Shown: piece by piece, positions 1 through 64,000 of the stretch | Position numbering within the stretch: the stretch's first letter is position 1 | Layout of the letters: each line of letters begins with the position of its first letter | From: Cuneatibacter sp. NSJ-177 | GTDB taxonomy: Bacteria > Bacillota > Clostridia > Lachnospirales > Lachnospiraceae | Length of the DNA stretch: 64,000 nt | NCBI RefSeq assembly: GCF_022867805.1 | Contig: NZ_JALIFO010000006.1 | Location: 124,001 to 188,000 of the forward strand | Direction: 5' to 3' | The notes under the pieces: generated by a model | What the model saw: the letters and a program-made list of their open reading frames with translations, nothing else | Told to the model about the DNA's origin: nothing | The model's database searches: none | Translations under genes and position numbers: made by a program

Positions 1-575
1 GGAGCACAGAGCACTATTACCAGTCCCCGATCTACCTGGTGCCTGAGGTGGAAAGCCATACGATCACTTCCCCGATCACGGAACAAAACATCAGCGTTCT
101 TTTGGGCGGAGCCCAGGGACTGACGATTTCCAGCGATATTCGGTCGTCTCTGACAGTATCTCCGCTGCTGTCCACCTCGGATGAGGCATACGCCAAGGCT
201 CTGTCCGGAGGGAAGGTTTCCACCACGGAGCGGGAAGAAGCGGATGCGGCTGGGCCTTTCTATCTGGGGGCAGCGGCAACGGAGACGGTCGGAGAAAAGA
301 CCTCTCATCTGGTGGTGATTTCTTCGGAAGCACTCCTCAGCGAAGACATCATTGAACGCTTTACGGTCTCCAATGCGGATCTTTTCCTGAATTCTCTCAG
401 CTGGATGTGCGAGCATGAAAGCACCATTTCCATCTCCCCGAAGAGCATGGATATCAACACACTGACGATGACTGAATCCCAGAGCCGTTTCTGGATGATC
501 CTGACCATGGGTGTGATTCCGGTAGCGTTGATCGGCTGCGGCATCGGCGTTTGGGTATGGAGGCGGAAGAAATAA
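1..575 (+). CDS. GldG/ABC_transp_aux-type auxiliary protein of an ABC exporter (3' part)
   Basis: The reading frame is open from the left edge (frame of base 3), so only the last ~190 residues are seen. They form a soluble alpha/beta-like region followed by one C-terminal membrane helix (about 20 hydrophobic residues starting WMILTMGVIPVALIG) and a WRRKK stop-transfer end. This matches the C-terminal end of GldG-like auxiliary subunits, where an extracytoplasmic domain is held by a terminal helix. The stop codon overlaps the ATG of the next gene (TAATG), and that gene is a DUF4340 protein. The GldG-like/DUF4340 pair is a recurrent arrangement in Clostridia beside an ABC ATPase and permease, which would lie left of the window. 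The exported substrate is unknown. The family assignment rests largely on the neighbour. Confidence 0.7.
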   Translation, partial: STEHYYQSPIYLVPEVESHTITSPITEQNISVLLGGAQGLTISSDIRSSLTVSPLLSTSDEAYAKALSGGKVSTTEREEADAAGPFYLGAAATETVGEKTSHLVVISSEALLSEDIIERFTVSNADLFLNSLSWMCEHESTISISPKSMDINTLTMTESQSRFWMILTMGVIPVALIGCGIGVWVWRRKK

Positions 576-2128
576 TGAAGAAAAAGAAAAAATCCAGAAA
601 CCTGATCCTTCTCCTGGCCCTGCTGCTTGCAGCCTGCGCAGGTTATTATGCGCTGACCAAGTACAATGCGGCTCAGGAAGCGAAGGAGACGGAAAGCGGG
701 GAAGAGGCGGAAAAGCTGCTGGGTTTGACCGGTACGATCAATCGGATCTCCTATGAGGCAGGCGGGGAGACGGTCTCTCTAATTCAGACTGATTCTACCT
801 GGCGCCGGGAGGGCGACGAAAACTATCCGGTCAACCAGGGCAGCGTCAGCTCTATGCTGAGCACGTTAAAGGCGGCGGAAAAACAAAAAGAGATCCCGGA
901 CGCGGCTTCCAAACCGGCGGACTATGGCCTGGATGACCCAGCGGTGAAAGTGACGGTCGGCGATGACACCGGCGCCAGCGAAGTCCTATGGATCGGAGAC
1001 GTGAATACCACGGCGGGCGGCTGTTACGGGATGATCGAAGGCAGCGGCCAGGTCTACCTGACGGACTCCGCGCTGGCTTCCACCTTTGACAAGGGGTGGC
1101 TGGAACTGCTGGCGGTGGACGACGGCCCGGAGATCAGCTCCACAAAGATCAAGGATATTACCATTGAAAAGGGCGGACAGACGCAGTATTTAAAGTATGA
1201 GGCGGCTGGGTTGCCGGAGAACGACTATACGGAGAAGGCCAATCTGTTCTATCAGAAGGAAGATGGGAGCCTTATTCCCTTTGGAACCACGGCGCAGAGT
1301 TCGGTTTTAAACAAAATCAGCGCCTTCTCTTACAACACGGCGACGGCTTACCAGCCGGCCGAGGAGGAGAAAGCGGCGGCGGGGCTCTCCGAGCCCGCGG
1401 CGGTGATCACGATCCGCTACACCGAGGAGGAGACCGTGACCAAGAAGGCGGAAACGGAAGGGGAGGAGGATACCACCGAGACTGTGGAGACAGAGAAACA
1501 GTTTGTCCTCTATGTCGGAAACTACGATGAAGAGAACGACCAGTATTTCGTCTCCTATGAAGGTGGTTCCACGATCCTGACCATGGACGGCGACAATCTC
1601 AGCGCGCTCTTAGATCTCAGCGAACGCACGATTGCGAATTTGAATCCGAATGAAATCGCGGATACTTCCATCGATGGCATTGAGCTGACCTACGGCGGAG
1701 TGACCAAGACCCTGACTGTGGAGAGAAAAGAAGCGGCGGAAGAGACCACCGCTGCGGAATCAGAGTCTGCGGGCGATGGAAGCACGGAGGAAACGACGGC
1801 GGAGGCCGCGACCAAAACCGAGGTGACCTATTACCTTGATGGGGAGGAAATCACAGCGGAGGCCTTCCAGAAATATCAGAAAGCCCTGAAAATGGAAGGG
1901 CAGCGGGTTTTGGAGGAAGGAGAAGCCCTTCCGGTGTCCTCTGATTCCTTTACTGTGACTTATCATCGGAATGTGGAAGCGTTCCCCACGGTAACCATCA
2001 CCTACATCCCGTACAACGAGAATTATTATCAGGTATCCGTCAATGGCGCGGAGCCTTCGATCGTGGTAAACATCCGCGATGTGGAGAGCCTGATCCAGAT
2101 ATTCCAAAACGGGGTGACGGAAGAGTAA
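575..2128 (+). CDS. DUF4340 domain protein, probable lipoprotein
   Basis: The 517-residue product starts at the ATG overlapping the previous stop; GGAGG lies ~14 bases upstream inside that gene. An in-frame TTG further upstream at 551 has no ribosome binding site. The N-terminus is a run of lysines, a leucine-rich helix and then LLAAC, which fits a lipobox with Cys21 as the lipidated residue, so the protein is likely anchored outside the membrane. The rest is acidic and built of repeated ~100-residue segments (phrases like YGLDDPAVKVTV and LWIGDVN) typical of DUF4340, with two Glu/Thr-rich linkers near residues 285-310 and 395-425. DUF4340 proteins accompany GldG-type ABC exporters; their molecular role is not established. 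Good confidence in family, none in substrate. Confidence 0.8.
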   Translation: MKKKKKSRNLILLLALLLAACAGYYALTKYNAAQEAKETESGEEAEKLLGLTGTINRISYEAGGETVSLIQTDSTWRREGDENYPVNQGSVSSMLSTLKAAEKQKEIPDAASKPADYGLDDPAVKVTVGDDTGASEVLWIGDVNTTAGGCYGMIEGSGQVYLTDSALASTFDKGWLELLAVDDGPEISSTKIKDITIEKGGQTQYLKYEAAGLPENDYTEKANLFYQKEDGSLIPFGTTAQSSVLNKISAFSYNTATAYQPAEEEKAAAGLSEPAAVITIRYTEEETVTKKAETEGEEDTTETVETEKQFVLYVGNYDEENDQYFVSYEGGSTILTMDGDNLSALLDLSERTIANLNPNEIADTSIDGIELTYGGVTKTLTVERKEAAEETTAAESESAGDGSTEETTAEAATKTEVTYYLDGEEITAEAFQKYQKALKMEGQRVLEEGEALPVSSDSFTVTYHRNVEAFPTVTITYIPYNENYYQVSVNGAEPSIVVNIRDVESLIQIFQNGVTEE

Positions 2129-2178
2129 AGAGGAGAAGGATCCAATGAGTCTGCAATACAGAAGATCCCAGATTTACC

Positions 2179-2205
2179 AGGGCGGCCCTTGCGGCCGCCC
2201 TTTGC
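2179..2205 (+). terminator. Hairpin after the DUF4340 gene
   Basis: A perfect 9-bp stem (AGGGCGGCC / GGCCGCCCT) with a 5-base loop lies 50 bases after the stop. It is followed only by TTTGC, so it is a weak intrinsic terminator or a 3' stabilising hairpin. Confidence 0.5.
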
Positions 2206-2278
2206 ATGTGGTAAACTAAATGGACAACGAGTTTTTGCCGGGCGAAGGTCCGGCTGATCTCAGACTGGAGGAGACGCC

Positions 2279-2815
2279 ATGAAGATTGTGTTGATTACGG
2301 GAAGTCCCCATAAAAAGGGAACTTCCGCGCTGCTGGCGGAGGAGTTTATCCGTGGGGCGGAGGAAGCAGGGCATACGGTGGCCCGGTTTGACGCAGCATT
2401 TCAGGAGGTTGGCAATTGCCGCGCCTGCAATTACTGCCGGAACCATGATGGCGAATGTATTCAAAAGGACGGGATGGAGCAGCTGCTTCCTATTTTAATG
2501 GAGGCGGAATTGGTTGTCTTTGCGATGCCGCTTTACTACTTTGGCATGCCCGCCCAGATTAAGAGTGTGATCGACCGGTTCTATGCAAAGAATTCAAAAT
2601 TGCTGGGATCCGGAAAGAAAGCAGCGCTTCTCGCCACCTGCGCGGACACGGCGCCCTGGGCGCTGGATGTGCTGACTGCCCACTACCAGACGATCTGCCG
2701 GTATTTGCAATGGGAGGACGCCGGAATGGTGCTGGCTCCCGGTGTTGGGGTAAGGAAAGACATCGAGGAGACGGATTACCCGGAGAAAGCCTGGGAGTTT
2801 GGTAAAAGCTTATAA
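2279..2815 (+). CDS. NAD(P)H-dependent FMN reductase / iron-sulfur flavoprotein family
   Basis: The 178-residue product starts at an ATG preceded by GGAGGAGACGCC. The N-terminal beta strand and phosphate loop (ITGSPHKKGTSALL) fit the flavodoxin-like FMN-binding fold. It is followed by a Cys cluster: Cys47, Cys50, Cys53 and Cys60 (C-x2-C-x2-C-x6-C), the pattern that binds a compact [4Fe-4S] cluster in archaeal/clostridial iron-sulfur flavoproteins. A second flavin-binding segment (MPLYYFGMPAQIKSVIDRF, about residues 82-100) is also present. Such proteins transfer electrons from reduced pyridine nucleotides or ferredoxin in the cytoplasm; the physiological acceptor cannot be read from sequence. 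It sits alone between two hairpins, so it is probably monocistronic. Confidence 0.85.
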   Translation: MKIVLITGSPHKKGTSALLAEEFIRGAEEAGHTVARFDAAFQEVGNCRACNYCRNHDGECIQKDGMEQLLPILMEAELVVFAMPLYYFGMPAQIKSVIDRFYAKNSKLLGSGKKAALLATCADTAPWALDVLTAHYQTICRYLQWEDAGMVLAPGVGVRKDIEETDYPEKAWEFGKSL

Positions 2816-2838
2816 CTTAGAATGATACATAGAAATAC

Positions 2839-2880
2839 GCCGCCTTTGGGAGCAATCCGGAAGGCGGCTCTTATTTTTTA
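2839..2880 (+). terminator. Intrinsic terminator of the flavoprotein gene
   Basis: An 8-bp perfect stem GCCGCCTT / AAGGCGGC with a 14-base loop is followed by TCTTATTTTTTA. It lies 24 bases after the stop codon. Confidence 0.85.
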
Positions 2881-2901
2881 GAGAGCAGCTATTTTTTGAT
2901 A

Positions 2902-2930
2902 TATACAAATTCCACCGGCCGAGGTATAAT
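2902..2930 (+). promoter_or_regulatory. Probable promoter of the ZIP transporter gene
   Basis: TATAAT at 2925-2930 has TATACA 17 bases upstream at 2902-2907. This leaves a ~55-base leader before the ATG at 2992. The in-frame ATG at 2929 falls inside the -10 box and is therefore not the start. Confidence 0.5.
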
Positions 2931-2991
2931 GAAAAAGTTAGAAGGTGCTAACAACTGGAGCGCCAATACACAGGAGAAAGAGGGAAGTTCT

Positions 2992-3822
2992 ATGTGGAAT
3001 CTGATTTTCATCACCACATTGGCAGGGGTGGCGGGCACCGGCCTGGGAGGTGTGGCCGGTGCCTTGTTTCGGAGGGATTCGAATCGGACCGTCAGTTTGC
3101 TGTTAAGCTTTGCCGGAGGTGTGATGATCAGCGTGGTCTGTTTTGATTTGATTCAGGAGGCCATTGGGACCGGAGTCGGCGTGTTACCTGTTTTGGCCGG
3201 GGTCTGTCTTGGGATCGGAATTGTTTACCTGCTGAATGCGGCGATCGATAAAAAGACGGATCCGGAAGTGGCTCATATTGATCAAAAGCACCCGAAGACG
3301 GCGGATGATCTGGATGAGCTGACGCATGCCAATCATTTGAATGAACACCGCAGAAAAGGAGATTCCAGCGCCTCTTTATTTGTGGCCGGTATCGTGATGG
3401 CCTGTGCCATTGCCCTCCACAACGTGCCGGAGGGGATGACCATCGGAGCATCCTATGTCAGTACGGACAATGCCCTAACCGGGGCTTCGTTAATTTTGGC
3501 GGTCCTGATCGGACTGCACAATATTCCGGAAGGCATGGCCGTGGTGGTGCCCCTGGTCAGCGGCGGCATGCACCGGGGCATGGCGGTCTTGATTACAGCG
3601 CTCAGCGGCGCGCCTACGGTGCTGGGGGCAATCCTTGGCTATTGGATTGGAGATATCGGACCGTTCGGTCTGGCGGTCAGCTTAAGCTTTGCCAGCGGAG
3701 CGATGCTCTACGTGGTGTTCGGCGAGATCCTTCCGCAGTCGATTTTGATGTACCGGAGTAAACTGCCGACCTTTGCCGTCACGTTCGGCATGATGGTCGG
3801 AATCGTGATGATCTATGGATGA
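2992..3822 (+). CDS. ZIP family metal cation transporter
   Basis: The 276-residue integral membrane protein has about eight hydrophobic segments. Two ZIP signature helices are clear: HNVPEGMTIG near residue 144 and HNIPEGMAV near residue 178, each with the His and Glu that form the binuclear metal site in ZIP carriers. A His/Asp-rich cytoplasmic loop (about residues 85-120, including HIDQKHPKTADD and HANHLNEHRR) sits between the early helices, the usual place for metal-sensing His residues. The start at 2992 is chosen because AGAGGGAAG precedes it; upstream in-frame ATGs lack a site and overlap the promoter. It probably imports Zn2+, Fe2+ or Mn2+; the metal cannot be decided. The endonuclease III gene begins 32 bases downstream and may be co-transcribed. 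Confidence 0.9.
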   Translation: MWNLIFITTLAGVAGTGLGGVAGALFRRDSNRTVSLLLSFAGGVMISVVCFDLIQEAIGTGVGVLPVLAGVCLGIGIVYLLNAAIDKKTDPEVAHIDQKHPKTADDLDELTHANHLNEHRRKGDSSASLFVAGIVMACAIALHNVPEGMTIGASYVSTDNALTGASLILAVLIGLHNIPEGMAVVVPLVSGGMHRGMAVLITALSGAPTVLGAILGYWIGDIGPFGLAVSLSFASGAMLYVVFGEILPQSILMYRSKLPTFAVTFGMMVGIVMIYG

Positions 3823-3853
3823 AACGGCGGCGGTCCGCCGGGAGGAGCAAACA

Positions 3854-4498
3854 ATGACGAAAGAAAAATTGGCTTTGGAAATCGTGGAACGCCTCAAACA
3901 GGAATATCCGGACGTCGGCTGTACACTTGATTATGATCAGGCGTGGAAACTGCTGGTCAGCGTGCGTCTGGCGGCCCAGTGCACGGATGCGCGGGTCAAT
4001 GTGGTGGTGCAGGATCTGTATGAAAAATTTCCCGATGTGAACGCCCTGGCGGACGCCGAGGTGGGGGAAATCGAACCAATCGTCCGGCCCTGCGGCCTCG
4101 GCCGCAGCAAAGCGCGGGACATCAGCGCCTGCATGAAAATTTTGAGGGATCAGTACGGCGGTAAGGTACCGGATGACTTCGACGCGCTGCTGAAGCTCCC
4201 AGGGGTCGGGCGAAAAAGCGCCAACCTGGTGATGGGAGACGTATTTGGCAAGCCTGCCATTGTGACGGATACCCACTGCATCCGCCTGGTCAACCGGATG
4301 GGGCTGGTGGACGGCGTGAAAGAGCCGAAGAAAGTGGAGATGGCTCTCTGGGAGCTGATTCCCCCGGAGGAGGGCAGCGATTTCTGCCATCGTCTGGTCT
4401 TTCACGGCCGGGATATCTGCACAGCCAGAACAAAGCCCCACTGCGAAAGATGCTGCCTGAACGATATCTGCGCAAAAAACGGGGTGGAAGAAAAGTAG
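3854..4498 (+). CDS. nth: Endonuclease III (DNA glycosylase/AP lyase)
   Basis: The 214-residue product removes oxidised pyrimidines from DNA and nicks the abasic site. The helix-hairpin-helix LPGVGRKSANLV carries Lys121, equivalent to catalytic Lys120 of E. coli Nth, and VTDTHC carries Asp139, equivalent to Asp138. The C-terminal [4Fe-4S] loop has four Cys (CTARTKPHC-ER-C-CLNDI-C). The first gap is seven residues (C-x7-C), one more than the C-x6-C of E. coli; the rest (x2, x5) is standard. The start is the ATG 7 bases after GGAGGA; an upstream in-frame ATG at 3815 lies inside the ZIP gene without a binding site. Length and both catalytic residues are normal, so the assignment is firm. Confidence 0.95.
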   Translation: MTKEKLALEIVERLKQEYPDVGCTLDYDQAWKLLVSVRLAAQCTDARVNVVVQDLYEKFPDVNALADAEVGEIEPIVRPCGLGRSKARDISACMKILRDQYGGKVPDDFDALLKLPGVGRKSANLVMGDVFGKPAIVTDTHCIRLVNRMGLVDGVKEPKKVEMALWELIPPEEGSDFCHRLVFHGRDICTARTKPHCERCCLNDICAKNGVEEK

Positions 4499-4504
4499 AA
4501 AACT

Positions 4505-4557
4505 GCTTCACACAAAAGAGGGGCTGTCGCAGCGACTGCCCCTTTTTTGTGTGAAGC
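4505..4557. terminator. Bidirectional terminator between nth and the hydrolase gene
   Basis: A long inverted repeat pairs GCTTCACACAAAAGAGGGGC with GCCCCTTTTTTGTGTGAAGC around a 13-base loop, giving U-rich tails in both orientations. It separates convergent genes. Confidence 0.9.
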
Positions 4558-4573
4558 AAAACCCATCAGCCGG

Positions 4574-7500
4574 TCAGCTTTTCTTAACGGTAATCATAGA
4601 AAATTCATTCCACCGTTTTACTTCGATTCCCCAGGCCCCGTTCAGCGCCATCAGATTTACATGATTTTTTCTTCCGATTTTTCGGAGGGAGCCTGCCGGA
4701 AGATGGCTTTCCTGAGATTTCAAATCGATCTCCAGAACCCGTTCTACCGTTCCTGTGTCGACCCAGACCGCATCCCTTTCCCAGACCGGAAGACTGGGAA
4801 GCGTATGGATCCGGTAATTTTCCACGGCTTCCAGTGACCCCTCCCGCAGCGCCAGTTTCTTCTCCGGCGGATTTTCCTTGAGATAGCGGTTCAGGAAGGT
4901 CAGCACAGCCTGGATGATTTCCGGTTTTTGACCGTATTCGCCCTGGGTATTGCAGAACAGGAAGGAGGTCACATCGGCCAAATTCAGCTGCCAGAAGGTG
5001 CGCAGGCTCTGATTATTGGCGATGTCCACGTGTTTCATGCCGTAGCCGCCGAATAAGGCCACCGGGGGCGAGGACGGCGTGATATGGGAAATCGGGGAGG
5101 CGTCCTTGGCTTCCGCTAGTTTCTGATCCCACGCAGGGTCGGATCCGGCCTGGCCTTTTTCCATGTATTCTCTCAGCGCGCCAATGCCTTTTCCCTTTCC
5201 GGTAAAGCCGATCACCTCGGAGCAGGGAGAGAATTCGCCGTCGGTGCGGGCGTACTTTTGGGGCAGGAGTTCCGGCTCGTTTTGGTATTCGTCCAGGATA
5301 TCTTTTCCCATATTCAAAAGATCGCTCCAGGCAAAGCCAGCCACCGCCGCCTGGACGCGGCTGGATACGCCGGAATTGCCGCCCACGGTTCCTTCCAGAT
5401 TTTCGTCCTCCGCGCTGATCGCCACCATCAGAGCGGTATTGCCGCCGAGGGATTGGCCGTAGCATCCGATCCGGTCCGGGTCGATCCCGTAACGCTCCGC
5501 ACTGGCGCGAAGAAAACGGATGGCTCCTTTGACGTCGTGGATGTAATCCGGATAGTAGTTGGAAGGATAGTTCCTCAGATCCACATTGGCAATGGCATAG
5601 CCTGCCTCATAGAAGGCTTTTATCGGCTTGCTGAACAGCGAGATAGTCTGTCCGTATCCGTGGATATTGACGATGCAGGGAGCTTTTCCCGCCTTCCTGT
5701 CCGGATGGAACAGGTTGATCCACAAGGTTTTGACTGCGGGGGCGAACAGCGTCTCCGCCCGCGGCTGCACCGGCACAGTATCCAGATAGAGGTGCCGGCA
5801 GGCCGGGAGCGGCTGCGGTTCCTGCCCTCCGCCGGTGTAATCCTGAATCACGCCGTTCTTTTTCGGCTTTTCTTCCCCGACAAAGGTAAAACCTGCCGAA
5901 GAGAAGCGGGCCTCCATTCCCTGCACCGTATATTCCGCCTCCGGCGTACCGGCCTTCAGCCGTTTCCAAGAGCCATCGGCATAGAGATAGATATGTTTCT
6001 CAAAAAAGTATAGGGTACCGCTTCCATCGTAAGAATCCGTGCGGACGTGGCCGTTATATACGTTATCCGTGGCTTCCACAAAGGGAATCCGGATCAAAGA
6101 GGCATGCTCGCCCCCGGTGAGGAGGCGTACGGTCGGAAGATTTCCCTCCTTAACCATTGCGTGTTGGTAAGTATGGTTGTCGGCGCAGGTAATGGTTAGG
6201 CGGATGCGGCTCCCTTTTTCAAACTGGTAGGCAATGGGCTCGATGGCAAACTGCAGGTGCACCGGCTTTTCCATGCCTTCGGCAAGACAGGCATTCACGT
6301 CGGCCTCGCTGCTGGTGTGCCAGGTGGCTCCCATGCTCTCCCAGGCTTCATTGGGGGCGGAGATCCGGTGGGAAGCGCGGATAACGCCGTCTTTGATGAA
6401 ATGGGAGGTTCCGTCCTTCTTAACTTCTTCCAGATAGGCGAGGAAGTCGCCGTCCGGCGCGGTGGAGGTAACCCAGAGGTCGACGGAGACGCAGCCTGCC
6501 ATCTGATTTTCGTAGACCGGAAACAGCGGCGCAGTGGTGAAGGTCAGCCCTTTGGCATCCACATCCGGCTCCATATCCCCGTTCCAGCACATGGTCATCC
6601 GGTTGTAGGTGGCTCCTTTCCCGTCGTGATTGTCGAAGACGGAAATCGAAGGATCCACCAGATAGGAAACTGCTTCCTCTTTATCTGGGCAGAACGGGGA
6701 GAGCACGCCGTCGTTTTTTGAGGCGCTGGTGCCGGATTTTTCCGTGGTCAGATAGAGCGTGGTATAACGCACGTTTTCCAGAGGCCAGGAATCGGCGTAC
6801 CGCCAATGTTCCCCGTCCCCTGCTCCGAACACATAGTAACAGACCGGCGGCGCGTCAAAAAATCCATTGTCGATGCCTTTCAGGCTGGCGTCGAACCAGC
6901 GCTGGTATTCGGCGGAAAAATCAAGCATCCCCTCCGGCACGTCCGGATTCCCGATGCGGGACTGAAAGTGGGTCCAGGGGCCAAGGACCACGCTTCCTCC
7001 GCCGGTTTTATATTGCGCCAGCTGTCCAAGCGCGCCGGATTCCAGCTGTCCGATAAACTGGTGCTGTCTGGTTTTATGATCCCGGAAATCCCGCAGCCGG
7101 AACAGAGGCGGAATCGTTAAATTGGTGGGATCGCCGTGGAAATCCGGGTTCGGGGTATCCCGCAGCATATTGGGGTGAAGAAGGGATTCCACAAACATCC
7201 GGTTTTTTCCATAGTGGCCGGTCAAATAGGCGTCGTAGGCCAGATCTCCGGCCGGATCTTCATCCACCGGGCGGACGGACGCCAGCAATTCTTCCTTGGT
7301 CTGACGCTGCTCCTTGCAGCCGGCGGCGTAGTGGGAAGTCAGATGGCTCACCGGAACAGCGGAAACCCCATTGGGATAATTTTGATAATAGAAATCCGAA
7401 ATCGCCACGGTCGGCGTGATGGCGTCCAGCTCATCCGGAAAATGGGACACGGTGCAAAGCTGAATATAGGCGCGGTTGGAGATGCCGGACATTCCGACTT

Positions 7501-7894
7501 TCCCGCTGCACCAAGGCTGTTGTTTCAGCCAGCGCACGGCGGCAATGGTGTCCCGGCAGTGCTCTAGATTTCCAAAACTGTTGTTGGTTCCGTAGGACGC
7601 CCCGCAGCCTCGAAGCTCCACTACCGCCAGAATATAACCGTGGGAGAGAAAACGGAAGGGGATGGCGTCTCCGTTGCCCGATGTCCCGTCGAAACGGCCT
7701 CCGCGGGAGGCCACCAGGATGACAGGGAGCGGATGATCCGGCAGTTCCTTCGGTGGATTGACCGGAAAGACCAGATCCATGGCAAGTTTTGTGCCATCAT
7801 AACTTTCTATATATTGAGAAAGGATGCGGGTACTCGTGTAGCAAGGGGCTGAAAAACCGGAATACCGGCCGGGCAGCGACTGCTTCCTGTTCAT
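4574..7894 (-). CDS. Two-module alpha/beta hydrolase: CocE/NonD (X-Pro peptidase S15-like) fused to a second esterase
   Basis: The 1106-residue product starts at an ATG preceded by AAAGGAGGAATT. The N-terminal module (about 1-560) looks like the CocE/NonD/S15 family: a strand RGGRFDG, an oxyanion-type ELRGCGAS, the nucleophile elbow GMSGISN (Ser about 139), and GPWTH supplying the likely catalytic His, followed by a beta-sandwich with phrases such as HTSSEADVN and GSRIRLTITC. The C-terminal module (about 660-1070) has a second complete elbow GCYGQSLGGN (Ser about 812) and DLRNYPSNYYPD, as in dienelactone/acetyl-xylan esterases. The first elbow continues SNRA where relatives usually have SYxG. 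No signal peptide is seen, so it should be cytoplasmic, acting on acyl or peptide substrates. The gene stands alone. The fusion is seen directly; the substrate is unknown. Confidence 0.8.
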   Translation of the reverse strand: MNRKQSLPGRYSGFSAPCYTSTRILSQYIESYDGTKLAMDLVFPVNPPKELPDHPLPVILVASRGGRFDGTSGNGDAIPFRFLSHGYILAVVELRGCGASYGTNNSFGNLEHCRDTIAAVRWLKQQPWCSGKVGMSGISNRAYIQLCTVSHFPDELDAITPTVAISDFYYQNYPNGVSAVPVSHLTSHYAAGCKEQRQTKEELLASVRPVDEDPAGDLAYDAYLTGHYGKNRMFVESLLHPNMLRDTPNPDFHGDPTNLTIPPLFRLRDFRDHKTRQHQFIGQLESGALGQLAQYKTGGGSVVLGPWTHFQSRIGNPDVPEGMLDFSAEYQRWFDASLKGIDNGFFDAPPVCYYVFGAGDGEHWRYADSWPLENVRYTTLYLTTEKSGTSASKNDGVLSPFCPDKEEAVSYLVDPSISVFDNHDGKGATYNRMTMCWNGDMEPDVDAKGLTFTTAPLFPVYENQMAGCVSVDLWVTSTAPDGDFLAYLEEVKKDGTSHFIKDGVIRASHRISAPNEAWESMGATWHTSSEADVNACLAEGMEKPVHLQFAIEPIAYQFEKGSRIRLTITCADNHTYQHAMVKEGNLPTVRLLTGGEHASLIRIPFVEATDNVYNGHVRTDSYDGSGTLYFFEKHIYLYADGSWKRLKAGTPEAEYTVQGMEARFSSAGFTFVGEEKPKKNGVIQDYTGGGQEPQPLPACRHLYLDTVPVQPRAETLFAPAVKTLWINLFHPDRKAGKAPCIVNIHGYGQTISLFSKPIKAFYEAGYAIANVDLRNYPSNYYPDYIHDVKGAIRFLRASAERYGIDPDRIGCYGQSLGGNTALMVAISAEDENLEGTVGGNSGVSSRVQAAVAGFAWSDLLNMGKDILDEYQNEPELLPQKYARTDGEFSPCSEVIGFTGKGKGIGALREYMEKGQAGSDPAWDQKLAEAKDASPISHITPSSPPVALFGGYGMKHVDIANNQSLRTFWQLNLADVTSFLFCNTQGEYGQKPEIIQAVLTFLNRYLKENPPEKKLALREGSLEAVENYRIHTLPSLPVWERDAVWVDTGTVERVLEIDLKSQESHLPAGSLRKIGRKNHVNLMALNGAWGIEVKRWNEFSMITVKKS

Positions 7895-8050
7895 AGAATA
7901 ATTCCTCCTTTTATCAGCTCTTCCCCTGGGGAAGTTTCGTTCGGTCTTTATAGACAGCAAATTCGGTGCCAAAATGAAAGCGAGGCGGATTTTCCCTGCG
8001 TTTCTCTAGGGAGCAGGGAGATTGGAAAACAGGAAGAGGAGAAAATGGTT

Positions 8051-8079
8051 CATTTGAAAGGATCCGTTCATTTCAAATG
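8051..8079. promoter_or_regulatory. Inverted repeat, operator candidate
   Basis: CATTTGAAA and TTTCAAATG form a perfect 9-bp inverted repeat separated by 11 bases, with no U-tract. It lies ~60 bases upstream of the hisS -35 box and ~160 bases upstream of the hydrolase start, so it could serve either gene. Confidence 0.35.
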
Positions 8080-8139
8080 GAATGAAGGATTGCAGAATTG
8101 GAATTGTGCTTTCAAAGGAGATTTCATCTGATTTCCTTC

Positions 8140-8168
8140 TTGCCATATCTAGGGAAAGCCGCTATAAT
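8140..8168 (+). promoter_or_regulatory. Promoter of hisS operon
   Basis: TTGCCA (8140-8145), 17-base spacer, TATAAT (8163-8168): a near-consensus housekeeping promoter giving a leader of ~130 bases. Confidence 0.75.
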
Positions 8169-8238
8169 ATTTAGATAGTTTATCATACATGGATTCGGCA
8201 GAGACGGAACTTTGCATGGATGTTTCGCCTGGAGGGCC

Positions 8239-8275
8239 GGGAAAGGGCGCTTCGGGCGCCTTCTGCTGTCTTCCC
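8239..8275 (+). other. Hairpin in hisS leader
   Basis: GGCGC-TTCGG-GCGCC (8246-8260) sits inside an outer GGGAA/TTCCC pairing (8239-8243 with 8271-8275). No U-run follows and no T-box motif is present, so it is noted only as leader structure. Confidence 0.3.
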
Positions 8276-8307
8276 AGTAGTTATTTATAGAACAAAGGAG
8301 CAAAGAT

Positions 8308-9570
8308 ATGGCATTGACGAAAAAGCCGGTGAACGGCATGAAGGATATCCTTCCTCAGGAAATGCAGATCCGGGATTATGTGATCGGCCTGATCAAGGAG
8401 ACTTATAAGAGCTTTGGATTCACCCCGATTGAGACGCCGGTGGTGGAGAGCCTGCCGAATTTGACCAGCAAACAGGGCGGCGACAATGAAAAATTGATAT
8501 TTAAGATTATGAAGCGCGGCGAAAAGCTGAACCTTGAGACCGCGACCTGCGAGGAGGACCTGGCGGACAGCGGGCTGCGCTATGACCTGACCGTGCCGCT
8601 GGTGCGCTATTATACGAATCACGTCAATGATCTGCCGAAGCCTTTTAAGGCTCTGCAGATCGGACCGGTGTTCCGGGCCGACCGGCCCCAGAAAGGGCGG
8701 TTCCGCCAGTTTTACCAGTGTGATATCGATATTCTCGGAGAGGCCGGAAATATCGCTGAGATCGAACTGATCCTGGCCACCACGACGCTTCTCGGAAAGC
8801 TGGGCTTTTCCGGCTTTACCGTGCGGATCAATGACCGCCGGATGTTAAAAGCCATGGCGGCTGCCAGCGGATTCCCGGCGGACTCCTATGACAGAGTCTT
8901 CATTATTTTAGATAAGATGGACAAGATCGGCATGGAAGGCGTGGCGAAGGAACTTGCCGAGAGCGGGTTCGATCAGGCGGCCATCGACAAGTATCTGGCC
9001 ATGTTCGAAGCGCTGTCAAAAGAAGAAGACGGAATCTCTTACCTGGGGAAAGTCCTGGGCGGCCACCTGGAAGAAGGTGCGGCCGAAGGGCTCAAGGAGA
9101 TTGTGGACAGCGTAGAAGCCACGGCTTCTGCGGATTTCAAGCTGGCCTTTGATCCGACCCTGGTGAGGGGAATGTCTTATTACACCGGAACGATTTTCGA
9201 GATTGAGATTGCAGGCCTTGGCTGCTCGGCAGGCGGCGGCGGCCGGTATGACGAGATGGTAGGAAAATTCACAAACCTGCAGGTCCCGGCCTGCGGCTTT
9301 TCCATCGGTTTCGAGCGGATCATCACGATCTTGATGGATCAAAACTTCCAGGTGCCCGGAGCGGCCGGTAAGAAAGCTTACCTGATCGAGAAAAACATGC
9401 CGAAAGACCGCCTCTGCGAGATTTTAAAGGAAGCTCAGGCGGAGCGGGAGCAGGGCGCGCAGGTCCTGACCGCGGTGATGATTAAAAATAAAAAATTCCA
9501 GAAAGAACAGCTTGCGGCGGAAGGCTATACGGAATTCCGAGAGTTCTTTTGTGACTCTCAGAGAAACTGA
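8308..9570 (+). CDS. hisS: Histidyl-tRNA synthetase
   Basis: The 420-residue class II synthetase charges tRNA-His with histidine in the cytoplasm. Class II motif 2 is visible as FRADRPQKGRFRQFYQCD, the HisRS-specific histidine-binding loop as LVRGMSYYTGTIFE, and motif 3 as GFSIGFERI near residue 330, preceded by the glycine-rich AGGGGRYDEMVG. The length matches bacterial HisRS and the ~90-residue C-terminal anticodon-binding domain is present. The start ATG follows AAAGGAG. aspS follows after 90 bases, the usual hisS-aspS pairing of Firmicutes. Expression appears to be driven by the promoter at 8140-8168. Confidence 0.97.
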   Translation: MALTKKPVNGMKDILPQEMQIRDYVIGLIKETYKSFGFTPIETPVVESLPNLTSKQGGDNEKLIFKIMKRGEKLNLETATCEEDLADSGLRYDLTVPLVRYYTNHVNDLPKPFKALQIGPVFRADRPQKGRFRQFYQCDIDILGEAGNIAEIELILATTTLLGKLGFSGFTVRINDRRMLKAMAAASGFPADSYDRVFIILDKMDKIGMEGVAKELAESGFDQAAIDKYLAMFEALSKEEDGISYLGKVLGGHLEEGAAEGLKEIVDSVEATASADFKLAFDPTLVRGMSYYTGTIFEIEIAGLGCSAGGGGRYDEMVGKFTNLQVPACGFSIGFERIITILMDQNFQVPGAAGKKAYLIEKNMPKDRLCEILKEAQAEREQGAQVLTAVMIKNKKFQKEQLAAEGYTEFREFFCDSQRN

Positions 9571-9660
9571 GCGAGAAAGAGAAAGCAAGCGGGCGAGATC
9601 CGCATAAGGCGGACAGAGGGAAGAAAGCGGGCAAGGCCCGTTGATATAGGAGGAGTTGTC

Positions 9661-11454
9661 ATGGCAGAATCCATGCAGGGCATGCGCCGGACCCACCGGT
9701 GTACCGAGGTGACCGAACAGAACATCGGAGAGATTGTGACGGTCATGGGCTGGGTGCAGAAGAGAAGAAATTTAGGCAGTCTGATTTTTATCGACCTGAG
9801 GGACCGTACCGGTCTGCTTCAGTTGATTTTTGATGAAAATGACATTGGCACGGAGGGCTTTGCGAAGGCAGGGACGCTTCGGAGCGAATTCGTGATTGGT
9901 GCCACCGGCCGTGTGGAAACCCGTTCCGGCGCGTTTAACGAGAATCTTGCCACCGGCCGCCTGGAAATCCGGGTGACGGATCTTCGCATTCTGTCTGAGT
10001 CGGAAACCCCGCCGTTCCCGATTGAAGATGAGATTAACACCAGGGAGGAGCTTCGCCTCCAGTACCGTTATCTGGACCTGCGGCGGCCTTCTTTGCAGAG
10101 AAACCTGATTCTCCGCAGCAAGGTGGCCACCTTATCCCGCCAGTTTATGGCGGAGCAGGGCTTTTTAGAGATTGAGACGCCGATGCTGACCAAGAGCACG
10201 CCGGAGGGCGCGCGGGACTATCTGGTTCCGAGCCGTCTGCATCCGGGGGCGTTTTACGCGCTGCCCCAGTCTCCGCAGCTGTTTAAGCAGCTTTTGATGT
10301 GCGCCGGGTATGACCGCTATTTCCAGATCGCCCGCTGTTTCCGGGATGAGGATCTGCGCGCGGACCGTCAGCCTGATTTTACCCAGATGGATATGGAGCT
10401 CTCCTTCGTGACCGAAGAGGACGTGATGAATGTCAATGAAAAGCTCCTTCAGTTTTTGTTCCGCGAGGTCCTGGGCGTGGAGGTTTCGATTCCATTCCTG
10501 CGGATGCCTTACCGGGAGGCGATGGACCGTTTCGGTTCCGACAAACCGGATATCCGGTTCGGCATGGAGCTGAAAAATGTTTCGGAGCTGGTGAAGGGCT
10601 GCGGATTCGGCGTATTTACAGGAGCCCTTGCCGCCGGCGGTTCGGTCCGGGCCATCAACGTAAAGGGACAGGGCCACATGCCAAGAAAGAAGATCGACGC
10701 CCTGGTGGACGTGGCGAAAGGCATGGGAGCCAAGGGATTGGCATACATTGCCGTAGGCTGTGGGGAGAACGGCGCGCATAAGTGCTCCTTCTCGAAATTC
10801 ATGACTCCGGAGGAGCTGGAGGCATTGATCTCGGCTCTGGATGGAGAAACCGGGGATCTGCTGCTGTTTGCGGCGGACAAGGACGGCGTTGTCTTCAATG
10901 TATTGGGCAGCCTGCGCCTTATGATGGCAAAGCAGCTGGATCTCCTGAAGAAAGATGATTTCCGCTTCCTGTGGATCACCGAATTCCCGCTCTTAGAGTA
11001 TTCGGAGGAGGAAGACCGTTATGTGGCCATGCACCACCCCTTTACCATGCCGATGGAGGAAGATCTCCCTCTGCTGGATACGGATCCCGGCAAAGTGCGG
11101 GCAAAGGCGTACGACATTGTGCTGAATGGCAATGAAATCGGCGGCGGCAGCATCCGTATTCATCAGGCCGACGTACAGGAAAGAATGTTTGAGGCGCTTG
11201 GCTTTACAAAGGAAGCGGCGAATGAGCGGTTCGGCTTCCTGCTGAACGCATTTAAATATGGAGTGCCGCCCCACGGCGGACTGGCTTACGGCCTCGATCG
11301 TCTGGCCATGCTGATGGCCGGAGCAGACAGCATCCGCGAGGTGATTGCCTTCCCGAAGGCAAAGGACGCCTCCTGCCTGATGACCAGCGCGCCGGATATG
11401 GTGGACAAGAAGCAGCTTGATGAACTTCACATACGCTGCGAGACGGAAGAATAA
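9661..11454 (+). CDS. aspS: Aspartyl-tRNA synthetase
   Basis: The 597-residue product is the full-length bacterial type. It has an N-terminal OB-fold anticodon-binding domain (about 20-110, including VTVMGWVQKRRNLG and FIDLRDRTG), class II motif 2 CFRDEDLRADRQPDFTQMD around residue 220, a GAD insertion domain (about 290-410), and motif 3 GLAYGLDRLAMLMAG near the C-terminus. It aspartylates tRNA-Asp; whether it also charges tRNA-Asn cannot be decided from sequence by eye. The start ATG follows ATAGGAGGAGTTGTC. It lies 90 bases after hisS with no terminator between, and trkA follows after 33 bases, so the four genes up to trkH may be one transcript. Confidence 0.97.
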   Translation: MAESMQGMRRTHRCTEVTEQNIGEIVTVMGWVQKRRNLGSLIFIDLRDRTGLLQLIFDENDIGTEGFAKAGTLRSEFVIGATGRVETRSGAFNENLATGRLEIRVTDLRILSESETPPFPIEDEINTREELRLQYRYLDLRRPSLQRNLILRSKVATLSRQFMAEQGFLEIETPMLTKSTPEGARDYLVPSRLHPGAFYALPQSPQLFKQLLMCAGYDRYFQIARCFRDEDLRADRQPDFTQMDMELSFVTEEDVMNVNEKLLQFLFREVLGVEVSIPFLRMPYREAMDRFGSDKPDIRFGMELKNVSELVKGCGFGVFTGALAAGGSVRAINVKGQGHMPRKKIDALVDVAKGMGAKGLAYIAVGCGENGAHKCSFSKFMTPEELEALISALDGETGDLLLFAADKDGVVFNVLGSLRLMMAKQLDLLKKDDFRFLWITEFPLLEYSEEEDRYVAMHHPFTMPMEEDLPLLDTDPGKVRAKAYDIVLNGNEIGGGSIRIHQADVQERMFEALGFTKEAANERFGFLLNAFKYGVPPHGGLAYGLDRLAMLMAGADSIREVIAFPKAKDASCLMTSAPDMVDKKQLDELHIRCETEE

Positions 11455-11487
11455 AAGGCCGGCGACGGCTGGGGGAGAGGCTATGAT

Positions 11488-12846
11488 ATGAAGATCATTA
11501 TCATGGGAAGTGGAAAAGTAGGTCATAAGCTGGTGGAACAGCTGGCCCAGGAAGGCCACGATATTGTGGTCATCGACAGCAATCCGGCGGCGCTGCAGGC
11601 ATTGGTGGATACCGAGGATGTCATGTGCGTCGAGGGAAATGCGGTGGATTATCAAGTCCAGCTGGAAGCCGGAATTTCGGAGGCCGATCTGGTGATCGCC
11701 TGCACGGACGGGGACGAGCTCAACATGCTTTGCTGTCTATTGGCGAGAAAACACGGGGCGGCCCGCACCATTGCACGGGTGCGGAAACCCGAATACTACG
11801 ATCAGCTTCCCTTTATCCGTGAAGAGATGGGGCTGAGTTTTGCAATCAATCCGGAGAGAGCGTCCGCAAACGTGATTTCCCGCGTGCTGATTTTCCCGGC
11901 GGCCACCAGTATCGAACCCTTTGCAAAGGGGCGCGTGGAGCTGATGGAGTTCGCCTTGGACGCGGGAAACGCGCTGATTGGGAAATCCCTGGTGGAAATC
12001 AACAAGAGATTCAGCTTTCGGGTCTTAATCTGTGCGGTACAGCGCGGACAGGAGGTTTTCATCCCCGGCGGCAGCGACGTGCTGGAGGCGGGGGACCGGA
12101 TTTATCTGGTTTCTTCCCATGATGAACTGCAGTCCTTTTTCAAAGAGATCGATCTGTTCCGCAGCAGCGTGAAAAACGTGATGATTGTGGGCGGCGGCAA
12201 GATATCTTATTATCTGGCCAAGCGCCTTTTGTTCCAGGGCATGCATGTTAAAATCATCGAGCAGAATATGGAACGCTGCCGTGAGCTCTGCGAGCAGCTG
12301 CCCGCGGCCACGGTTGTCTGCGGAGACGGAAGCCACGAAGAACTGCTGCTGGAGGAGGGGATCCAGGAGGTCGACGCGTTTGTGGCGATGACCGGAATGG
12401 ACGAGATCAATGCGATTCTTTCCCTGTACGCAAAGACGCGCAATGTTTCCAAGATTATAACAAAGGTGACGCAGCTGTCCTTCACCGAAATGTTGGAAAA
12501 GATCGGAATACAGACCATCATTTCTCCCAAGGAGGTTACGGCGAATCAGATCGTCCGGTATGTGCGCGCCGTATCCGCGTCGGTGGCGGACAACAGCGTG
12601 GAGTCTTTGAGCCGCCTGATCGGAGGACGGCTGGAAGCGTTGGAATTTTTGGTGGAAAAGAAAGCGCCGTTTACCGGAATTCCGCTGAAGGATCTCTCGA
12701 TTCAGCCGGGCTTTCTCGTGGCCTGTATTGTAAGGGACAGAGAACTGATTATTCCTGGCGGCAATGATACCATAGAGGAAGATGATACGGTGATCCTGGT
12801 GACAACGAGGCCCCACGTGAAGTCCCTCCATGAGATGCTGGCGTAG
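11488..12846 (+). CDS. trkA: TrkA potassium uptake regulatory protein
   Basis: The 452-residue cytoplasmic protein is a tandem duplication of RCK units. Each half starts with a Rossmann nucleotide-binding motif: MGSGKVGHKLVEQLAQEGHDIVVID at residues 5-30 and a second GGGKISYYLAKRLLFQG at about 235. Each ends in a TrkA-C ligand-binding subdomain (about 140-220 and 370-450; phrases IPGGSDVLEAGDRIYL and IPGGNDTIEEDDTVIL are clearly repeated). It gates the TrkH pore in response to NAD(H)/ATP binding in characterised systems. trkH begins 11 bases downstream, confirming the pair. The start ATG at 11488 follows GGGGGAGAGG; an ATG five bases earlier is out of frame. Confidence 0.95.
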   Translation: MKIIIMGSGKVGHKLVEQLAQEGHDIVVIDSNPAALQALVDTEDVMCVEGNAVDYQVQLEAGISEADLVIACTDGDELNMLCCLLARKHGAARTIARVRKPEYYDQLPFIREEMGLSFAINPERASANVISRVLIFPAATSIEPFAKGRVELMEFALDAGNALIGKSLVEINKRFSFRVLICAVQRGQEVFIPGGSDVLEAGDRIYLVSSHDELQSFFKEIDLFRSSVKNVMIVGGGKISYYLAKRLLFQGMHVKIIEQNMERCRELCEQLPAATVVCGDGSHEELLLEEGIQEVDAFVAMTGMDEINAILSLYAKTRNVSKIITKVTQLSFTEMLEKIGIQTIISPKEVTANQIVRYVRAVSASVADNSVESLSRLIGGRLEALEFLVEKKAPFTGIPLKDLSIQPGFLVACIVRDRELIIPGGNDTIEEDDTVILVTTRPHVKSLHEMLA

Positions 12847-12857
12847 AGGAGAAGGTT

Positions 12858-14303
12858 ATGAATGGTAAAATGATTAGCCACATCCTCTATAAGCTGATGG
12901 GGGTGGAAGGCGTTTTGCTGCTGATCCCGATGGGGGTGGCAATCCTCTATGGGGAGGAGTCTTACCTTTCCTTTTTGATTGTAGCAGCGGCGTTGATTGT
13001 GCTGAGCCTGGTGCTAGGGGCAAAAAAACCGAAAAATCCAGTGATCTACGCCAAAGAGGGGCTGTTTATCGTCGGGCTGACCTGGCTGGTCTGGTCGATC
13101 TTTGGGGCGCTGCCCTTTGTGATCAGCGGAACCATACCGAACTTCCTGGATGCCTTTTTTGAGACGGTATCCGGCTTTACCACCACCGGATCCACGATCC
13201 TGACCGATATCGAGGTGCTTCCGCGGGGCATTTTGTTCTGGCGGAGCTTTACCCACTGGATCGGCGGCATGGGGGTGCTGGTCTTTGTATTAGCTATCAT
13301 ACCTTTGGCGGATAAGCGCTCCATGTATCTGATGCGAGCCGAGGTTCCGGGGCCTACGGTCGGCAAGCTGGTGCCGAGGACCATGGGAACCGCGAAGATT
13401 CTCTATGCGATCTACATCGGACTGACGGCCTTACAGGTGATTTTACTGATGTTCGGCGGACTTTCGCTGTACGATGCGCTGGTACATGCCTTTGGAACGG
13501 CCGGAACCGGTGGATTCAGCGTGTACAATGCCAGCATTGCCGCATACAACAGCGCCTATGTGGATGGGGTCATCACGGTATTTATGATTCTGTTCGGCAT
13601 CAACTTTAACTTGTTTTACCTGATGATTGCGAGAAAATTCGCCCAGGCGTTTAAGAGCGAGGAACTTTGGACTTACCTGGGGATCATCGCCTCGTCGGTC
13701 CTGGTGATTACGATCAATATTTATTCCTTATACGGGAACGTGATGACATCGATCCGTTATGCTTCCTTCCAGGTGGCTTCTATCATCACGACCACTGGAT
13801 ATGCGACCGCGGACTTTGCGCAGTGGCCTTATCTATCCCAGATGATCCTGCTTTTGCTGATGATTCTGGGCGCCTGTGCCGGATCCACCGGCGGCGGTAT
13901 CAAGACCGCCCGTGTTGTGATCTTGGTGAAATCCGTCCGCCGGGAGATGAAACGGCTGGTTCACCCCCGCTCGGTCAGCGTTGTGCGCATGGAAGGAAAA
14001 GTGGTGGAAGAAGAGACGGTACAGGGAGTACATACTTATCTGCTGTTTTACACAGCGATCCTGTTCGTGTCTGTCCTGCTGATTGCACTGAACGGTTTTG
14101 ACGTGACGACCACGGTCTCCTCGGTGCTGGCCTGCCTGAATAACGTGGGTCCGGGCCTTGGCGAAGTGGTGGGGCCGACCGGGAACTTTTCGACGCTGTC
14201 CTACTTTTCCAAGGTTGTCCTCAGCCTGGATATGCTGATCGGACGGTTGGAGATTTTCCCGATTCTGCTGCTGGTGATCCCTTCCCTTTGGAAGAAAAAA
14301 TAA
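12858..14303 (+). CDS. trkH: TrkH/KtrB family potassium transporter pore subunit
   Basis: The 481-residue membrane protein has the four pseudo-repeats of the SKT superfamily. Selectivity-filter loops can be read as SGFTTTGST (about residue 110), FGTAGTGGFS (about 215), ITTTGYAT (about 315) and NNVGPGLG (about 430), each with the central glycine that lines the K+ path. The intramembrane gate region GACAGSTGGGIKT follows the third loop. It should take up K+ together with TrkA, whose gene ends 11 bases upstream. The start follows AGAGGAGAAGGTT. A hairpin with a U-rich tail ends the transcript. Na+ co-transport or coupling to the sodium V-ATPase is possible but not shown by sequence. Confidence 0.95.
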   Translation: MNGKMISHILYKLMGVEGVLLLIPMGVAILYGEESYLSFLIVAAALIVLSLVLGAKKPKNPVIYAKEGLFIVGLTWLVWSIFGALPFVISGTIPNFLDAFFETVSGFTTTGSTILTDIEVLPRGILFWRSFTHWIGGMGVLVFVLAIIPLADKRSMYLMRAEVPGPTVGKLVPRTMGTAKILYAIYIGLTALQVILLMFGGLSLYDALVHAFGTAGTGGFSVYNASIAAYNSAYVDGVITVFMILFGINFNLFYLMIARKFAQAFKSEELWTYLGIIASSVLVITINIYSLYGNVMTSIRYASFQVASIITTTGYATADFAQWPYLSQMILLLLMILGACAGSTGGGIKTARVVILVKSVRREMKRLVHPRSVSVVRMEGKVVEEETVQGVHTYLLFYTAILFVSVLLIALNGFDVTTTVSSVLACLNNVGPGLGEVVGPTGNFSTLSYFSKVVLSLDMLIGRLEIFPILLLVIPSLWKKK

Positions 14304-14329
14304 TCTTTGATGGAAATACCAATATTGTG

Positions 14330-14380
14330 AAAATACCGCTTTCACCCATGTTTTGGGAGGAAGCGGTATTTTAGTTTTAT
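14330..14380 (+). terminator. Terminator after trkH
   Basis: A 12-bp perfect stem AAAATACCGCTT / AAGCGGTATTTT with a 19-base loop is followed by AGTTTTAT. The A/T ends make it potentially active on both strands. Confidence 0.85.
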
Positions 14381-14430
14381 ACGAGGAAAAACGATATCAA
14401 AAGTGTAATGGATAAAACAAAATCCAACTA

Positions 14431-14459
14431 TTGTTTCTCACTATTGGAATTTCTATAAT
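14431..14459 (+). promoter_or_regulatory. Promoter of the OYE/isomerase operon
   Basis: TTGTTT (14431-14436), 17-base spacer, TATAAT (14454-14459). The spacer contains ATTGGAATTTC (14443-14453), an 11-mer found again, inverted, upstream of the nearby LysR gene. Confidence 0.65.
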
Positions 14460-14517
14460 TTGTATACCTGTTATTCCGATAAAAAATCAGAGGAGATTTC
14501 ATCAAAAGGAGGAAAAC

Positions 14518-16446
14518 ATGCACACAGAACAAGAAATCTTGTTCCAGAGATGCCGGATCGGCGGAATGGAACTGAAAAATCGGATCGTTATGGCTCCGAT
14601 GGGAAATTTGGCGGATTTAGACGGAGGTTTTTCAGAAAGGCAAAAGGCTTACTATGCCGCGCGGGCGAAGGGAGGCGCCGCTCTGATTGCTTCCGGTTCC
14701 TTGTTTTTTACTGACCGGTTCGGATTTTCTGCTGCCGGAATGTTCTGTAAACCAAGCCATGTCGGGCGTTTGAACGAGGTGGCGGATGCGGTTCACCGCT
14801 ACGATTCCAAGCTGGCGCTGCAGTTCAATCTGGGAGGCGGACGCTGCGGAGGAACCCTGTCGGCCAGTGAGGTGCCGTCAGTGGCGGATCCCAATGTATT
14901 GTGCCGGGCCATGACCAAGGAGGAAATTCAGCACTGTGTGGAACAGATCGGGGTTTCTGCGGCTCTGGCAAAAAAGGGCGAGGCAGACGCCATTCTACTG
15001 CATGCGTATGCCGGTTATCTGCTGGATCAATTCCAATCTTCCCAGTGGAACCACCGGACCGACGAGTATGGGGGATCGCTGGAAAACCGGATGCGGTTTA
15101 CCGTGGAGCTGATCCAGTCCGTCAAGGCAGCCTGCGGCAGCCGTTTTCCTGTGATTGTGAAATTTTCCGTCACCCATGGGACCAAAGAAGGCCGTCAAAT
15201 CGAAGAAGGACTTGCCATGTGCCGGATTCTGGAAAAAGCCGGAGCGGACGCGATTCAGGTGGATACGGGATCTTTTGAGACCCAGTGGAACCGCTGTATT
15301 CCCACGGTCTATGAGCCGGAGGGATATTCTCTGCCTGCGGCAAAGCGGGTGAAGGAAACAGTAAAAATTCCCGTGCTGGGACAAAATAAACTTCTGCGGC
15401 CGGAGATGGCGGTCCAGGCGGTTACTTCCGGATCTTGCGATCTTGTGGCCCTGGGCCATGGGCTTCTGGCCGAGCCGGAGTGGCCAAACCTGGTGAGACA
15501 GGGCAGATGGGAGGAGATCCGCCCTTGTATCGGCTGCAATCAGTGCCTTTTCTCCATCAATAACGGCAAATATTTTCATTGTTCCGTGAACCCTTGGCTT
15601 TCCCACGAGGAAGATCCGTCGTATCAGCTGAAAAAAGCCGGTACGCCCCGGAACGTGTTGGTCGTGGGAGGAGGGCCGGCCGGCATGGAGGCCGCAGCCG
15701 CTGCGGCAAAGGCGGGCCATATCGTGGAGCTTTGGGATCGGGAGGAAAAGCTGGGAGGAAATATGACGGCCGCGGCCGCGCCGTCCTTTAAGCAGGATAT
15801 CGCGAGGCTGATCCATTATCAGGAAAAGCAGTGTGAACTGGCCGGAGTCAAGATTCAAAAAGGGAAGGAAGCCACAGTGTCCGCCGTTTTGGCTGCGGGA
15901 GCCGACCGGGTTATCGTGGCCACCGGCGCGTCGGCCAAATTGCTGCCGGTGGAAGGAAGGGAGAAGTCCCATGTAAAAACGGCGCTGGATCTCCTGCACG
16001 GCAGGGCGGAAGCCGGAGACCGGGTGGCGGTGATCGGCGGCGGCCTGGTGGGCTGCGAACTTGCCTTGAGCCTGGCGGAGCAGGGAAAACAGGTGACAAT
16101 CTTGGAGTTCCTTCCGGATATTCTTTCCAATGGGGCGGAAGCACGGAACAACCAGCTGGCCGTGCGCAGCCTGCTGCGGGAACGCAAAATCACGGTCATC
16201 TGCGGGGCAAGGCTGGACCGGATCTGCGACGATCATGTGGAATATCTTTATCAGGGAAAAGAAGAAAGCCTGAGCTGTGATTCCGTCGTTTTTGCCGTGG
16301 GCTTTGAACCGGTCCAAGGGCTGGTAGAGGAACTGAGACAGGCAGGGCTTGACCCGGTGGCGGCCGGCGATGCGCGGGCGGCGAGAAATATCGGCACATC
16401 CATCCGGGAAGGGCTGTTTGCCGCGCTGGATTTAGAGTCTGATTAA
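14518..16446 (+). CDS. Old-yellow-enzyme family NADH:flavin oxidoreductase (FadH/BaiCD type)
   Basis: The 642-residue flavoenzyme has three parts. The FMN-binding TIM barrel (1-335) begins LFQRCRIGGMELKNRIVMAP and carries the HAYAGYLLDQF and NHRTDEYGGS signatures. A [4Fe-4S] loop follows with Cys of CIGCNQC and a fourth Cys 12 residues on; its third spacing is two residues, where E. coli FadH has three. The C-terminus is an FAD/NAD(P) module with two Rossmann motifs, VVGGGPAGMEAA (about 380) and VIGGGLVGCELA (about 505). Relatives reduce 2-enoates, 2,4-dienoyl-CoA or steroid/bile-acid enones. Here it is paired with a sugar-isomerase-like gene, so the substrate is open. The start ATG follows AAAGGAGGAAAAC; the upstream in-frame ATG at 14431 lies in the promoter. 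Confidence 0.9.
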   Translation: MHTEQEILFQRCRIGGMELKNRIVMAPMGNLADLDGGFSERQKAYYAARAKGGAALIASGSLFFTDRFGFSAAGMFCKPSHVGRLNEVADAVHRYDSKLALQFNLGGGRCGGTLSASEVPSVADPNVLCRAMTKEEIQHCVEQIGVSAALAKKGEADAILLHAYAGYLLDQFQSSQWNHRTDEYGGSLENRMRFTVELIQSVKAACGSRFPVIVKFSVTHGTKEGRQIEEGLAMCRILEKAGADAIQVDTGSFETQWNRCIPTVYEPEGYSLPAAKRVKETVKIPVLGQNKLLRPEMAVQAVTSGSCDLVALGHGLLAEPEWPNLVRQGRWEEIRPCIGCNQCLFSINNGKYFHCSVNPWLSHEEDPSYQLKKAGTPRNVLVVGGGPAGMEAAAAAAKAGHIVELWDREEKLGGNMTAAAAPSFKQDIARLIHYQEKQCELAGVKIQKGKEATVSAVLAAGADRVIVATGASAKLLPVEGREKSHVKTALDLLHGRAEAGDRVAVIGGGLVGCELALSLAEQGKQVTILEFLPDILSNGAEARNNQLAVRSLLRERKITVICGARLDRICDDHVEYLYQGKEESLSCDSVVFAVGFEPVQGLVEELRQAGLDPVAAGDARAARNIGTSIREGLFAALDLESD

Positions 16447-16459
16447 AGGAGAAACACAC

Positions 16460-17281
16460 ATGAAGATACAGTTTTCCCTGGCTCAGCACACGGTCCCTTT
16501 TTGGTCTCCGCCGGAAATGATCTATAACGCAGCCTCCATCGGCTATGACATGGTGGGAATCCGGATCATCCGGCAGGGAATCGCCGAGGAGGGAGACTTT
16601 GATCTGGTCAACGACAGCCGCCTGATGGAGCTGACCAAGGAAGCCCTGAAAGCGACTGGAATCCAAATTCACGATATTGATCTTGCCATGATTGATCGAA
16701 AGCGAGACGTCTCGGATTATGAACCGGCCCTTGCGGCGGCGAAAGAGCTGGGAGTAAGGGGCGTCATCGCCAGTATCTGGACGAATCAAATGGAAGTCTA
16801 CCTGGATCAGTTTTCAAGGCTTTGTGATCTGGCGGCCCGCTATCATCTGGCTGTTTATCTGGAGTACGTGACCTGGGCCAGCATCTCAAATTTACAGGCC
16901 GCCAAAGCGGTGCTGGAGCTGGTAAAAAAACCAAACGCCAAGCTGTTGGTGGATGTGCTTCATCATTTCCGTTCTCAGGTGACGGTGGAGGAGCTGGAAC
17001 AATGTCCGGAAGAATGGTTTGAGCTCCTACATCTTTGCGATGCCCCGATGCGGATTCCGGATACCCAGGAGGAATTGATCGAGACGGGCAGATCAAAACG
17101 CCTCTATGTAGGGGAAGGGGCGGCTGACATCGCCGGGATCGTGCGGCGCATGGGAAGAGACGCCGTATTTGCAATCGAAATTCCTCACCGCAGGAGAATG
17201 CAGGAGCTGGGTGCCTATGAACACGCCAAACGATGCCTGGATACGTCAAAGGCATATTTGCGGGAGCATTCGATTTTATAA
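16460..17281 (+). CDS. Sugar phosphate isomerase/epimerase-like TIM barrel
   Basis: The 273-residue protein belongs to the xylose-isomerase-like AP-endonuclease-2 fold. Metal-site acids and His occur in the expected order: YLEYVTW (Glu, about 136), LLVDVLHHFRS (Asp and His, about 161-166), LHLCDAP (about 190) and FAIEIPH (Glu, about 240). It lies 13 bases after the reductase gene with an AAAGGAGAAAC site, so the two are co-expressed. Family members isomerise or epimerise keto-sugars, inositols or hydroxypyruvate, and some act with Gfo/Idh/MocA enzymes on glycosides. A Gfo/Idh/MocA gene lies 1.3 kb away across a LysR gene. The specific substrate is unknown. Confidence 0.8.
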   Translation: MKIQFSLAQHTVPFWSPPEMIYNAASIGYDMVGIRIIRQGIAEEGDFDLVNDSRLMELTKEALKATGIQIHDIDLAMIDRKRDVSDYEPALAAAKELGVRGVIASIWTNQMEVYLDQFSRLCDLAARYHLAVYLEYVTWASISNLQAAKAVLELVKKPNAKLLVDVLHHFRSQVTVEELEQCPEEWFELLHLCDAPMRIPDTQEELIETGRSKRLYVGEGAADIAGIVRRMGRDAVFAIEIPHRRRMQELGAYEHAKRCLDTSKAYLREHSIL

Positions 17282-17310
17282 TACGGATCTATTTTAGCGA
17301 TCGGAAGCGG

Positions 17311-17347
17311 AATCAGGGAGCGCGGTTAAACACCGGACTCCCTGATT
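17311..17347 (+). terminator. Terminator-like hairpin between convergent operon and lysR
   Basis: A perfect 10-bp stem AATCAGGGAG / CTCCCTGATT with a 17-base loop and a TCTTT tail. Its right part overlaps the last codons and stop of the LysR gene on the opposite strand. Confidence 0.6.
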
Positions 17348-18213
17348 TCTTTGAGAAGAAAATTCAGAAAAGCTTTTACCGCAGGGGAAAACCAACGATT
17401 TTTCATGTAGGCGACATTCACGGAAAAAGGGATCTGCTCCAGTTCCGGGATACGGAGCGCTTTTACTGGTTTATTGGATAGATCTACTGCTTCGTCGACG
17501 ATCGAGATTCCGTAGTTGACGGAGACCAGGCCGACAATGGTGCATTCTCCCTGGACCTGGGAAAGAATGGTAGGATACAGTCCCTTTTGATGGAAAATCC
17601 GCAAAAGAGCGGGAGCCCGCTCGCTGTTCATAATAAAAGGATATTTTGCCAGCTCTTCTAATGTCACTTTTGTTTTAGGCGCCAGAGGATGCCGGTCTGG
17701 GACAACGGCGATCAGATGGCTGAAAAAAAGAGGTGTAAACTGAATTTCCGGTTCATCCGGCAGGGAAGAACAAAGGACGAGGTCACAGAGATTGTTTTTG
17801 ATCAGCCCGATCAACTCCGGGGTGGAATTCTGGAACAAGCGGATGGAAAAGCCTCGATTTTCTTTTCCGGCGCTGAAACGCTGCAGGATGTTCGGAACAA
17901 TCTCGGAGCCCAACGGAAACGTCAATCCGATGTTGATTTCGCCTATGGTCGGATCCGCCATAGATTTTACTTTTTTGGTTCCAAGCTCCAAGCTGGTCAG
18001 AGAAGCCTTTACATACTCGTAATAGGAAGCTCCGTACTTGGTTAGCTGTACATTCCGGCCTCTTTTTTCGAAAAGATTGACGCCCAGCTCATCCTCAAGG
18101 GCATTGATGGAACGGCTCAGCGAGGACTGAGCGATCCCCAGCTCTTCCGCTGTCAGGGAATAATGTTGTTTCTCCGCCAAAACCTTGAAATATTGTAGCT
18201 GTGTCATGTTCAT
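17326..18213 (-). CDS. LysR family transcriptional regulator
   Basis: The 295-residue regulator has an N-terminal winged helix-turn-helix (about 1-60; AEELGIAQSSLSRSINALEDELG is the recognition segment) and a C-terminal periplasmic-binding-protein-like effector domain (about 90-290). It is transcribed away from the Gfo/Idh/MocA gene and towards the reductase/isomerase operon. This placement suggests it controls one or both through an effector that is a substrate of these enzymes (inference). The start ATG follows AAAGGAGAATGCAAT; a second ATG two codons later is possible. The -10/-35 pair is at 18246-18274, and an 11-mer shared with the reductase promoter lies just upstream of that. Confidence 0.93.
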   Translation of the reverse strand: MNMTQLQYFKVLAEKQHYSLTAEELGIAQSSLSRSINALEDELGVNLFEKRGRNVQLTKYGASYYEYVKASLTSLELGTKKVKSMADPTIGEINIGLTFPLGSEIVPNILQRFSAGKENRGFSIRLFQNSTPELIGLIKNNLCDLVLCSSLPDEPEIQFTPLFFSHLIAVVPDRHPLAPKTKVTLEELAKYPFIMNSERAPALLRIFHQKGLYPTILSQVQGECTIVGLVSVNYGISIVDEAVDLSNKPVKALRIPELEQIPFSVNVAYMKNRWFSPAVKAFLNFLLKEIRESGV

Positions 18214-18245
18214 ATTGCATTCTCCTTTGCATTGTTGCTCCTTCT

Positions 18246-18274
18246 ATTCTAAAAGAATTGTTCGAAAAAATCAA
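18246..18274 (-). promoter_or_regulatory. Promoter of lysR
   Basis: On the minus strand TTGATT (18269-18274), 17-base spacer, TAGAAT (18246-18251), about 35 bases before the start codon. Confidence 0.65.
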
Positions 18275-18284
18275 TTAAAAATAT

Positions 18285-18296
18285 TTGAAATTCCAA
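18285..18296. promoter_or_regulatory. Imperfect palindrome, LysR operator candidate
   Basis: TTGAAATTCCAA is a 12-base imperfect palindrome 11 bases upstream of the lysR -35 box. Its complement ATTGGAATTTC (18287-18297) recurs exactly at 14443-14453 in the reductase promoter. Confidence 0.4.
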
Positions 18297-18478
18297 TGAT
18301 ATTTATTAATTATGATAATAACGTTAAAATGACAAAATATACCAAAAATGTTATGAATTCAAGAAAAAAATGTTATGGATTGATTGCAGCCCAAAGTTTC
18401 CCTGAGGTTAAAACAAAAAGAGGTTTGTAAGAAGGAGATGGATAACAATTATGTAATAAATCCGAAAGCCTGCCACCG

Positions 18479-18506
18479 TTGATTCTTTCACCGGTTCCTT
18501 TATAAT
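18479..18506 (+). promoter_or_regulatory. Promoter of the Gfo/Idh/MocA gene
   Basis: TTGATT (18479-18484), 16-base spacer, TATAAT (18501-18506), leaving a leader of ~110 bases. Confidence 0.6.
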
Positions 18507-18621
18507 AAAAAAGAAGAGGAGGGGTGGTTTCCCGAATCGCCGTTTTCTTGTGTTAGGACAAGAAGAACAAAATAGGAGATTGCTCTCATTTCATCAACAG
18601 GAGAGCGGATCAGGAGGGACA

Positions 18622-19800
18622 ATGAAAAGAGAGATTGCTGTCGGAACCATTGGCGCAGGATATGCAGCCAGGCTTCACGGGGAGGCCTACCGGAGAGTGA
18701 GCGGCTGCGATATCCGATTAAAAACGATTGTGGATCTTGACCGGGAGAAAGCAGAGGAATTGCAAAAAACTTATGGTTATGAGGAATGTCTGACGGATTA
18801 TCATTTGATGCTGGAGGATCCAAAGATCGATGTTGTGGATATCTGTGCGCCCCCAAATCTGCACGTAAAGATGGCCAGGGAGGCATTCCAGGCGGGGAAA
18901 CATGTCATCTGTGAAAAGCCGCTGACCGGATATTTCGGAGAGCCGGGGGATCCAGAACCGATCGGACTGCAGGTTCCCAAAAAGAAAATGCTTGAAAAAG
19001 TCCTGGCAGATATGGATCAGCTGCGGGAGGTCTGGCTTGCCTCCGGAAAGAAGTTTTGTTATGCGGAAAACTATGTTTACGCTTCCGGCGTACAGAAAGC
19101 CATGGAGATTGTGGAAAAAAAGAAAAGCAAAATTCTTTTCTTAAAAGGAGAAGAAAGCCTCAAAGGATCCGGTTCCATGAACACAGGAGAGTGGAAACAG
19201 ATTGGAGGCGGCGCGCTGATCCGCGCAGGCTGCCACCCCCTGTCCAGCTTGCTGGCGCTCAAACAAACAGAGGCGGTGGCCAGGGGAGAGGAGATATCCG
19301 TCGCGTCGGTTTCGGCGGATATGGGGATGGCAAGCAAATGCCTGACGACCGATTACGAGCACCGGCATATAGCGGCCCGGCCTCATGACGTGGAGGACTA
19401 CGCCAATCTCAGCATCACTTTCAGCGATGGGACCAAAGCTTCGGTTCTGGCCTCAGATCTGGTTCTGGGCGGGACAAAAGGCTATGTGGAAGTGTACACC
19501 AACGACAGTGCGATTCATTGCCGGGTATCTCCGGTGGATGTGGTCAGCAGCTATTTTCTGGATGAGGACCGCCTGGAGGACGTGGCTGTATCCGAGATGC
19601 TGCCCAGCAAAACAGGATGGAACCATCCTTTTGTCGCGGATGAAACGCTTCGGGGTTTTCTAGGGGAGGCGCAGGACTTTGTAGGCAGCATCCGGACAGG
19701 CCGGGAGCCGTTTTCCGGTTTCCCGCTTGCCTATGAGACGATGAAGGTGATCTATGCGGCTTACCAGTCGGCGGAGGAGGGAAGGAGAATCTTTTTATAG
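18622..19800 (+). CDS. Gfo/Idh/MocA family NAD(P)-dependent oxidoreductase
   Basis: The 392-residue enzyme begins with a Rossmann dinucleotide fold (VGTIGAGYAARLHGEAY, residues 6-22). CEKPLTG carries the family's active-site Lys at about residue 97, and the C-terminal alpha/beta substrate domain includes GGGALIRAGCHPLS with the usual catalytic His (about 205). A ~25-residue stretch after the EKP motif (FGEPGDPEPIGLQVPKKKM) looks like an insertion. Family members oxidise or reduce sugars, inositols or glycosides at a hydroxyl carbon. The start ATG follows AGGAGGGACA; an in-frame ATG at 18550 lacks a site. Together with the isomerase and reductase it probably forms a small catabolic pathway (inference). 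Confidence 0.88.
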   Translation: MKREIAVGTIGAGYAARLHGEAYRRVSGCDIRLKTIVDLDREKAEELQKTYGYEECLTDYHLMLEDPKIDVVDICAPPNLHVKMAREAFQAGKHVICEKPLTGYFGEPGDPEPIGLQVPKKKMLEKVLADMDQLREVWLASGKKFCYAENYVYASGVQKAMEIVEKKKSKILFLKGEESLKGSGSMNTGEWKQIGGGALIRAGCHPLSSLLALKQTEAVARGEEISVASVSADMGMASKCLTTDYEHRHIAARPHDVEDYANLSITFSDGTKASVLASDLVLGGTKGYVEVYTNDSAIHCRVSPVDVVSSYFLDEDRLEDVAVSEMLPSKTGWNHPFVADETLRGFLGEAQDFVGSIRTGREPFSGFPLAYETMKVIYAAYQSAEEGRRIFL

Positions 19801-19866
19801 GCGAAGGAGGGACATTGATTTCGGGGGAAGCCGGGAGCAAGAAGCGGCGGCGCGGACGCGTTCTGG

Positions 19867-19895
19867 TTGACTTTACCAAATAAATACCATATAAT
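19867..19895 (+). promoter_or_regulatory. Promoter of the lipoprotein gene
   Basis: TTGACT (19867-19872), 17-base spacer, TATAAT (19890-19895). The resulting leader of ~175 bases contains several GC-rich inverted segments but matches no riboswitch class that I recognise. Confidence 0.7.
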
Positions 19896-20077
19896 TCCAT
19901 CGTGGCGGCAGACGGTTTTGCCTCTGGCTACGCCGGGATTTCCATCCCAGGGCGAGAAAGCCAAAGAGGGAACGCGGCCTATCATGAAAAACGAGGGAAG
20001 ACCAAGAGGATTGTGACCGCGGGATCGTTCTGCGGAAAGGAAAACATCACGCGATCTGTTTGGAAAGGACAAAAGTT

Positions 20078-20848
20078 ATGGTAAAAAGAGTAAGGATCTG
20101 CTTCACCGCCGGAATTGCAATGGGAATGATTCTGTTATCCGGATGTTCCAATTCGGGAGAGGAGACGGTTTCCTCCCCCGCCGCCGCTGTTTCTTCTACG
20201 GCGTCGGAAACTTCTCTGCCGGAAACAACGGCGCACACGGAGATCGTCATTCCGAAATCAGGGACAGAAGCTCCGGCGGCTCCGGCAGCCAGCGCAGCGG
20301 AGACGAAAACACCTACGAAGGAGATGGCTTCGGCAGGCCCGGAACAGACGACGGCTGCGGAGCGGGAGAAAAAGACAGTCAAAGCTTACATTCTGGAAAC
20401 CGGGGAGGATACGATCTATGTGGATCTGGAGAACCCGGCTGAGCGGGCTTACGACGGGGAGGGCGAGGACCGGAAAGTAGCCTTTGACGTCGGAACCGCG
20501 GCCTTTATCGATCCGGCTCACGGATCCGTAGGAGAGTCAGTGGAGATCACCTATTACGAGGAAGAGGGAAAGAAAATCGCCACGAAGGTGACCGGAGACG
20601 GAGTGAAGCGGGAAGCTCCCAAAGCTTCCTCCGAGGAAAAACATACGGTTTATGGGACTTTCCAGGGGTATGAGGGAGATAAGATGATTCTGGAAGGCGA
20701 CGATGGGGAAACCTATTTCTTTGTGACGGAAGAGTTGGAACTGCCCGCGGATCTCGCGGCGGATGACTACGTGGAGGCGGTTTATCGGAAGGATTCGCCG
20801 GAGCGGTATGTGCTGGGCGCTTTGGAAATATTAGAGAAAGCGTCTTAA
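20078..20848 (+). CDS. Lipoprotein of unknown function
   Basis: The 256-residue product has a lipoprotein signal: basic MVKRVR, a hydrophobic core, then LLSGC (Cys about 23). A Ser/Thr/Ala/Glu-rich linker (about 25-95) spans the cell wall region and carries a repetitive Ala/Pro/Glu stretch. The folded part (about 100-256) appears to hold two small beta-rich modules: VKAYILETGEDTIYVDLE and, later, VYGTFQGYEGDKMILEGDDG, which resemble each other in layout. No catalytic motif is visible. The start is the ATG at 20078; an in-frame TTG at 20060 would only extend the n-region. It has its own promoter and a strong terminator, so it is a single-gene unit. Confidence 0.75.
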   Translation: MVKRVRICFTAGIAMGMILLSGCSNSGEETVSSPAAAVSSTASETSLPETTAHTEIVIPKSGTEAPAAPAASAAETKTPTKEMASAGPEQTTAAEREKKTVKAYILETGEDTIYVDLENPAERAYDGEGEDRKVAFDVGTAAFIDPAHGSVGESVEITYYEEEGKKIATKVTGDGVKREAPKASSEEKHTVYGTFQGYEGDKMILEGDDGETYFFVTEELELPADLAADDYVEAVYRKDSPERYVLGALEILEKAS

Positions 20849-20857
20849 GGTAATAAT

Positions 20858-20900
20858 AAAAAAGCGGTATCCAGTTGTGAGTGCTGGATACCGCTTTTTT
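20858..20900. terminator. Bidirectional terminator
   Basis: A perfect 17-bp stem AAAAAAGCGGTATCCAG / CTGGATACCGCTTTTTT with a 9-base loop lies between the lipoprotein gene and the convergent small gene. Confidence 0.9.
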
Positions 20901-20923
20901 ATGGCAGGAAAATGGTTTCCCAA

Positions 20924-21247
20924 TCATTCATTGACACGTATCTCGGCCGTATCCATATCACAGATAATCAAAGAGTAATTCCCAGGCTCTACCCGGCCCA
21001 GTTGAGCGCGGATGGAAATAAATAAATTATTGTCATAGGGAGTGCGGTATTCTTCGGTGATCTCTCCGGTCAGGACGTTGCGGATCTGGTAGACCAGAGT
21101 GTCCTTCGGATAAAAATGGTTCAGCATCTCCGGGCCTAAAACCGGGATGAAAAGCCCCCCTTCGTTGATGCGGACTAATACCCGGTCGTGAAACAGAATC
21201 TGACGCGCCTTCCCTTTTACAAAATATAAAAAAGATGGGAGTCCCAA
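20924..21247 (-). CDS. Small protein of unknown function
   Basis: A 107-codon frame starts at a TTG (21245-21247) with only a weak GGGCGGGA upstream, so the start is uncertain. The sequence looks coding: alternating hydrophobic/polar strands, for example LVRINEGGLFIPVLG and YSLIICDMDTAEIRV, suggest an all-beta domain, and codon use resembles the neighbours. It lacks a signal peptide or recognised motif. The N-terminus ends abruptly, so a truncated remnant of a longer protein is possible. It converges on the lipoprotein gene, sharing its terminator. Confidence 0.55.
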   Translation of the reverse strand: MGLPSFLYFVKGKARQILFHDRVLVRINEGGLFIPVLGPEMLNHFYPKDTLVYQIRNVLTGEITEEYRTPYDNNLFISIRAQLGRVEPGNYSLIICDMDTAEIRVNE

Positions 21248-21477
21248 TCCCGCCCTATCTCACCCGCCTTTTACAGCAGTAAAAAAATCTCGTGAATGTA
21301 AAAACAAAAAATGGGAAAAAATGAGAGGGGGCCTATGACTGCAATTAAAAAAATGAGGGCAGGCTGTCTGTGAAAGGCATACCAATCACACCGCCCAGAA
21401 ACTTATAAAATGAAGAAAGTTAAGCCCGCATACGACAAAAACGTTAAAATGTCGTTAAAAAGATGTCAAAAAAACCA

Positions 21478-21506
21478 TTGATAAAATGGGAGAAATAGTG
21501 TAGAAT
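21478..21506 (+). promoter_or_regulatory. Promoter of the V-ATPase operon
   Basis: TTGATA (21478-21483), 17-base spacer, TAGAAT (21501-21506), giving a leader of ~140 bases. Confidence 0.7.
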
Positions 21507-21584
21507 TGATGGTATATTTTTGGTTCCTCTCAGAATTTTCAATCGTATGCCGAAGGGAAATTGGAGCAGGGCCAATAATGATTC

Positions 21585-21626
21585 GGCAATTTGGACATAA
21601 TCTGACAACAATTTGTCTGAATTGCC
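21585..21626 (+). promoter_or_regulatory. Inverted repeat in the V-ATPase leader
   Basis: GGCAATTTGGACA pairs with TGTCTGAATTGCC except for a 3-base internal mismatch, around a 16-base loop. It ends 28 bases before the first start codon. It could be an operator or an mRNA structure. Confidence 0.35.
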
Positions 21627-21654
21627 AGAAAATAATAGGTAGGGAGGGAAATGC

Positions 21655-21967
21655 ATGTCGATTGAGAATATGAAGCGGATTTCTGACAGCGAGGAAGAAG
21701 CCGTTTCCATTCGCAAGCAGGCACAAGCGGATTCCAAAAAGCTGCTGGAGCAGGGGAAAAAACAAGCTGCCGAATTGGTCGAAACTGCGCGTAAGCAAGC
21801 GGATGACGCCTATCGGAACACCCTGCGGCAGGCGGAAGCCGAGGCGGAAAAGGCTTATCAGGCCCGGATGGCCGAAGTCGCCGCCGAATGTGACGCCATG
21901 AAGGCGCAGGCAGAGAAACGCTTGGCGAAAGCAGCTCAAATCATTGCCGGAAAGGTTGTGAAGTCCA

Positions 21968-21981
<14 letters not shown>
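21655..21981 (+). CDS. ntpF: V-type ATPase peripheral stalk subunit G/H (NtpF-like)
   Basis: The 108-residue protein is almost entirely one amphipathic, Ala/Glu/Lys/Gln-rich helix (about residues 8-100), the layout of the stalk subunit that pairs with subunit E as a coiled coil. It is first in the operon, as ntpF is in Enterococcus hirae. The ATG at 21655 follows AGGGAGGGAA. The last 14 bases overlap the GTG start of ntpI, so the two are translationally coupled. Sequence conservation in this family is low, so the call rests on composition and position. Confidence 0.85.
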
Positions 21982-24416
<2,435 letters not shown>

Positions 24417-24462
24417 TTTCAGAAACCTAACGAGAACAAATCGGGAAAGGGATTGGTGACCT

Positions 24463-25032
24463 ATGAGCATTGAAAGTATTACGGCCCGGATTTTGCAGGA
24501 AGCAAAGGACGAGGCGGAACATTTAAAAAAGCAGGCGGAAGCCGAAAAAGATACTCTGCTCGCGAAGGCGGCGGAGGAAGCCGAGGCGGTGAAGAAAGAG
24601 ACCGCCGCCAAGGCGGTAGAAGATGCCAAGGTCTTAGGCGAGAGGAGAAATTCTGTGGCGGAGCTGGAGGCGCGCAAGCTGCGTCTTTCCGCAAAGCAGG
24701 AGATGATCGACCGCAGTTTCGAGGAAGCGGCGGCCCAGCTGGCCGGTATGCCAGCTGCCGAGTATCAGGCGTTTCTGCTCGGTTTGGTGGAGCCGTATCG
24801 GGCGGAACCGGGCGAGATCCTCTTGAATGAGAAAGACCACAAGGCTTACGGCAAGGCGCTGGAGGAAGCGTTAAAAGACAGTCCTCTGGCTGTTGCGGAA
24901 GAGACCGTCCCGATTCAGGGCGGCATGATTCTGCGCCAGGGCTGCGTCTCCCTGAATGCGTCTCTGGAAAAGTTGATGGAAACCCAGAAAAAGCAGATTA
25001 CCGCGGAGATCGCAGGGGTTCTGTTCTCATAA
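24463..25032 (+). CDS. ntpE: V-type ATPase subunit E
   Basis: The 189-residue peripheral-stalk subunit has an N-terminal long charged helix (about 1-75, Ala/Glu/Lys-rich) and a C-terminal globular part ending in IQGGMILRQGCVSLNASLEKLM, the segment that contacts the catalytic head in this family. It pairs with the NtpF-type helix to form the stator. The start ATG follows GGTGACCT. The upstream gap to ntpK is only 46 bases without a terminator. Confidence 0.93.
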   Translation: MSIESITARILQEAKDEAEHLKKQAEAEKDTLLAKAAEEAEAVKKETAAKAVEDAKVLGERRNSVAELEARKLRLSAKQEMIDRSFEEAAAQLAGMPAAEYQAFLLGLVEPYRAEPGEILLNEKDHKAYGKALEEALKDSPLAVAEETVPIQGGMILRQGCVSLNASLEKLMETQKKQITAEIAGVLFS

Positions 25033-25109
25033 TATGGGAGGCGGTGTTCCCCAGGAAGGAACTCTTTGTCTGGGGGATTACCGAAAAATAGAAGAAAGGA
25101 GGAATCCCT

Positions 25110-26105
25110 ATGGGAGCAGATTATACCTTTGCCTGTGCCCAGGTTCGCAGCGCGGAAAAGAATTTGCTGAACAAAGAGCGCCTCGGCGTTATGGTGGAAG
25201 CAAAGACCATGGAAGACGCGCTGAAAGTGCTGCAGGATTTTCAGTACGGTGCGGAAGGCGAGACGATTCTGCCCGCGGCCTACGAGCGGACGCTGGTGCA
25301 GGAGACCTCGAAGCTTTACCGTTTTCTGACCTCGATTGCGCCGGATGAAAAAGAGTTCCGTATTTTTTCCTATCCCTTTGACTACCACAACATTAAGACT
25401 CTGCTGAAAGCGGAGTTTTTGGGGGTGGATGGAAAAGCGGTTCTGATGGAAGGCGGGACCATCGACGCGGCGACGATGGCGGTTTTGGTCAAGGAGCGAA
25501 ACTTTATTCCAATGACCAACCACATGAAGGCCGCGATTGAAGAATCCGTGGATACCCATGCCAGAACCAGGGATCCCCAATGTGTGGATCTGATCTGTGA
25601 CAGAGAATGCTACGCAGATGTGTTGGAGGCAGCAAAAGGAACCGGAAATGCGTTTGTGATCGGCTATGTCCGTCTTTTAATTGATACGATTAACCTGAAA
25701 ACTTTCGTGCGCTGCCAGAAAATGGGGCAGCCCTGGAGCTTCTTTGGAACCGTATTTTTGCCGGGCGGCAATATCGACGAAAAAGTGTTTGTGGCCGGTT
25801 ATGACGAGCCGTTTCATCAGTTTGCGGCGCGTCTGGTGCCATATGCGCTGATGGGAGCCGCCGAGGAAGGCGGAGCCTCCATGAAGGAGACCGGCAGTTT
25901 TACCGCTCTGGAAAAGCTTTGCGACGATGCGCTGATCCAATATGCGAAACAGGCGAAATATATCTCCTTTGGGTTGGAGCCGCTGATTGCGTATGCGGTG
26001 GCAAAGCAGATGGAGATCAAGAGCGTGCGGATCATTCTGGCGGGGAAGGCGGCAGGCCTGGAACCGGCGCTGATCCGGGAAAGATTGAGGGAGACTTATG
26101 GGTAA
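25110..26105 (+). CDS. ntpC: V-type ATPase subunit C (d subunit)
   Basis: The 331-residue protein is the socket that couples the central stalk to the proteolipid ring. It shows the family's three similar helical units, with phrases typical of AtpC/NtpC such as FRIFSYPFDYHNIKTLLKAE (about 90-110) and, near the end, EPLIAYAVAKQMEIKSVRII (about 290-310). The start ATG follows AAAGGAGGAATCCCT. It overlaps the next gene by 8 bases. Confidence 0.93.
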   Translation: MGADYTFACAQVRSAEKNLLNKERLGVMVEAKTMEDALKVLQDFQYGAEGETILPAAYERTLVQETSKLYRFLTSIAPDEKEFRIFSYPFDYHNIKTLLKAEFLGVDGKAVLMEGGTIDAATMAVLVKERNFIPMTNHMKAAIEESVDTHARTRDPQCVDLICDRECYADVLEAAKGTGNAFVIGYVRLLIDTINLKTFVRCQKMGQPWSFFGTVFLPGGNIDEKVFVAGYDEPFHQFAARLVPYALMGAAEEGGASMKETGSFTALEKLCDDALIQYAKQAKYISFGLEPLIAYAVAKQMEIKSVRIILAGKAAGLEPALIRERLRETYG

Positions 26106-26421
26106 GATTGGCGTAATCGGCGATGCCCAGAGTGTCCTGGGGTTCAAGGCTTTTGGCCTGGACGTGTTCGCCTGCGAGGTGGTGGAGGACGCGGTGCACA
26201 CTCTGCACAAGATTGCAGGGGAGGGCTACGGCATCATCTATATCACCGAGCGGTTTTACAAGGATATGGAAGAAGACATCGCCAAGTATTTTGATATGAG
26301 AGTTCCGGCTATCATTCCGATTCCCGGAGTGGACGGAAGTTTCGGCATCGGCATTGCGAATGTGAAGAAGTCCGTGGAGCGGGCCGTTGGTGCTGATATC
26401 CTATTCGGAGGTGACAATTAA
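26098..26421 (+). CDS. ntpG: V-type ATPase subunit F (NtpG)
   Basis: The 107-residue central-stalk subunit begins [19 protein letters not shown], the conserved opening of subunit F. It continues with [16 protein letters not shown] and [16 protein letters not shown] as in the family. In Enterococcus this position of the operon is ntpG. It overlaps ntpC by 8 bases, and its stop shares a base with the ntpA start (TAATG). Confidence 0.93.
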
Positions 26422-28196
26422 TGAGTCTAGGAAAGATCGTAAAGGTATCCGGTCCTCTGGTCGTAGCGGAAGGCATGCAGGAAGCGGATATGTTCGACGT
26501 GGTTCGCGTAGGCGACCAGAACCTGATCGGCGAGATCATTGAGATGCGCGACGGCATGGCGTCGATTCAGGTATATGAGGAGACAGCAGGCTTAAAGCCC
26601 GGCGCTCCGGTCAGCACCACCGGTGCTCCGCTGTCGGTGGAACTCGGCCCCGGCCTGATTGAGACCATCTATGACGGAATCCAGCGTCCGCTGGAGGGCA
26701 TGGTAAAAATGTCCGGCACCAACATCAGCCGTGGTATTTCGATTCCGGCCCTGGACCGCACGAAAAAATGGGAGTTCGTCCCGACCGCAAAGGTTGGCGA
26801 CGAGGTGGAAGCCGGAGATATCATCGGAACCGTACAGGAGACTGTGGTAGTGGAGCAGAAGATCATGGTTCCGAACCGGGTCAAAGGTACGATTAAGAGC
26901 ATTACCGGCGGCTCCTTTACCATTGAAGAAACCGTCTGCGTTGTGACAACGCCGGATGGCAAGGACGTGGAGCTGACCATGATGCAGAAGTGGCCGGTCC
27001 GTGTCGGCCGTCCTTATAAAACCAAACTGGTTCCGGATATGCCGCTGATCACCGGCCAGCGTGTCATTGACACCATGTTCCCGATCGCAAAAGGCGGCGT
27101 TGCCGCCGTACCGGGCCCGTTCGGTTCCGGAAAGACCGTTGTGCAGCATCAGCTGGCAAAATGGGCGGATGCCGATATCGTGGTTTACATCGGCTGCGGC
27201 GAGCGTGGAAATGAGATGACCGACGTTCTGATGGAGTTCCCGGAACTGAAGGATCCGAAGACCGGCGAGAGTTTGATGAAACGTACCGTATTGATTGCCA
27301 ATACGTCCGATATGCCGGTGGCGGCCCGTGAGGCTTCCATCTACACCGGTATCACGATCGCCGAGTATTTCCGCGACATGGGTTACTCGGTGGCCCTGAT
27401 GGCCGATTCGACTTCCCGTTGGGCTGAGGCGCTCCGTGAGATGTCTGGCCGTCTGGAAGAGATGCCCGGTGAGGAAGGTTACCCGGCTTACCTGGGTTCC
27501 CGTCTGGCTCAGTTCTATGAGCGCGCCGGAAGAGTGATCAGCCTTGGGAGAGAAGGTCGCGAGGGCGCCCTGTCTGCGATCGGAGCCGTATCCCCGCCCG
27601 GCGGCGATATTTCCGAGCCGGTATCCCAGGCGACGCTGCGTATCGTAAAAGTGTTCTGGAGCCTGGATTCCGATCTGGCTTACAAGCGCCATTTCCCGGC
27701 GATCAACTGGCTGAACAGCTATTCCCTGTACGCCAGCCGTCTGGATCAGTGGTTTGCGGACAATGTCAATAAAGAATTCCCGGAGCTTCGCGCCAATGCC
27801 CTGCATTTGCTGCAGGAAGAGGCGGAGCTGAATGAAATTGTTCAGTTGGTCGGCGTGGACGGACTGTCCGCCACGGACCGTCTGAAGCTGGAAACCTGTA
27901 AGATGATCCGTGAGGACTATCTGCATCAGAACGCATTCCATGAGATTGATACGTATGCGTCCATGAACAAACAGTATCATATGTTGAAGCTGATTCTGCT
28001 GTTCCACGAAGAGTCTTTAGCCGCGCTGGGACAGGGAGCAGATTTCCAGAAGCTTTCCGCAATGCCGGTCCGTGAGGAAATCGGCCGTTTCAAATATGTG
28101 GAAGAAGCGCAGGTTGACGCGGAATTTGAAAAGGTGAAACATACCTTGGAGGAGGAAGTACACGCAATCATCGGTAAGGAGGCGGAAGCAGAATGA
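26421..28196 (+). CDS. ntpA: V-type ATPase catalytic subunit A
   Basis: The 591-residue catalytic subunit hydrolyses ATP. The Walker A motif is GPFGSGKTV (about residues 232-240), followed by the A-subunit-specific [12 protein letters not shown]. The catalytic Glu lies in that GER segment, and Walker B-like [20 protein letters not shown] is at about 325-345. The ~100-residue non-homologous insertion of A subunits (about 110-200) is present, separating it from subunit B. Length is standard. The ATG directly overlaps the preceding stop, and the 3' end overlaps ntpB by 4 bases (ATGA). Confidence 0.98.
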
Positions 28197-29581
28197 TTAA
28201 AGAGTATAAGACAATCACCGAAGTCGCCGGCCCTCTGATGCTGGTAAAAGGCGTGGAAGGCGTCGGCTACGATGAGTTGGGCGAGATCGAATTGCCCAAC
28301 GGCGATATCCGGAACTGCCGTGTGCTGGAAATCAACGGTTCCAACGCGATGGTGCAGTTGTTTGAGAGTTCCGCCGGATTGAACCTGAATGAGAGTAAGG
28401 TCCGGTTCCTGGGCCATGGCATCGAACTTGCGGTTTCCGGCGATATGCTGGGACGCGTATTCGACGGTATGGGACGCCCCATCGACGACGGCCCGGAGAT
28501 TATTCCGGAGGAGACCAAGGATATCAACGGCCTGCCCATGAATCCGGCGGCCAGAGATTACCCGTCCGAGTTTATTCAGACCGGCGTTTCCGCCATCGAT
28601 GGTCTGAATACCCTGGTCCGTGGACAGAAGCTGCCGATTTTCTCCGGCTCCGGTCTGCCCCACGCCGACCTGGCGGCACAGATTGCCCGTCAGGCCAAGG
28701 TGCTGAACACCGACAGTAATTTCGCCGTTGTGTTCGCCGCCATCGGTATCACCTACGAGGAAGCGGATTTCTTCATCTCCGACTTTAAGCGCACCGGCGC
28801 CATCGACCGGACGGTCATGTTCATGAACCTGGCCAACGATCCGGCCGTAGAGCGTATCGCCACCCCTCGTATGGCGCTGACCGCCGCCGAGTACCTGGCT
28901 TTTGAGAAAAACATGCACGTACTGGTCATTTTGACCGATATCACCAACTATGCCGAGGCTCTTCGTGAGATCTCCGCCGCCCGGAAAGAGGTGCCGGGAC
29001 GCCGCGGCTATCCCGGCTACCTGTACACGGACCTTGCTACCATGTACGAGCGCGCAGGAAAGAAGAAAGGCGTGGACGGTTCCATCACCATGATCCCGAT
29101 TCTGACCATGCCGGAGGATGACAAAACTCACCCGATCCCTGACCTGACCGGTTACATTACCGAGGGCCAGATCATTCTGTCCCGTGAGCTCTACCGCAAA
29201 GGCGTAAAACCGCCCATCGACGTACTGCCGTCTCTGTCCCGTTTGAAGGATAAAGGGATCGGCAAGGGCAAGACCCGTGAGGATCATGCCGACACGATGA
29301 ACCAGCTGTTTGCCGCCTATGCCCGTGGTAAGGAGTGCAAAGAACTGATGGCCATCCTGGGCGAAGCCGCCCTGACCGACGTGGATAAGCTGTACGCGAA
29401 ATTTGCGGACAATTTTGAGCGGGAATATGTGTCCCAGGGCTACGAGGCTAACCGCCCCATCGAGGAAACTCTGGAGATCGGCTGGAAACTGCTTCGCCAG
29501 ATGCCGAAGGGCGAGCTGAAGCGTATCCGTGATTCCTTCCTGGAGAAATATTACGACCAGAAGCAGGAGACCGAAAACTAA
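28193..29581 (+). CDS. ntpB: V-type ATPase regulatory subunit B
   Basis: The 462-residue subunit alternates with A in the head. It lacks a Walker A lysine loop: the equivalent position reads [20 protein letters not shown], which is diagnostic of non-catalytic B subunits. Other family segments are [20 protein letters not shown] (about 206-225) and [20 protein letters not shown] (about 270-290). It is coupled to ntpA by an ATGA overlap and followed 18 bases later by ntpD. Confidence 0.97.
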
Positions 29582-29599
29582 TTTCAGAGAGGTGATGAC

Positions 29600-30301
29600 A
29601 TGGCACGATTAAACGTAAATCCAACACGAATGGTGCTCTCCAATCTGAAAAAGCAGTTAAAGGTTGCGGTCCGCGGTCACAAGCTGATGAAGGATAAACG
29701 GGATGAGCTGATGAAGCGCTTCCTGGAGCTGGCCCGCGAGAACAAGCGTCTGCGGGAAGAGGTGGAAAAGGAACTGATGGAGGTATATTCGAGCTTTTCG
29801 ATTGCCAGCGCCGTGATGACGCCGAGCATGATGGAAGAGGCCCTGATGTACCCGAAGCAGGGCGTTTCGCTGAACATCGGCAGCAAAAACATCATGAGTG
29901 TGGATGTTCCGGTATTCGATTTTGAGACGACCTCCACCGAAGCGGCCAATATCTTTCCCTACGGCTTTGCCAATACGTCCGGGGAACTGGATACCGCGAT
30001 TGAAAAGCTGTCCGAGGTATTCCCGGTCATGCTGAAGCTGGCGGCCATGGAAAAAGAGGCCAGCATGCTCTCCGACGAGATCGAAAAGACCCGCCGCCGG
30101 GTGAACGCGCTGGAATATGTAAAGATTCCTCAGTATCAGGAGACCATCCGCTACATCACGATGAAGCTGGATGAGGATGAGAGAGGAAACCAGACCCGCC
30201 TGATGAAGGTGAAGGATATGATGGTGAAGGAAGCCATCGAAGAGCGCCGGGAGCAGGATCAAGAGGCGTATGTAGAATTCGCTGCGAGCAAGCAGCCATA
30301 A
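29600..30301 (+). CDS. ntpD: V-type ATPase subunit D (central rotor shaft)
   Basis: The 233-residue protein starts with the conserved LNVNPTRMVLSNLKKQLKVA. It forms two long helices (about 5-75 and 135-205) that make the coiled coil inside the A3B3 head. RRRVNALEYVKIPQYQETI (about 170-190) is the usual C-terminal signature. The start ATG follows AGAGGTGATGAC. It is the last gene of the operon; homologues of E. hirae ntpH and ntpJ are not found after it. Confidence 0.95.
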   Translation: MARLNVNPTRMVLSNLKKQLKVAVRGHKLMKDKRDELMKRFLELARENKRLREEVEKELMEVYSSFSIASAVMTPSMMEEALMYPKQGVSLNIGSKNIMSVDVPVFDFETTSTEAANIFPYGFANTSGELDTAIEKLSEVFPVMLKLAAMEKEASMLSDEIEKTRRRVNALEYVKIPQYQETIRYITMKLDEDERGNQTRLMKVKDMMVKEAIEERREQDQEAYVEFAASKQP

Positions 30302-30315
30302 GTGATTTCAGGAAG

Positions 30316-30350
30316 CGGCGGCCAGCCGGAAAAGTTGGCCGCCGTTTTTA
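30316..30350 (+). terminator. Terminator of the V-ATPase operon
   Basis: Stem CGGCGGCCA / TGGCCGCCG with an 11-base loop, followed by TTTTTAT, 14 bases after the ntpD stop. Confidence 0.9.
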
Positions 30351-30391
30351 TATTGATGAGGTATTGGAAACCCCTCTTTACAACGGCGTGA

Positions 30392-30907
30392 TTAACTTTC
30401 CCGGCAGAATTCTACCAAAGGCAGGATGGCATCCTTTGAGGCACAGTCGAAGGAGCGCTGGACCATCCGGTAGGCCTCGCTGTCGCCTTCCGTTTTCTTC
30501 AGCATGGCGCGGAAGGCAGACATCATTAAACGGTCCGGCAACCCCATCCGCTCATAGGAAAGGCCGCTTTGAAAATAAAAGGTCTTGATTTTGGCCCGTT
30601 CTTCCTCGGTGAGGTTTTGTTCCCACGCTTTTGAGATGCCTGGAGATCCGGCGGGCGCTGCCCCGGTGGCAAAAATGGCAAGCTTTTTCCCCTCCAGCTT
30701 GGGGGCTTGGCTGAGAAACCATTTAACCCCTTGGATTCTTCCGGCGTGGATCCAGCCGCCAAAAAGGATCGTGTCGTAAGAATCGAAAGATTGTTGTTTT
30801 CTGTCTCCATAGGCGGCCAAATCGCAGGAAAGCGCTTCGCTGATCCAGCGGGCGTACCGCTCGGTAAAACCGGTTTTACTGCGGTAGATGACAAGGGTCT
30901 TGTTCAT
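30392..30907 (-). CDS. Flavodoxin-domain protein
   Basis: The 171-residue protein has a flavodoxin FMN loop at the very N-terminus (VIYRSKTGFTERYARWI, residues 6-22), a second loop FGGWIHAGRIQG (about 48-60) and a FATGAAP strand (about 78-85). It resembles the HemG/flavodoxin_5 group of small redox proteins; without the HemG long-chain loop it cannot be called a protoporphyrinogen oxidase. It lies 13 bases downstream of the TetR gene on the same strand, so both are expressed from the palindrome-covered promoter. The start follows GAAAGGAGCTTCC. Confidence 0.85.
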   Translation of the reverse strand: MNKTLVIYRSKTGFTERYARWISEALSCDLAAYGDRKQQSFDSYDTILFGGWIHAGRIQGVKWFLSQAPKLEGKKLAIFATGAAPAGSPGISKAWEQNLTEEERAKIKTFYFQSGLSYERMGLPDRLMMSAFRAMLKKTEGDSEAYRMVQRSFDCASKDAILPLVEFCRES

Positions 30908-30920
30908 GGAAGCTCCTTTC

Positions 30921-31481
30921 TTACTGCTCCCGAGCCTGACGGAGAAAGGCCTGGTAAGCTAGTTCCAGTTGGCTGGTTATCTCTTCCTCCGGGATTCCGG
31001 AATCAGTGGTTGCCAGAATCGTTCCGATCCCCACCGTATAGATCAGCATGTGGAGATGAAGCGCCTTGGCCTGAGAAAGTGAAATTTGTAGCGTTTCAGC
31101 GATCGTGACAGCGGCCTCCGGATTGGTTTCAGTCTGATACAAATCCGTGAGAGCTCTAATATGTTCCCTCTTTTTCAGCACAAACAGTTGAAACAGATGA
31201 GGCTCCTCCTTGGCAAGCTGGATATAAGCATGGCCGGTGCTCCGAAAAAAATCAGACGGATCGATGTGGGAGGCAATATACTCCTGAATAAAGCGAGAGG
31301 CACGGCCCACGACATCCTTGCGCAGTCCCTCCATGCTTTGGCAATAGCTGTAAATCGGCTGGACCGAGCAGTCCAGCTTTTGCGCAATGTTCTTCACGAT
31401 CACCTGTTCCATTCCGCCGGTTCTCGCCAGCTCGAATGCGGCTTCAACTACCATTTCTTTTGTAATTCGCTGCTTCGGCAT
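30921..31481 (-). CDS. TetR family transcriptional regulator
   Basis: The 186-residue repressor has an N-terminal TetR helix-turn-helix (about 8-55; VKNIAQKLDCSVQPIYSYCQSMEGLRKDV), with a variable helical ligand domain behind it. The start ATG follows TTGGAGGTTTTTT. The gene is preceded by a consensus promoter whose -10 box overlaps a perfect 39-bp palindrome, so tight autoregulation is very likely. The flavodoxin-like gene downstream is the obvious co-regulated target. The ligand is unknown. Confidence 0.92.
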   Translation of the reverse strand: MPKQRITKEMVVEAAFELARTGGMEQVIVKNIAQKLDCSVQPIYSYCQSMEGLRKDVVGRASRFIQEYIASHIDPSDFFRSTGHAYIQLAKEEPHLFQLFVLKKREHIRALTDLYQTETNPEAAVTIAETLQISLSQAKALHLHMLIYTVGIGTILATTDSGIPEEEITSQLELAYQAFLRQAREQ

Positions 31482-31495
31482 AAAAAACCTCCAAT

Positions 31496-31534
31496 ATAAT
31501 CATATTATATAAATGATTTATATAATATGATTAT
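31496..31534. promoter_or_regulatory. Perfect 39-bp palindrome, TetR operator
   Basis: ATAATCATATTATATAAA and its exact complement flank a 3-base centre (TGA at 31514-31516). It begins 15 bases upstream of the TetR start codon and overlaps the -10 box, so bound protein would block transcription. Confidence 0.8.
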
Positions 31535-31557
31535 AACTTTTTATAACGGATTGTCAA
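31530..31557 (-). promoter_or_regulatory. Promoter of the TetR-flavodoxin operon
   Basis: On the minus strand TTGACA (31552-31557), 16-base spacer, TATAAT (31530-31535): both boxes are perfect consensus. The -10 box overlaps the end of the 39-bp palindrome. Confidence 0.85.
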
Positions 31558-31628
31558 GAAGAGAATTTGCGGCGGCTTTAAAAATCAATCTAAGAGCAGG
31601 AGGGAACAAAAAAGCTGGATGGGTGCTT

Positions 31629-31928
31629 TTAATTGCACCACATCCAGCGGCACTGCTTGAGATCGACACAGCCGTTGGCCTTGATCGGCACCCCTTCATT
31701 TAGCAGAAGGCGGCGCTGATCAGTCCAACCGGGAACCAGCCGTCCCACACTGTTGACAACCCGGTGACAAGGGAGTTCATCCGGCGCATAGTGCATCGCC
31801 TGTCCAACCATCCGGGAGCGGTTGGGGGCGCCGATCATCCAGGCAATCTGCCCATAGGTGGCTACCTTGCCTTTGGGGATTGCGGCCACGACTTCAAAAA
31901 CCTGCGAAAAAAATTCCATACGGTCCAT
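31629..31928 (-). CDS. Short MGMT-family DNA alkyltransferase-like protein
   Basis: The 99-residue protein consists only of the DNA-binding/active-site domain of O6-alkylguanine-DNA alkyltransferases: FSQVFEVVAAIPKGKVATYGQIAW with the helix-turn-helix, then LPCHRVVNSVGRL carrying the alkyl-acceptor Cys54. Because Cys is kept, it is not an Atl1-type protein, where the Cys is replaced. It lacks the N-terminal domain found in the next gene upstream. Relatives of this length are common in Firmicutes. The start ATG is preceded by AAAGGA; a Met three codons later is also possible. The product may repair or flag alkylated guanine. Confidence 0.85.
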   Translation of the reverse strand: MDRMEFFSQVFEVVAAIPKGKVATYGQIAWMIGAPNRSRMVGQAMHYAPDELPCHRVVNSVGRLVPGWTDQRRLLLNEGVPIKANGCVDLKQCRWMWCN

Positions 31929-32030
31929 GGGATCTGATTCCTTTCACAAAATGGTGACTGTAAAGAGGCCCTACAGCCTCCTTTTCGGAAATACTTTGCC
32001 GCTGAGAGGCTTTATAGGACGGTGGATTCC

Positions 32031-32564
32031 CTAGAGGGCGGTCCCTTTTTTGGGAACAAACAGGTGATCCATCGATACGCCTTCCAGTTTCAGCAGATGA
32101 ATTTTTTTATCAATCCCTCCCGCATATCCGGTCAGGCTTCCGGTTGATCCGACTACCCGGTGGCAGGGAATGACAATGCTGATGGGATTGTGACCGACCG
32201 CTCCGCCCACCGCTTGGGCGGATACGTGTTTTCCTTCGGACTGGGCTTCCATCTGTTTGGCGATCGCGCCGTAGGTAGTTAGTTCTCCGTAGGGAATGGA
32301 CAGGAGAATCTGCCAGACCGATTGACGGAATGCGCTGCCCTGGGGGGCCAGAGGCGGTAGGAAATCCGGGTTGGATCCGGAAAAGTAGATGTTCAGCCAA
32401 TCCTTTAGTTGTTGGAATACCGGAAGCTCTTTTGCTTCGGTCTCTTCAGAAAGATTCGATTCAAAGTATTTCTGGCCTTCGATCCAAAGGCCAACGATGT
32501 TTTCCCCGTCACTTGCCGCATAGAGCTGTCCGACAGGAGAAGGGATTTGGCACAGATAGGTCAT
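32031..32564 (-). CDS. ogt: Methylated-DNA--protein-cysteine methyltransferase
   Basis: The 177-residue suicide enzyme removes alkyl groups from O6-guanine. The N-terminal ribonuclease-H-like domain (about 1-75) is followed by the active-site domain: FRQSVWQILLSIPYGELTTYG, then VIPCHRVVGSTGSLTGYAGG with acceptor Cys134 and the usual Asn-His before it (GHNP). The start at 32564 is chosen from AAGGAGGTACCCC; in-frame codons upstream lie across the promoter. It precedes the short MGMT-like gene by 102 bases on the same strand, so the two paralogues may be expressed together. Confidence 0.93.
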   Translation of the reverse strand: MTYLCQIPSPVGQLYAASDGENIVGLWIEGQKYFESNLSEETEAKELPVFQQLKDWLNIYFSGSNPDFLPPLAPQGSAFRQSVWQILLSIPYGELTTYGAIAKQMEAQSEGKHVSAQAVGGAVGHNPISIVIPCHRVVGSTGSLTGYAGGIDKKIHLLKLEGVSMDHLFVPKKGTAL

Positions 32565-32925
32565 GGGGTACCTCCTTAGGGCGAAATCCGTCCGGTTCTT
32601 TTCATTCGTTCCGTTGTCCGATCCAGGCGATCGCTTCTTGTCAAATTTTGTCTTTCGTATTTTTATTATACAATACCCGGCAGGCAATTACAACCAGCGG
32701 CTGAGAATGGTATTGACGGCGGCGGGAGGAAACGGTAAGATGAAAGCATTGGAAGAAATGACCGCCCCGTTTCATCAGAAGAACGCTCGAATTGAAGTAG
32801 GGATGAAACCATAGGCAGGACAGACGGAAACACCGCCGCCATCAGTTCTTGGGGCTGGATACATAGACAGAAGATCCGCCGAAATGAAGGATCAGCTGGA
32901 ATTGGATAAGGAGAACGGATATTCT
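32565..32925. other. Intergenic region between divergent ogt and sortase genes
   Basis: This 361-base region contains the ogt promoter and a weaker plus-strand pair TTGACG-17-TAAGAT (32713-32741). A 24-codon frame at 32740-32814 with GGAGG upstream starts inside that -10 box, so it is not called as a gene. Confidence 0.5.
32665..32693 (-). promoter_or_regulatory. Promoter of ogt
   Basis: On the minus strand TTGTAA (32688-32693), 17-base spacer, TATAAT (32665-32670), about 100 bases before the start codon. Confidence 0.65.
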
Positions 32926-33741
32926 ATGAAAGAGTCAGAGACGAACCGGGAAAGAGAGAAAGGACGGCGCGGCAAAAAGAAAAAAAGCCTTTGGTTTTTG
33001 AATCTGCTGATTGTGATATTAATTGCGGTGATGGTTTTTTGTGCCTACCAAATTATCAGCCAGCTTCTGGAAGACAAAAAGGGAAAGGATGTCTATGGGG
33101 ATGTCGTTTCCGAGGCGGTAATGGAGGAGACGGAAACGGCAATCGTAGAATCCGGAGGCGTGGAAGAGACGGTCACACTGCGGAAGATTAACTTTCAGAC
33201 GCTGTGGGGTATCAACAAGGATGTAATCGGCTGGCTGGAATGTGAAAATACGATTGTAAATTACCCGGTAGTCCAGGGAAAGGACAATGAATATTATCTG
33301 AAACATTTGCTGGACGGAACGTATCACCGTTTTGGCACTCTATTTGCCGACTGCGCAAATGCAGCGGATTTTACAGATCAGAACACGGTGATCTACGGGC
33401 ACCACATCAAGGCCGGAACCATGTTTCAAATGCTGGATAATTATAAGGAGCCGGACTATTATCAGGAACATCCTTATTTTATGCTGTATCTTCCGGATCG
33501 GACATATCGGATCGAGCTGTTTGCCGGCTGCCTGGTAGATGGAGCGGACGGGGTTCCGCTGAATTTTTCAGATGCACAGGAATATCAGGACTATATTGAC
33601 TCTCTGCGCGCCAAGTCTACTTTTACCAGTCCAGTAGAAATGACGGCGGAGGACCGCATGGTGACGCTGTATACCTGCGCTTATGATTTTGAGACGGCTC
33701 GGTATGTGGTCTGCGGGAAACTGGTCGAAGTGACCTCATAA
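32926..33741 (+). CDS. srtB: Class B sortase
   Basis: The 271-residue membrane-anchored transpeptidase has a Lys/Arg-rich cytoplasmic start, one signal-anchor helix (about 22-46) and the sortase beta-barrel (about 90-270). The catalytic triad is visible: His159 in VIYGHHI, Cys251 in TLYTCAYDF and Arg259 in ETARYVVCG. The TLxTC context and the TLWGINKDVIGWL opening identify class B rather than class A or D. It would attach a surface protein to the peptidoglycan, but no sorting-signal substrate lies in the window. The start at 32926 follows AAGGAG with long spacing; an ATG at 32884 has no site. The BlaI/BlaR1-like block follows, suggesting an envelope theme. Confidence 0.92.
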   Translation: MKESETNREREKGRRGKKKKSLWFLNLLIVILIAVMVFCAYQIISQLLEDKKGKDVYGDVVSEAVMEETETAIVESGGVEETVTLRKINFQTLWGINKDVIGWLECENTIVNYPVVQGKDNEYYLKHLLDGTYHRFGTLFADCANAADFTDQNTVIYGHHIKAGTMFQMLDNYKEPDYYQEHPYFMLYLPDRTYRIELFAGCLVDGADGVPLNFSDAQEYQDYIDSLRAKSTFTSPVEMTAEDRMVTLYTCAYDFETARYVVCGKLVEVTS

Positions 33742-33912
33742 CAGGCCGGTTGCATGTATATGGGGAGGTAAAATCTATCTTTGTGACATATGCGTACTTT
33801 GGGAATATGTGGGAATTATTCTTGCGCATGTCCGAGGATCACGTAGAGTGTAGGTGGTTATATATGCAAAGAATCTGCATAAGATTCGAAAGTATTTTAG
33901 TTGAGAAATAAC

Positions 33913-33941
33913 TCGACAGAACAAAAAAACCATGATATGCT
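33913..33941 (+). promoter_or_regulatory. Promoter of the blaI-blaR1-like operon
   Basis: TCGACA (33913-33918), 17-base spacer, TATGCT (33936-33941) with an extended -10 TG at 33933-33934. Confidence 0.55.
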
Positions 33942-33997
33942 TCTAAATGTAACAAACTGTGTCGAAAACTAGGAAAATAGTTGCATGAGACAAGAAT

Positions 33998-34018
33998 GTG
34001 TGGTAACATTAACTACAC
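33998..34018. promoter_or_regulatory. BlaI-type operator candidate
   Basis: GTGTGGT and ACTACAC form an inverted repeat with one mismatch and a 7-base spacer, between the promoter and the blaI start. BlaI/MecI repressors bind inverted repeats containing ACA/TGT elements at such positions. Confidence 0.45.
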
Positions 34019-34041
34019 AGGTAATCGTGGAGGAAAAAGTT

Positions 34042-34413
34042 GTGAAAGCATTGACTGAATGCGAAGTTGTAGTGATGAAATGTATCTGGGAAACCGATCA
34101 TGACATGGCTCTGCCGGAAATCATGGAGATGGTGAATCGCCGGTTCCAGAAGAGCTGGAAGCCACAGACAGTATCAACGTTTCTGACCCGCTTGGTGAAA
34201 AAGGATTTTCTGAATATGTATCGCCAAGGCCGCAGCTTTCTCTATCATCCCTTGGTAGCTGAGCTGGATTACGGAGAAGGGCAGATCAACAAATGTGCAG
34301 ATCTGTGGTGCAACAACGACGCCGACCTGTTCATAAGCGCTTTAAATAAGCAGCGCAAGCTGAAGAAAGATGAAGTTCAGAGAATTCGTGCTTTGATCGA
34401 TGACTTGGATTAA
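34042..34413 (+). CDS. blaI: BlaI/MecI/CopY family repressor
   Basis: The 123-residue winged-helix repressor begins VKALTECEVVVMKCIWE, like the LTxxEWEVMxxLW opening of BlaI. It continues with TVSTFLTRLVKKDFLNMYRQGRSFLYHPL, the recognition helix and wing (about 40-70). The C-terminal helices would dimerise and contain the protease-sensitive site. The GTG at 34042 is preferred because GGAGGAAAAAGTT precedes it; the ATG at 33985 has no site and lies beside the operator. It overlaps the BlaR1-like gene by 14 bases, the normal coupling of repressor and receptor. Targets may include the surrounding envelope genes. Confidence 0.93.
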   Translation: MKALTECEVVVMKCIWETDHDMALPEIMEMVNRRFQKSWKPQTVSTFLTRLVKKDFLNMYRQGRSFLYHPLVAELDYGEGQINKCADLWCNNDADLFISALNKQRKLKKDEVQRIRALIDDLD

Positions 34414-35815
34414 TCATTTATTCTTCGCTGCCTGTCTTTGTTCCGTCTCCGGCACGCTTGCTCTGCTCGAGTGGAAGCTTTTGCTTCCAATTCTCGAGCG
34501 GTGGCGGCCAAATCTGAACGCTGTGATGCTGAAATTAGTTGTAATCCAATACCTTTGTCCGATTGTATATATCGTTATGAGGTGGAGTCGGATGAGCTTT
34601 CAGCACGAGCAAAGGTTTGGTATGCTTTTCATAACTACAAATCTAATTGGCGCAGTTATGAAGGTTTTAGGAGTGGTGTGGCTGATCGCCATTATTCTCC
34701 AGCTGCCAAAACAGGTACGGATGTTTCTTCGGGATCGCGAGATCCTCCAGGGCAACGTACCGGTGGAGATGGAAGGCGCGGAAGAACTGTTTCGGGAAGT
34801 TTGCAAGGAACTGGGGATTCGCAGAAAAATTCGTTTGTTTGCCAATGATGCGTGCTATTCTCCGGTAAGGATCCGGATTGTCCGGCCGGCGGTTCTGTTA
34901 CCTTACGGGATGGAGTGCGATGAACAAGAACTTCGGATGATATTCATTCATGAGCTGACACATTACCTTCACCATGATTTAGCGTATAAAGTTGCCTGTT
35001 TCCTAATTTGTATCATCCACTGGTTCAATCCATGTGTAAGGAATTTGGTGGAACACTACGAGGAATGGGCGGAAACAGCCTGTGATGTAAGTACCTGTGA
35101 AAAGGGCAAGCGGTATTTTACGAAAACCGAATATGCCCTGATGCTGCTCCGTCATGCGGAGGAAGACAACGGCGATGATCCGGAAGGACACGTCTTGTCA
35201 CTTTACAGCAATGATAATGAAATCGAGAGGAGAATTAACAGATTAAAGACAGTAAGAAATATTAAGAAGCCGTTACCTAAAGCAATGCTAGCCATCTTGA
35301 CTGCAGTATTATTTGTTGGAAATAGTATACCAGCATTTGCGGTTGGTGATATGTTGGCAAATGGCTACGAAGAAGTTTACGAAAGTACGTCGGAATTTTT
35401 GGCGGAGTCCCAAAAAGTAAAGATGACAATCAGTGCGGAAGGATTCAAAGTCAATGAAGCGGGAGAAATTGAGATTCCTGCAGATGAAGTAAATCCAGAG
35501 GGGTTGCCTGAAATTGTTATGGAAGGGGATAATAAGGCCGAAGCTACTAAGTTCTATAACTGGGATATTCCAGCCAATACATATGGCCGGTCTTTTGAAT
35601 TTACCTGTAAATCTGGTAGCCGGATAGCAATAATGGGTAAATTCGATCAAACAATTCAAGCTGGTATAATTGAGCCAAATGGAAACAGGCGGTGTGTCAT
35701 CGATTCAAGCGTAATAAGTCATACGTTTACCTTGGATCAGGCTGGAACTTACAACTTCTATGTAAAGAACACGAATGACTTTGAAATCCATGTGGAAGTG
35801 TCCGTAGCATATTAG
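34400..35815 (+). CDS. BlaR1/MecR1-like M56 membrane metallopeptidase with a novel ectodomain
   Basis: The 471-residue protein has membrane helices at about 5-25, 38-58 and 75-100. The M56 peptidase domain has the zinc motif HELTH (His184-Glu185, His188) and a downstream EEWAETACD segment that may give the third ligand. A last hydrophobic helix (about 295-315) ends IPAFA, followed by an extracellular domain (about 316-471). In BlaR1 this place is taken by a penicillin-binding sensor; here it is a beta-rich module (PANTYGRSFEFTCKSG, IQAGIIEPNGNRRCVIDS, TYNFYVKNTND) unlike a penicillin-binding fold, so the signal is not necessarily a beta-lactam. The helix ending IPAFA also looks like a cleavable signal. 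Two further copies of this region follow. Confidence 0.9.
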   Translation: MTWINHLFFAACLCSVSGTLALLEWKLLLPILERWRPNLNAVMLKLVVIQYLCPIVYIVMRWSRMSFQHEQRFGMLFITTNLIGAVMKVLGVVWLIAIILQLPKQVRMFLRDREILQGNVPVEMEGAEELFREVCKELGIRRKIRLFANDACYSPVRIRIVRPAVLLPYGMECDEQELRMIFIHELTHYLHHDLAYKVACFLICIIHWFNPCVRNLVEHYEEWAETACDVSTCEKGKRYFTKTEYALMLLRHAEEDNGDDPEGHVLSLYSNDNEIERRINRLKTVRNIKKPLPKAMLAILTAVLFVGNSIPAFAVGDMLANGYEEVYESTSEFLAESQKVKMTISAEGFKVNEAGEIEIPADEVNPEGLPEIVMEGDNKAEATKFYNWDIPANTYGRSFEFTCKSGSRIAIMGKFDQTIQAGIIEPNGNRRCVIDSSVISHTFTLDQAGTYNFYVKNTNDFEIHVEVSVAY

Positions 35816-35899
35816 AAGGACAACGATCCGAAGTAATATGTCGTGTTCCTTTACAATAGCAACAACGAAATCGAGAGGAGAATAAGTAAATTGAAGACA

Positions 35900-36463
35900 A
35901 TGAGAAATTTAAGGGCAATGTTATCAAAAGTTATGCTGACTACCGTTGCTGCCGTGGTATTTGTTGGGAACAGTATTCCTGCATTTGCGGCTAGTGATGT
36001 TTTGGCAAATGGTTATGAAGATGTTTACGAAGGCACGTCGGATTTATCGTCAGAGGCCCAAGAAATAAGAATTACGTTCAATGCGGAAGGTTACGAAGTG
36101 AATGAAGCAGGTGAAATTGAGATTCCAGCAGATCAAGTGAATCCAGAGGGCTTGCCGGAGATCGTGATGGGAGGAGATGAAAGGCTTAGGACACTAAAAT
36201 TTTATGAATGGGATGTACCGGCCAATACCTACAGTCGTTCATTCGATTTTACCTGTCAATCCGGTGGACGTATTGGGATATCAGTTGTTTGTGATCATAC
36301 GATTCAAGCCGGTATTATTGAACCGAATGGTGATAGACGGTGTGTTATTGATTCAGGTGTATTCAGCCATACGTTTACATTGGATCAGACAGGAACTTAT
36401 AACTTTTATGTGAAAAATACCAATAATTTTGAAATTCATCTAGAGGCATCCGTAGCATATTAA
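35900..36463 (+). CDS. Secreted paralogue of the BlaR1-like ectodomain (copy 2)
   Basis: The 187-residue frame is homologous to the last ~190 residues of the preceding protease. Homology begins right after that gene's stop: bases ~35818-35900 still match the protease codons around SLYSNDNEIERRI but contain an in-frame TAA, so this is a 3'-end duplication. From the ATG at 35900 the product has a basic start (MRNLRAMLSK), a hydrophobic core and IPAFA before ASD, that is, a plausible signal peptide. The helix that anchors the domain in copy 1 would thus become a secretion signal. The ectodomain (about 32-187) is intact. Other starts (GTG 35843, TTG 35891 after AGGAG) are possible. Function is not known; a soluble decoy or partner of the receptor is an inference. 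Confidence 0.7.
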   Translation: MRNLRAMLSKVMLTTVAAVVFVGNSIPAFAASDVLANGYEDVYEGTSDLSSEAQEIRITFNAEGYEVNEAGEIEIPADQVNPEGLPEIVMGGDERLRTLKFYEWDVPANTYSRSFDFTCQSGGRIGISVVCDHTIQAGIIEPNGDRRCVIDSGVFSHTFTLDQTGTYNFYVKNTNNFEIHLEASVAY

Positions 36464-36464
36464 A

Positions 36465-36719
36465 ATGGTAGCTCCTGCTAATACATACGGACGCTCTTTT
36501 GATTTCACATGTAAATCCGGTGGGAAAATTGCTATAGCAGTTACTTGTGATAGCACAATCCAAGCAGGCATTATTGAACCTAATGGTGATAGACGTTGTG
36601 TAATTGATTCGGGGGTATTCAGCCATACGTTTACGCTAGATCAGACTGGAACGTACAATTTTTACGTAAAGAACACGAACAACTATGAAATACATGTAGA
36701 CGCATCGGTAGTTTATTAA
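36465..36719 (+). CDS. Third, truncated copy of the ectodomain (copy 3)
   Basis: An 84-codon frame starts at an ATG one base after the copy 2 stop (TAAAATG) in another frame. It covers only the C-terminal half of the module, from PANTYGRSFDFTCKSG to the final Tyr. It has no signal peptide. Over 43 codons (36555-36683) its protein is identical to copy 2, yet about 22 of those codons differ synonymously, so it has long been under selection as protein. It may be translated by coupling to copy 2, or be the surviving end of a formerly complete copy. I cannot decide between a working small protein and a recent remnant. Confidence 0.5.
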   Translation: MVAPANTYGRSFDFTCKSGGKIAIAVTCDSTIQAGIIEPNGDRRCVIDSGVFSHTFTLDQTGTYNFYVKNTNNYEIHVDASVVY

Positions 36720-36768
36720 CAACAAATTTACCACTCAAAACCAACAACTACAAAGGAGGCACATAGAT

Positions 36769-37203
36769 ATGCTGCTTAATCTTCCTTTCACAAGGGATCT
36801 TCAGGAAATTCAGCGCAATTTGGAAAAGCTGATTATGAGTTACTTGAAAATTAGCTTTAATCCTTATCTTGATATTATCCATGATTACGAGCATTACCAC
36901 ATTCATATGGATAAAATCGTTTATCTGGAGAAGTGCCAGAGAGTGACCGAGATTCACACAACGGATGGAAAGATATTCCGGACTTATCAACCCATGTACA
37001 AGTATGAAGAATTACTGCCGGAATCCATGTTCTTCCGAATTAGCCAGGGCGCGATTGTTAACTGGAGATTCATGCACCATGTGAAGGGGTACCGGGCGAT
37101 CGTTCGCTGGGGAAAAGATAAGTCGGTGGATCTACCCGTGTCCCCGAAAGTGTATAAGTTTGTGAAAAACGAACTGTCATTCAAGACAAGCGATCGGGCT
37201 TGA
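36769..37203 (+). CDS. LytTR DNA-binding domain protein
   Basis: The 144-residue protein has a short N-terminal helical part (1-40) and a LytTR domain (about 45-140): KIVYLEKCQRVTEIHTTDGK, then SMFFRISQGAIVNWRFM, and a Lys-rich end (PVSPKVYKFVKNEL). LytTR domains bind direct repeats in promoters of envelope, competence or toxin genes. No receiver domain is attached, as in stand-alone LytTR regulators. The start follows AAAGGAGGCACATAGAT. It lies 49 bases after the ectodomain copies and may share their transcript. Its last 23 bases overlap the convergent tmcAL gene. Confidence 0.87.
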   Translation: MLLNLPFTRDLQEIQRNLEKLIMSYLKISFNPYLDIIHDYEHYHIHMDKIVYLEKCQRVTEIHTTDGKIFRTYQPMYKYEELLPESMFFRISQGAIVNWRFMHHVKGYRAIVRWGKDKSVDLPVSPKVYKFVKNELSFKTSDRA

Positions 37204-38335
37204 TCCGCACCGGTCCGGCGTGGTATTCATCGGGCAGGAGGATTCGGTGACGGTTCCAGACCGCCAGGCGGTATAAGTCGGCGGCCCGGCGCTCCGGCGT
37301 AAGGGAACCTTCAGGAGCGTTGGCTGCCTTGACTAAAATCGGAAGTTCCGAGCAACGCTTGATTGCCTTCAAGGCTTCGGTGCCATATCGGAAGCCGAGA
37401 AGACGGATGAAAGGGAGAGGAGACTCTCCCTTTTTCGTGCCCAAAAGCAGATGGAGCAGGGCCCTTTGGACGCGGGTCAGGGTATAAATCGGAGATTTCA
37501 CGGCGCTTGCCAACTCCGTAAAACTCCGTTCCGGGGCAGCGAACCGGATGATCCGGGCCGCCAGCTCCGGCGTTACGTCGGCATATTCGATTAGTTCTTC
37601 CGGATCCAGCATCTGCAAACGGCAGGCCAGCATAACGGAAAAATCATCGGCGTCCATGGTATAGGGAAGCAGGCCTGGCACGAAATCCGGCACCTGACCG
37701 GCCAGCATGGAAGCATCTCCCATGGACAGGGCACTGCGGATGGAAGAAGCGCTTTCGTGATAGCCGCTGCCTTGGCGGAGCAGAGCATGGGGCGTGATCG
37801 GGGAGTTAAGGCGGGTCAGCGCCTTGTGGTATTCAACGGCTAAAATGTTGTTGGGGGAATTCAGCAGATGGGCACATTCCGGCAGGAAACGTTTCAGGGC
37901 CTGGGTTCTTGCCGCAGGAAAACTAAGGCCTTTTTTCAGGCCGTTCCGAAGCTCTAAACAATAGTCCTCCGGCTCTTTCAGCAAAAACTCCGCGGTCTGT
38001 TGAATCAAAGAGACATCCGCTGTTTCACTGCCATACACCAGGTCGGTGACTGCTCCAAGGCGGTGAAGCAGCGTCACGGCCCCCCCTGCAAATCCTTCGG
38101 CGCTGGCCGTGGCATCTGCGGTCGGAAGCTCAAACACGGCGTCGGCCCCAGCTAAGAGAGCCATCTCGGCGCGGCGGTATTTGTCCACCAGGGCCGGAAG
38201 GCCGCGCTGCACAAAATATCCGCTCATCAGTACAATGACGGCGTCGGCCCCGGTCAGAGCCCGTGCTTGGCGGAGATGGTAGAGATGTCCGTTGTGGAAC
38301 GGGTTGTATTCCGTGATGACAGCAGTGATTTTCAT
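37181..38335 (-). CDS. tmcAL: tRNA(Met) cytidine acetate ligase TmcAL
   Basis: The 384-residue enzyme activates acetate with ATP to form N4-acetylcytidine at the wobble base of elongator tRNA-Met (YlbM/TmcAL family). The nucleotidylyltransferase signature is at the N-terminus: TEYNPFHNGHLYHLRQAR (residues 7-24) with the HxGH-like NGH. VIVLMSGYFVQRGLPALVDK and the basic second half are typical. Length matches Bacillus TmcAL. The start follows AGAAAGGCTTCCCC. It converges on the LytTR gene with a 23-base 3' overlap. Confidence 0.93.
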   Translation of the reverse strand: MKITAVITEYNPFHNGHLYHLRQARALTGADAVIVLMSGYFVQRGLPALVDKYRRAEMALLAGADAVFELPTADATASAEGFAGGAVTLLHRLGAVTDLVYGSETADVSLIQQTAEFLLKEPEDYCLELRNGLKKGLSFPAARTQALKRFLPECAHLLNSPNNILAVEYHKALTRLNSPITPHALLRQGSGYHESASSIRSALSMGDASMLAGQVPDFVPGLLPYTMDADDFSVMLACRLQMLDPEELIEYADVTPELAARIIRFAAPERSFTELASAVKSPIYTLTRVQRALLHLLLGTKKGESPLPFIRLLGFRYGTEALKAIKRCSELPILVKAANAPEGSLTPERRAADLYRLAVWNRHRILLPDEYHAGPVRIKPDRLS

Positions 38336-38703
38336 GGGGAAGCCTTTCTATAGTAAAGATGCAGATCGTCTGCGGTTTGTTCTATCGTGCGTTGCGATGC
38401 GCCAGGTCAAAGAAAAACTCTAGCCAGGCGTTCTCATCATACCATAAAAGGAGAGCAGATGCCAAGGGGCTTCCTCCGCCTCTTTTGGTATCAGAGAATA
38501 GACCCATTCTGTACCTGGCGGTTAAAATTTGGCGGCCTTTTCAGGATTCCAATTAGAAAAACGCAGAATTGAAGCCGGCAGATACAACAGGAAAAATAGA
38601 ATTAATAATCTCCTTAAGATTTCTTTATCGCTTTTTAGGGAAATCATAAAGACCCTATGTAAAATTTTCTTTATAATAAGAATGAAAAAGGAGGGAAATC
38701 ACC
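38336..38703. other. Intergenic region between tmcAL and the vanZ-like gene
   Basis: This 368-base region contains a TATAAT at 38672-38677 with only a weak AAGACC 17 bases upstream. A 37-codon frame at 38459-38572 follows AAAGGAGAGCAG but has no recognisable protein character. Confidence 0.45.
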
Positions 38704-39246
38704 GTGCATAGAATAGAAGCTTATGTAAGACTAGCGTTGATTTTCATAGTCATATCGACAATTTTATATTTGCCTGTTTTGTTTTTCTTTAAAAAGCGAG
38801 GGAGAAGTATTCCCCGGCAAATTAGTTATCTTGGGTTGTTTTGTTCGTCGTTCCTCATTATTTTCGCAACGATTTTATTCACCCCAATTACGTTTCATCC
38901 GGAAACACATACTCTAAATATCATCCCCTTTGCATGGGTAGGAACGGTAGATGACTTCAATCAGTTTGTCGTCGAAAAAATTCCTAATGTATTACTTTTT
39001 ATTCCATTTGGATTTTTTCTCCCCATCGTATTCCCAAGATTGAGAAACCTTTTCAAAACAACTTTGTTCTCTTTTTTCGTGACCTTTTCAGTAGAGTTGA
39101 TCCAGTTTTTTATAGGACGATCTTCAGATATCGACGATATTATCACGAATTTATTGGGTTCTATTATCGGCTATTTGGTTTTCAAGCTGTTTCATAGAAT
39201 ATTTCATAACAGAAAATGCTGGAAGATGTTAATCAAATGCGAGTAA
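38704..39246 (+). CDS. VanZ family membrane protein
   Basis: The 180-residue protein has four membrane helices (about 8-30, 42-62, 95-115 and 150-172). The VanZ signature runs from NIIPFAWVG through NVLLFIPFGFFLPIVFPR to FFVTFSVELIQFFIGRSSDIDDIITNLLGSIIGY. VanZ of enterococci gives low-level teicoplanin resistance; most chromosomal relatives have no assigned role. The GTG start is chosen because AGGAGGG lies 8 bases upstream. The gene is A+T-richer than its neighbours, with Phe/Ile-rich codons, which hints at separate origin. Confidence 0.88.
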   Translation: MHRIEAYVRLALIFIVISTILYLPVLFFFKKRGRSIPRQISYLGLFCSSFLIIFATILFTPITFHPETHTLNIIPFAWVGTVDDFNQFVVEKIPNVLLFIPFGFFLPIVFPRLRNLFKTTLFSFFVTFSVELIQFFIGRSSDIDDIITNLLGSIIGYLVFKLFHRIFHNRKCWKMLIKCE

Positions 39247-39309
39247 AGGAATAAGAGAAAAATATTTATTTTATGTAAAACATTCGAAACGTTTGAAAAA
39301 CGGAGTTGT

Positions 39310-39347
39310 GCGGCACGGAGAGATCCGTGCCGCGCTGCATTTTCATT
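39310..39347 (+). terminator. Terminator-like hairpin after the vanZ-like gene
   Basis: A perfect 10-bp stem GCGGCACGGA / TCCGTGCCGC with a GAGA tetraloop, followed by GCTGCATTTTCATTC. Confidence 0.6.
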
Positions 39348-39467
39348 CAGTTCCAACGATTCCGTGCAGCCTCAGCGGGCAGAATTCAGAAACACTGTTT
39401 GATATCCTGGGTTTCGGCACGAAATAGAGATTGACAATCGGCCGGTTTTGCGGTAAGCTGAAACTGC

Positions 39468-39510
39468 CACTAATTAAAAATGATTAGTGATGGCGAAATT
39501 AAGATTAGTG
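39468..39510. promoter_or_regulatory. Repeated ATTAGTG boxes, operator candidate
   Basis: CACTAAT (39468-39474) is inverted to ATTAGTG (39483-39489), and the same ATTAGTG recurs at 39504-39510, exactly 21 bases later. The boxes lie just downstream of the presumed promoter of the racemase gene. Confidence 0.4.
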
Positions 39511-39587
39511 AATCTCAGTCGAACAGAAAGCCTGTCTGGCTGCCGGGTCGTCCGACACCTGTTTGAAATGAGGAGGAGGGGAAGCCA

Positions 39588-40595
39588 ATGAATCTTGCGC
39601 TATCTGTGTTTGCCGTGGACGCCCATACAACCGGTTCGCCAATCCGGGTAATCACCGGAGGAATTCCTACCCTGAGAGGAAAAAATATATCAGAGAAGAT
39701 GGAGGACATGAAAAAAAATTACGACCATCTTCGGACCTGCATTTTGCAGCCGCCCAGAGGATGTCCTTCCCTGATGTGCGCGGTTTTGACGGAACCCACG
39801 GAACCGGACGCCCACTACGGACTCTTTTATATGGACGCGGGAGGCTATCAGCCGATGTGCGGAGCCGGAACCATGGCGGTGGCCAAGGTTTTGGTGGAGA
39901 ATGGAATGGTCCCCCGGACCGGAACACGGACGAGGGTGCTGTTTGAGACCGGTCCTGGAAGGGTCGCGGTGGACGTGGTGGATTTAGAAGGAGGAGGCAC
40001 CAGGATTGAACTGGAAAATGCGCCTGCCTTTTTATATGCCATGGATCAAAAAGTCTCCGTCCCGCAGATCGGGGAAATCCAGTTTGACCTGGTGTTCGGC
40101 GGAAATTTCTTTGCCCTGGTGGACACTGCTCAACTAGGGTTTTCCATCTGCCCGGAGACCATTCCCCGGATGACTTCCTATATGCCGCAGATCGTGGAGG
40201 CCATCAGCCGGAATTTCGAGGTGGTCCACCCGGAAAATCCAGCGATCAATTATCTGAATGAAATGCTCTTTATCCAGGAAACCCAGGATCCGGACGGCGG
40301 TTATCTGGGCCAGGCGATTTTTGGAAATGCCCAGGTGGATCTTTCTCCCTGTGGAACGGGAACCTCCGGGCGCATGGCTCAGCGGTATTTTCGGGGACGG
40401 ATGGGCCTGGGAGAAACCTTTATCCATAAGCAAGCGTACGGAGGTGTCTTTACCGGCACGTTGCTCCGGGAGACGGCGGTCGGCGGTAAGCCTGCGGTGA
40501 TTCCCCGGATTTCCTGCCGGGACGTACAGATCACCGGCTACAATCATTTGATTGCGGAAGCCGGGGACCGGTTGAAATATGGATTTTCCTATTAA
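39588..40595 (+). CDS. Proline racemase family protein
   Basis: The 335-residue cytoplasmic enzyme belongs to the family of proline racemase, hydroxyproline 2-epimerase and trans-3-hydroxyproline dehydratase. Both catalytic-base positions carry Cys, which indicates a racemase/epimerase rather than a dehydratase: Cys91 in MCGAGTMAV and Cys255 in LSPCGTGTSGR. The first motif has Ala where most members have His (MCGHG), so substrate or rate may differ. The opening VDAHTTGSPIRVITGG is family-typical. The start follows GAGGAGGGGAAGCC. The IlvD/Edd-like gene begins 60 bases downstream, so both likely act on the same amino or hydroxy acid pathway (inference). Confidence 0.9.
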   Translation: MNLALSVFAVDAHTTGSPIRVITGGIPTLRGKNISEKMEDMKKNYDHLRTCILQPPRGCPSLMCAVLTEPTEPDAHYGLFYMDAGGYQPMCGAGTMAVAKVLVENGMVPRTGTRTRVLFETGPGRVAVDVVDLEGGGTRIELENAPAFLYAMDQKVSVPQIGEIQFDLVFGGNFFALVDTAQLGFSICPETIPRMTSYMPQIVEAISRNFEVVHPENPAINYLNEMLFIQETQDPDGGYLGQAIFGNAQVDLSPCGTGTSGRMAQRYFRGRMGLGETFIHKQAYGGVFTGTLLRETAVGGKPAVIPRISCRDVQITGYNHLIAEAGDRLKYGFSY

Positions 40596-40655
40596 TAAGA
40601 CATTTCGGAGGCAAAGCCACCATGAGATGACAATCGAAAAAAGGAGGCAGAAGGC

Positions 40656-42314
40656 ATGAGTAATCCATTTTGGGACGGAGACGGCGCGGCGCACCGGCGC
40701 GTGATCTACAAGGGAGCAGGATATTCCGATTGCGATATCCGAAATAAGCCCCATATTGGGATCGGGAATACTTACAATGAAGGGAGCCCGGCCCACGGAC
40801 AGATGCGTTCCCTGGCGGAAGCAATCAAGCAGGGGATCTGGGAGGCCGGCGGCGTTCCGGTGGAGTTCGGCGTACCTGCGACCTGCGGAAATGTTGCGAT
40901 TGGCACCGAGTTTATGCGCTATGAGATGGCAGGACGGGATGCGGTTGCCATGGCAATCGAGTTTGTCGCCTCGGTCCATCAGTTTGACGGAATGGTGCTG
41001 ACAGCCTGCTGTGACAATATTATTCCTGGGACCATCATGGCGGCGATCCGGACTAAAATTCCCAGCATCGTTTTGACCGGAGGCCCGATGTATCCTGGAA
41101 ATTATAAAGGAAGGCAGCTGATCACGCCGGACATCAATGTGGGGACTTTTTCCGACCGTGTGCCGGAGGATTTTTGCGCCATGGAGGATGCCTGCTGCCC
41201 CGGCGCAGGCGCATGCGCGGTGATGGGCACGGCAAATACGATGCAGATTTTGACCGAAGTATTGGGCATGTCCCTGCCGGGCAGCGCCACAATTCCGGCC
41301 CCTACGGCCGACCGGATCCGGGCGGCACGGGAGTCGGGCCGCCGGGCGGTGGAGCTTGCCAGGAAAAAGATCCGTCCGCAGGATATTATCACGAAAGAAG
41401 CCCTGGACAACGCTACGGCGGTGGATCTTGGGATCGGCGGCTCCAGCAACGCAGTGCTGCACATCCTGGCGATCGCCAATGAGCTGGGAATTCCCTATTC
41501 CCTGGATGAATTTGACAAGAGGGAGAAGATTCCCTGCATCTGCGGCGTACGGTCCGCCGGGCCGTATTCCGTGGTAGATCTCCACGATGCGGGGGGCGTG
41601 CCTGCTGTGGAGAAGATTCTCTCCCCTTATCTGAATCTGGAAGCAAAAAATGTGGCGGGAACGACGCTGGCGGAGGTGATTGAAAGTGTGGAGCCAGTGC
41701 TTGGCGGAGTGCTGAAGCCGCTGGACGCTCCCTGGCACAGCTGTTCCGGCCTGACGGTTTTGAGGGGGAATCTGGCGGAGAACGGCGCGGTGATCCGCAC
41801 CACGGGGGTAAAGGAGCACATGCGCCGTTTCCGGGGACCGGCCCGTGTATTTGATCAGGAAGCCGATTGCGCAGCCGCGATTCTGGAAGGCAGGATTCAT
41901 CCCGGAGATGTGATCGTGCTCCGGTATGAGGGCGTAAAGGGCTCGCCGGGGATGAATGAACTGATGCAGGCGACGGATGCGCTGGTGGCCCGCAAATTGG
42001 ACGACAGCGTGGGATTGATCACGGACGGGCGTTTCTCCGGATTTAATTACGGCCCTATCGTAGGCCATATTTCGCCGGAGGCCATGGAAGGGGGAAATCT
42101 GGCCCTGGTGGAGGAAGGCGACGGGATTGTCGTGGACTGCTGCGAAAAACTGGTCTACGTGGAAGTCGGGGAAGAGGTCCTGGCGGAGCGGAGAAAGCAC
42201 TGGAAAGCGCCGAAGCCGAAAGTGACTCACGGAATGCTTTCTCTCTACGCAGCCACTGCAAGACCTTCCCATGAAGGCGGCGCAATGCAAAACTGGGATG
42301 TGGTGCCGAAATAG
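40656..42314 (+). CDS. IlvD/Edd family dehydratase with atypical metal-site motif
   Basis: The 552-residue protein aligns along its length with dihydroxy-acid and sugar-acid dehydratases: GGPMYPGNYKG, CPGAGACAVMGTANTM, DLGIGGSSNAVLHILAIA, GNLAENGAVIRTTGV, VLRYEGVKGSPGMNEL and LITDGRFSGFNYGP. Two sites differ. The iron-sulfur/Mg segment reads CCDNIIPG (Cys119-Asp120-Asn121), where characterised enzymes have CDK with a carbamylated Lys. The early region reads SPAHG, without the Cys found in [2Fe-2S] members but similar in layout to E. coli IlvD (PGH). No other branched-chain biosynthesis gene is near. It should act on a hydroxy acid, but calling it IlvD would be unsafe. The start follows AAAAAAGGAGGCAG. 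Confidence 0.85.
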   Translation: MSNPFWDGDGAAHRRVIYKGAGYSDCDIRNKPHIGIGNTYNEGSPAHGQMRSLAEAIKQGIWEAGGVPVEFGVPATCGNVAIGTEFMRYEMAGRDAVAMAIEFVASVHQFDGMVLTACCDNIIPGTIMAAIRTKIPSIVLTGGPMYPGNYKGRQLITPDINVGTFSDRVPEDFCAMEDACCPGAGACAVMGTANTMQILTEVLGMSLPGSATIPAPTADRIRAARESGRRAVELARKKIRPQDIITKEALDNATAVDLGIGGSSNAVLHILAIANELGIPYSLDEFDKREKIPCICGVRSAGPYSVVDLHDAGGVPAVEKILSPYLNLEAKNVAGTTLAEVIESVEPVLGGVLKPLDAPWHSCSGLTVLRGNLAENGAVIRTTGVKEHMRRFRGPARVFDQEADCAAAILEGRIHPGDVIVLRYEGVKGSPGMNELMQATDALVARKLDDSVGLITDGRFSGFNYGPIVGHISPEAMEGGNLALVEEGDGIVVDCCEKLVYVEVGEEVLAERRKHWKAPKPKVTHGMLSLYAATARPSHEGGAMQNWDVVPK

Positions 42315-42367
42315 CAAAAACCCCCGAATTTCCTTCTTGTTTTCGGGAAAGAACGCGAAAAAAGCGG

Positions 42368-42396
42368 TTGACAAACATTGGAATTGTTTGTATAAT
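42368..42396 (+). promoter_or_regulatory. Consensus promoter of rpmF
   Basis: TTGACA (42368-42373), 17-base spacer, TATAAT (42391-42396): a perfect housekeeping promoter, with the start codon ~58 bases downstream of the -10 box. Confidence 0.9.
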
Positions 42397-42453
42397 CGAA
42401 AAGTACGGTTTGAAAGAGTACGGGAAATTCAAGAAGATAGGAGGTCGAATCAC

Positions 42454-42636
42454 ATGTCTATTTGTCCCAAAAATAAATCCTCTAAGGCAAGAAGAGACAG
42501 CCGCAGAGCAAATTGGAAAATGAGCAAACCTACCTTGGTGAAATGCAGCAAATGCGGTGCATTGATGGTACCTCATAGAGTTTGCAAAGCTTGTGGCTCT
42601 TATAATAAGAGAGAAATTATTGCTCAGGAAGACTAA
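42454..42636 (+). CDS. rpmF: 50S ribosomal protein L32
   Basis: The 60-residue protein begins MSICPKNKSSKARRDSRRANWKM with the terminal Met omitted from the usual MAVPK form. It has the zinc-ribbon pair CSKCG and CKACG (about residues 30-33 and 46-49), so it is the zinc-binding (C+) version. The start is the ATG after ATAGGAGGTCGAATCAC; upstream in-frame codons cross the promoter. In many Firmicutes a YceD/DUF177 gene precedes rpmF; here the dehydratase gene does, and L32 has its own strong promoter and terminator. Confidence 0.96.
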   Translation: MSICPKNKSSKARRDSRRANWKMSKPTLVKCSKCGALMVPHRVCKACGSYNKREIIAQED

Positions 42637-42646
42637 GTGAAGCGAA

Positions 42647-42678
42647 GGGCTTTCCGCGGTGGCGGAGGGCTCTTTTTT
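42647..42678 (+). terminator. Terminator of rpmF
   Basis: An 11-bp stem (GGGCTTTCCGC with GCGGAGGGCTC, three G-T pairs) and GGTG loop, followed by TTTTTTC. Confidence 0.85.
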
Positions 42679-42991
42679 CTTTCCCCGTCCGGAACGCGAA
42701 AGCCAGTCCGGCGGTCAGGGCGGATTTTGCCTTTCTAAGGGGTCCCCCACAAGGGAAAGGGGAGAGAATATAGATGATGCGGCCCATGACCGAACGGTAA
42801 ATCTTAAAGAATTGTGATCTTCCGGAGGAGGCCTTGCATTTCAGGAAAAATCTTGTTAAACTAAAAATACGATTGTTTTAAAAATGGAAGGAAATTCCGT
42901 ACGGCCGTTTAAAACGTGGCGGGACTGCGGCGTTTTCTGGAATGAAGCATGTTTGTTTTTAATAGAATACATCAGATGATAGGGGGGTTTT
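42679..42991. other. Intergenic region before the L,D-transpeptidase gene
   Basis: This 313-base region contains no gene. A TAGAAT near 42964 is a possible -10 box, but I see no convincing -35 partner. Confidence 0.4.
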
Positions 42992-45820
42992 ATGAGCAAA
43001 GAAAAGCGGACAATCGTTCGGGGAAATCTGAATGGGCGAAAATTTACGCCTCAGATGACGATTGATGATTGGGATCAGACAGGGGATTTGCCGGAAATCC
43101 GGCTGGAAGAGCTGGAGGAGGACCGTCCGGCGGAAAACGCGGGAGGCTTGGATCCGATACTGGGAACTTCCGATGTGAATGTGGAAGATCTGGATCAGAC
43201 GCGGAGCATTCCCAGAGTGAATGTGGAAGATCTGGATCAGACGCAGAGCATTCCCAGAGTGGATGTGGAAGATCTGGATCAGACACAGAGCATTCCTAGA
43301 GTGAATGTGGAAGATCTGGATCAGACGCGGAGCATACCTAGAGTGGATGTGGAAGATCTGGATCAGACGCGGAGCATACCTAGAGTGAATGTGGAGGACT
43401 TGGACCAAACAAGAAGCATTCCCAGAGTGAATGTGGAGGACTTGGATCAGACAAGAAGCCTGCCGAAAGTAAGTGTGGAAGACCTGGATCAGACGAGGGG
43501 CCTGCCGCGGAGTATTCCGAAAATGCCCGGCGGAAATTCGGATCAGCCGCAGGAACTGCCGGAGATCCGTGTGGACGATCTGGATCAGACCATGGGGATA
43601 TTCCGGCTCGGCGAGGAAAAAGCAGATGCAAAAAAGGGTATGCCGGAATTCGGGATGGAGGATTTAGGACGGACTTCGAGCATGTCGCGGGTATTGGAAG
43701 GCTTTTTGGATTCGGAGGAAGAGAAGCCGGAGCGGACGGCTCCATCCGGCCGCAAACCGGCGGAAGAGGATCCGGACGCCACCAGAGCCCTTCCTCGGTT
43801 GAATGAAGACGGGAGAAGGCGGGCGGCGGCCTCTCACGGAGTAGAGATTGAAGATTTGGATGAAACACGGGTGATTCCGTCTATTTCTCTGGAGAAAGTG
43901 GAGACGGATAAAGAGCCGGAACCGGGAGAGATCGGGGAAGCTTTGCTTCAAGCTGGCCAGGAGGCTTCGGCCGCCGAAGCGGTCTTTCCCGGCTGGAGCC
44001 CAGAGAGACCAGAGCAGAGGGTTCCGGAACCGGAGAGTGACATTCCCCTCTCGCCCAGGGAGCAGGATCCGGTGGGAGCGCCGCCCAGAAAGCGGCCTCC
44101 GAGAAAACCTCCGAGGGAGGAAATGCCGGAGGAAGAGCTTCCCGTGGAGGCGGATGCCGGGCGGAGCCGGAAACGGCTTGTGATCATTGCGGTGTCGGTT
44201 GCCGTTGTCCTGGTTCTCGCGCTGGGAGGATTCGGAATTTACCGGGTGATGGAAAACAAGAAAATGATGGCGTATTATGAAAGCCATTTCCTGCCTGCCA
44301 CAATGATCAATGGCAACGATTGCTCCGGTATGACGGTGGAAGAGGTAAAGGAATTATTTTCTCAGGAAGTGAAAAACTATGCCCTGACCATCCGCGGCAT
44401 CGACGGTTCGGAGGATAAAATCTCAGCGGCTGAGATCGGCCTTGTCATGAAATTTGATGTGGATTTCCATGGGCTTCTGGATTCTCAGGATAAATCGGGC
44501 TGGAGGAAAGCGGAAGAGAATCCTTCCTCCTATACCTTCACCAGCGGCTGGGAGTACGACGCCAAGCTGCTGAAGGACCGGATCGGTATGAGCTCCTTGT
44601 TCCAAAATATGACGGAATCCAAGGATGCGGAGATTGTCTACGACGAGGCTGCGGCTCAGTTTGTTCTGAACCCGGAAGTGATCGGCACCAAGGTGGACCT
44701 GGAACAGGTTTTCGGCCTGGCGGAGAGTTCGGTCGGAACCTTGCAGAATACCTTGTCCCTGGAGGAAGCGGGCTGCTACCCTACGGTGGTTAAGGCCGAT
44801 GAGGCGATGGCCAAAGCCGTGGAGACCATGAATGTCTATTTGAAATCGAAGGTGGCCTATTCCTTTGGCGACACAACGGAAACCTTGACGCCGGAAATGA
44901 TCAAAAGCGCTATTTCCTACGACACTGCTTTTCAGGTGACGCTTGACAATACGGTGTTTGAGACGTGGGTAAAAGGACTGGCGGAGAAGTACAATACGGT
45001 TGGAAAATCCCGCTCTTTCCGCAGCACAAAAAGCGGAACCGTCACGGTCAGCGGCGGAAATTACGGATGGAAGATGAACCAGGAAAAGACGCTGGCCCAG
45101 ATTTTGGAAGCGGTGCAGACCGGAGGGACCGTGACCGGCGACCCGGTTTACTCCCAGGAGGGCAAATCCCGCGGCAGCAACGACATCGGCGACACCTATA
45201 TCGAGGTGGATCTGACGAACCAGGTCGTCTATTACTACGAGAACGGTTCCCGGAAACTGAGTTCCGATGTGGTCACCGGGCGCGTGATCCGGAATACTAA
45301 GACCGTGAAAGGCGTTTACTACATCTATGATAAGGAACGGAACCGGACGCTGAAAGGGGCGGATTATTCCAACGACGTCAGCTACTGGATGCCGTTTTAC
45401 GGAGGATATGGCCTTCATGATGCTCCGTGGAGAAGCTCTTTCGGCGGCAGCCTGTATCTGACTAACGGATCCCACGGATGTGTCAACATGCCGGTCAGCA
45501 AGGCAAAAAGCCTGTACAATATGATTTCCGAGGGTACGCCGGTGATTGTGTTCGGCGGGGTGGATTCTTATGCGGGAGATCCGGAGGATACGACGACGAA
45601 AGCGCCGGAGACTACCACGACTGTGCCGGAAACCACCACGAAAACACCAGAGACCACAACGACTGCGCCGGAGACCACAACGACTGCGCCGGAAACCACC
45701 ACAACAGCGCCGGAAACCACGACAACAGTGCCGGAGACCACCACAACTGAGCCGGAGACCACCACGACGGTTCCGGAGACTTCCCCGCAGGAGCAGCAGG
45801 ATGATTCCAGCGGAAGTTGA
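42992..45820 (+). CDS. Membrane-anchored L,D-transpeptidase with long repetitive cytoplasmic tail
   Basis: The 942-residue type II membrane protein has four regions. (1) A cytoplasmic, disordered tail (1-392) with eight tandem 14-residue repeats (about 62-173) and several looser copies, all centred on D-x-T-x-x-I/L-P. (2) One membrane helix (about 394-416). (3) Extracellular peptidoglycan-binding-4-like segments (about 430-720) and a YkuD catalytic domain (about 730-860), with His809 in GLHDAPW and SHGCVNM holding His828 and nucleophile Cys830. (4) A Thr-rich tail of 7-residue PETTTT units (871-931) that may thread the wall. The enzyme would form 3-3 peptidoglycan cross-links. The start follows AGGGGGGTTTT. 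The repeats may be phosphothreonine motifs (inference). Confidence 0.9.
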   Translation: MSKEKRTIVRGNLNGRKFTPQMTIDDWDQTGDLPEIRLEELEEDRPAENAGGLDPILGTSDVNVEDLDQTRSIPRVNVEDLDQTQSIPRVDVEDLDQTQSIPRVNVEDLDQTRSIPRVDVEDLDQTRSIPRVNVEDLDQTRSIPRVNVEDLDQTRSLPKVSVEDLDQTRGLPRSIPKMPGGNSDQPQELPEIRVDDLDQTMGIFRLGEEKADAKKGMPEFGMEDLGRTSSMSRVLEGFLDSEEEKPERTAPSGRKPAEEDPDATRALPRLNEDGRRRAAASHGVEIEDLDETRVIPSISLEKVETDKEPEPGEIGEALLQAGQEASAAEAVFPGWSPERPEQRVPEPESDIPLSPREQDPVGAPPRKRPPRKPPREEMPEEELPVEADAGRSRKRLVIIAVSVAVVLVLALGGFGIYRVMENKKMMAYYESHFLPATMINGNDCSGMTVEEVKELFSQEVKNYALTIRGIDGSEDKISAAEIGLVMKFDVDFHGLLDSQDKSGWRKAEENPSSYTFTSGWEYDAKLLKDRIGMSSLFQNMTESKDAEIVYDEAAAQFVLNPEVIGTKVDLEQVFGLAESSVGTLQNTLSLEEAGCYPTVVKADEAMAKAVETMNVYLKSKVAYSFGDTTETLTPEMIKSAISYDTAFQVTLDNTVFETWVKGLAEKYNTVGKSRSFRSTKSGTVTVSGGNYGWKMNQEKTLAQILEAVQTGGTVTGDPVYSQEGKSRGSNDIGDTYIEVDLTNQVVYYYENGSRKLSSDVVTGRVIRNTKTVKGVYYIYDKERNRTLKGADYSNDVSYWMPFYGGYGLHDAPWRSSFGGSLYLTNGSHGCVNMPVSKAKSLYNMISEGTPVIVFGGVDSYAGDPEDTTTKAPETTTTVPETTTKTPETTTTAPETTTTAPETTTTAPETTTTVPETTTTEPETTTTVPETSPQEQQDDSSGS
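43175..43510 (+). repeat. Eight tandem 42-bp coding repeats
   Basis: Consensus protein unit VNVEDLDQTRSIPR. Copies 1-8 vary at position 2 (N/D/S), 10 (R/Q), 11-12 (SI, SL, GL) and 14 (R/K). Looser relatives occur outside the array: WDQTGDLP (about 29), LDQTMGIF (about 197), PDATRALP (about 265) and LDETRVIP (about 291). Confidence 0.9.
45602..45784 (+). repeat. 21-bp coding repeats (PETTTT tail)
   Basis: About nine units of xPETTTT (x = A, V, T, E) at the C-terminus of the L,D-transpeptidase, resembling Thr/Pro-rich wall-spanning linkers. Confidence 0.85.
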
Positions 45821-45843
45821 TACAACTGGAAAAATAAGCAAGG

Positions 45844-45875
45844 AAAAAGGGATGCCCGTAAGAGCACCCCTTTTT
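45844..45875. terminator. Bidirectional terminator between L,D-transpeptidase and pduL
   Basis: Stem AAAAAGGGATGC / GCACCCCTTTTT with one mismatch and an 8-base loop; A/U runs on both sides serve both convergent genes. Confidence 0.8.
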
Positions 45876-45890
45876 CGTGGGAGAAATTTT

Positions 45891-46466
45891 TTATTTTACC
45901 ATCGTACCATATACTTCGCCCGGAGCGGGTGCCAGAGCATTGGCCTCGTCCGTGTCGATATGTACGGCAGTAGCATAGGAAGCGCTGACGCGGACCACCA
46001 CGTCGCCGAAGATCAAAGAGCGATCCGGAGAATCGATCTTCAGGCTGATAATATCCTTGTCCTTCAGACCCATCTCAGCGGCATCTTCCGGAGTGATATG
46101 CAGATGACGCTTGGCTGCGATCACACCTTCGGTCAGCTCCACTTCACCAGCGGGGCCTACCAGCTTACATGCGCCGGAGCCTGCGATATCGCCGGATTCA
46201 CGGATCGGCGCGGCGACGCCGAGAGAGCGGGCATCGGTCAGGGATACCTCGATCTGGGTTTCCTTGCGGACCGGGCCCAGTACGGACATCTTCAGTGTGC
46301 CCTTCGGTCCAACCACCTGTACTTTTTCTTCAGCGGCGAACTGGCCGGGCTGGCTCAGCATTTTCTTTACGGTCAGCTCGTGACCTTTGCCAAACAGGAT
46401 TTCCAGGTGCTCCTGTGATAAATGTAAATGTCTTGCGGAAGTTTCTACTAACAATTTGCGGTCCAT
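45891..46466 (-). CDS. pduL: Phosphate propanoyltransferase (PduL-type phosphotransacylase)
   Basis: The 191-residue enzyme exchanges acyl-CoA and acyl-phosphate. The paired zinc-binding motifs of PduL are visible: ARHLHLSQEHLE (residues 11-22) and AKRHLHITPEDA (about 118-129). It begins directly with the catalytic domain, without the N-terminal peptide that directs PduL into microcompartments, and no shell genes are nearby. It is therefore probably the cytoplasmic housekeeping phosphotransacetylase used with acetate kinase. The start follows GGAGGAACCATACC. A consensus promoter with tandem repeats lies upstream. Confidence 0.93.
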   Translation of the reverse strand: MDRKLLVETSARHLHLSQEHLEILFGKGHELTVKKMLSQPGQFAAEEKVQVVGPKGTLKMSVLGPVRKETQIEVSLTDARSLGVAAPIRESGDIAGSGACKLVGPAGEVELTEGVIAAKRHLHITPEDAAEMGLKDKDIISLKIDSPDRSLIFGDVVVRVSASYATAVHIDTDEANALAPAPGEVYGTMVK

Positions 46467-46494
46467 GGTATGGTTCCTCCATCTGTGAGTTGTT

Positions 46495-46512
46495 GATTAT
46501 CATGATTATCAT
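46495..46512. repeat. Tandem 9-bp repeat over the pduL -10 region
   Basis: GATTATCAT occurs twice in direct succession, overlapping the -10 box of the pduL promoter; a possible operator. Confidence 0.4.
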
Positions 46513-46536
46513 AGCGCGGACAGGCGGGGATGTCAA
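46508..46536 (-). promoter_or_regulatory. Promoter of pduL
   Basis: On the minus strand TTGACA (46531-46536), 17-base spacer, TATGAT (46508-46513). Confidence 0.8.
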
Positions 46537-46631
46537 GAAAAAAGCAGGGGAAACTTGCGCGTTCTCTCCCTTAATTGATACGGAAAAAGATTCTGAAGAT
46601 GTCCCTGGAAATCCGCAGGGAACTTAGATAA

Positions 46632-46673
46632 GCACCCCGGCATAGGTTAATAGTAAATCTCGTGACGGGGTGC
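46632..46673 (+). promoter_or_regulatory. Inverted repeat covering the sigK start
   Basis: GCACCCCG (46632-46639) pairs perfectly with CGGGGTGC (46666-46673), enclosing 26 bases. The right arm includes the first GTG codon, so the structure could mask initiation. Confidence 0.4.
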
Positions 46674-47305
46674 CCGCTGTGAAAACATTTCCAAAACCCT
46701 TATCTGCGCAGGAAGAGAAATATTATGTCGAACTTCTGGAGAAGGGAGATCGTGCGGCACGGGACATCCTGATCGAGCGCAACCTTCGATTGGTGGCCCA
46801 TTTGGTCAAGAAATACAGCCAGAGCGAAAGGGATGTGGAAGACTTTATTTCTATTGGAACTGTCGGACTGATCAAGGCAGTCGATACGTTCCGGGCCGGG
46901 AAGGGAAACCGGCTTTCCACCTATGCGGCAAAATGTATTGAAAATGAAATTCTCATGACGCTTCGCGCCGAGCGCAAGTACCGGCGTGAGGTCTCCTTAT
47001 TCGAGCCCATCGGCACGGATAAGGAAGGCAATGAGATCCATCTGATGGATATCATGGAGGGCGAGACCAAAGATATTGTCGGCGAGCTGTACCAGGAGGG
47101 GATGCTGAAACGGCTGCAGTCCTCTGCATCCGTGACTTTGACGCCCCGCGAGCTGAAAATCCTCTCCCTGCGCTATGGCCTGGGAAACGGAGGGGAAGAG
47201 AAGACGCAGCGGGAGGTGGCCGCTGTGATGGGGATTAGCCGCAGCTATGTGTCGCGGATCGAGAAAAAGGCGCTTCAGAAGCTGAAACAGCAGCTGGAGA
47301 GCTAA
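46670..47305 (+). CDS. sigK: Sporulation sigma factor SigK-like
   Basis: The 211-residue sigma-70 family factor matches SigK: TFPKPLSAQEEKYYVELLEKGD, NLRLVAHLVKKY, DFISIGTVGLIKAVDTF (region 2.2/2.4), KCIENEILMTLRA, and region 4 TQREVAAVMGISRSYVSRIEKKAL. It would direct late mother-cell genes. A stop codon (TAG 46643-46645) lies in frame just upstream, so there is no hydrophobic pro-sequence like that of Bacillus SigK. The gene is continuous, without a skin-type insertion. The start is GTG at 46670 or 46679; neither has a strong site. SigE-like identity is less likely given the sequence around residues 1-60. Confidence 0.88.
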   Translation: MPAVKTFPKPLSAQEEKYYVELLEKGDRAARDILIERNLRLVAHLVKKYSQSERDVEDFISIGTVGLIKAVDTFRAGKGNRLSTYAAKCIENEILMTLRAERKYRREVSLFEPIGTDKEGNEIHLMDIMEGETKDIVGELYQEGMLKRLQSSASVTLTPRELKILSLRYGLGNGGEEKTQREVAAVMGISRSYVSRIEKKALQKLKQQLES

Positions 47306-47340
47306 AAAGAGCCCCCTTCCTTCCCGTGCGGTCCAGAGAA

Positions 47341-47386
47341 AAGCAGAGCCAAGGAATCACCGTTTTCCTTCTGGCGCTGCTTTTTT
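47341..47386 (+). terminator. Terminator after sigK
   Basis: Interrupted stem pairing AAGCAG..GCC.AAGGAA with TTCCTT..GGC..CTGCTT, followed by TTTT, about 35 bases past the stop. Confidence 0.65.
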
Positions 47387-47505
47387 GCTGCCGGAAAGCA
47401 ACAGAATTCTCCGCCTTTTCCTTCGGAAATATGACTTCCTTATTTGAAAACCTTGTGATATAATATTTTGGTATACACAAAATTTCCGACAATTTGGAGG
47501 GGAAC

Positions 47506-48720
47506 ATGGACTACAAGACTTATTTGAGAAATTATCCGGATAAGGATGGAAGATACGGCCCTTACGGCGGCGCTTACCTGCCGGAGGAGCTGGTGCTTGC
47601 TTTTCAGGAGGTGGACGAGGCCTATCAGACCATCTGCCACTCTTCTCAGTTTATCAATGAGCTGCGGCGCATCCGCCGGGAATTCCAGGGACGCCCGACG
47701 CCGGTTTATCACTGCGAGCGCCTGTCGAAGATGATGGGCGGAGCCCAGATCTATCTGAAAAGAGAGGATCTGAATCATACCGGCGCCCACAAATTAAATC
47801 ACTGCATGGGAGAAGGGCTTCTCGCCAAATTCATGGGGAAAAAGCGCCTGATCGCGGAGACCGGAGCCGGGCAGCACGGCGTGGCGCTGGCCACGGCGGC
47901 CGCGTTTTTCGGCCTGGAATGCGAGATCCATATGGGAGAGGTGGACATTGCCAAACAGGCGCCCAATGTGACGCGGATGAAGATTCTGGGCGCTGAGGTG
48001 GTTCCGGTCACCCACGGTTTAAAAACGTTGAAGGAAGCGGTGGATTCCGCCTTTGAATCCTACGCCAAAAATTATAAAGATTCGATCTACTGCATCGGCT
48101 CCGCCGTGGGTCCTCATCCGTTCCCTCAGATCGTCCGGGATTTCCAGGCGGTGGTCGGATACGAGGCTAAGGACCAGTTTAAGGAGATGACCGGACTGAA
48201 TCCGGATGTAGTCTGCGCCTGCGTCGGCGGCGGCAGCAACTCGATCGGCATGTTTATCCCGTTCTTGGAGGAGCCGGTGGATATCGTCGGCATAGAGCCT
48301 CTGGGCCGCGGTTCCGAGCTGGGCGATCACGCCGCTTCGATGAAATACGGGGAGAAGGGTGTGATGCACGGATTTGAGAGCATCATGCTGAAAGACGGGA
48401 ACGGGGAACCGGCGCCGGTTTATTCCATTGCCAGCGGTCTGGACTATCCGTCGGTGGGACCGGAGCATGCGTTCCTGCACGACCTGGGCCGCGTCCAGTA
48501 TGAGACGATCAGCGACGAGGAGGCCATGGACGCGTTCTTCAAGCTGTCCCGCTATGAGGGGATTATTCCGGCCATTGAGAGCTCACACGCGGTGGCATGG
48601 GCCATGAAGGCGGCGAAGGAGATGCGCCGCGGATCCATTCTGGTGAACTTAAGCGGCCGTGGCGACAAAGATATCGACTATGTCGTCGAGCATTATGGCT
48701 ACGGAGAGAAATTTTTATAA
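47506..48720 (+). CDS. trpB: Tryptophan synthase beta chain
   Basis: The 404-residue PLP enzyme condenses indole and serine to tryptophan. PLP-binding Lys96 is in [11 protein letters not shown], catalytic Glu118 in [11 protein letters not shown], and the phosphate loop is GGGSNSIG (about 235). No trpA or other trp gene is in the window, so it may serve indole salvage or pair with a distant trpA. The start ATG follows TTTGGAGGGGAAC; a TTG four codons earlier overlaps that site and is rejected. An AEC-type transporter follows after 47 bases. Confidence 0.94.
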
Positions 48721-48767
48721 TCATCTTGACTGGTTTCGGGCAATAATAAGTAAAGGAGGGCCTGATC

Positions 48768-49724
48768 ATGGCCCGGCTTTTGGAAAATGTGATACCGCTG
48801 CTGCTGCTGATTGCATTCGGCTATTTTCTGCGGCGGAAAAATTACTTTGAAGAGACGGCGATCAAGGGGCTGACTGGTTTTGTGGCAAACTTGCTGATCC
48901 CCTGTGTGCTGTTCAACACCTTTATGAATCTGGATTTCCGGACAGAGCACCTGTGGATTGCCGTCAGCTTTTTTATCCTGATGCTGATTCTGATGGGCTG
49001 CGGGTTTGCTCTGTACCGGATCCTTCCGGGGCAGCGCCGCTTTTTTCCATTCTTTCACTGTGCGTTTGCCTTTGGCTTTATGGGAATCCCGCTGTTCTCC
49101 ACGGTATTCGGCGAGGACAAGATGGAGTATCTGGTGGCGATGGGAGTGGGACACGAGCTGTTTATCGGCCTGATCTTCATGACCGCCTCCCAGCTCTATC
49201 TGAAAAATAAGAAGGTGGAAAAAAAGGCTCTGGGAAAATCGCTTCTTTCTCCGCTTTTTATTATGATCACTCTTGCGCTGCTGATCCGTGCCCTTGGCTT
49301 AAAGGAAATCATCGAGGCGAATTTCCTCGGAAAAGGAATTTTGGACGCGATCTCACGGCTCGGCGGGGTCACCACGGTTTTGATTATGATCATTGTCGGC
49401 TACCGTATCCGCTTTGACAACCGGACGAGGCTGATGGAGAGTATCCGCCTGGTGGGAATCCGGTATCTCTTGACCTTTTCCGTCGGCTACCTCTATAAGT
49501 TTTTGGTGATGGACCGGCTGAGCGGCGGGAGTATTTATTTTGATTATGCGTTTTTTACCTTGCTTTCCCAGCATGGATCGGTTGTTTTGACCGCTTATAT
49601 CGGAGAGTATGGGAGTACGGAGGACCTGGAGGTGGCCAGCAATGCGCTGGTGATCAATGAGCTGGCCGGAATCGCCCTCTATTTGATTTTTGTTTTTATG
49701 ATTTCTAAAGGAGGCGCTGTATGA
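48768..49724 (+). CDS. AEC family transporter
   Basis: The 318-residue membrane protein has about ten helices in two halves. It opens LLENVIPLLLLIAFGYFLRR, and NLLIPCVLFNTF in helix 2 carries the conserved Pro of the auxin efflux carrier/BART fold. Bacterial relatives carry malate and other carboxylates or unidentified anions. The start ATG follows AAAGGAGGGCCTGATC. It overlaps the lipase gene by 4 bases (ATGA) and lies 47 bases after trpB, so these three genes are probably co-transcribed. The substrate cannot be inferred. Confidence 0.88.
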   Translation: MARLLENVIPLLLLIAFGYFLRRKNYFEETAIKGLTGFVANLLIPCVLFNTFMNLDFRTEHLWIAVSFFILMLILMGCGFALYRILPGQRRFFPFFHCAFAFGFMGIPLFSTVFGEDKMEYLVAMGVGHELFIGLIFMTASQLYLKNKKVEKKALGKSLLSPLFIMITLALLIRALGLKEIIEANFLGKGILDAISRLGGVTTVLIMIIVGYRIRFDNRTRLMESIRLVGIRYLLTFSVGYLYKFLVMDRLSGGSIYFDYAFFTLLSQHGSVVLTAYIGEYGSTEDLEVASNALVINELAGIALYLIFVFMISKGGAV

Positions 49725-50662
49725 AAAAGGAATTTTCTTTTCTTTCCGCAAATGATAAAACGCAGATCCACGGGATTTTATGGATTCCGGACGGAGAGGT
49801 CCGGGGCGTCGTGCAGTTGGTCCACGGCATGGTGGAACATATCGGACGGTATGAGGAGTTTGCTGGGTTCCTGAATCAACAGGGGTTTGCCGTGATCGGG
49901 CACGATCATTTGGGCCATGGACTCTCCATCTGTTCGGAAGAGGATTATGGCTTTTTCAGCGATAAAATGGGACAGGTGGCTTTGCTGAAAGATATCCACC
50001 GGGTGACGAAGATGGCGAAGGCCCGCTACCCCAAACTGCCGCTTTTTGTGCTGGGACACAGTATGGGATCCTTCCTTCTCCGCCGGTATCTGACCATTTA
50101 CGGAAGCGAGATCGACGGGGCTATTATCATGGCTACCGGGTATGAACCCTTATGGGCAGTGCGCTTCGGGAAAGTGCTGGCAAAGATTTTGATGCTGGCC
50201 CGCGGGGGGCATTACCGCAGCAAGCTGGTCAATGGGCTGTCGCTCGGCGGCTATGTGGCGAAGTTCGGTAACCATCGGCGTCCCGGATCCTGGCTCAGCA
50301 AGAATGAAGAAAATGTAAAAGCCTACAAGGCGGATCCCCACTGTCATTTTGTTTTTTCCGTATCGGCATACTATGATTTCTTCTGTATCTTGGAAGACTT
50401 GGCGCGCAGGAAGAATTTTGAACGGATTCCCAGGAATCTGCCGCTCTTTTTGGTTTCCGGTATGGATGATGCTCTGGGCGGATTCACAAAACACGTGCTG
50501 CATGTGTACAATGAATACCGGGAAATCGGAATGGAGGATGTGGAGATTCAGCTTTATAAAGATGACCGCCATGAGATTTTGAATGAGCTGGACCGGAACA
50601 ACGTCTATGAGGATATCCGGGCCTGGCTGGAAAACCATATGGAAGCGAAGAGGGGCCGCTAG
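49721..50662 (+). CDS. Alpha/beta hydrolase, monoacylglycerol lipase/lysophospholipase-like (S33)
   Basis: The 313-residue hydrolase has VQLVHGMVEHIGRY (oxyanion region, residues 31-44), DHLGHGLS, and the nucleophile elbow VLGHSMGSFLLRRY with Ser114. SGMDDALGG near 248 gives the likely Asp, and DDRHEILNE near 287 gives the likely His. This is the layout of YtpA/MGL-type lipases that act on monoglycerides or lysophospholipids at the membrane face. There is no signal peptide. The start follows AAAGGAGGCGCTGT and overlaps the transporter gene. Confidence 0.9.
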   Translation: MKKEFSFLSANDKTQIHGILWIPDGEVRGVVQLVHGMVEHIGRYEEFAGFLNQQGFAVIGHDHLGHGLSICSEEDYGFFSDKMGQVALLKDIHRVTKMAKARYPKLPLFVLGHSMGSFLLRRYLTIYGSEIDGAIIMATGYEPLWAVRFGKVLAKILMLARGGHYRSKLVNGLSLGGYVAKFGNHRRPGSWLSKNEENVKAYKADPHCHFVFSVSAYYDFFCILEDLARRKNFERIPRNLPLFLVSGMDDALGGFTKHVLHVYNEYREIGMEDVEIQLYKDDRHEILNELDRNNVYEDIRAWLENHMEAKRGR

Positions 50663-50702
50663 AGCTGCGCTCACGCAAAAATGAATCGGCAGGAGAACAA
50701 AT

Positions 50703-53597
50703 TTGGTGTACCATCAAAGAACGGATCAGAAACCGGGGAATGGGCAAGTCGGAATGCGAGCCGCCGGAGCCAGATGGGCGGCTTTGTTTTTCTGCATCCT
50801 TTTGCTGGCGCACACGTCTTTGGCCTGGGCGGCCGCCGGAGGCGGGAAGACGGTACGCGTCGGCTATTATGATATTTCCGGTTTTATCGAGAAGGATGAA
50901 TCCGGAAATTTCAGCGGTTATGGGGTGGATTATCTGAACCGGATTGCGGAGAAAACCGGATGGAACTATGAGTATGTCTACGGGACCCTTCCGGAGTTGT
51001 TTCAGATGCTGGATGCGGGAGAGATCGACCTGATCGGCCGGATCCAGTCGGATTCAGAGCTGCGGAAGCAATACGTGTACACCGGTTATTACAACGGGCT
51101 GGAGTACAGCCTGCTCTATGTGAACGCCGGCCGGGAGGACGTGTACTATGACGATTATTCTGCGATCCAGGGAATGCGGATCGGGACGGTCGAAGGCTGG
51201 GAAGCTCAGGATATTCTAAAGGATACAGTTCGGGAAAAAGGGATTGCCTGCACGATGCTCCTGTATCAGATCGAGAAGGAGACGGCGGAAGCTTTGCGAA
51301 GCGGGGAGATCGACGCGGCTCTTCTGGCGACTGAGAATTATGAAGAGGAATTCCGGCTGGTCGGGCGGTGGTCTGCGGATCCGGTTTTCTTTGTCAGCAG
51401 TCAGGCCAACCGGGAGCTGGTGGATCAGATGGACTGGGCGGTCATGCACATCTTGACCGAGGATCCCAATTTTCAGAGCGACTTGTACCAAATGTACTAC
51501 GCTGCCCCGGACAACAAAATTTGGCCGGAATTCACCAGGCAGGAAGCAACGTTTATTCAGGAGGCGGATCCGATTACGGTGGCGGTCGCCACCGGGCGTT
51601 TCGCCTGGGCGATGGAGGAAGAGGAAGGGGACACTTCCGGCATTACGGCCGAGGTGTTCCGGCAGCTGGAAATCATCAGCGGATTGCAGTTTGAATTTAT
51701 CAAAGGACAAAACCAAGAGACTCCCCTGGAACTGATGCAGCAGGGAACCGCCCGTTTGGCCGGGGGCGTGATGCGGCCGGAAGGGGAAGTGGTACTGGAT
51801 CGATGTATCCTATCGGAGTCTTATATGTCCGGTTCTATCGTGGCGGTCAGCCAGAAAGGTTTTAGCCGTCCCTTTACAGAAGCCCTGCGCGTGGCGGTGC
51901 CAATGCGGTTTGACCCGCTGCCGATGCAGATTTCCTACTATCACCCCCAGTTTGAGCTGGTGGAATATGAGGACGTCACCGCCTGTATGGAAGCGGTGAA
52001 AAACGGCGAGGTGGATCTGCTGATGGAAGATTCCCTGGTCGTAGACCGGTGCCTGCAAAGACCAATCTTTTCTGATTTGCAGGTGATTCCAAATTTCTCC
52101 GAGACGGAGGATCTGTGTATCGCCGGTCAGCCCGGCCGGGACGATGTTCTGATTTCTATTCTCAATAAAAGCATCGATCTGTTGGATGAAAACGAGCTGA
52201 GCAATTTTACGATTCAGCATACGGTGGGAGCCCCATACCAGCTGAACGCGTTGGATTTTCTCTATCAGTACCGTTTCCATATCGGCGCGGCTGCTGCAGC
52301 GATCCTTTTGCTGGCGTTTCTCTTGATCCTGTATTATCATCAGCAGCACGTCCACAACCGTGTGCTGGAACGCAAGAACACCGAGCTGCAGCAGGCGCTT
52401 CATCAGGCGGAGGCGGCCACCCAGGCGAAGAGCGAATTCTTGTCCCGGATGAGCCATGAAATCCGGACGCCCTTAAATGCGATCATGGGTTTTTCCCAAC
52501 TGACGGACAAAAAGCGGGATGACCCGGATCAGGTGCACCGGTACCATGAAAAAATTAAAGTGGCCTCGGATTTACTGCTTCATATTATCAATGATGTGTT
52601 GGATATGTCCGCCATTGAGCGGGGGAAGATGAAGCTGGCGAGCGAACCGTTTTCCATACAGGAAGTGCTGGATTCCCTCGACGCCGTGTATCAGGAGCAG
52701 TGCAAGGAAAAGCAGATCGGCTATGAGATGAAGCGGGAGGGGCTTTTGGAGGCTTCTCTGGTTGGAGACTCCCTGCGGGTTTCTCAGATTTTAATGAACC
52801 TGCTGTCCAACGCGCTGAAATTCACAGAAGCGGAGGGGAACATCTGGGTTTCTGCCAGAGAAGAGATAAAGGACGAAGAAAGTTTGATTTTGAAACTCCA
52901 GGTTCAGGATACTGGCGCTGGAATGTCCGAGGAGATGCAGCGGCACTTGTTCCAGCCCTTTGAGCAGGAGAATGGATCCGTGGCGCGGAAATACGGAGGG
53001 TCCGGGCTGGGGCTTTCCATTGTCAAACGTCTTGTGGATCAGATGAACGGAGAGATCCGGGTGAGCAGCAAAAAAGGGGAAGGGACAAAATTCCTGGTGG
53101 AACTTCCGTTTGCCTATGCGAAGAACGCTGATTGCCGGAAGAAGGACGAAACGGTTTCCGCTCTGGACCTTACCGGGCGGAAACTCTTGCTGGCGGAAGA
53201 CAATGAGATGAACGCCGAGATTGCCAGGGCGCTTTTAGGAGAGTATGGATGCCAGGTGGATTGGGTGAAAGACGGGGCCGAGGCAATCGAGGCCTACCGG
53301 CGGGCGCCGGAGGGATTTTATCATCTGATTCTGATGGATATCCACATGCCGGGAACCGACGGCTATACGGCGGCCGAAGAGATTCGAAAAACCGAAAGGC
53401 CCGAAGCGCGGAAGATCCCCATTGTCGCTATGACCGCCGACGCGTTTCAAGAGGATGTGCTCCGCGCCAAGACGGCCGGGATGAACGACCATATTGCCAA
53501 GCCGGTCGACGTGAAAGAGCTCCAGAGGGTGCTGGGCCGCTGGCTGCGGGATCCTGGCCGGCCGGAGGAGGAAACGTCAGAGCGGACGGAGGATTAA
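50703..53597 (+). CDS. Hybrid sensor histidine kinase with two periplasmic-binding-protein sensor domains
   Basis: The 964-residue membrane kinase has a signal/anchor helix (about 25-45) and two SBP_bac_3-like domains outside the membrane (about 50-270, opening [19 protein letters not shown]; and 285-505, opening [13 protein letters not shown]). A membrane helix (523-547) and a coiled coil are followed by HisKA with His585 in [10 protein letters not shown], then HATPase ([28 protein letters not shown]) and a receiver domain with Asp879 in [10 protein letters not shown]. No HPt or output domain is attached. Tandem binding domains suggest sensing of an amino acid-like ligand, as in BvgS. The TTG start follows AGGAGAACAAA; ATG 50754 would give a neater signal peptide. 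It overlaps the convergent TetR gene by 21 bases. Confidence 0.92.
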
Positions 53598-54119
53598 GGT
53601 GCTCAAAGCATTCAGCAGCGATGCGATTTCCTCCGGCGTCTCGCGGTTTTCTTTGTTCAGCCATTGCCGGATGATGGCGTAGCCGCCCTGGCAGACAAAC
53701 AGTTTGATGTATTCCTGCTGCTTTTCTGTATAATGGTCCGGCATGTGGTTTTGGAGCAGGGCATGGATGGCGGGAAGGCGGAACAGTTTTTCCGAAAACT
53801 CCTGATCCGGCACGGTGTTGATCAGGACGCAGCATTTTTCCTGTTCAGCGTCCAGATAGCGGAGGACCTGGACCAGGCAATCCAACTCCGCCTGCATGCC
53901 TGTGGCAAGAAGTTTTTCCAATTCGCGGAAGAGATCATTTTCAATATCGTCCAGCAGGCCGTAGGGGCTGCCGTAATATTTGTAGAACGTGGTTCGATTA
54001 ATCTGGGCCTGCTGGCAAAGTTCATATACGGTGATTTTCTCAATCGCCTTTGTCTTTAACAGGCAGATCAATGCTTGTTTCAACATGGATTTACTCAAAC
54101 GAATCCTCTGATTTTCCAT
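53577..54119 (-). CDS. TetR family regulator beside the MMPL gene
   Basis: The 180-residue regulator has an N-terminal helix-turn-helix (about 12-55; [31 protein letters not shown]) and a C-terminal helical domain of the TetR_C_7/DhaS-like kind. It is divergent from the giant MMPL transporter gene with a 180-base shared control region, so it most likely represses that transporter. The start follows AAGGGGGCAAA. The 3' end overlaps the kinase gene by 21 bases on the opposite strand. Confidence 0.9.
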
Positions 54120-54155
54120 TTTGCCCCCTTACTGACTCAACAAAAACAATAGAAA

Positions 54156-54202
54156 ATGTCGATTTCAAACCAAAAAAGTTGGAATCGTTTCTGTCACGAC
54201 AT
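54156..54202. promoter_or_regulatory. Nested inverted repeats, TetR operator candidate
   Basis: ATGTCG (54156-54161) pairs with CGACAT (54197-54202), and inside it CGATTTCAAAC (54160-54170) nearly pairs with GTTGGAATCG (54178-54187). It lies between the TetR start and the MMPL -35 box. Confidence 0.45.
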
Positions 54203-54220
54203 CTCAAAAACAACAGTTGG

Positions 54221-54250
54221 TTGATCTTAAATCGTTTTGTGTATTATAAT
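54221..54250 (+). promoter_or_regulatory. Promoter of the MMPL transporter gene
   Basis: TTGATC (54221-54226), 18-base spacer, TATAAT (54245-54250). Confidence 0.65.
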
Positions 54251-54299
54251 GCAGGGAGAGAGAAAAGTCAATCAAAGAACTTGAGGGGTTGGGATTAGA

Positions 54300-57200
54300 A
54301 TGAAAAGAGCGGCGGGTTTTCTTGTTAAAAAGAGATATTGGATACTGGCCTTCATGACTGTCCTCTTGGCAGTCAGCGCATTCCTTGTGCCGCAGGTGAC
54401 GGTCAACTATGATATGACCAAATACCTGCCCGCCGATTCTTCGATGAAGTCAGGCATCGATTGGATGGAACAGGAATTTCCGGAGACAGAGATGATGCAG
54501 ACGATCCAGGTAATGTTCCAGGATCTGGACGCCGGGGAACGGGAAGAAGTCTGCGCGAGGCTGGAAGCGATTCCCTATGTGGACAGCGTTGATTTTGAGC
54601 CGGACAGCGAGGATTACCAAAAGGATCCTTACACTTTGTATGTGGTCAATACGGCTTATGATTATGAAACCGAGGAAGAGAGTTCCATCGAGAAGGCAAT
54701 CCAGGATGAATTTGCTTCGTATCAGATGATATTCCGAAACGGGGATACTGCCGCCAGCAGCATCCCGGCCTGGATCATCGCGGTGGCGATTGTGATTTTG
54801 ATGGTGATCTTGTTCGTCATGTGCAGTTCCTGGGTCGAACCGGTCCTCTTTTTGATCACCATTGGTTTTGCCGTCGTGATCAATCTTGGGACCAACCGGT
54901 TTCTGGACAGCGTCTCCAACATTACTTTTTCCATTGCAGCCATTTTGCAGTTGGTGCTTTCCATGGACTATTCCATCATTCTGATGAACCGTTACCGTCA
55001 GGAGTTAAAGCAAAACGACAGCCGGACAGAAGCCATGAAACTGGCCTTAGCCAACGCCTTTTCTTCCATCGCCAGTAGTTCCGTGACCACGATCGTGGGC
55101 CTTTTGGCCCTGGTGTTTATGCGGTTTCGAATTGGCACGGACTTGGGCGTGGTTCTGGCGAAAGGCGTTCTGATCAGTATGCTCTGTATTTTTACCGTGC
55201 TGCCGGGGCTGATTTTGGGCTGTGACAAGCTGATCCAAAAGACGGAAAAACGGGAACTTCCCATCCGCATGAACTGGCTGGCGGCGTTCAGCTATCGGTT
55301 CCGCCGCGTACTGGCGGTCAGCTTTGTCTTTTTGTTTGTCGGAGCCTATTTCTTACAGGGAAATACGAAGATTGCCTATACGCTGGAAGAGGAAAACCCA
55401 ATCGCAGAGATCTTTCCCGCCTCCAATGCGATTGTGCTGCTCTATGAGAACGGCGACGATGACTCGGTCACCAAGATCGCAGAAGAGCTGGAACAAAAGC
55501 CTTTTGTAAAGAGCGCGCTCAGCTTCTCGACGACCTTGGGGAAGCCCTACCGGGCGGAGGAGCTGGCCGATGCGATTCGGGATATGACAGACGAGATGGA
55601 AGTGGATCCATCGCTTTTAACAATTCTTTATTATAACTACTATACCGGCGGGGAGCTGCCGTCCATTCCTCTGGGGGAGTTTCTCCATTTTATTGCCAAA
55701 GACGTTGTGGAAAACCAGGCGTTTTCGGAGTATCTGGAGGGAGGGATCCGGGAGGAAATCCATCGGATGGAGACTTTTGCGGACGCCGGTACTCTGACCC
55801 GGCCGATGAACGCGGCGGAACTGGCGGATTTCCTGGATATAGGGGAGGATGAGATCCGTCAGCTGCTTCTCTATTATGTCATACAAAACGGCGGGGCCGA
55901 AACGGGGACGATGACACTTCCGGTTTTTGCTGATTTTGTCGGAAATGAGATCGCTTCCGATGAGGAGTATTCGTCTCTGCTTAATGAAACGTCGCTGTCC
56001 CAGATGCAGATGCTCTCGGACTATACGGACGCCGAAAATATGACCAAACGCCGCAGCCCTGGTAAGATCTCCGAACTTTTAGGCGTGGATCCGGAGATGG
56101 GGAAGCTCTTGTTTGTCTATTACTATGCTTCTTCGGACAATTATGACCCAGGAGAGATGACGGTCCCGGCCTTTGTCTGGCTGATCCAGGAAAAAGTGGC
56201 GCAGAATCCAATGTTTTCCGCCTATTTTGACGGGGCGTCCCTGACTCAGGTGAAGATGCTTGCCCAGTACACGGACCGGGACTTTATCGAGAGGCAGCAG
56301 ACCGGCGCAGAGCTGGCCGCGGCGATTGGGATGGAAGAAAGCCTGGTCAATCAGATTTTTTATCTTTATTACGGCGGGGCTGGGGAGACCCAAGGGATGC
56401 CTCTGCCAGAGTTCACCGGCTTTTTGGTGAACCATGTTCTGGGGAATGATGCCTATGCCGGTTATTTGGATGAGTCTTTAAAAGCGCAGCTGACCAGCCT
56501 CAATCAGCTTGTGGCCGCGGCTGCTTCCGGCCAGGAGTTTTCTGCGTCCCAGCTGTCTGAGCTGACCGGGCTTGACGCTGTCATGATCGAGAATTTATTT
56601 GCTTACCGGGCGGCTGCCTCCGGCCAGGAAGTATCCGCCATGACTCTTCCTGGGGTCTTGGGGTTTGTGACCGAGGAGGTGGCGGCGGACCCTCAGTTTT
56701 CTGCTTTCTTTGACGAACAAACGCTCGCCCGGCTCGGCTGGACAAAGGCCTTGGCCGCGGCAGCCGCTTCCGGCCAGGAATGGACGGCGGAAGAGCTCTC
56801 CCGGTATCTTGGGATCGAGGAGGCCTTCATCCGGCAAGTATTTCAGATGAAAGACGCTTCCCAGATGGAGGGAAAGACGTTGTCTCTGGAGCAGATGGTG
56901 GACTTTCTCCTGTCGGATGTGGTCACGCAGGAGGCCTTTGCGCCGTATTTCGACGAACCGGCGGTGCAGCAGCTTGCTTTTCTGCAAACCATCATGAAAG
57001 CTTCCCTTTCCGGAAAAACCTTTGATTGCGCCGGGATGGCGCAATTGACCGGCATGGAAGAAAGCTTGATGAAAATGCTTTACACCTATGGGGCGTCCCT
57101 GGGGGAGACCGGTTCCTGGCGCCTTTCCATGCAGACGGTGGTCAATTTCCTGGCGGACAACAAGGAGGCATTCCGCACCCTGATGGGGAGCAAGGAGCTG

Positions 57201-58418
57201 GATCAAGTGGAGACGGCAAAAAACATCATCAATGGTTCGATGGACAATACCCGGTATTCCTGTAAAGAAATGGCGGATCTTTTAGGAATGGAGAAAGACC
57301 AGCTGAATGCTCTGTACTTGCTCTATATCAGTGAACATGGGGACACCAGCGGATGGAAACTTTCCGTTCAAACATTTGTGGAATTTATTGTTTGCGATCT
57401 TTTGCCCGACGAGACGTTTTCCGGCAGGATGGACGGGGATTCGGCGGAAGAACTGAAACAGGCGAAGACGGTGATCGACGCTGTTGTTTCCGGAAAAGCC
57501 TATACGGCGGAGGAATGTGAAGATTTGCTGGCGGGATTTGAGGAAACCTTGAGCGGCAGCACCATGGAACTGCTGTACCTGTACTATGCCAGCGAAGAGA
57601 ACATCGACCCGGACTGGACGCTGTCGATCCGAACGCTGTTTGATTATCTGTCCGGCGATATTCTAACGGACCCGCGTTTTTCCGATTTGCTGGATGATAA
57701 GTTCCGAAAGGAGATCGAAGACCGGAAAGAAGAGATGGATACCGGGGCCGCCAGCCTGAGAGGGCCGGAGCACTCGCTTTTGATGCTGAACACCACGCTG
57801 CCGGAGGAATCGGCGGAGACCACGACATTTTTTGATGAATTGACCGGGCGGCTGGGGGAGCTTTCCGGGGAATACCACTTGATCGGAAACTCCGCGATGA
57901 ACTATGAGATGGAAAAAAGTTTTGACCGGGAGATGACCACGATCACGCTGCTGACCGCTGCAGCCATCTTCCTTGTGGTGGCGCTGACGTTCCGTTCCCT
58001 GATTATTCCGGCCATTCTGGTCTGCATTGTCCAGTGCGGGGTTTATCTGACCATCACGGTGATCGGCTTGCAGGGATACAGCATTTACTATCTGGCGCTT
58101 TTGATCGTACAGTGTATCTTGATGGGAGCCACGATTGATTATGGAATCCTGTTTACCAATTACTACCGGGAAAAACGACAGAGTATGGGGCGGGAGGAAG
58201 TCCTGGCGGCCGCTTACAACGGATCCATCCATACCATTTTAACATCCGGGCTAATCATGATTTTGGTGACAGGGATTGTGGGATATTGCTTTTCCAACCC
58301 GACGATCGGGCAGATCTGCCGGACCATTTCCATCGGAGCCCTTTGCGCTACCTTGCTGATCCTTTTCCTTCTGCCGGGGCTGCTTTCGACCTTTGACCGG
58401 ATTGTGTCCAAAAAATAA
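54300..58418 (+). CDS. Giant MMPL/RND family transporter with repeat-filled extracellular loop
   Basis: The 1372-residue protein has the RND plan. TM1 (12-32) is followed by extracellular loop 1 (33-155), TM2-6 (156-310), TM7 (335-355), a very large loop 2 (about 356-1205) and TM8-12 (1206-1365). MMPL proton-relay pairs are visible as MDYSI in TM4 (about 221) and IDYGI in TM10 (about 1280). Loop 2 contains about nine helical repeats of ~81 residues (417-1147), which most MMPL proteins lack. Such transporters export lipids, siderophores or envelope material. The ATG follows TTGAGGGG with long spacing. TetR is divergent upstream; the 3' end is only 3 bases from a convergent gene. Confidence 0.9.
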   Translation: MKRAAGFLVKKRYWILAFMTVLLAVSAFLVPQVTVNYDMTKYLPADSSMKSGIDWMEQEFPETEMMQTIQVMFQDLDAGEREEVCARLEAIPYVDSVDFEPDSEDYQKDPYTLYVVNTAYDYETEEESSIEKAIQDEFASYQMIFRNGDTAASSIPAWIIAVAIVILMVILFVMCSSWVEPVLFLITIGFAVVINLGTNRFLDSVSNITFSIAAILQLVLSMDYSIILMNRYRQELKQNDSRTEAMKLALANAFSSIASSSVTTIVGLLALVFMRFRIGTDLGVVLAKGVLISMLCIFTVLPGLILGCDKLIQKTEKRELPIRMNWLAAFSYRFRRVLAVSFVFLFVGAYFLQGNTKIAYTLEEENPIAEIFPASNAIVLLYENGDDDSVTKIAEELEQKPFVKSALSFSTTLGKPYRAEELADAIRDMTDEMEVDPSLLTILYYNYYTGGELPSIPLGEFLHFIAKDVVENQAFSEYLEGGIREEIHRMETFADAGTLTRPMNAAELADFLDIGEDEIRQLLLYYVIQNGGAETGTMTLPVFADFVGNEIASDEEYSSLLNETSLSQMQMLSDYTDAENMTKRRSPGKISELLGVDPEMGKLLFVYYYASSDNYDPGEMTVPAFVWLIQEKVAQNPMFSAYFDGASLTQVKMLAQYTDRDFIERQQTGAELAAAIGMEESLVNQIFYLYYGGAGETQGMPLPEFTGFLVNHVLGNDAYAGYLDESLKAQLTSLNQLVAAAASGQEFSASQLSELTGLDAVMIENLFAYRAAASGQEVSAMTLPGVLGFVTEEVAADPQFSAFFDEQTLARLGWTKALAAAAASGQEWTAEELSRYLGIEEAFIRQVFQMKDASQMEGKTLSLEQMVDFLLSDVVTQEAFAPYFDEPAVQQLAFLQTIMKASLSGKTFDCAGMAQLTGMEESLMKMLYTYGASLGETGSWRLSMQTVVNFLADNKEAFRTLMGSKELDQVETAKNIINGSMDNTRYSCKEMADLLGMEKDQLNALYLLYISEHGDTSGWKLSVQTFVEFIVCDLLPDETFSGRMDGDSAEELKQAKTVIDAVVSGKAYTAEECEDLLAGFEETLSGSTMELLYLYYASEENIDPDWTLSIRTLFDYLSGDILTDPRFSDLLDDKFRKEIEDRKEEMDTGAASLRGPEHSLLMLNTTLPEESAETTTFFDELTGRLGELSGEYHLIGNSAMNYEMEKSFDREMTTITLLTAAAIFLVVALTFRSLIIPAILVCIVQCGVYLTITVIGLQGYSIYYLALLIVQCILMGATIDYGILFTNYYREKRQSMGREEVLAAAYNGSIHTILTSGLIMILVTGIVGYCFSNPTIGQICRTISIGALCATLLILFLLPGLLSTFDRIVSKK
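55548..57742 (+). repeat. Nine degenerate ~81-residue repeats in MMPL loop 2
   Basis: Each unit has a first helix A-x-L-x-x-x-L-G-[IM]-[ED], then L-[FY]-x-Y-Y-x, a short turn, T-L-P-x-F-x-x-F and V-x-x-D-x-x-F-x-x-x-F-D. Clear unit starts read NAAELADFLDIGED, TGAELAAAIGMEES, SASQLSELTGLDAV, TAEELSRYLGIEEA and SCKEMADLLGMEKD. Confidence 0.8.
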
Positions 58419-58421
58419 GTC

Positions 58422-59039
58422 TTATTTTGCGGAAAGCTTTTCTTCCGCGTCTTTCAGGGAGGCGTAGCCATAGGCCTGAACCGTGGAGGTCATGATACGG
58501 TAGGTCAGGTTTTCCCCTCTTTCCTGAAGGCCGTGCAGAAAGTCCAGGTAGAGCATCAGCGTCCGTTCGGAATAGGTTTTCAGCTCCCCGCGCAGATAGG
58601 TCTCAAAGGAGGTCTCTTCCGGGGTATCCTCCGAAGCGTACAAGGCGCGGTTCCCGGAAGCCAGAACCGGATAGGCTTTCCGATATTCGGCCATCCAGGC
58701 GGTTTGGAGGGCCGCGGCTTCCTCGATCAGCCGGAGAAAACCGGAGGAGAGCAGAGGCAGAGAGGGGCGCAATTCCTGAAAGCGTTCCGGGCAGGTGGAT
58801 TCCATCATCCAGGCGTATTTTTCCGCCAGGGGGTTCCGCCCGGCCGCGGCTGCTTCGGTCAGGTCGGCTTCGTAGCTGTTAAGAAGCTCCTCCGGCCACG
58901 CGCAGAATTGGCTCCGCCGCATGATAAAGAAGGTTTCCGGGTCTTCCTGGCAGGAGGCCCGGCCGCCCTCGTTTTCCACCTGCTGAAAAAAGTTCCATTC
59001 TTTTTTTATGATTCGCTCTTTCTTTTCTTCGATTGTCAT
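58422..59039 (-). CDS. DUF4125 family protein
   Basis: The 205-residue soluble, mostly helical protein opens EEKKERIIKKEWNFFQQVENEGGRASCQEDPETFFIMRRSQF, the characteristic DUF4125 start. It ends with AYGYASLKDAEEKL. No catalytic motif of a known family is visible; conserved-looking Trp, Asp/Cys and Arg residues cluster in the first 50. It is last in a three-gene minus-strand operon, 15 bases after the DUF4037 gene, and the start follows GGAGGAACTC. DUF4037 and DUF4125 genes recur together, so they probably act together. Function unknown. Confidence 0.8.
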   Translation of the reverse strand: MTIEEKKERIIKKEWNFFQQVENEGGRASCQEDPETFFIMRRSQFCAWPEELLNSYEADLTEAAAAGRNPLAEKYAWMMESTCPERFQELRPSLPLLSSGFLRLIEEAAALQTAWMAEYRKAYPVLASGNRALYASEDTPEETSFETYLRGELKTYSERTLMLYLDFLHGLQERGENLTYRIMTSTVQAYGYASLKDAEEKLSAK

Positions 59040-59054
59040 GAGTTCCTCCGTGAC

Positions 59055-60038
59055 TTAGCCTTCCATCACATGACACCGGCGCAGTTCCGGGTCTTTGATG
59101 CGGGCCATGATATCATCGACGTGCGCTTCCAAAAAATCATCGTTGGCCGTCGTCAAGTCCTGGCCGTGAAGCTCCCGGATGACTTTGCCGCAAATGCTCT
59201 CGATCAGTTGAACCTTCCGGTCGGCCCGGTTGACATAAGGGTTGAACCGGGGGGAGCCGGTGTCCTCCCAGGCCCGGTTCTGGACGCCGAGTTCCGCCAG
59301 CTCTTGCAGCATGGGGGCCACGGCAGGGGCCAGGACGGGCAGTTCCTTCATCCCATGGAACATCCATTTATAAAAGGGCGTATACCGTTTATTCAGAAGG
59401 TAAACCATGGAGACGGCTGCCCGCACAAATTCCGCGGCGGAAAGCAAGGCGGCCACGGTTTCTCCGCGCCGCATGCAGCGGGAATAGTTGTACTGGCCGG
59501 ATTGGGCCATGACCGCGGCGCGGGCCGCGATTTTTTTGATCCGGACGTCTTCCGGATAGTAGGCCAGGAGCGATTCCCGGATCGAGGAAAATTCTCCCAG
59601 GGGATCCTCGAACACCCTGCCGCTGGTGGCAGCCGCCAGTTGGTGCTCCGGCAGGTACAGCCAGCGCATCAGGGATTTCGGTGGCTGCTCGGAGCCGATA
59701 AACTGCCGGTAAAATCCTTGAATCGTGAATACTCCGACCCGTCCGCCGCCGCGGGCGCTTGCGATCCGGCCGGCTGCTCCCAGGTAATCCTTGGGGAGCC
59801 GGTCATAGGCGTCCTGTAAGTCATTTCCGATCTCTTTCGCATCTTCTTCGGTCAGCCAGAGGCAGAAGGAAGGGCCAAAGTCGTGATCCGTGGAAATGGC
59901 GTCGTCAAACCCCAGGCATTCGGAGCCCTGACCTGCGAGGCCTGCGGCGATCCGCCCTGCGTATTCAGGGAAGAGTTCCTGTATCATCGGCTTGCCGCAG
60001 GCAAAATAGTAGGACTCGGCCAATTCTAATCCTTTCAT
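59055..60038 (-). CDS. DUF4037 nucleotidyltransferase-like protein
   Basis: The 327-residue protein has near its N-terminus GQGSECLGFDDAISTDHDFG: Gly38-Ser39, then Asp51-His52-Asp53. This resembles the G-S and D-x-D metal-binding pair of the polymerase-beta-type nucleotidyltransferase fold to which DUF4037 is related. The remainder is helical (MRWLYLPEHQLAAATSG, YTPFYKWMFHGMKELPVLAP). The start is the ATG at 60038 overlapping the stop of the TPR gene (ATGA); an ATG at 60059 is rejected because the GGAGGA site lies after it. It may transfer a nucleotide or sugar-phosphate to a small molecule or protein (inference). Confidence 0.8.
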   Translation of the reverse strand: MKGLELAESYYFACGKPMIQELFPEYAGRIAAGLAGQGSECLGFDDAISTDHDFGPSFCLWLTEEDAKEIGNDLQDAYDRLPKDYLGAAGRIASARGGGRVGVFTIQGFYRQFIGSEQPPKSLMRWLYLPEHQLAAATSGRVFEDPLGEFSSIRESLLAYYPEDVRIKKIAARAAVMAQSGQYNYSRCMRRGETVAALLSAAEFVRAAVSMVYLLNKRYTPFYKWMFHGMKELPVLAPAVAPMLQELAELGVQNRAWEDTGSPRFNPYVNRADRKVQLIESICGKVIRELHGQDLTTANDDFLEAHVDDIMARIKDPELRRCHVMEG

Positions 60039-60847
60039 TTCTTCTGGTTCTCCTCCCATGCCTTTTTTGCCAGTTCCAAATTTTTTTCCGTGATGCGGTA
60101 ATCGTTGTTTTCTCCGAAGCTTTCCCGGATCTCAGCCAATGCGCGTTCGTAGAAATCCACGGCCCCTGAAAAATCACCGGTCCGGTAGGAGAGTTCGGCC
60201 AGGGCCGCCAGGGCGGCGCCGTAGTGGGCGTCTCTTGGGCCAGGCTGGGACTCAAAGAGCGCAATGGCCTGTTCCAGGTGCTTTTTGGCTTCCTCCGCCT
60301 GCCCCATGGAAAGGAGAGAAAGAGCCAGGTTGGAGTGGGTGGTGGCGATTTCCACCTCGGCGTCCGAGAGCGCGGTCAGGATTTCCATGGCTTGATTCAG
60401 GCAGAAAATCGCGTCGTTGTGGCGGTTCAGCGTTTGGTAGACCTGGCTCATGTTGTTGAGCAGGCCGGCCATCGGGTATTCCTTTTCAACTCCCAGGGAG
60501 CGGAAAATCTGAAATGCTTCTTGATAAAGGGAAAGCGCGCGGGTCAGGTCTCCGGCCGCCCGGTACGCGGTGGCGGCGTTTAAGAGCGTGGTTGCATGGG
60601 GCGCTGTTCCGGAAAGTTTCATCAGGCTGACGGCGCTTAAAGCCTGCTCCGCCGCCTCCAGGGATTTTTCCGGCTGGCTGACGCTGCGGTAAAATCCGGC
60701 CAGCTCATTCATTAAAGTCAAGGCGGAGCCTGCGTCTCCCTCCTCCAAAGCCACCTGCAGGCGGCCGGTCAGGAAAGGCTCGACTTCCGCCAATTTTTTC
60801 TGCACGAATAATTGATCCAGCTGATCGAGAACCGATTGGATTTCCAT
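60035..60847 (-). CDS. Tetratricopeptide repeat protein
   Basis: The 270-residue, all-helical protein consists of about six TPR-like units of 40-42 residues. Clear ones are SVSQPEKSLEAAEQALSAV, AAGDLTRALSLYQEAFQIF, TLNRHNDAIFCLNQAMEIL, SMGQAEEAKKHLEQAIALF and RTGDFSGAVDFYERALAEI. It should be a protein-binding scaffold in the cytoplasm. It is first in the operon with the DUF4037 and DUF4125 genes and overlaps the former, so it probably bridges them to a target. The start follows AAAGGAGGTTTCT. Confidence 0.88.
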   Translation of the reverse strand: MEIQSVLDQLDQLFVQKKLAEVEPFLTGRLQVALEEGDAGSALTLMNELAGFYRSVSQPEKSLEAAEQALSAVSLMKLSGTAPHATTLLNAATAYRAAGDLTRALSLYQEAFQIFRSLGVEKEYPMAGLLNNMSQVYQTLNRHNDAIFCLNQAMEILTALSDAEVEIATTHSNLALSLLSMGQAEEAKKHLEQAIALFESQPGPRDAHYGAALAALAELSYRTGDFSGAVDFYERALAEIRESFGENNDYRITEKNLELAKKAWEENQKK

Positions 60848-60870
60848 AGAAACCTCCTTTTCTTTCCCTT

Positions 60871-60899
60871 AGAATATCACAGCCGGGGCGGAGAAGCAA
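60871..60899 (-). promoter_or_regulatory. Promoter of the TPR-DUF4037-DUF4125 operon
   Basis: On the minus strand TTGCTT (60894-60899), 17-base spacer ending TGA, TATTCT (60871-60876); the TG gives an extended -10. Confidence 0.6.
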
Positions 60900-60981
60900 A
60901 CGGATTTCCGCATTCGGCCGCTTCCGGTCGAATCTTCCCGAAAACTTTTTGCCCCTGCGGCGGATAAGCTCTCCAATTTTC

Positions 60982-61010
60982 TTGTTCCTGCCGGAATTTT
61001 ATGCTATGAT
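60982..61010 (+). promoter_or_regulatory. Promoter of dgt-dnaG
   Basis: TTGTTC (60982-60987), 17-base spacer, TATGAT (61005-61010) with an extended -10 TG at 61002-61003. Confidence 0.7.
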
Positions 61011-61096
61011 AATTACGATATGTAAAGTCTATCAGATACCAGCTCGCCGGATTTCAATCGATCCGACAGGAAACCAAAGAGAACGGAGGGATGCGT

Positions 61097-62104
61097 ATGA
61101 CGATACGGGAGCAGACAGAACAGCTGGAATTAAAGTTTCTTAGCCCGTATGCCGCGTTTAGCAAGGACAGCCAGGGCCGGGAGAGGCCGGAGGCGCCCTG
61201 TGATATCCGCACGGACTATCAGAGGGACCGGGACCGGATCATCCACTGTAAAGCATTCCGCCGCATGAAGCATAAAACCCAGGTATTTCTGGCTCCGGCC
61301 GGAGACCACTACCGGACCCGCCTGACCCATACGCTGGAGGTCGCTCAGATTGCCCGGACCATCGCCAAGGCCTTGCGCATGAACGAGGATCTGACCGAGG
61401 CGATCGCGCTGGGGCATGATCTGGGCCATACGCCGTTCGGACATGCAGGCGAGCGGATTTTAAATGAAATCTGCGAGGGCGGTTTTACCCACTATGAGCA
61501 GAGCGTCCGAATTGTCGAGCGGATTGAAAAGGACGGGGCAGGACTCAACCTGACAAGGGAGGTCAAGGACGGAATCAAAAATCACCGGACCAGTGGGCGT
61601 CCGTCGACCATGGAGGGGAAGATCGTCCGCCTTTCGGACAAGATTGCCTACATCAACCACGATATCGACGATGCGATCCGGGCCGGCATTTTGAATGAGG
61701 AAATGCTGCCGGAAGAGTTTACCTCCGTGTTGGGCCATTCGGTGCGGGAGCGGCTGAATACGTTGATCCACAACGTGATTGCAAACAGCAAGGATAAGCC
61801 GGATATCCGGATGGACGAAGAAATTGAAGCCGCCATGAGCGGACTCAGACATTACATGTTTGACAACGTCTATACCAACAGCGTCGCCAAGCAGGAGGAT
61901 AAAAAAGCCCAGGCGCTTTTAAAAAGCCTTTATGAGTATTATCTGGAACACACAGAAGAGCTTCCGGAGGAATATTTTAATATGATCTGGATCAGCCGGG
62001 AGCCGGTCTCGCGGGTCGTCTGCGACTATGTGGCCGGAATGACCGACGGCTATGCCATCGACACCTACCAAAGATTGTTTGTGCCGGTTTCCTGGAAATA
62101 TTAG
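61097..62104 (+). CDS. dgt: Deoxyguanosinetriphosphate triphosphohydrolase-like protein
   Basis: The 335-residue HD-domain phosphohydrolase cleaves dNTPs to nucleoside and triphosphate. Metal ligands are visible in RLTHTLEVAQIAR (His, about 76), ALGHDLGHTPFGHAGE (His-Asp, about 102-110) and the later IAYINHDIDDAI Asp (about 190). HCKAFRRMKHKTQVF is the usual nucleotide-contact segment. The start at 61097 is preferred: GGAGGG lies 6 bases upstream, whereas the ATG at 61091 abuts it. dnaG follows after 23 bases; dgt next to dnaG-rpoD is a common clostridial order. Confidence 0.94.
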   Translation: MTIREQTEQLELKFLSPYAAFSKDSQGRERPEAPCDIRTDYQRDRDRIIHCKAFRRMKHKTQVFLAPAGDHYRTRLTHTLEVAQIARTIAKALRMNEDLTEAIALGHDLGHTPFGHAGERILNEICEGGFTHYEQSVRIVERIEKDGAGLNLTREVKDGIKNHRTSGRPSTMEGKIVRLSDKIAYINHDIDDAIRAGILNEEMLPEEFTSVLGHSVRERLNTLIHNVIANSKDKPDIRMDEEIEAAMSGLRHYMFDNVYTNSVAKQEDKKAQALLKSLYEYYLEHTEELPEEYFNMIWISREPVSRVVCDYVAGMTDGYAIDTYQRLFVPVSWKY

Positions 62105-62127
62105 GAACCGGATAGAAGGAGGAAGCT

Positions 62128-63894
62128 TTGTTTTACCCGGAGGAAATCGTGGAGGAGGTCCGGTCGCGCAACGACATTGTGGCGGTGATCTCCCAATACG
62201 TCAAACTCATCAAACGCGGCGGAAACTATTTCGGCGTCTGCCCGTTTCACAATGAGAAGACACCATCTTTCTCCGTCTCTCCGGCCAAGCAGATGTACTA
62301 TTGTTTTGGCTGCGGCGCCGGCGGGAACGTAATCACTTTTGTGATGGAGTATGAAAACTACACGTTTCCGGAGGCTTTGAAATATCTGGCGGACCGGGCG
62401 GGCATCTCCCTGCCCCAGGTGGAAGAGACGGAAGAACAAAAAAGACAAGCAGATCTCAGAGGAAAGCTTCTGGCGGTCAACAAAGAGGCGGCCAGATTTT
62501 ACTTTTACCAGCTGCGGAACCGCGGAGGCGAGAAAGGTCTTTCTTACCTGACAAACCGGGGACTGACCCACGAGACCATGCAGAAATTTGGTCTCGGCTA
62601 TTCCCCGATGACGAGTAATGCGCTGTATCAGTACCTTCGGAAAAAGGGCTGGCACGACGAAATTCTAAAGGACAGCGGCCTGGTAAAGATCGATGAGAGG
62701 GGGGCCAGGGACCGTTTTTGGAACCGGGTCATGTTCCCCATCATGGATATCAATAACCGGGTGATCGGGTTTGGCGGCCGTGTGATGGGAGACGGGGAGC
62801 CCAAATATTTGAATTCCCCGGAGACCCGGCTGTTTGACAAGAGCCGGAATCTGTACGGGCTGAATCTGGCCCGGCTGTCCCGAAAGCCGTATCTGCTTCT
62901 GTGTGAAGGCTATATGGACGTGATCGCCTTGCACCAGGCCGGTTTTGACTGTGCGGTGGCATCTTTAGGGACTGCGTTTACGCCGGGACATGCCCTGCTG
63001 ATCAAGCGGTATGTATCGGAGGTGGTTATCACCTATGACAGCGACGGCGCCGGTCAGAAAGCGGCCCTCCGGGCGATACCGATTCTGAAAAGGGCCGGGC
63101 TTTCGGTCCGGGTGCTCAGTATGAAGCCCTACAAAGATCCGGACGAATTTATCGTCCATCTGGGGCCGGAGGAATATCAAAAGCGGATCGGCGAGGCGAT
63201 CAATTCCTTCCTGTTCGAGACCGACACGCTGCGGGATCAGTACGACCTGAACAATCCGGAGAAAAAAACGGATTTCCATAAGGCAGTGGCCGCGAAGCTG
63301 ACGGAATTTTCCGATGAGCTGGAGAGGAACAATTACCTGGAAGCGGTGGCCGCAAGGCATCAGATCCCACCGGCGGCGCTCCGGGACATGGTAAACCGGT
63401 ACGGAGGCCGCATGGTGGCCGCGGAGCCGGAGGAACGGGAGGAAGAAGGAAGACCGAAGAAGAAAAAAGAAAAGGATGAAGGACTTTTAGAAGCCCAGCG
63501 CCTGCTTTTAAACCTGCTGGCTACGGAGCCGGAGGCTTACCGGCGCATCCGGGATATTTTGGGGCCGGAGGACTTTACCGGAGAAGTGTACCGCGCGGTG
63601 GCAGACCATATTTTCGGCGCTCTGATGAAAGGGGAGCCAGTCAATCCCGCCGGTATTCTAAACCGGTTTTTGGAGGAAGAAGACAAAAGAAACCAGGTGG
63701 CAGCCGTGTTTAATACCGCCCTGTCGGAAGAACTTTCAAAAGAGGAGCGGGAGAAAATATGGACGGAAACGGTGCGCCGGGTGAAACGGAACCGGTTGGA
63801 CGCGCAGGTTCGGGAGGAAACCGACCCGCGGCGTCTGCAGGAATTAATTTTACAGAAGGCGCGCCTGGAAACTCTGCATATTTCCCTCGATTAA
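62128..63894 (+). CDS. dnaG: DNA primase
   Basis: The 588-residue enzyme makes RNA primers for replication. The N-terminal zinc finger has Cys38, His41, Cys59 and Cys62 (CPFH and CFGC). The catalytic core and TOPRIM domain follow (about 255-340; LLLCEGYMDVIAL and VITYDSDGAGQ with the acidic metal ligands). A Glu/Lys-rich linker (about 430-452) leads to the helicase-binding C-terminal domain. The TTG start is supported by AAGGAGGAAGC. rpoD starts 33 bases downstream, the conserved macromolecular-synthesis arrangement. Confidence 0.97.
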   Translation: MFYPEEIVEEVRSRNDIVAVISQYVKLIKRGGNYFGVCPFHNEKTPSFSVSPAKQMYYCFGCGAGGNVITFVMEYENYTFPEALKYLADRAGISLPQVEETEEQKRQADLRGKLLAVNKEAARFYFYQLRNRGGEKGLSYLTNRGLTHETMQKFGLGYSPMTSNALYQYLRKKGWHDEILKDSGLVKIDERGARDRFWNRVMFPIMDINNRVIGFGGRVMGDGEPKYLNSPETRLFDKSRNLYGLNLARLSRKPYLLLCEGYMDVIALHQAGFDCAVASLGTAFTPGHALLIKRYVSEVVITYDSDGAGQKAALRAIPILKRAGLSVRVLSMKPYKDPDEFIVHLGPEEYQKRIGEAINSFLFETDTLRDQYDLNNPEKKTDFHKAVAAKLTEFSDELERNNYLEAVAARHQIPPAALRDMVNRYGGRMVAAEPEEREEEGRPKKKKEKDEGLLEAQRLLLNLLATEPEAYRRIRDILGPEDFTGEVYRAVADHIFGALMKGEPVNPAGILNRFLEEEDKRNQVAAVFNTALSEELSKEEREKIWTETVRRVKRNRLDAQVREETDPRRLQELILQKARLETLHISLD

Positions 63895-63927
63895 GGTAAA
63901 ACTAGGATCGATGGAAGGTTGGATCAT

Positions 63928-64000
63928 ATGGGAGTGAGTGCGGAAGGCCTGGAGCTTCGGTTGGAAAAGTTGCTTGCAGTAGCGGCGAAAAAAGGAAACA
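63928..64000 (+). CDS. rpoD: Start of the primary sigma factor RpoD (partial)
   Basis: An ATG after GGAAGGTTGGATC opens a frame that runs off the window edge. The 24 visible residues (LRLEKLLAVAAKKGN) resemble the region 1.1 opening of RpoD/SigA. Position directly after dnaG supports this. The evidence is mainly context. Confidence 0.7.
   Translation, partial: MGVSAEGLELRLEKLLAVAAKKGN

Follow-up and report, generated by a model that had tools for sequence, protein, structure and literature searches.

Why should a run of genes that encodes a membrane receptor continue with further copies of the receptor's own sensor domain? The question is raised by a locus within the 64-kb stretch of DNA analyzed here (the window), which comes from the 4.28-Mb genome of a Lachnospiraceae-type bacterium. 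A blaI-type gene, an M56 protease gene, two additional copies of the ectodomain of that protease (copies 2 and 3, the receptor's own being copy 1) and a LytTR gene follow one another there, all on the + strand. To our knowledge, nearly everything known of BlaR1-type receptors concerns β-lactam resistance. Our analysis points to a large, undescribed BlaR1-type branch in gut Lachnospiraceae that carries a different sensor. Evolution has repeatedly set a secreted copy of this sensor beside the receptor, and the receptors mostly keep a signal-peptidase site.

A receptor operon with three copies of the ectodomain

The first gene of the run encodes a BlaI/CopY-type repressor (34042–34413, + strand; Pfam Penicillinase_R, E = 8.8e-25) from a GTG start preceded by GGAGG; a longer open reading frame opens at 33985. 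Its end overlaps the start of the gene for an M56 (BlaR1-type) membrane zinc metalloprotease receptor of 471 residues (34400–35815, + strand; Pfam Peptidase_M56, E = 1.4e-24), the translation of which has a HELTH motif (HEXXH) and contains copy 1. Just 5' of blaI, we read a promoter-like TTGCAT-17-TAACAT from the sequence (33982–34019, + strand), with an imperfect dyad, TGTGTGGTAACATTAACTACACA, lying over its -10 element (33997–34019; 16 of 23 positions self-complementary). The dyad has its sole match within the 64-kb window at this position, and the two elements together are a candidate BlaI operator and promoter of an autoregulated operon. The run ends with a LytTR DNA-binding protein (36769–37203, + strand; Pfam LytTR, E = 1.4e-11), which lies directly 3' of the M56 gene in both other genomes of the genus (loci L007 and L008). 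No intrinsic terminator was found inside the gene run.

Repeat alignments bear out the original prediction of three tandem copies at this place. The repeat unit is exactly 648 nt long and comprises the last helix and the ectodomain of the BlaI-paired receptor; its start lies inside the M56 gene, some 50 codons short of where the last helix ends, and its final codon is the M56 stop. Without gaps, 35168–35467 matches 35816–36115 at 73%, and 35549–35817 matches both 36197–36465 (75%) and 36453–36721 (70%), with spacings of 648 and 256 nt. Copy 1 (35168–35815, + strand) consists of a juxtamembrane segment, a last helix ending in IPAFA followed by VG, and the ectodomain, the GOLD/PPC-like core of which we place at 35546–35812 (+ strand) by alignment to copy 2 and to the copy 2 model.

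Copy 2 (35816–36463, + strand) holds an open reading frame from TTG 35891 or ATG 35900 to the TAA at 36463 and is predicted to be a secreted, stand-alone ectodomain. The single in-frame stop of this unit (35834–35836) is harmless because it lies upstream of both starts. An AGGAG Shine–Dalgarno sequence (35876–35880, + strand), derived from juxtamembrane codons of the receptor, is placed 10 nt 5' of the TTG and 19 nt 5' of the ATG. As had been proposed, the former anchor helix has become a predicted signal peptide (35891–35989, + strand). By its sequence it is of the Sec type, with a basic start, a hydrophobic stretch, an A-x-A site and no second helix (MRNLRAMLSKVMLTTVAAVVFVGNSIPAFA followed by ASD), and its predicted cleavage between NSIPAFA and ASD agrees with the family-wide signal-peptidase consensus described below.

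Copy 3 (36465–36719, + strand) is an 84-residue open reading frame whose ATG lies 1 nt past the copy 2 stop, in a different frame. It had been described as the C-terminal half only; the truncation stands, and what remains is better described as the globular domain minus its signal peptide and its first predicted strand, LKFYEWDV. The junction of copies 2 and 3 has no slippery sequence, and the idea that a frameshift fuses the two was rejected. Elsewhere in the window, a separate coding tandem repeat (43100–43530) of VEDLDQTRSIPR-like units lies in the N-terminal part of a 942-residue protein with a PETTTTAPETTT tail.

Fold of the ectodomain and selection on its copies

In Pfam and NCBIfam, no family covers the ectodomain at trusted scores, and neither holds a transpeptidase or β-lactamase match for it. 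The domain, of about 157 residues, has an all-β, GOLD/PPC-like core, with weak matches to Pfam GOLD (EMP24_GP25L) in 7 of 34 members (best E = 8e-4). Folding mature copy 2 as a single sequence gave a poor model (pLDDT of 52), and a small alignment raised the quality: AlphaFold2 with four aligned sequences predicted a core of six strands (36194–36460, + strand) with a pLDDT of 86.7 and a pTM of 0.75. Foldseek placed p24 GOLD domains at the top of the matches to this core model (E = 2.7e-5), and the GOLD domains of TMED1 and p24β1 align to the predicted model with a Z score of 12.1 over 85–91 residues. They are followed by subtilase C-terminal domains, collagenase PPC domains, PliG lysozyme inhibitors and others. 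The closest solved folds are thus the p24/TMED GOLD domains and the bacterial PPC domains (Z score of 9.5 for that of Bacillus anthracis collagenase), at sequence identities of 11–19% to the ectodomain. On the predicted model the ectodomain is a GOLD/PPC-like β-sandwich, and sharing this fold gives no sure pointer to function. Family searches, the fold model and the structure matches all agree with the original prediction that this is not a penicillin-binding fold.

The BlaR1/BlaI and MecR1/MecI systems of staphylococci and Bacillus licheniformis likewise pair a BlaI-type repressor gene with an overlapping gene for an M56 protease that has a C-terminal extracellular sensor. Their sensor is penicillin-binding and class D β-lactamase-like, whereas that of the window receptor is GOLD/PPC-like, and they differ further from the window in that only the latter has a separately encoded, secreted sensor copy. 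The window receptor also misses the NCBIfam BlaR1 equivalog cut-off, with 76.5 versus 400 bits.

All three copies have been under strong purifying selection, as is confirmed by substitution counts (NG86). Over the whole unit, copies 1 and 2 give an ω of 0.13 at a dS of about 1.4; in the core, ω falls to 0.045 for copies 1 and 2 and to 0.043 for copies 2 and 3, and synonymous sites are saturated between copies 1 and 3. Copies 2 and 3 agree in 43 residues, for which 22 codons differ, exactly as had been claimed. By parsimony, the private amino-acid changes in the core number 10 in copy 1, 4 in copy 2 and 4 in copy 3, with 3 more sites ambiguous. A neutral simulation over 0.5 substitutions per site produced about 51 amino-acid changes, with a stop probability of 0.9, as against the 4–10 observed per copy (at most 13 when ambiguous sites are counted). 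Copies 2 and 3 were therefore kept as protein for most of their history, and the proposed maintenance of both duplicates is upheld by core ω values of about 0.04, far from 1. If copy 3 has drifted neutrally, it can have done so only of late, over about 0.05 substitutions per site, in keeping with the signal peptide and first strand having been lost at a late stage. From its sequence, copy 3 is probably a third copy that was truncated recently rather than a third functional form.

Secreted domains and signal-peptidase sites across the family

Two more BlaI–M56-type receptors with the domain are encoded in the same genome, on contigs 7 and 14, and in both other genomes of the genus (G001 and G002) the orthologous operon lacks copies 2 and 3. 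A 34-sequence profile found the domain in 43 of 397 family genomes, and on BlaI–M56 receptors it recurs in about 11% of the Lachnospiraceae sampled. The profile also found it in 4 of 196 genomes in the order draw and 2 of 291 in the class draw, the source genome being counted in each of the three draws. Named relatives, which point to the family of the source genome, include Lachnospira eligens and a rabbit-gut Lachnospiraceae metagenome-assembled genome. Copy 2 as the lone query found nothing among genome contigs, a second scan of genome contigs found one locus, and viral contigs gave nothing with the copy 2 query or in further scans.

The original prediction offered a soluble decoy or a co-receptor, and the recurrence of a secreted partner beside M56 receptors in other genera fits either. 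An intact gene for the secreted domain lies directly 3' of the M56 gene in five genomes (G171, G042, G146, G190 and G858), and in G042 its start overlaps the receptor stop. The gene is found between blaI and M56 in G380 and just upstream of blaI in G031. The module of BlaI, M56 and secreted domain occurs in at least six other genera, and a more distant member of the order (G509) has the blaI–M56–secreted triplet too. Within the genus of G190, the secreted gene is present in 9 of 26 species and the full triplet in 8; the fused receptor domain is degenerate there and matches the profile poorly, yet is a homolog (hhalign 95%, E = 2e-8), and the secreted domain stays canonical (52–89 bits). The secreted genes of G146 and G858 form one group (0.91) and most secreted genes of the G190 genus another (0.94), in each case apart from the domains of their own receptors; receptor–secreted pairs therefore outlast speciation.

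Related domains also occur in other settings. At three loci (L084:2127-3862, L085:3479-5214 and L086:3285-5077), a secreted domain from this superfamily comes after an ECF sigma/anti-sigma pair, and the anti-sigma ectodomain there resembles the domain (hhalign 92%). A stand-alone secreted copy of 141 residues lies between the enolase and threonyl-tRNA synthetase genes on contig 2 of the source genome, G000 (L041:3348-3773), and its surroundings contain no M56 gene. What looked like stand-alone domains in G393 and G301 were rejected as such, being the ends of frameshifted or deleted M56 genes; at two loci (L090:1700-3391 and L080:3200-3934) the M56 gene is frameshifted or deleted and the ectodomain reading frame is intact.

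Sensor shedding from M56–BlaI receptors is already known. In Staphylococcus aureus, the signal peptidase SpsB cuts off the BlaR1 sensor, which is shed (PMC9834060). RsiV of the RsiV–SigV system has a conserved AXA-type site right after its helix, which signal peptidase cuts upon lysozyme binding (PMC4183432), and its ectodomain inhibits lysozyme, its own ligand (PMC5014341). In both respects RsiV resembles the system described here; it differs in being an anti-sigma factor rather than part of a BlaI–M56 pair, and no separate soluble sensor gene is described for it (PMC4183432, PMC5014341). In the open-licence literature we found no account of a GOLD/PPC-type sensor, as opposed to a penicillin-binding one, that is encoded together with a secreted copy of itself, which is weak evidence of absence.

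An alignment of the last helix of 57 receptors reveals a signal-peptidase I site that is conserved at the helix end, where basic residues and a short hydrophobic segment precede the consensus [VAST]-[YF]-A↓A. Position -3 is V, A, S or T in 52 of the 57, position -2 is mostly Y or F, position -1 is alanine in 41 (alanine or glycine in 47) and position +1 is alanine in 38. A loose rule matches 52 of 57 receptors, and in related genomes it matches 25 of the 40 other M56 proteins compared (Fisher p = 8e-4), and another, broader rule also separates receptors from control M56 proteins (p = 0.003). A strict A-x-A rule does not separate the two groups (p = 0.14) because it misses V-x-A and S-x-A sites. 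By eye, the site is kept in the receptors of the window, G171, G146 and G031 and absent from those of G042, G380 and G858 and from seven of the eight receptors of the G190 genus, which is a trend only. Motif presence alone cannot prove cleavage; given the conserved site, release of the ectodomain is probably general among these receptors, by analogy with BlaR1 and RsiV. The proposed division into membrane-bound and secreted copies therefore stands in part. Copy 2 bears the sequence signs of secretion, and the clean distinction from copy 1 probably fails, since the receptor itself has the conserved site. In four control M56 proteins (L134, L135, L119 and L120), the last helix ends in a lipobox-like cysteine (LVGC, LVSC or LLGC), and their ectodomains may become lipoproteins.

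Possible roles of the secreted copy

Starting from the established anatomy, purifying selection, recurrence, conserved site and predicted fold, we tentatively read copy 2 as a soluble sensor domain in the receptor circuit, likeliest as a ligand-titrating feedback or neutralizing partner, and give this reading a little less than an even chance. On this reading, some or all of the work of the sensor domain would be done in soluble form, outside the membrane. BlaI would repress its own operon and, upon a signal, the M56 receptor would cleave BlaI, as BlaR1 suggests. Signal peptidase I probably sheds the sensor domain of the receptor, because the last helix of the latter resembles a cleavable signal peptide. 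Copy 2 would be the same domain made directly in secreted form; since it belongs to the receptor's operon, more of it would be present with the circuit on. It would most likely bind the ligand or partner of the receptor domain, and by neutralizing the inducer it would damp the receptor, acting as a sensor-derived scavenger with feedback. Copy 3 would be a third copy that recently lost its signal peptide and first strand. Against a scavenger stands the fact that the nearest relatives, G001 and G002, have the operon without copies 2 and 3, and nothing in the sequence distinguishes a scavenger from a co-receptor.

The main rival, favored by the G190 genus, is a trans-acting co-sensor: the secreted domain would be a detached, ligand-binding half that docks on the membrane part of the M56 protein, for example on an outer loop, and activates it. 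Contact between the outer loop EL1 and the sensor domain is documented in BlaR1 (PMC9834060), and eight species of the G190 genus combine a canonical secreted domain with a degenerate receptor domain, 7 of these 8 receptors being without a clear signal-peptidase site. In the window, however, copies 1 and 2 are equally canonical (127.9 versus 123.5 bits), and the other genomes of the genus lack a secreted copy; we consider a co-sensor possible but doubtful here. Rather unlikely, in our estimate, is an output protein that has only its ancestry in common with the sensor and exerts no feedback on the receptor, serving instead in wall or surface binding or as an inhibitor. Such a role would suit the stand-alone secreted members without a nearby M56 gene (for example, the one by enolase on contig 2 of G000, and G219) and a fold common to PPC, collagen-binding and lysozyme-inhibitor domains, but receptors with the same domain repeatedly have the secreted gene as a neighbor across several genera, and so do sigma/anti-sigma loci.

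The copies might also be decaying, functionless duplicates, as their absence from G001 and G002, the missing signal peptide and strand 1 of copy 3, and the ectodomain reading frames retained by broken M56 genes in G301 and G393 could suggest. This is improbable in view of an ω of about 0.04 for both core pairs and of the simulation, which excludes long neutral drift and leaves it possible for copy 3 over the last ~0.05 substitutions per site. Least credible is the idea that the copies are sensor domains kept in reserve to be recombined into the receptor, which the original prediction had also offered. The tandem copies are in register, but their synonymous sites are near saturation with no homogenized stretch and no mosaic, and both other genomes of the genus have a single copy. 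We hold this idea to be very improbable.

Returning to copy 2 as a soluble sensor domain, a wider proposal would be that the BlaI–M56 class of Lachnospirales, with some sigma/anti-sigma pairs, uses diffusible receptor halves for signaling. The sensor would be released by signal peptidase or made from a secreted gene of its own, and would set the receptor threshold or sense in trans, possibly between cells. We offer this generalization at low confidence, as more speculative than the reading of copy 2 itself. If the soluble domain neutralizes or delivers the signal, it would be a bacterial analog of soluble cytokine receptors and would make the role of sensor shedding in BlaR1-type signaling directly testable.

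Small secreted proteins are encoded beside many such BlaI–M56 pairs (for instance, at L039:2095-2622, L042:4264-4791 and L011:364-1465). Several have a peptidoglycan-binding-like repeat, a lipoprotein and an ABC permease are frequently encoded alongside, and these proteins are possibly the regulated output.
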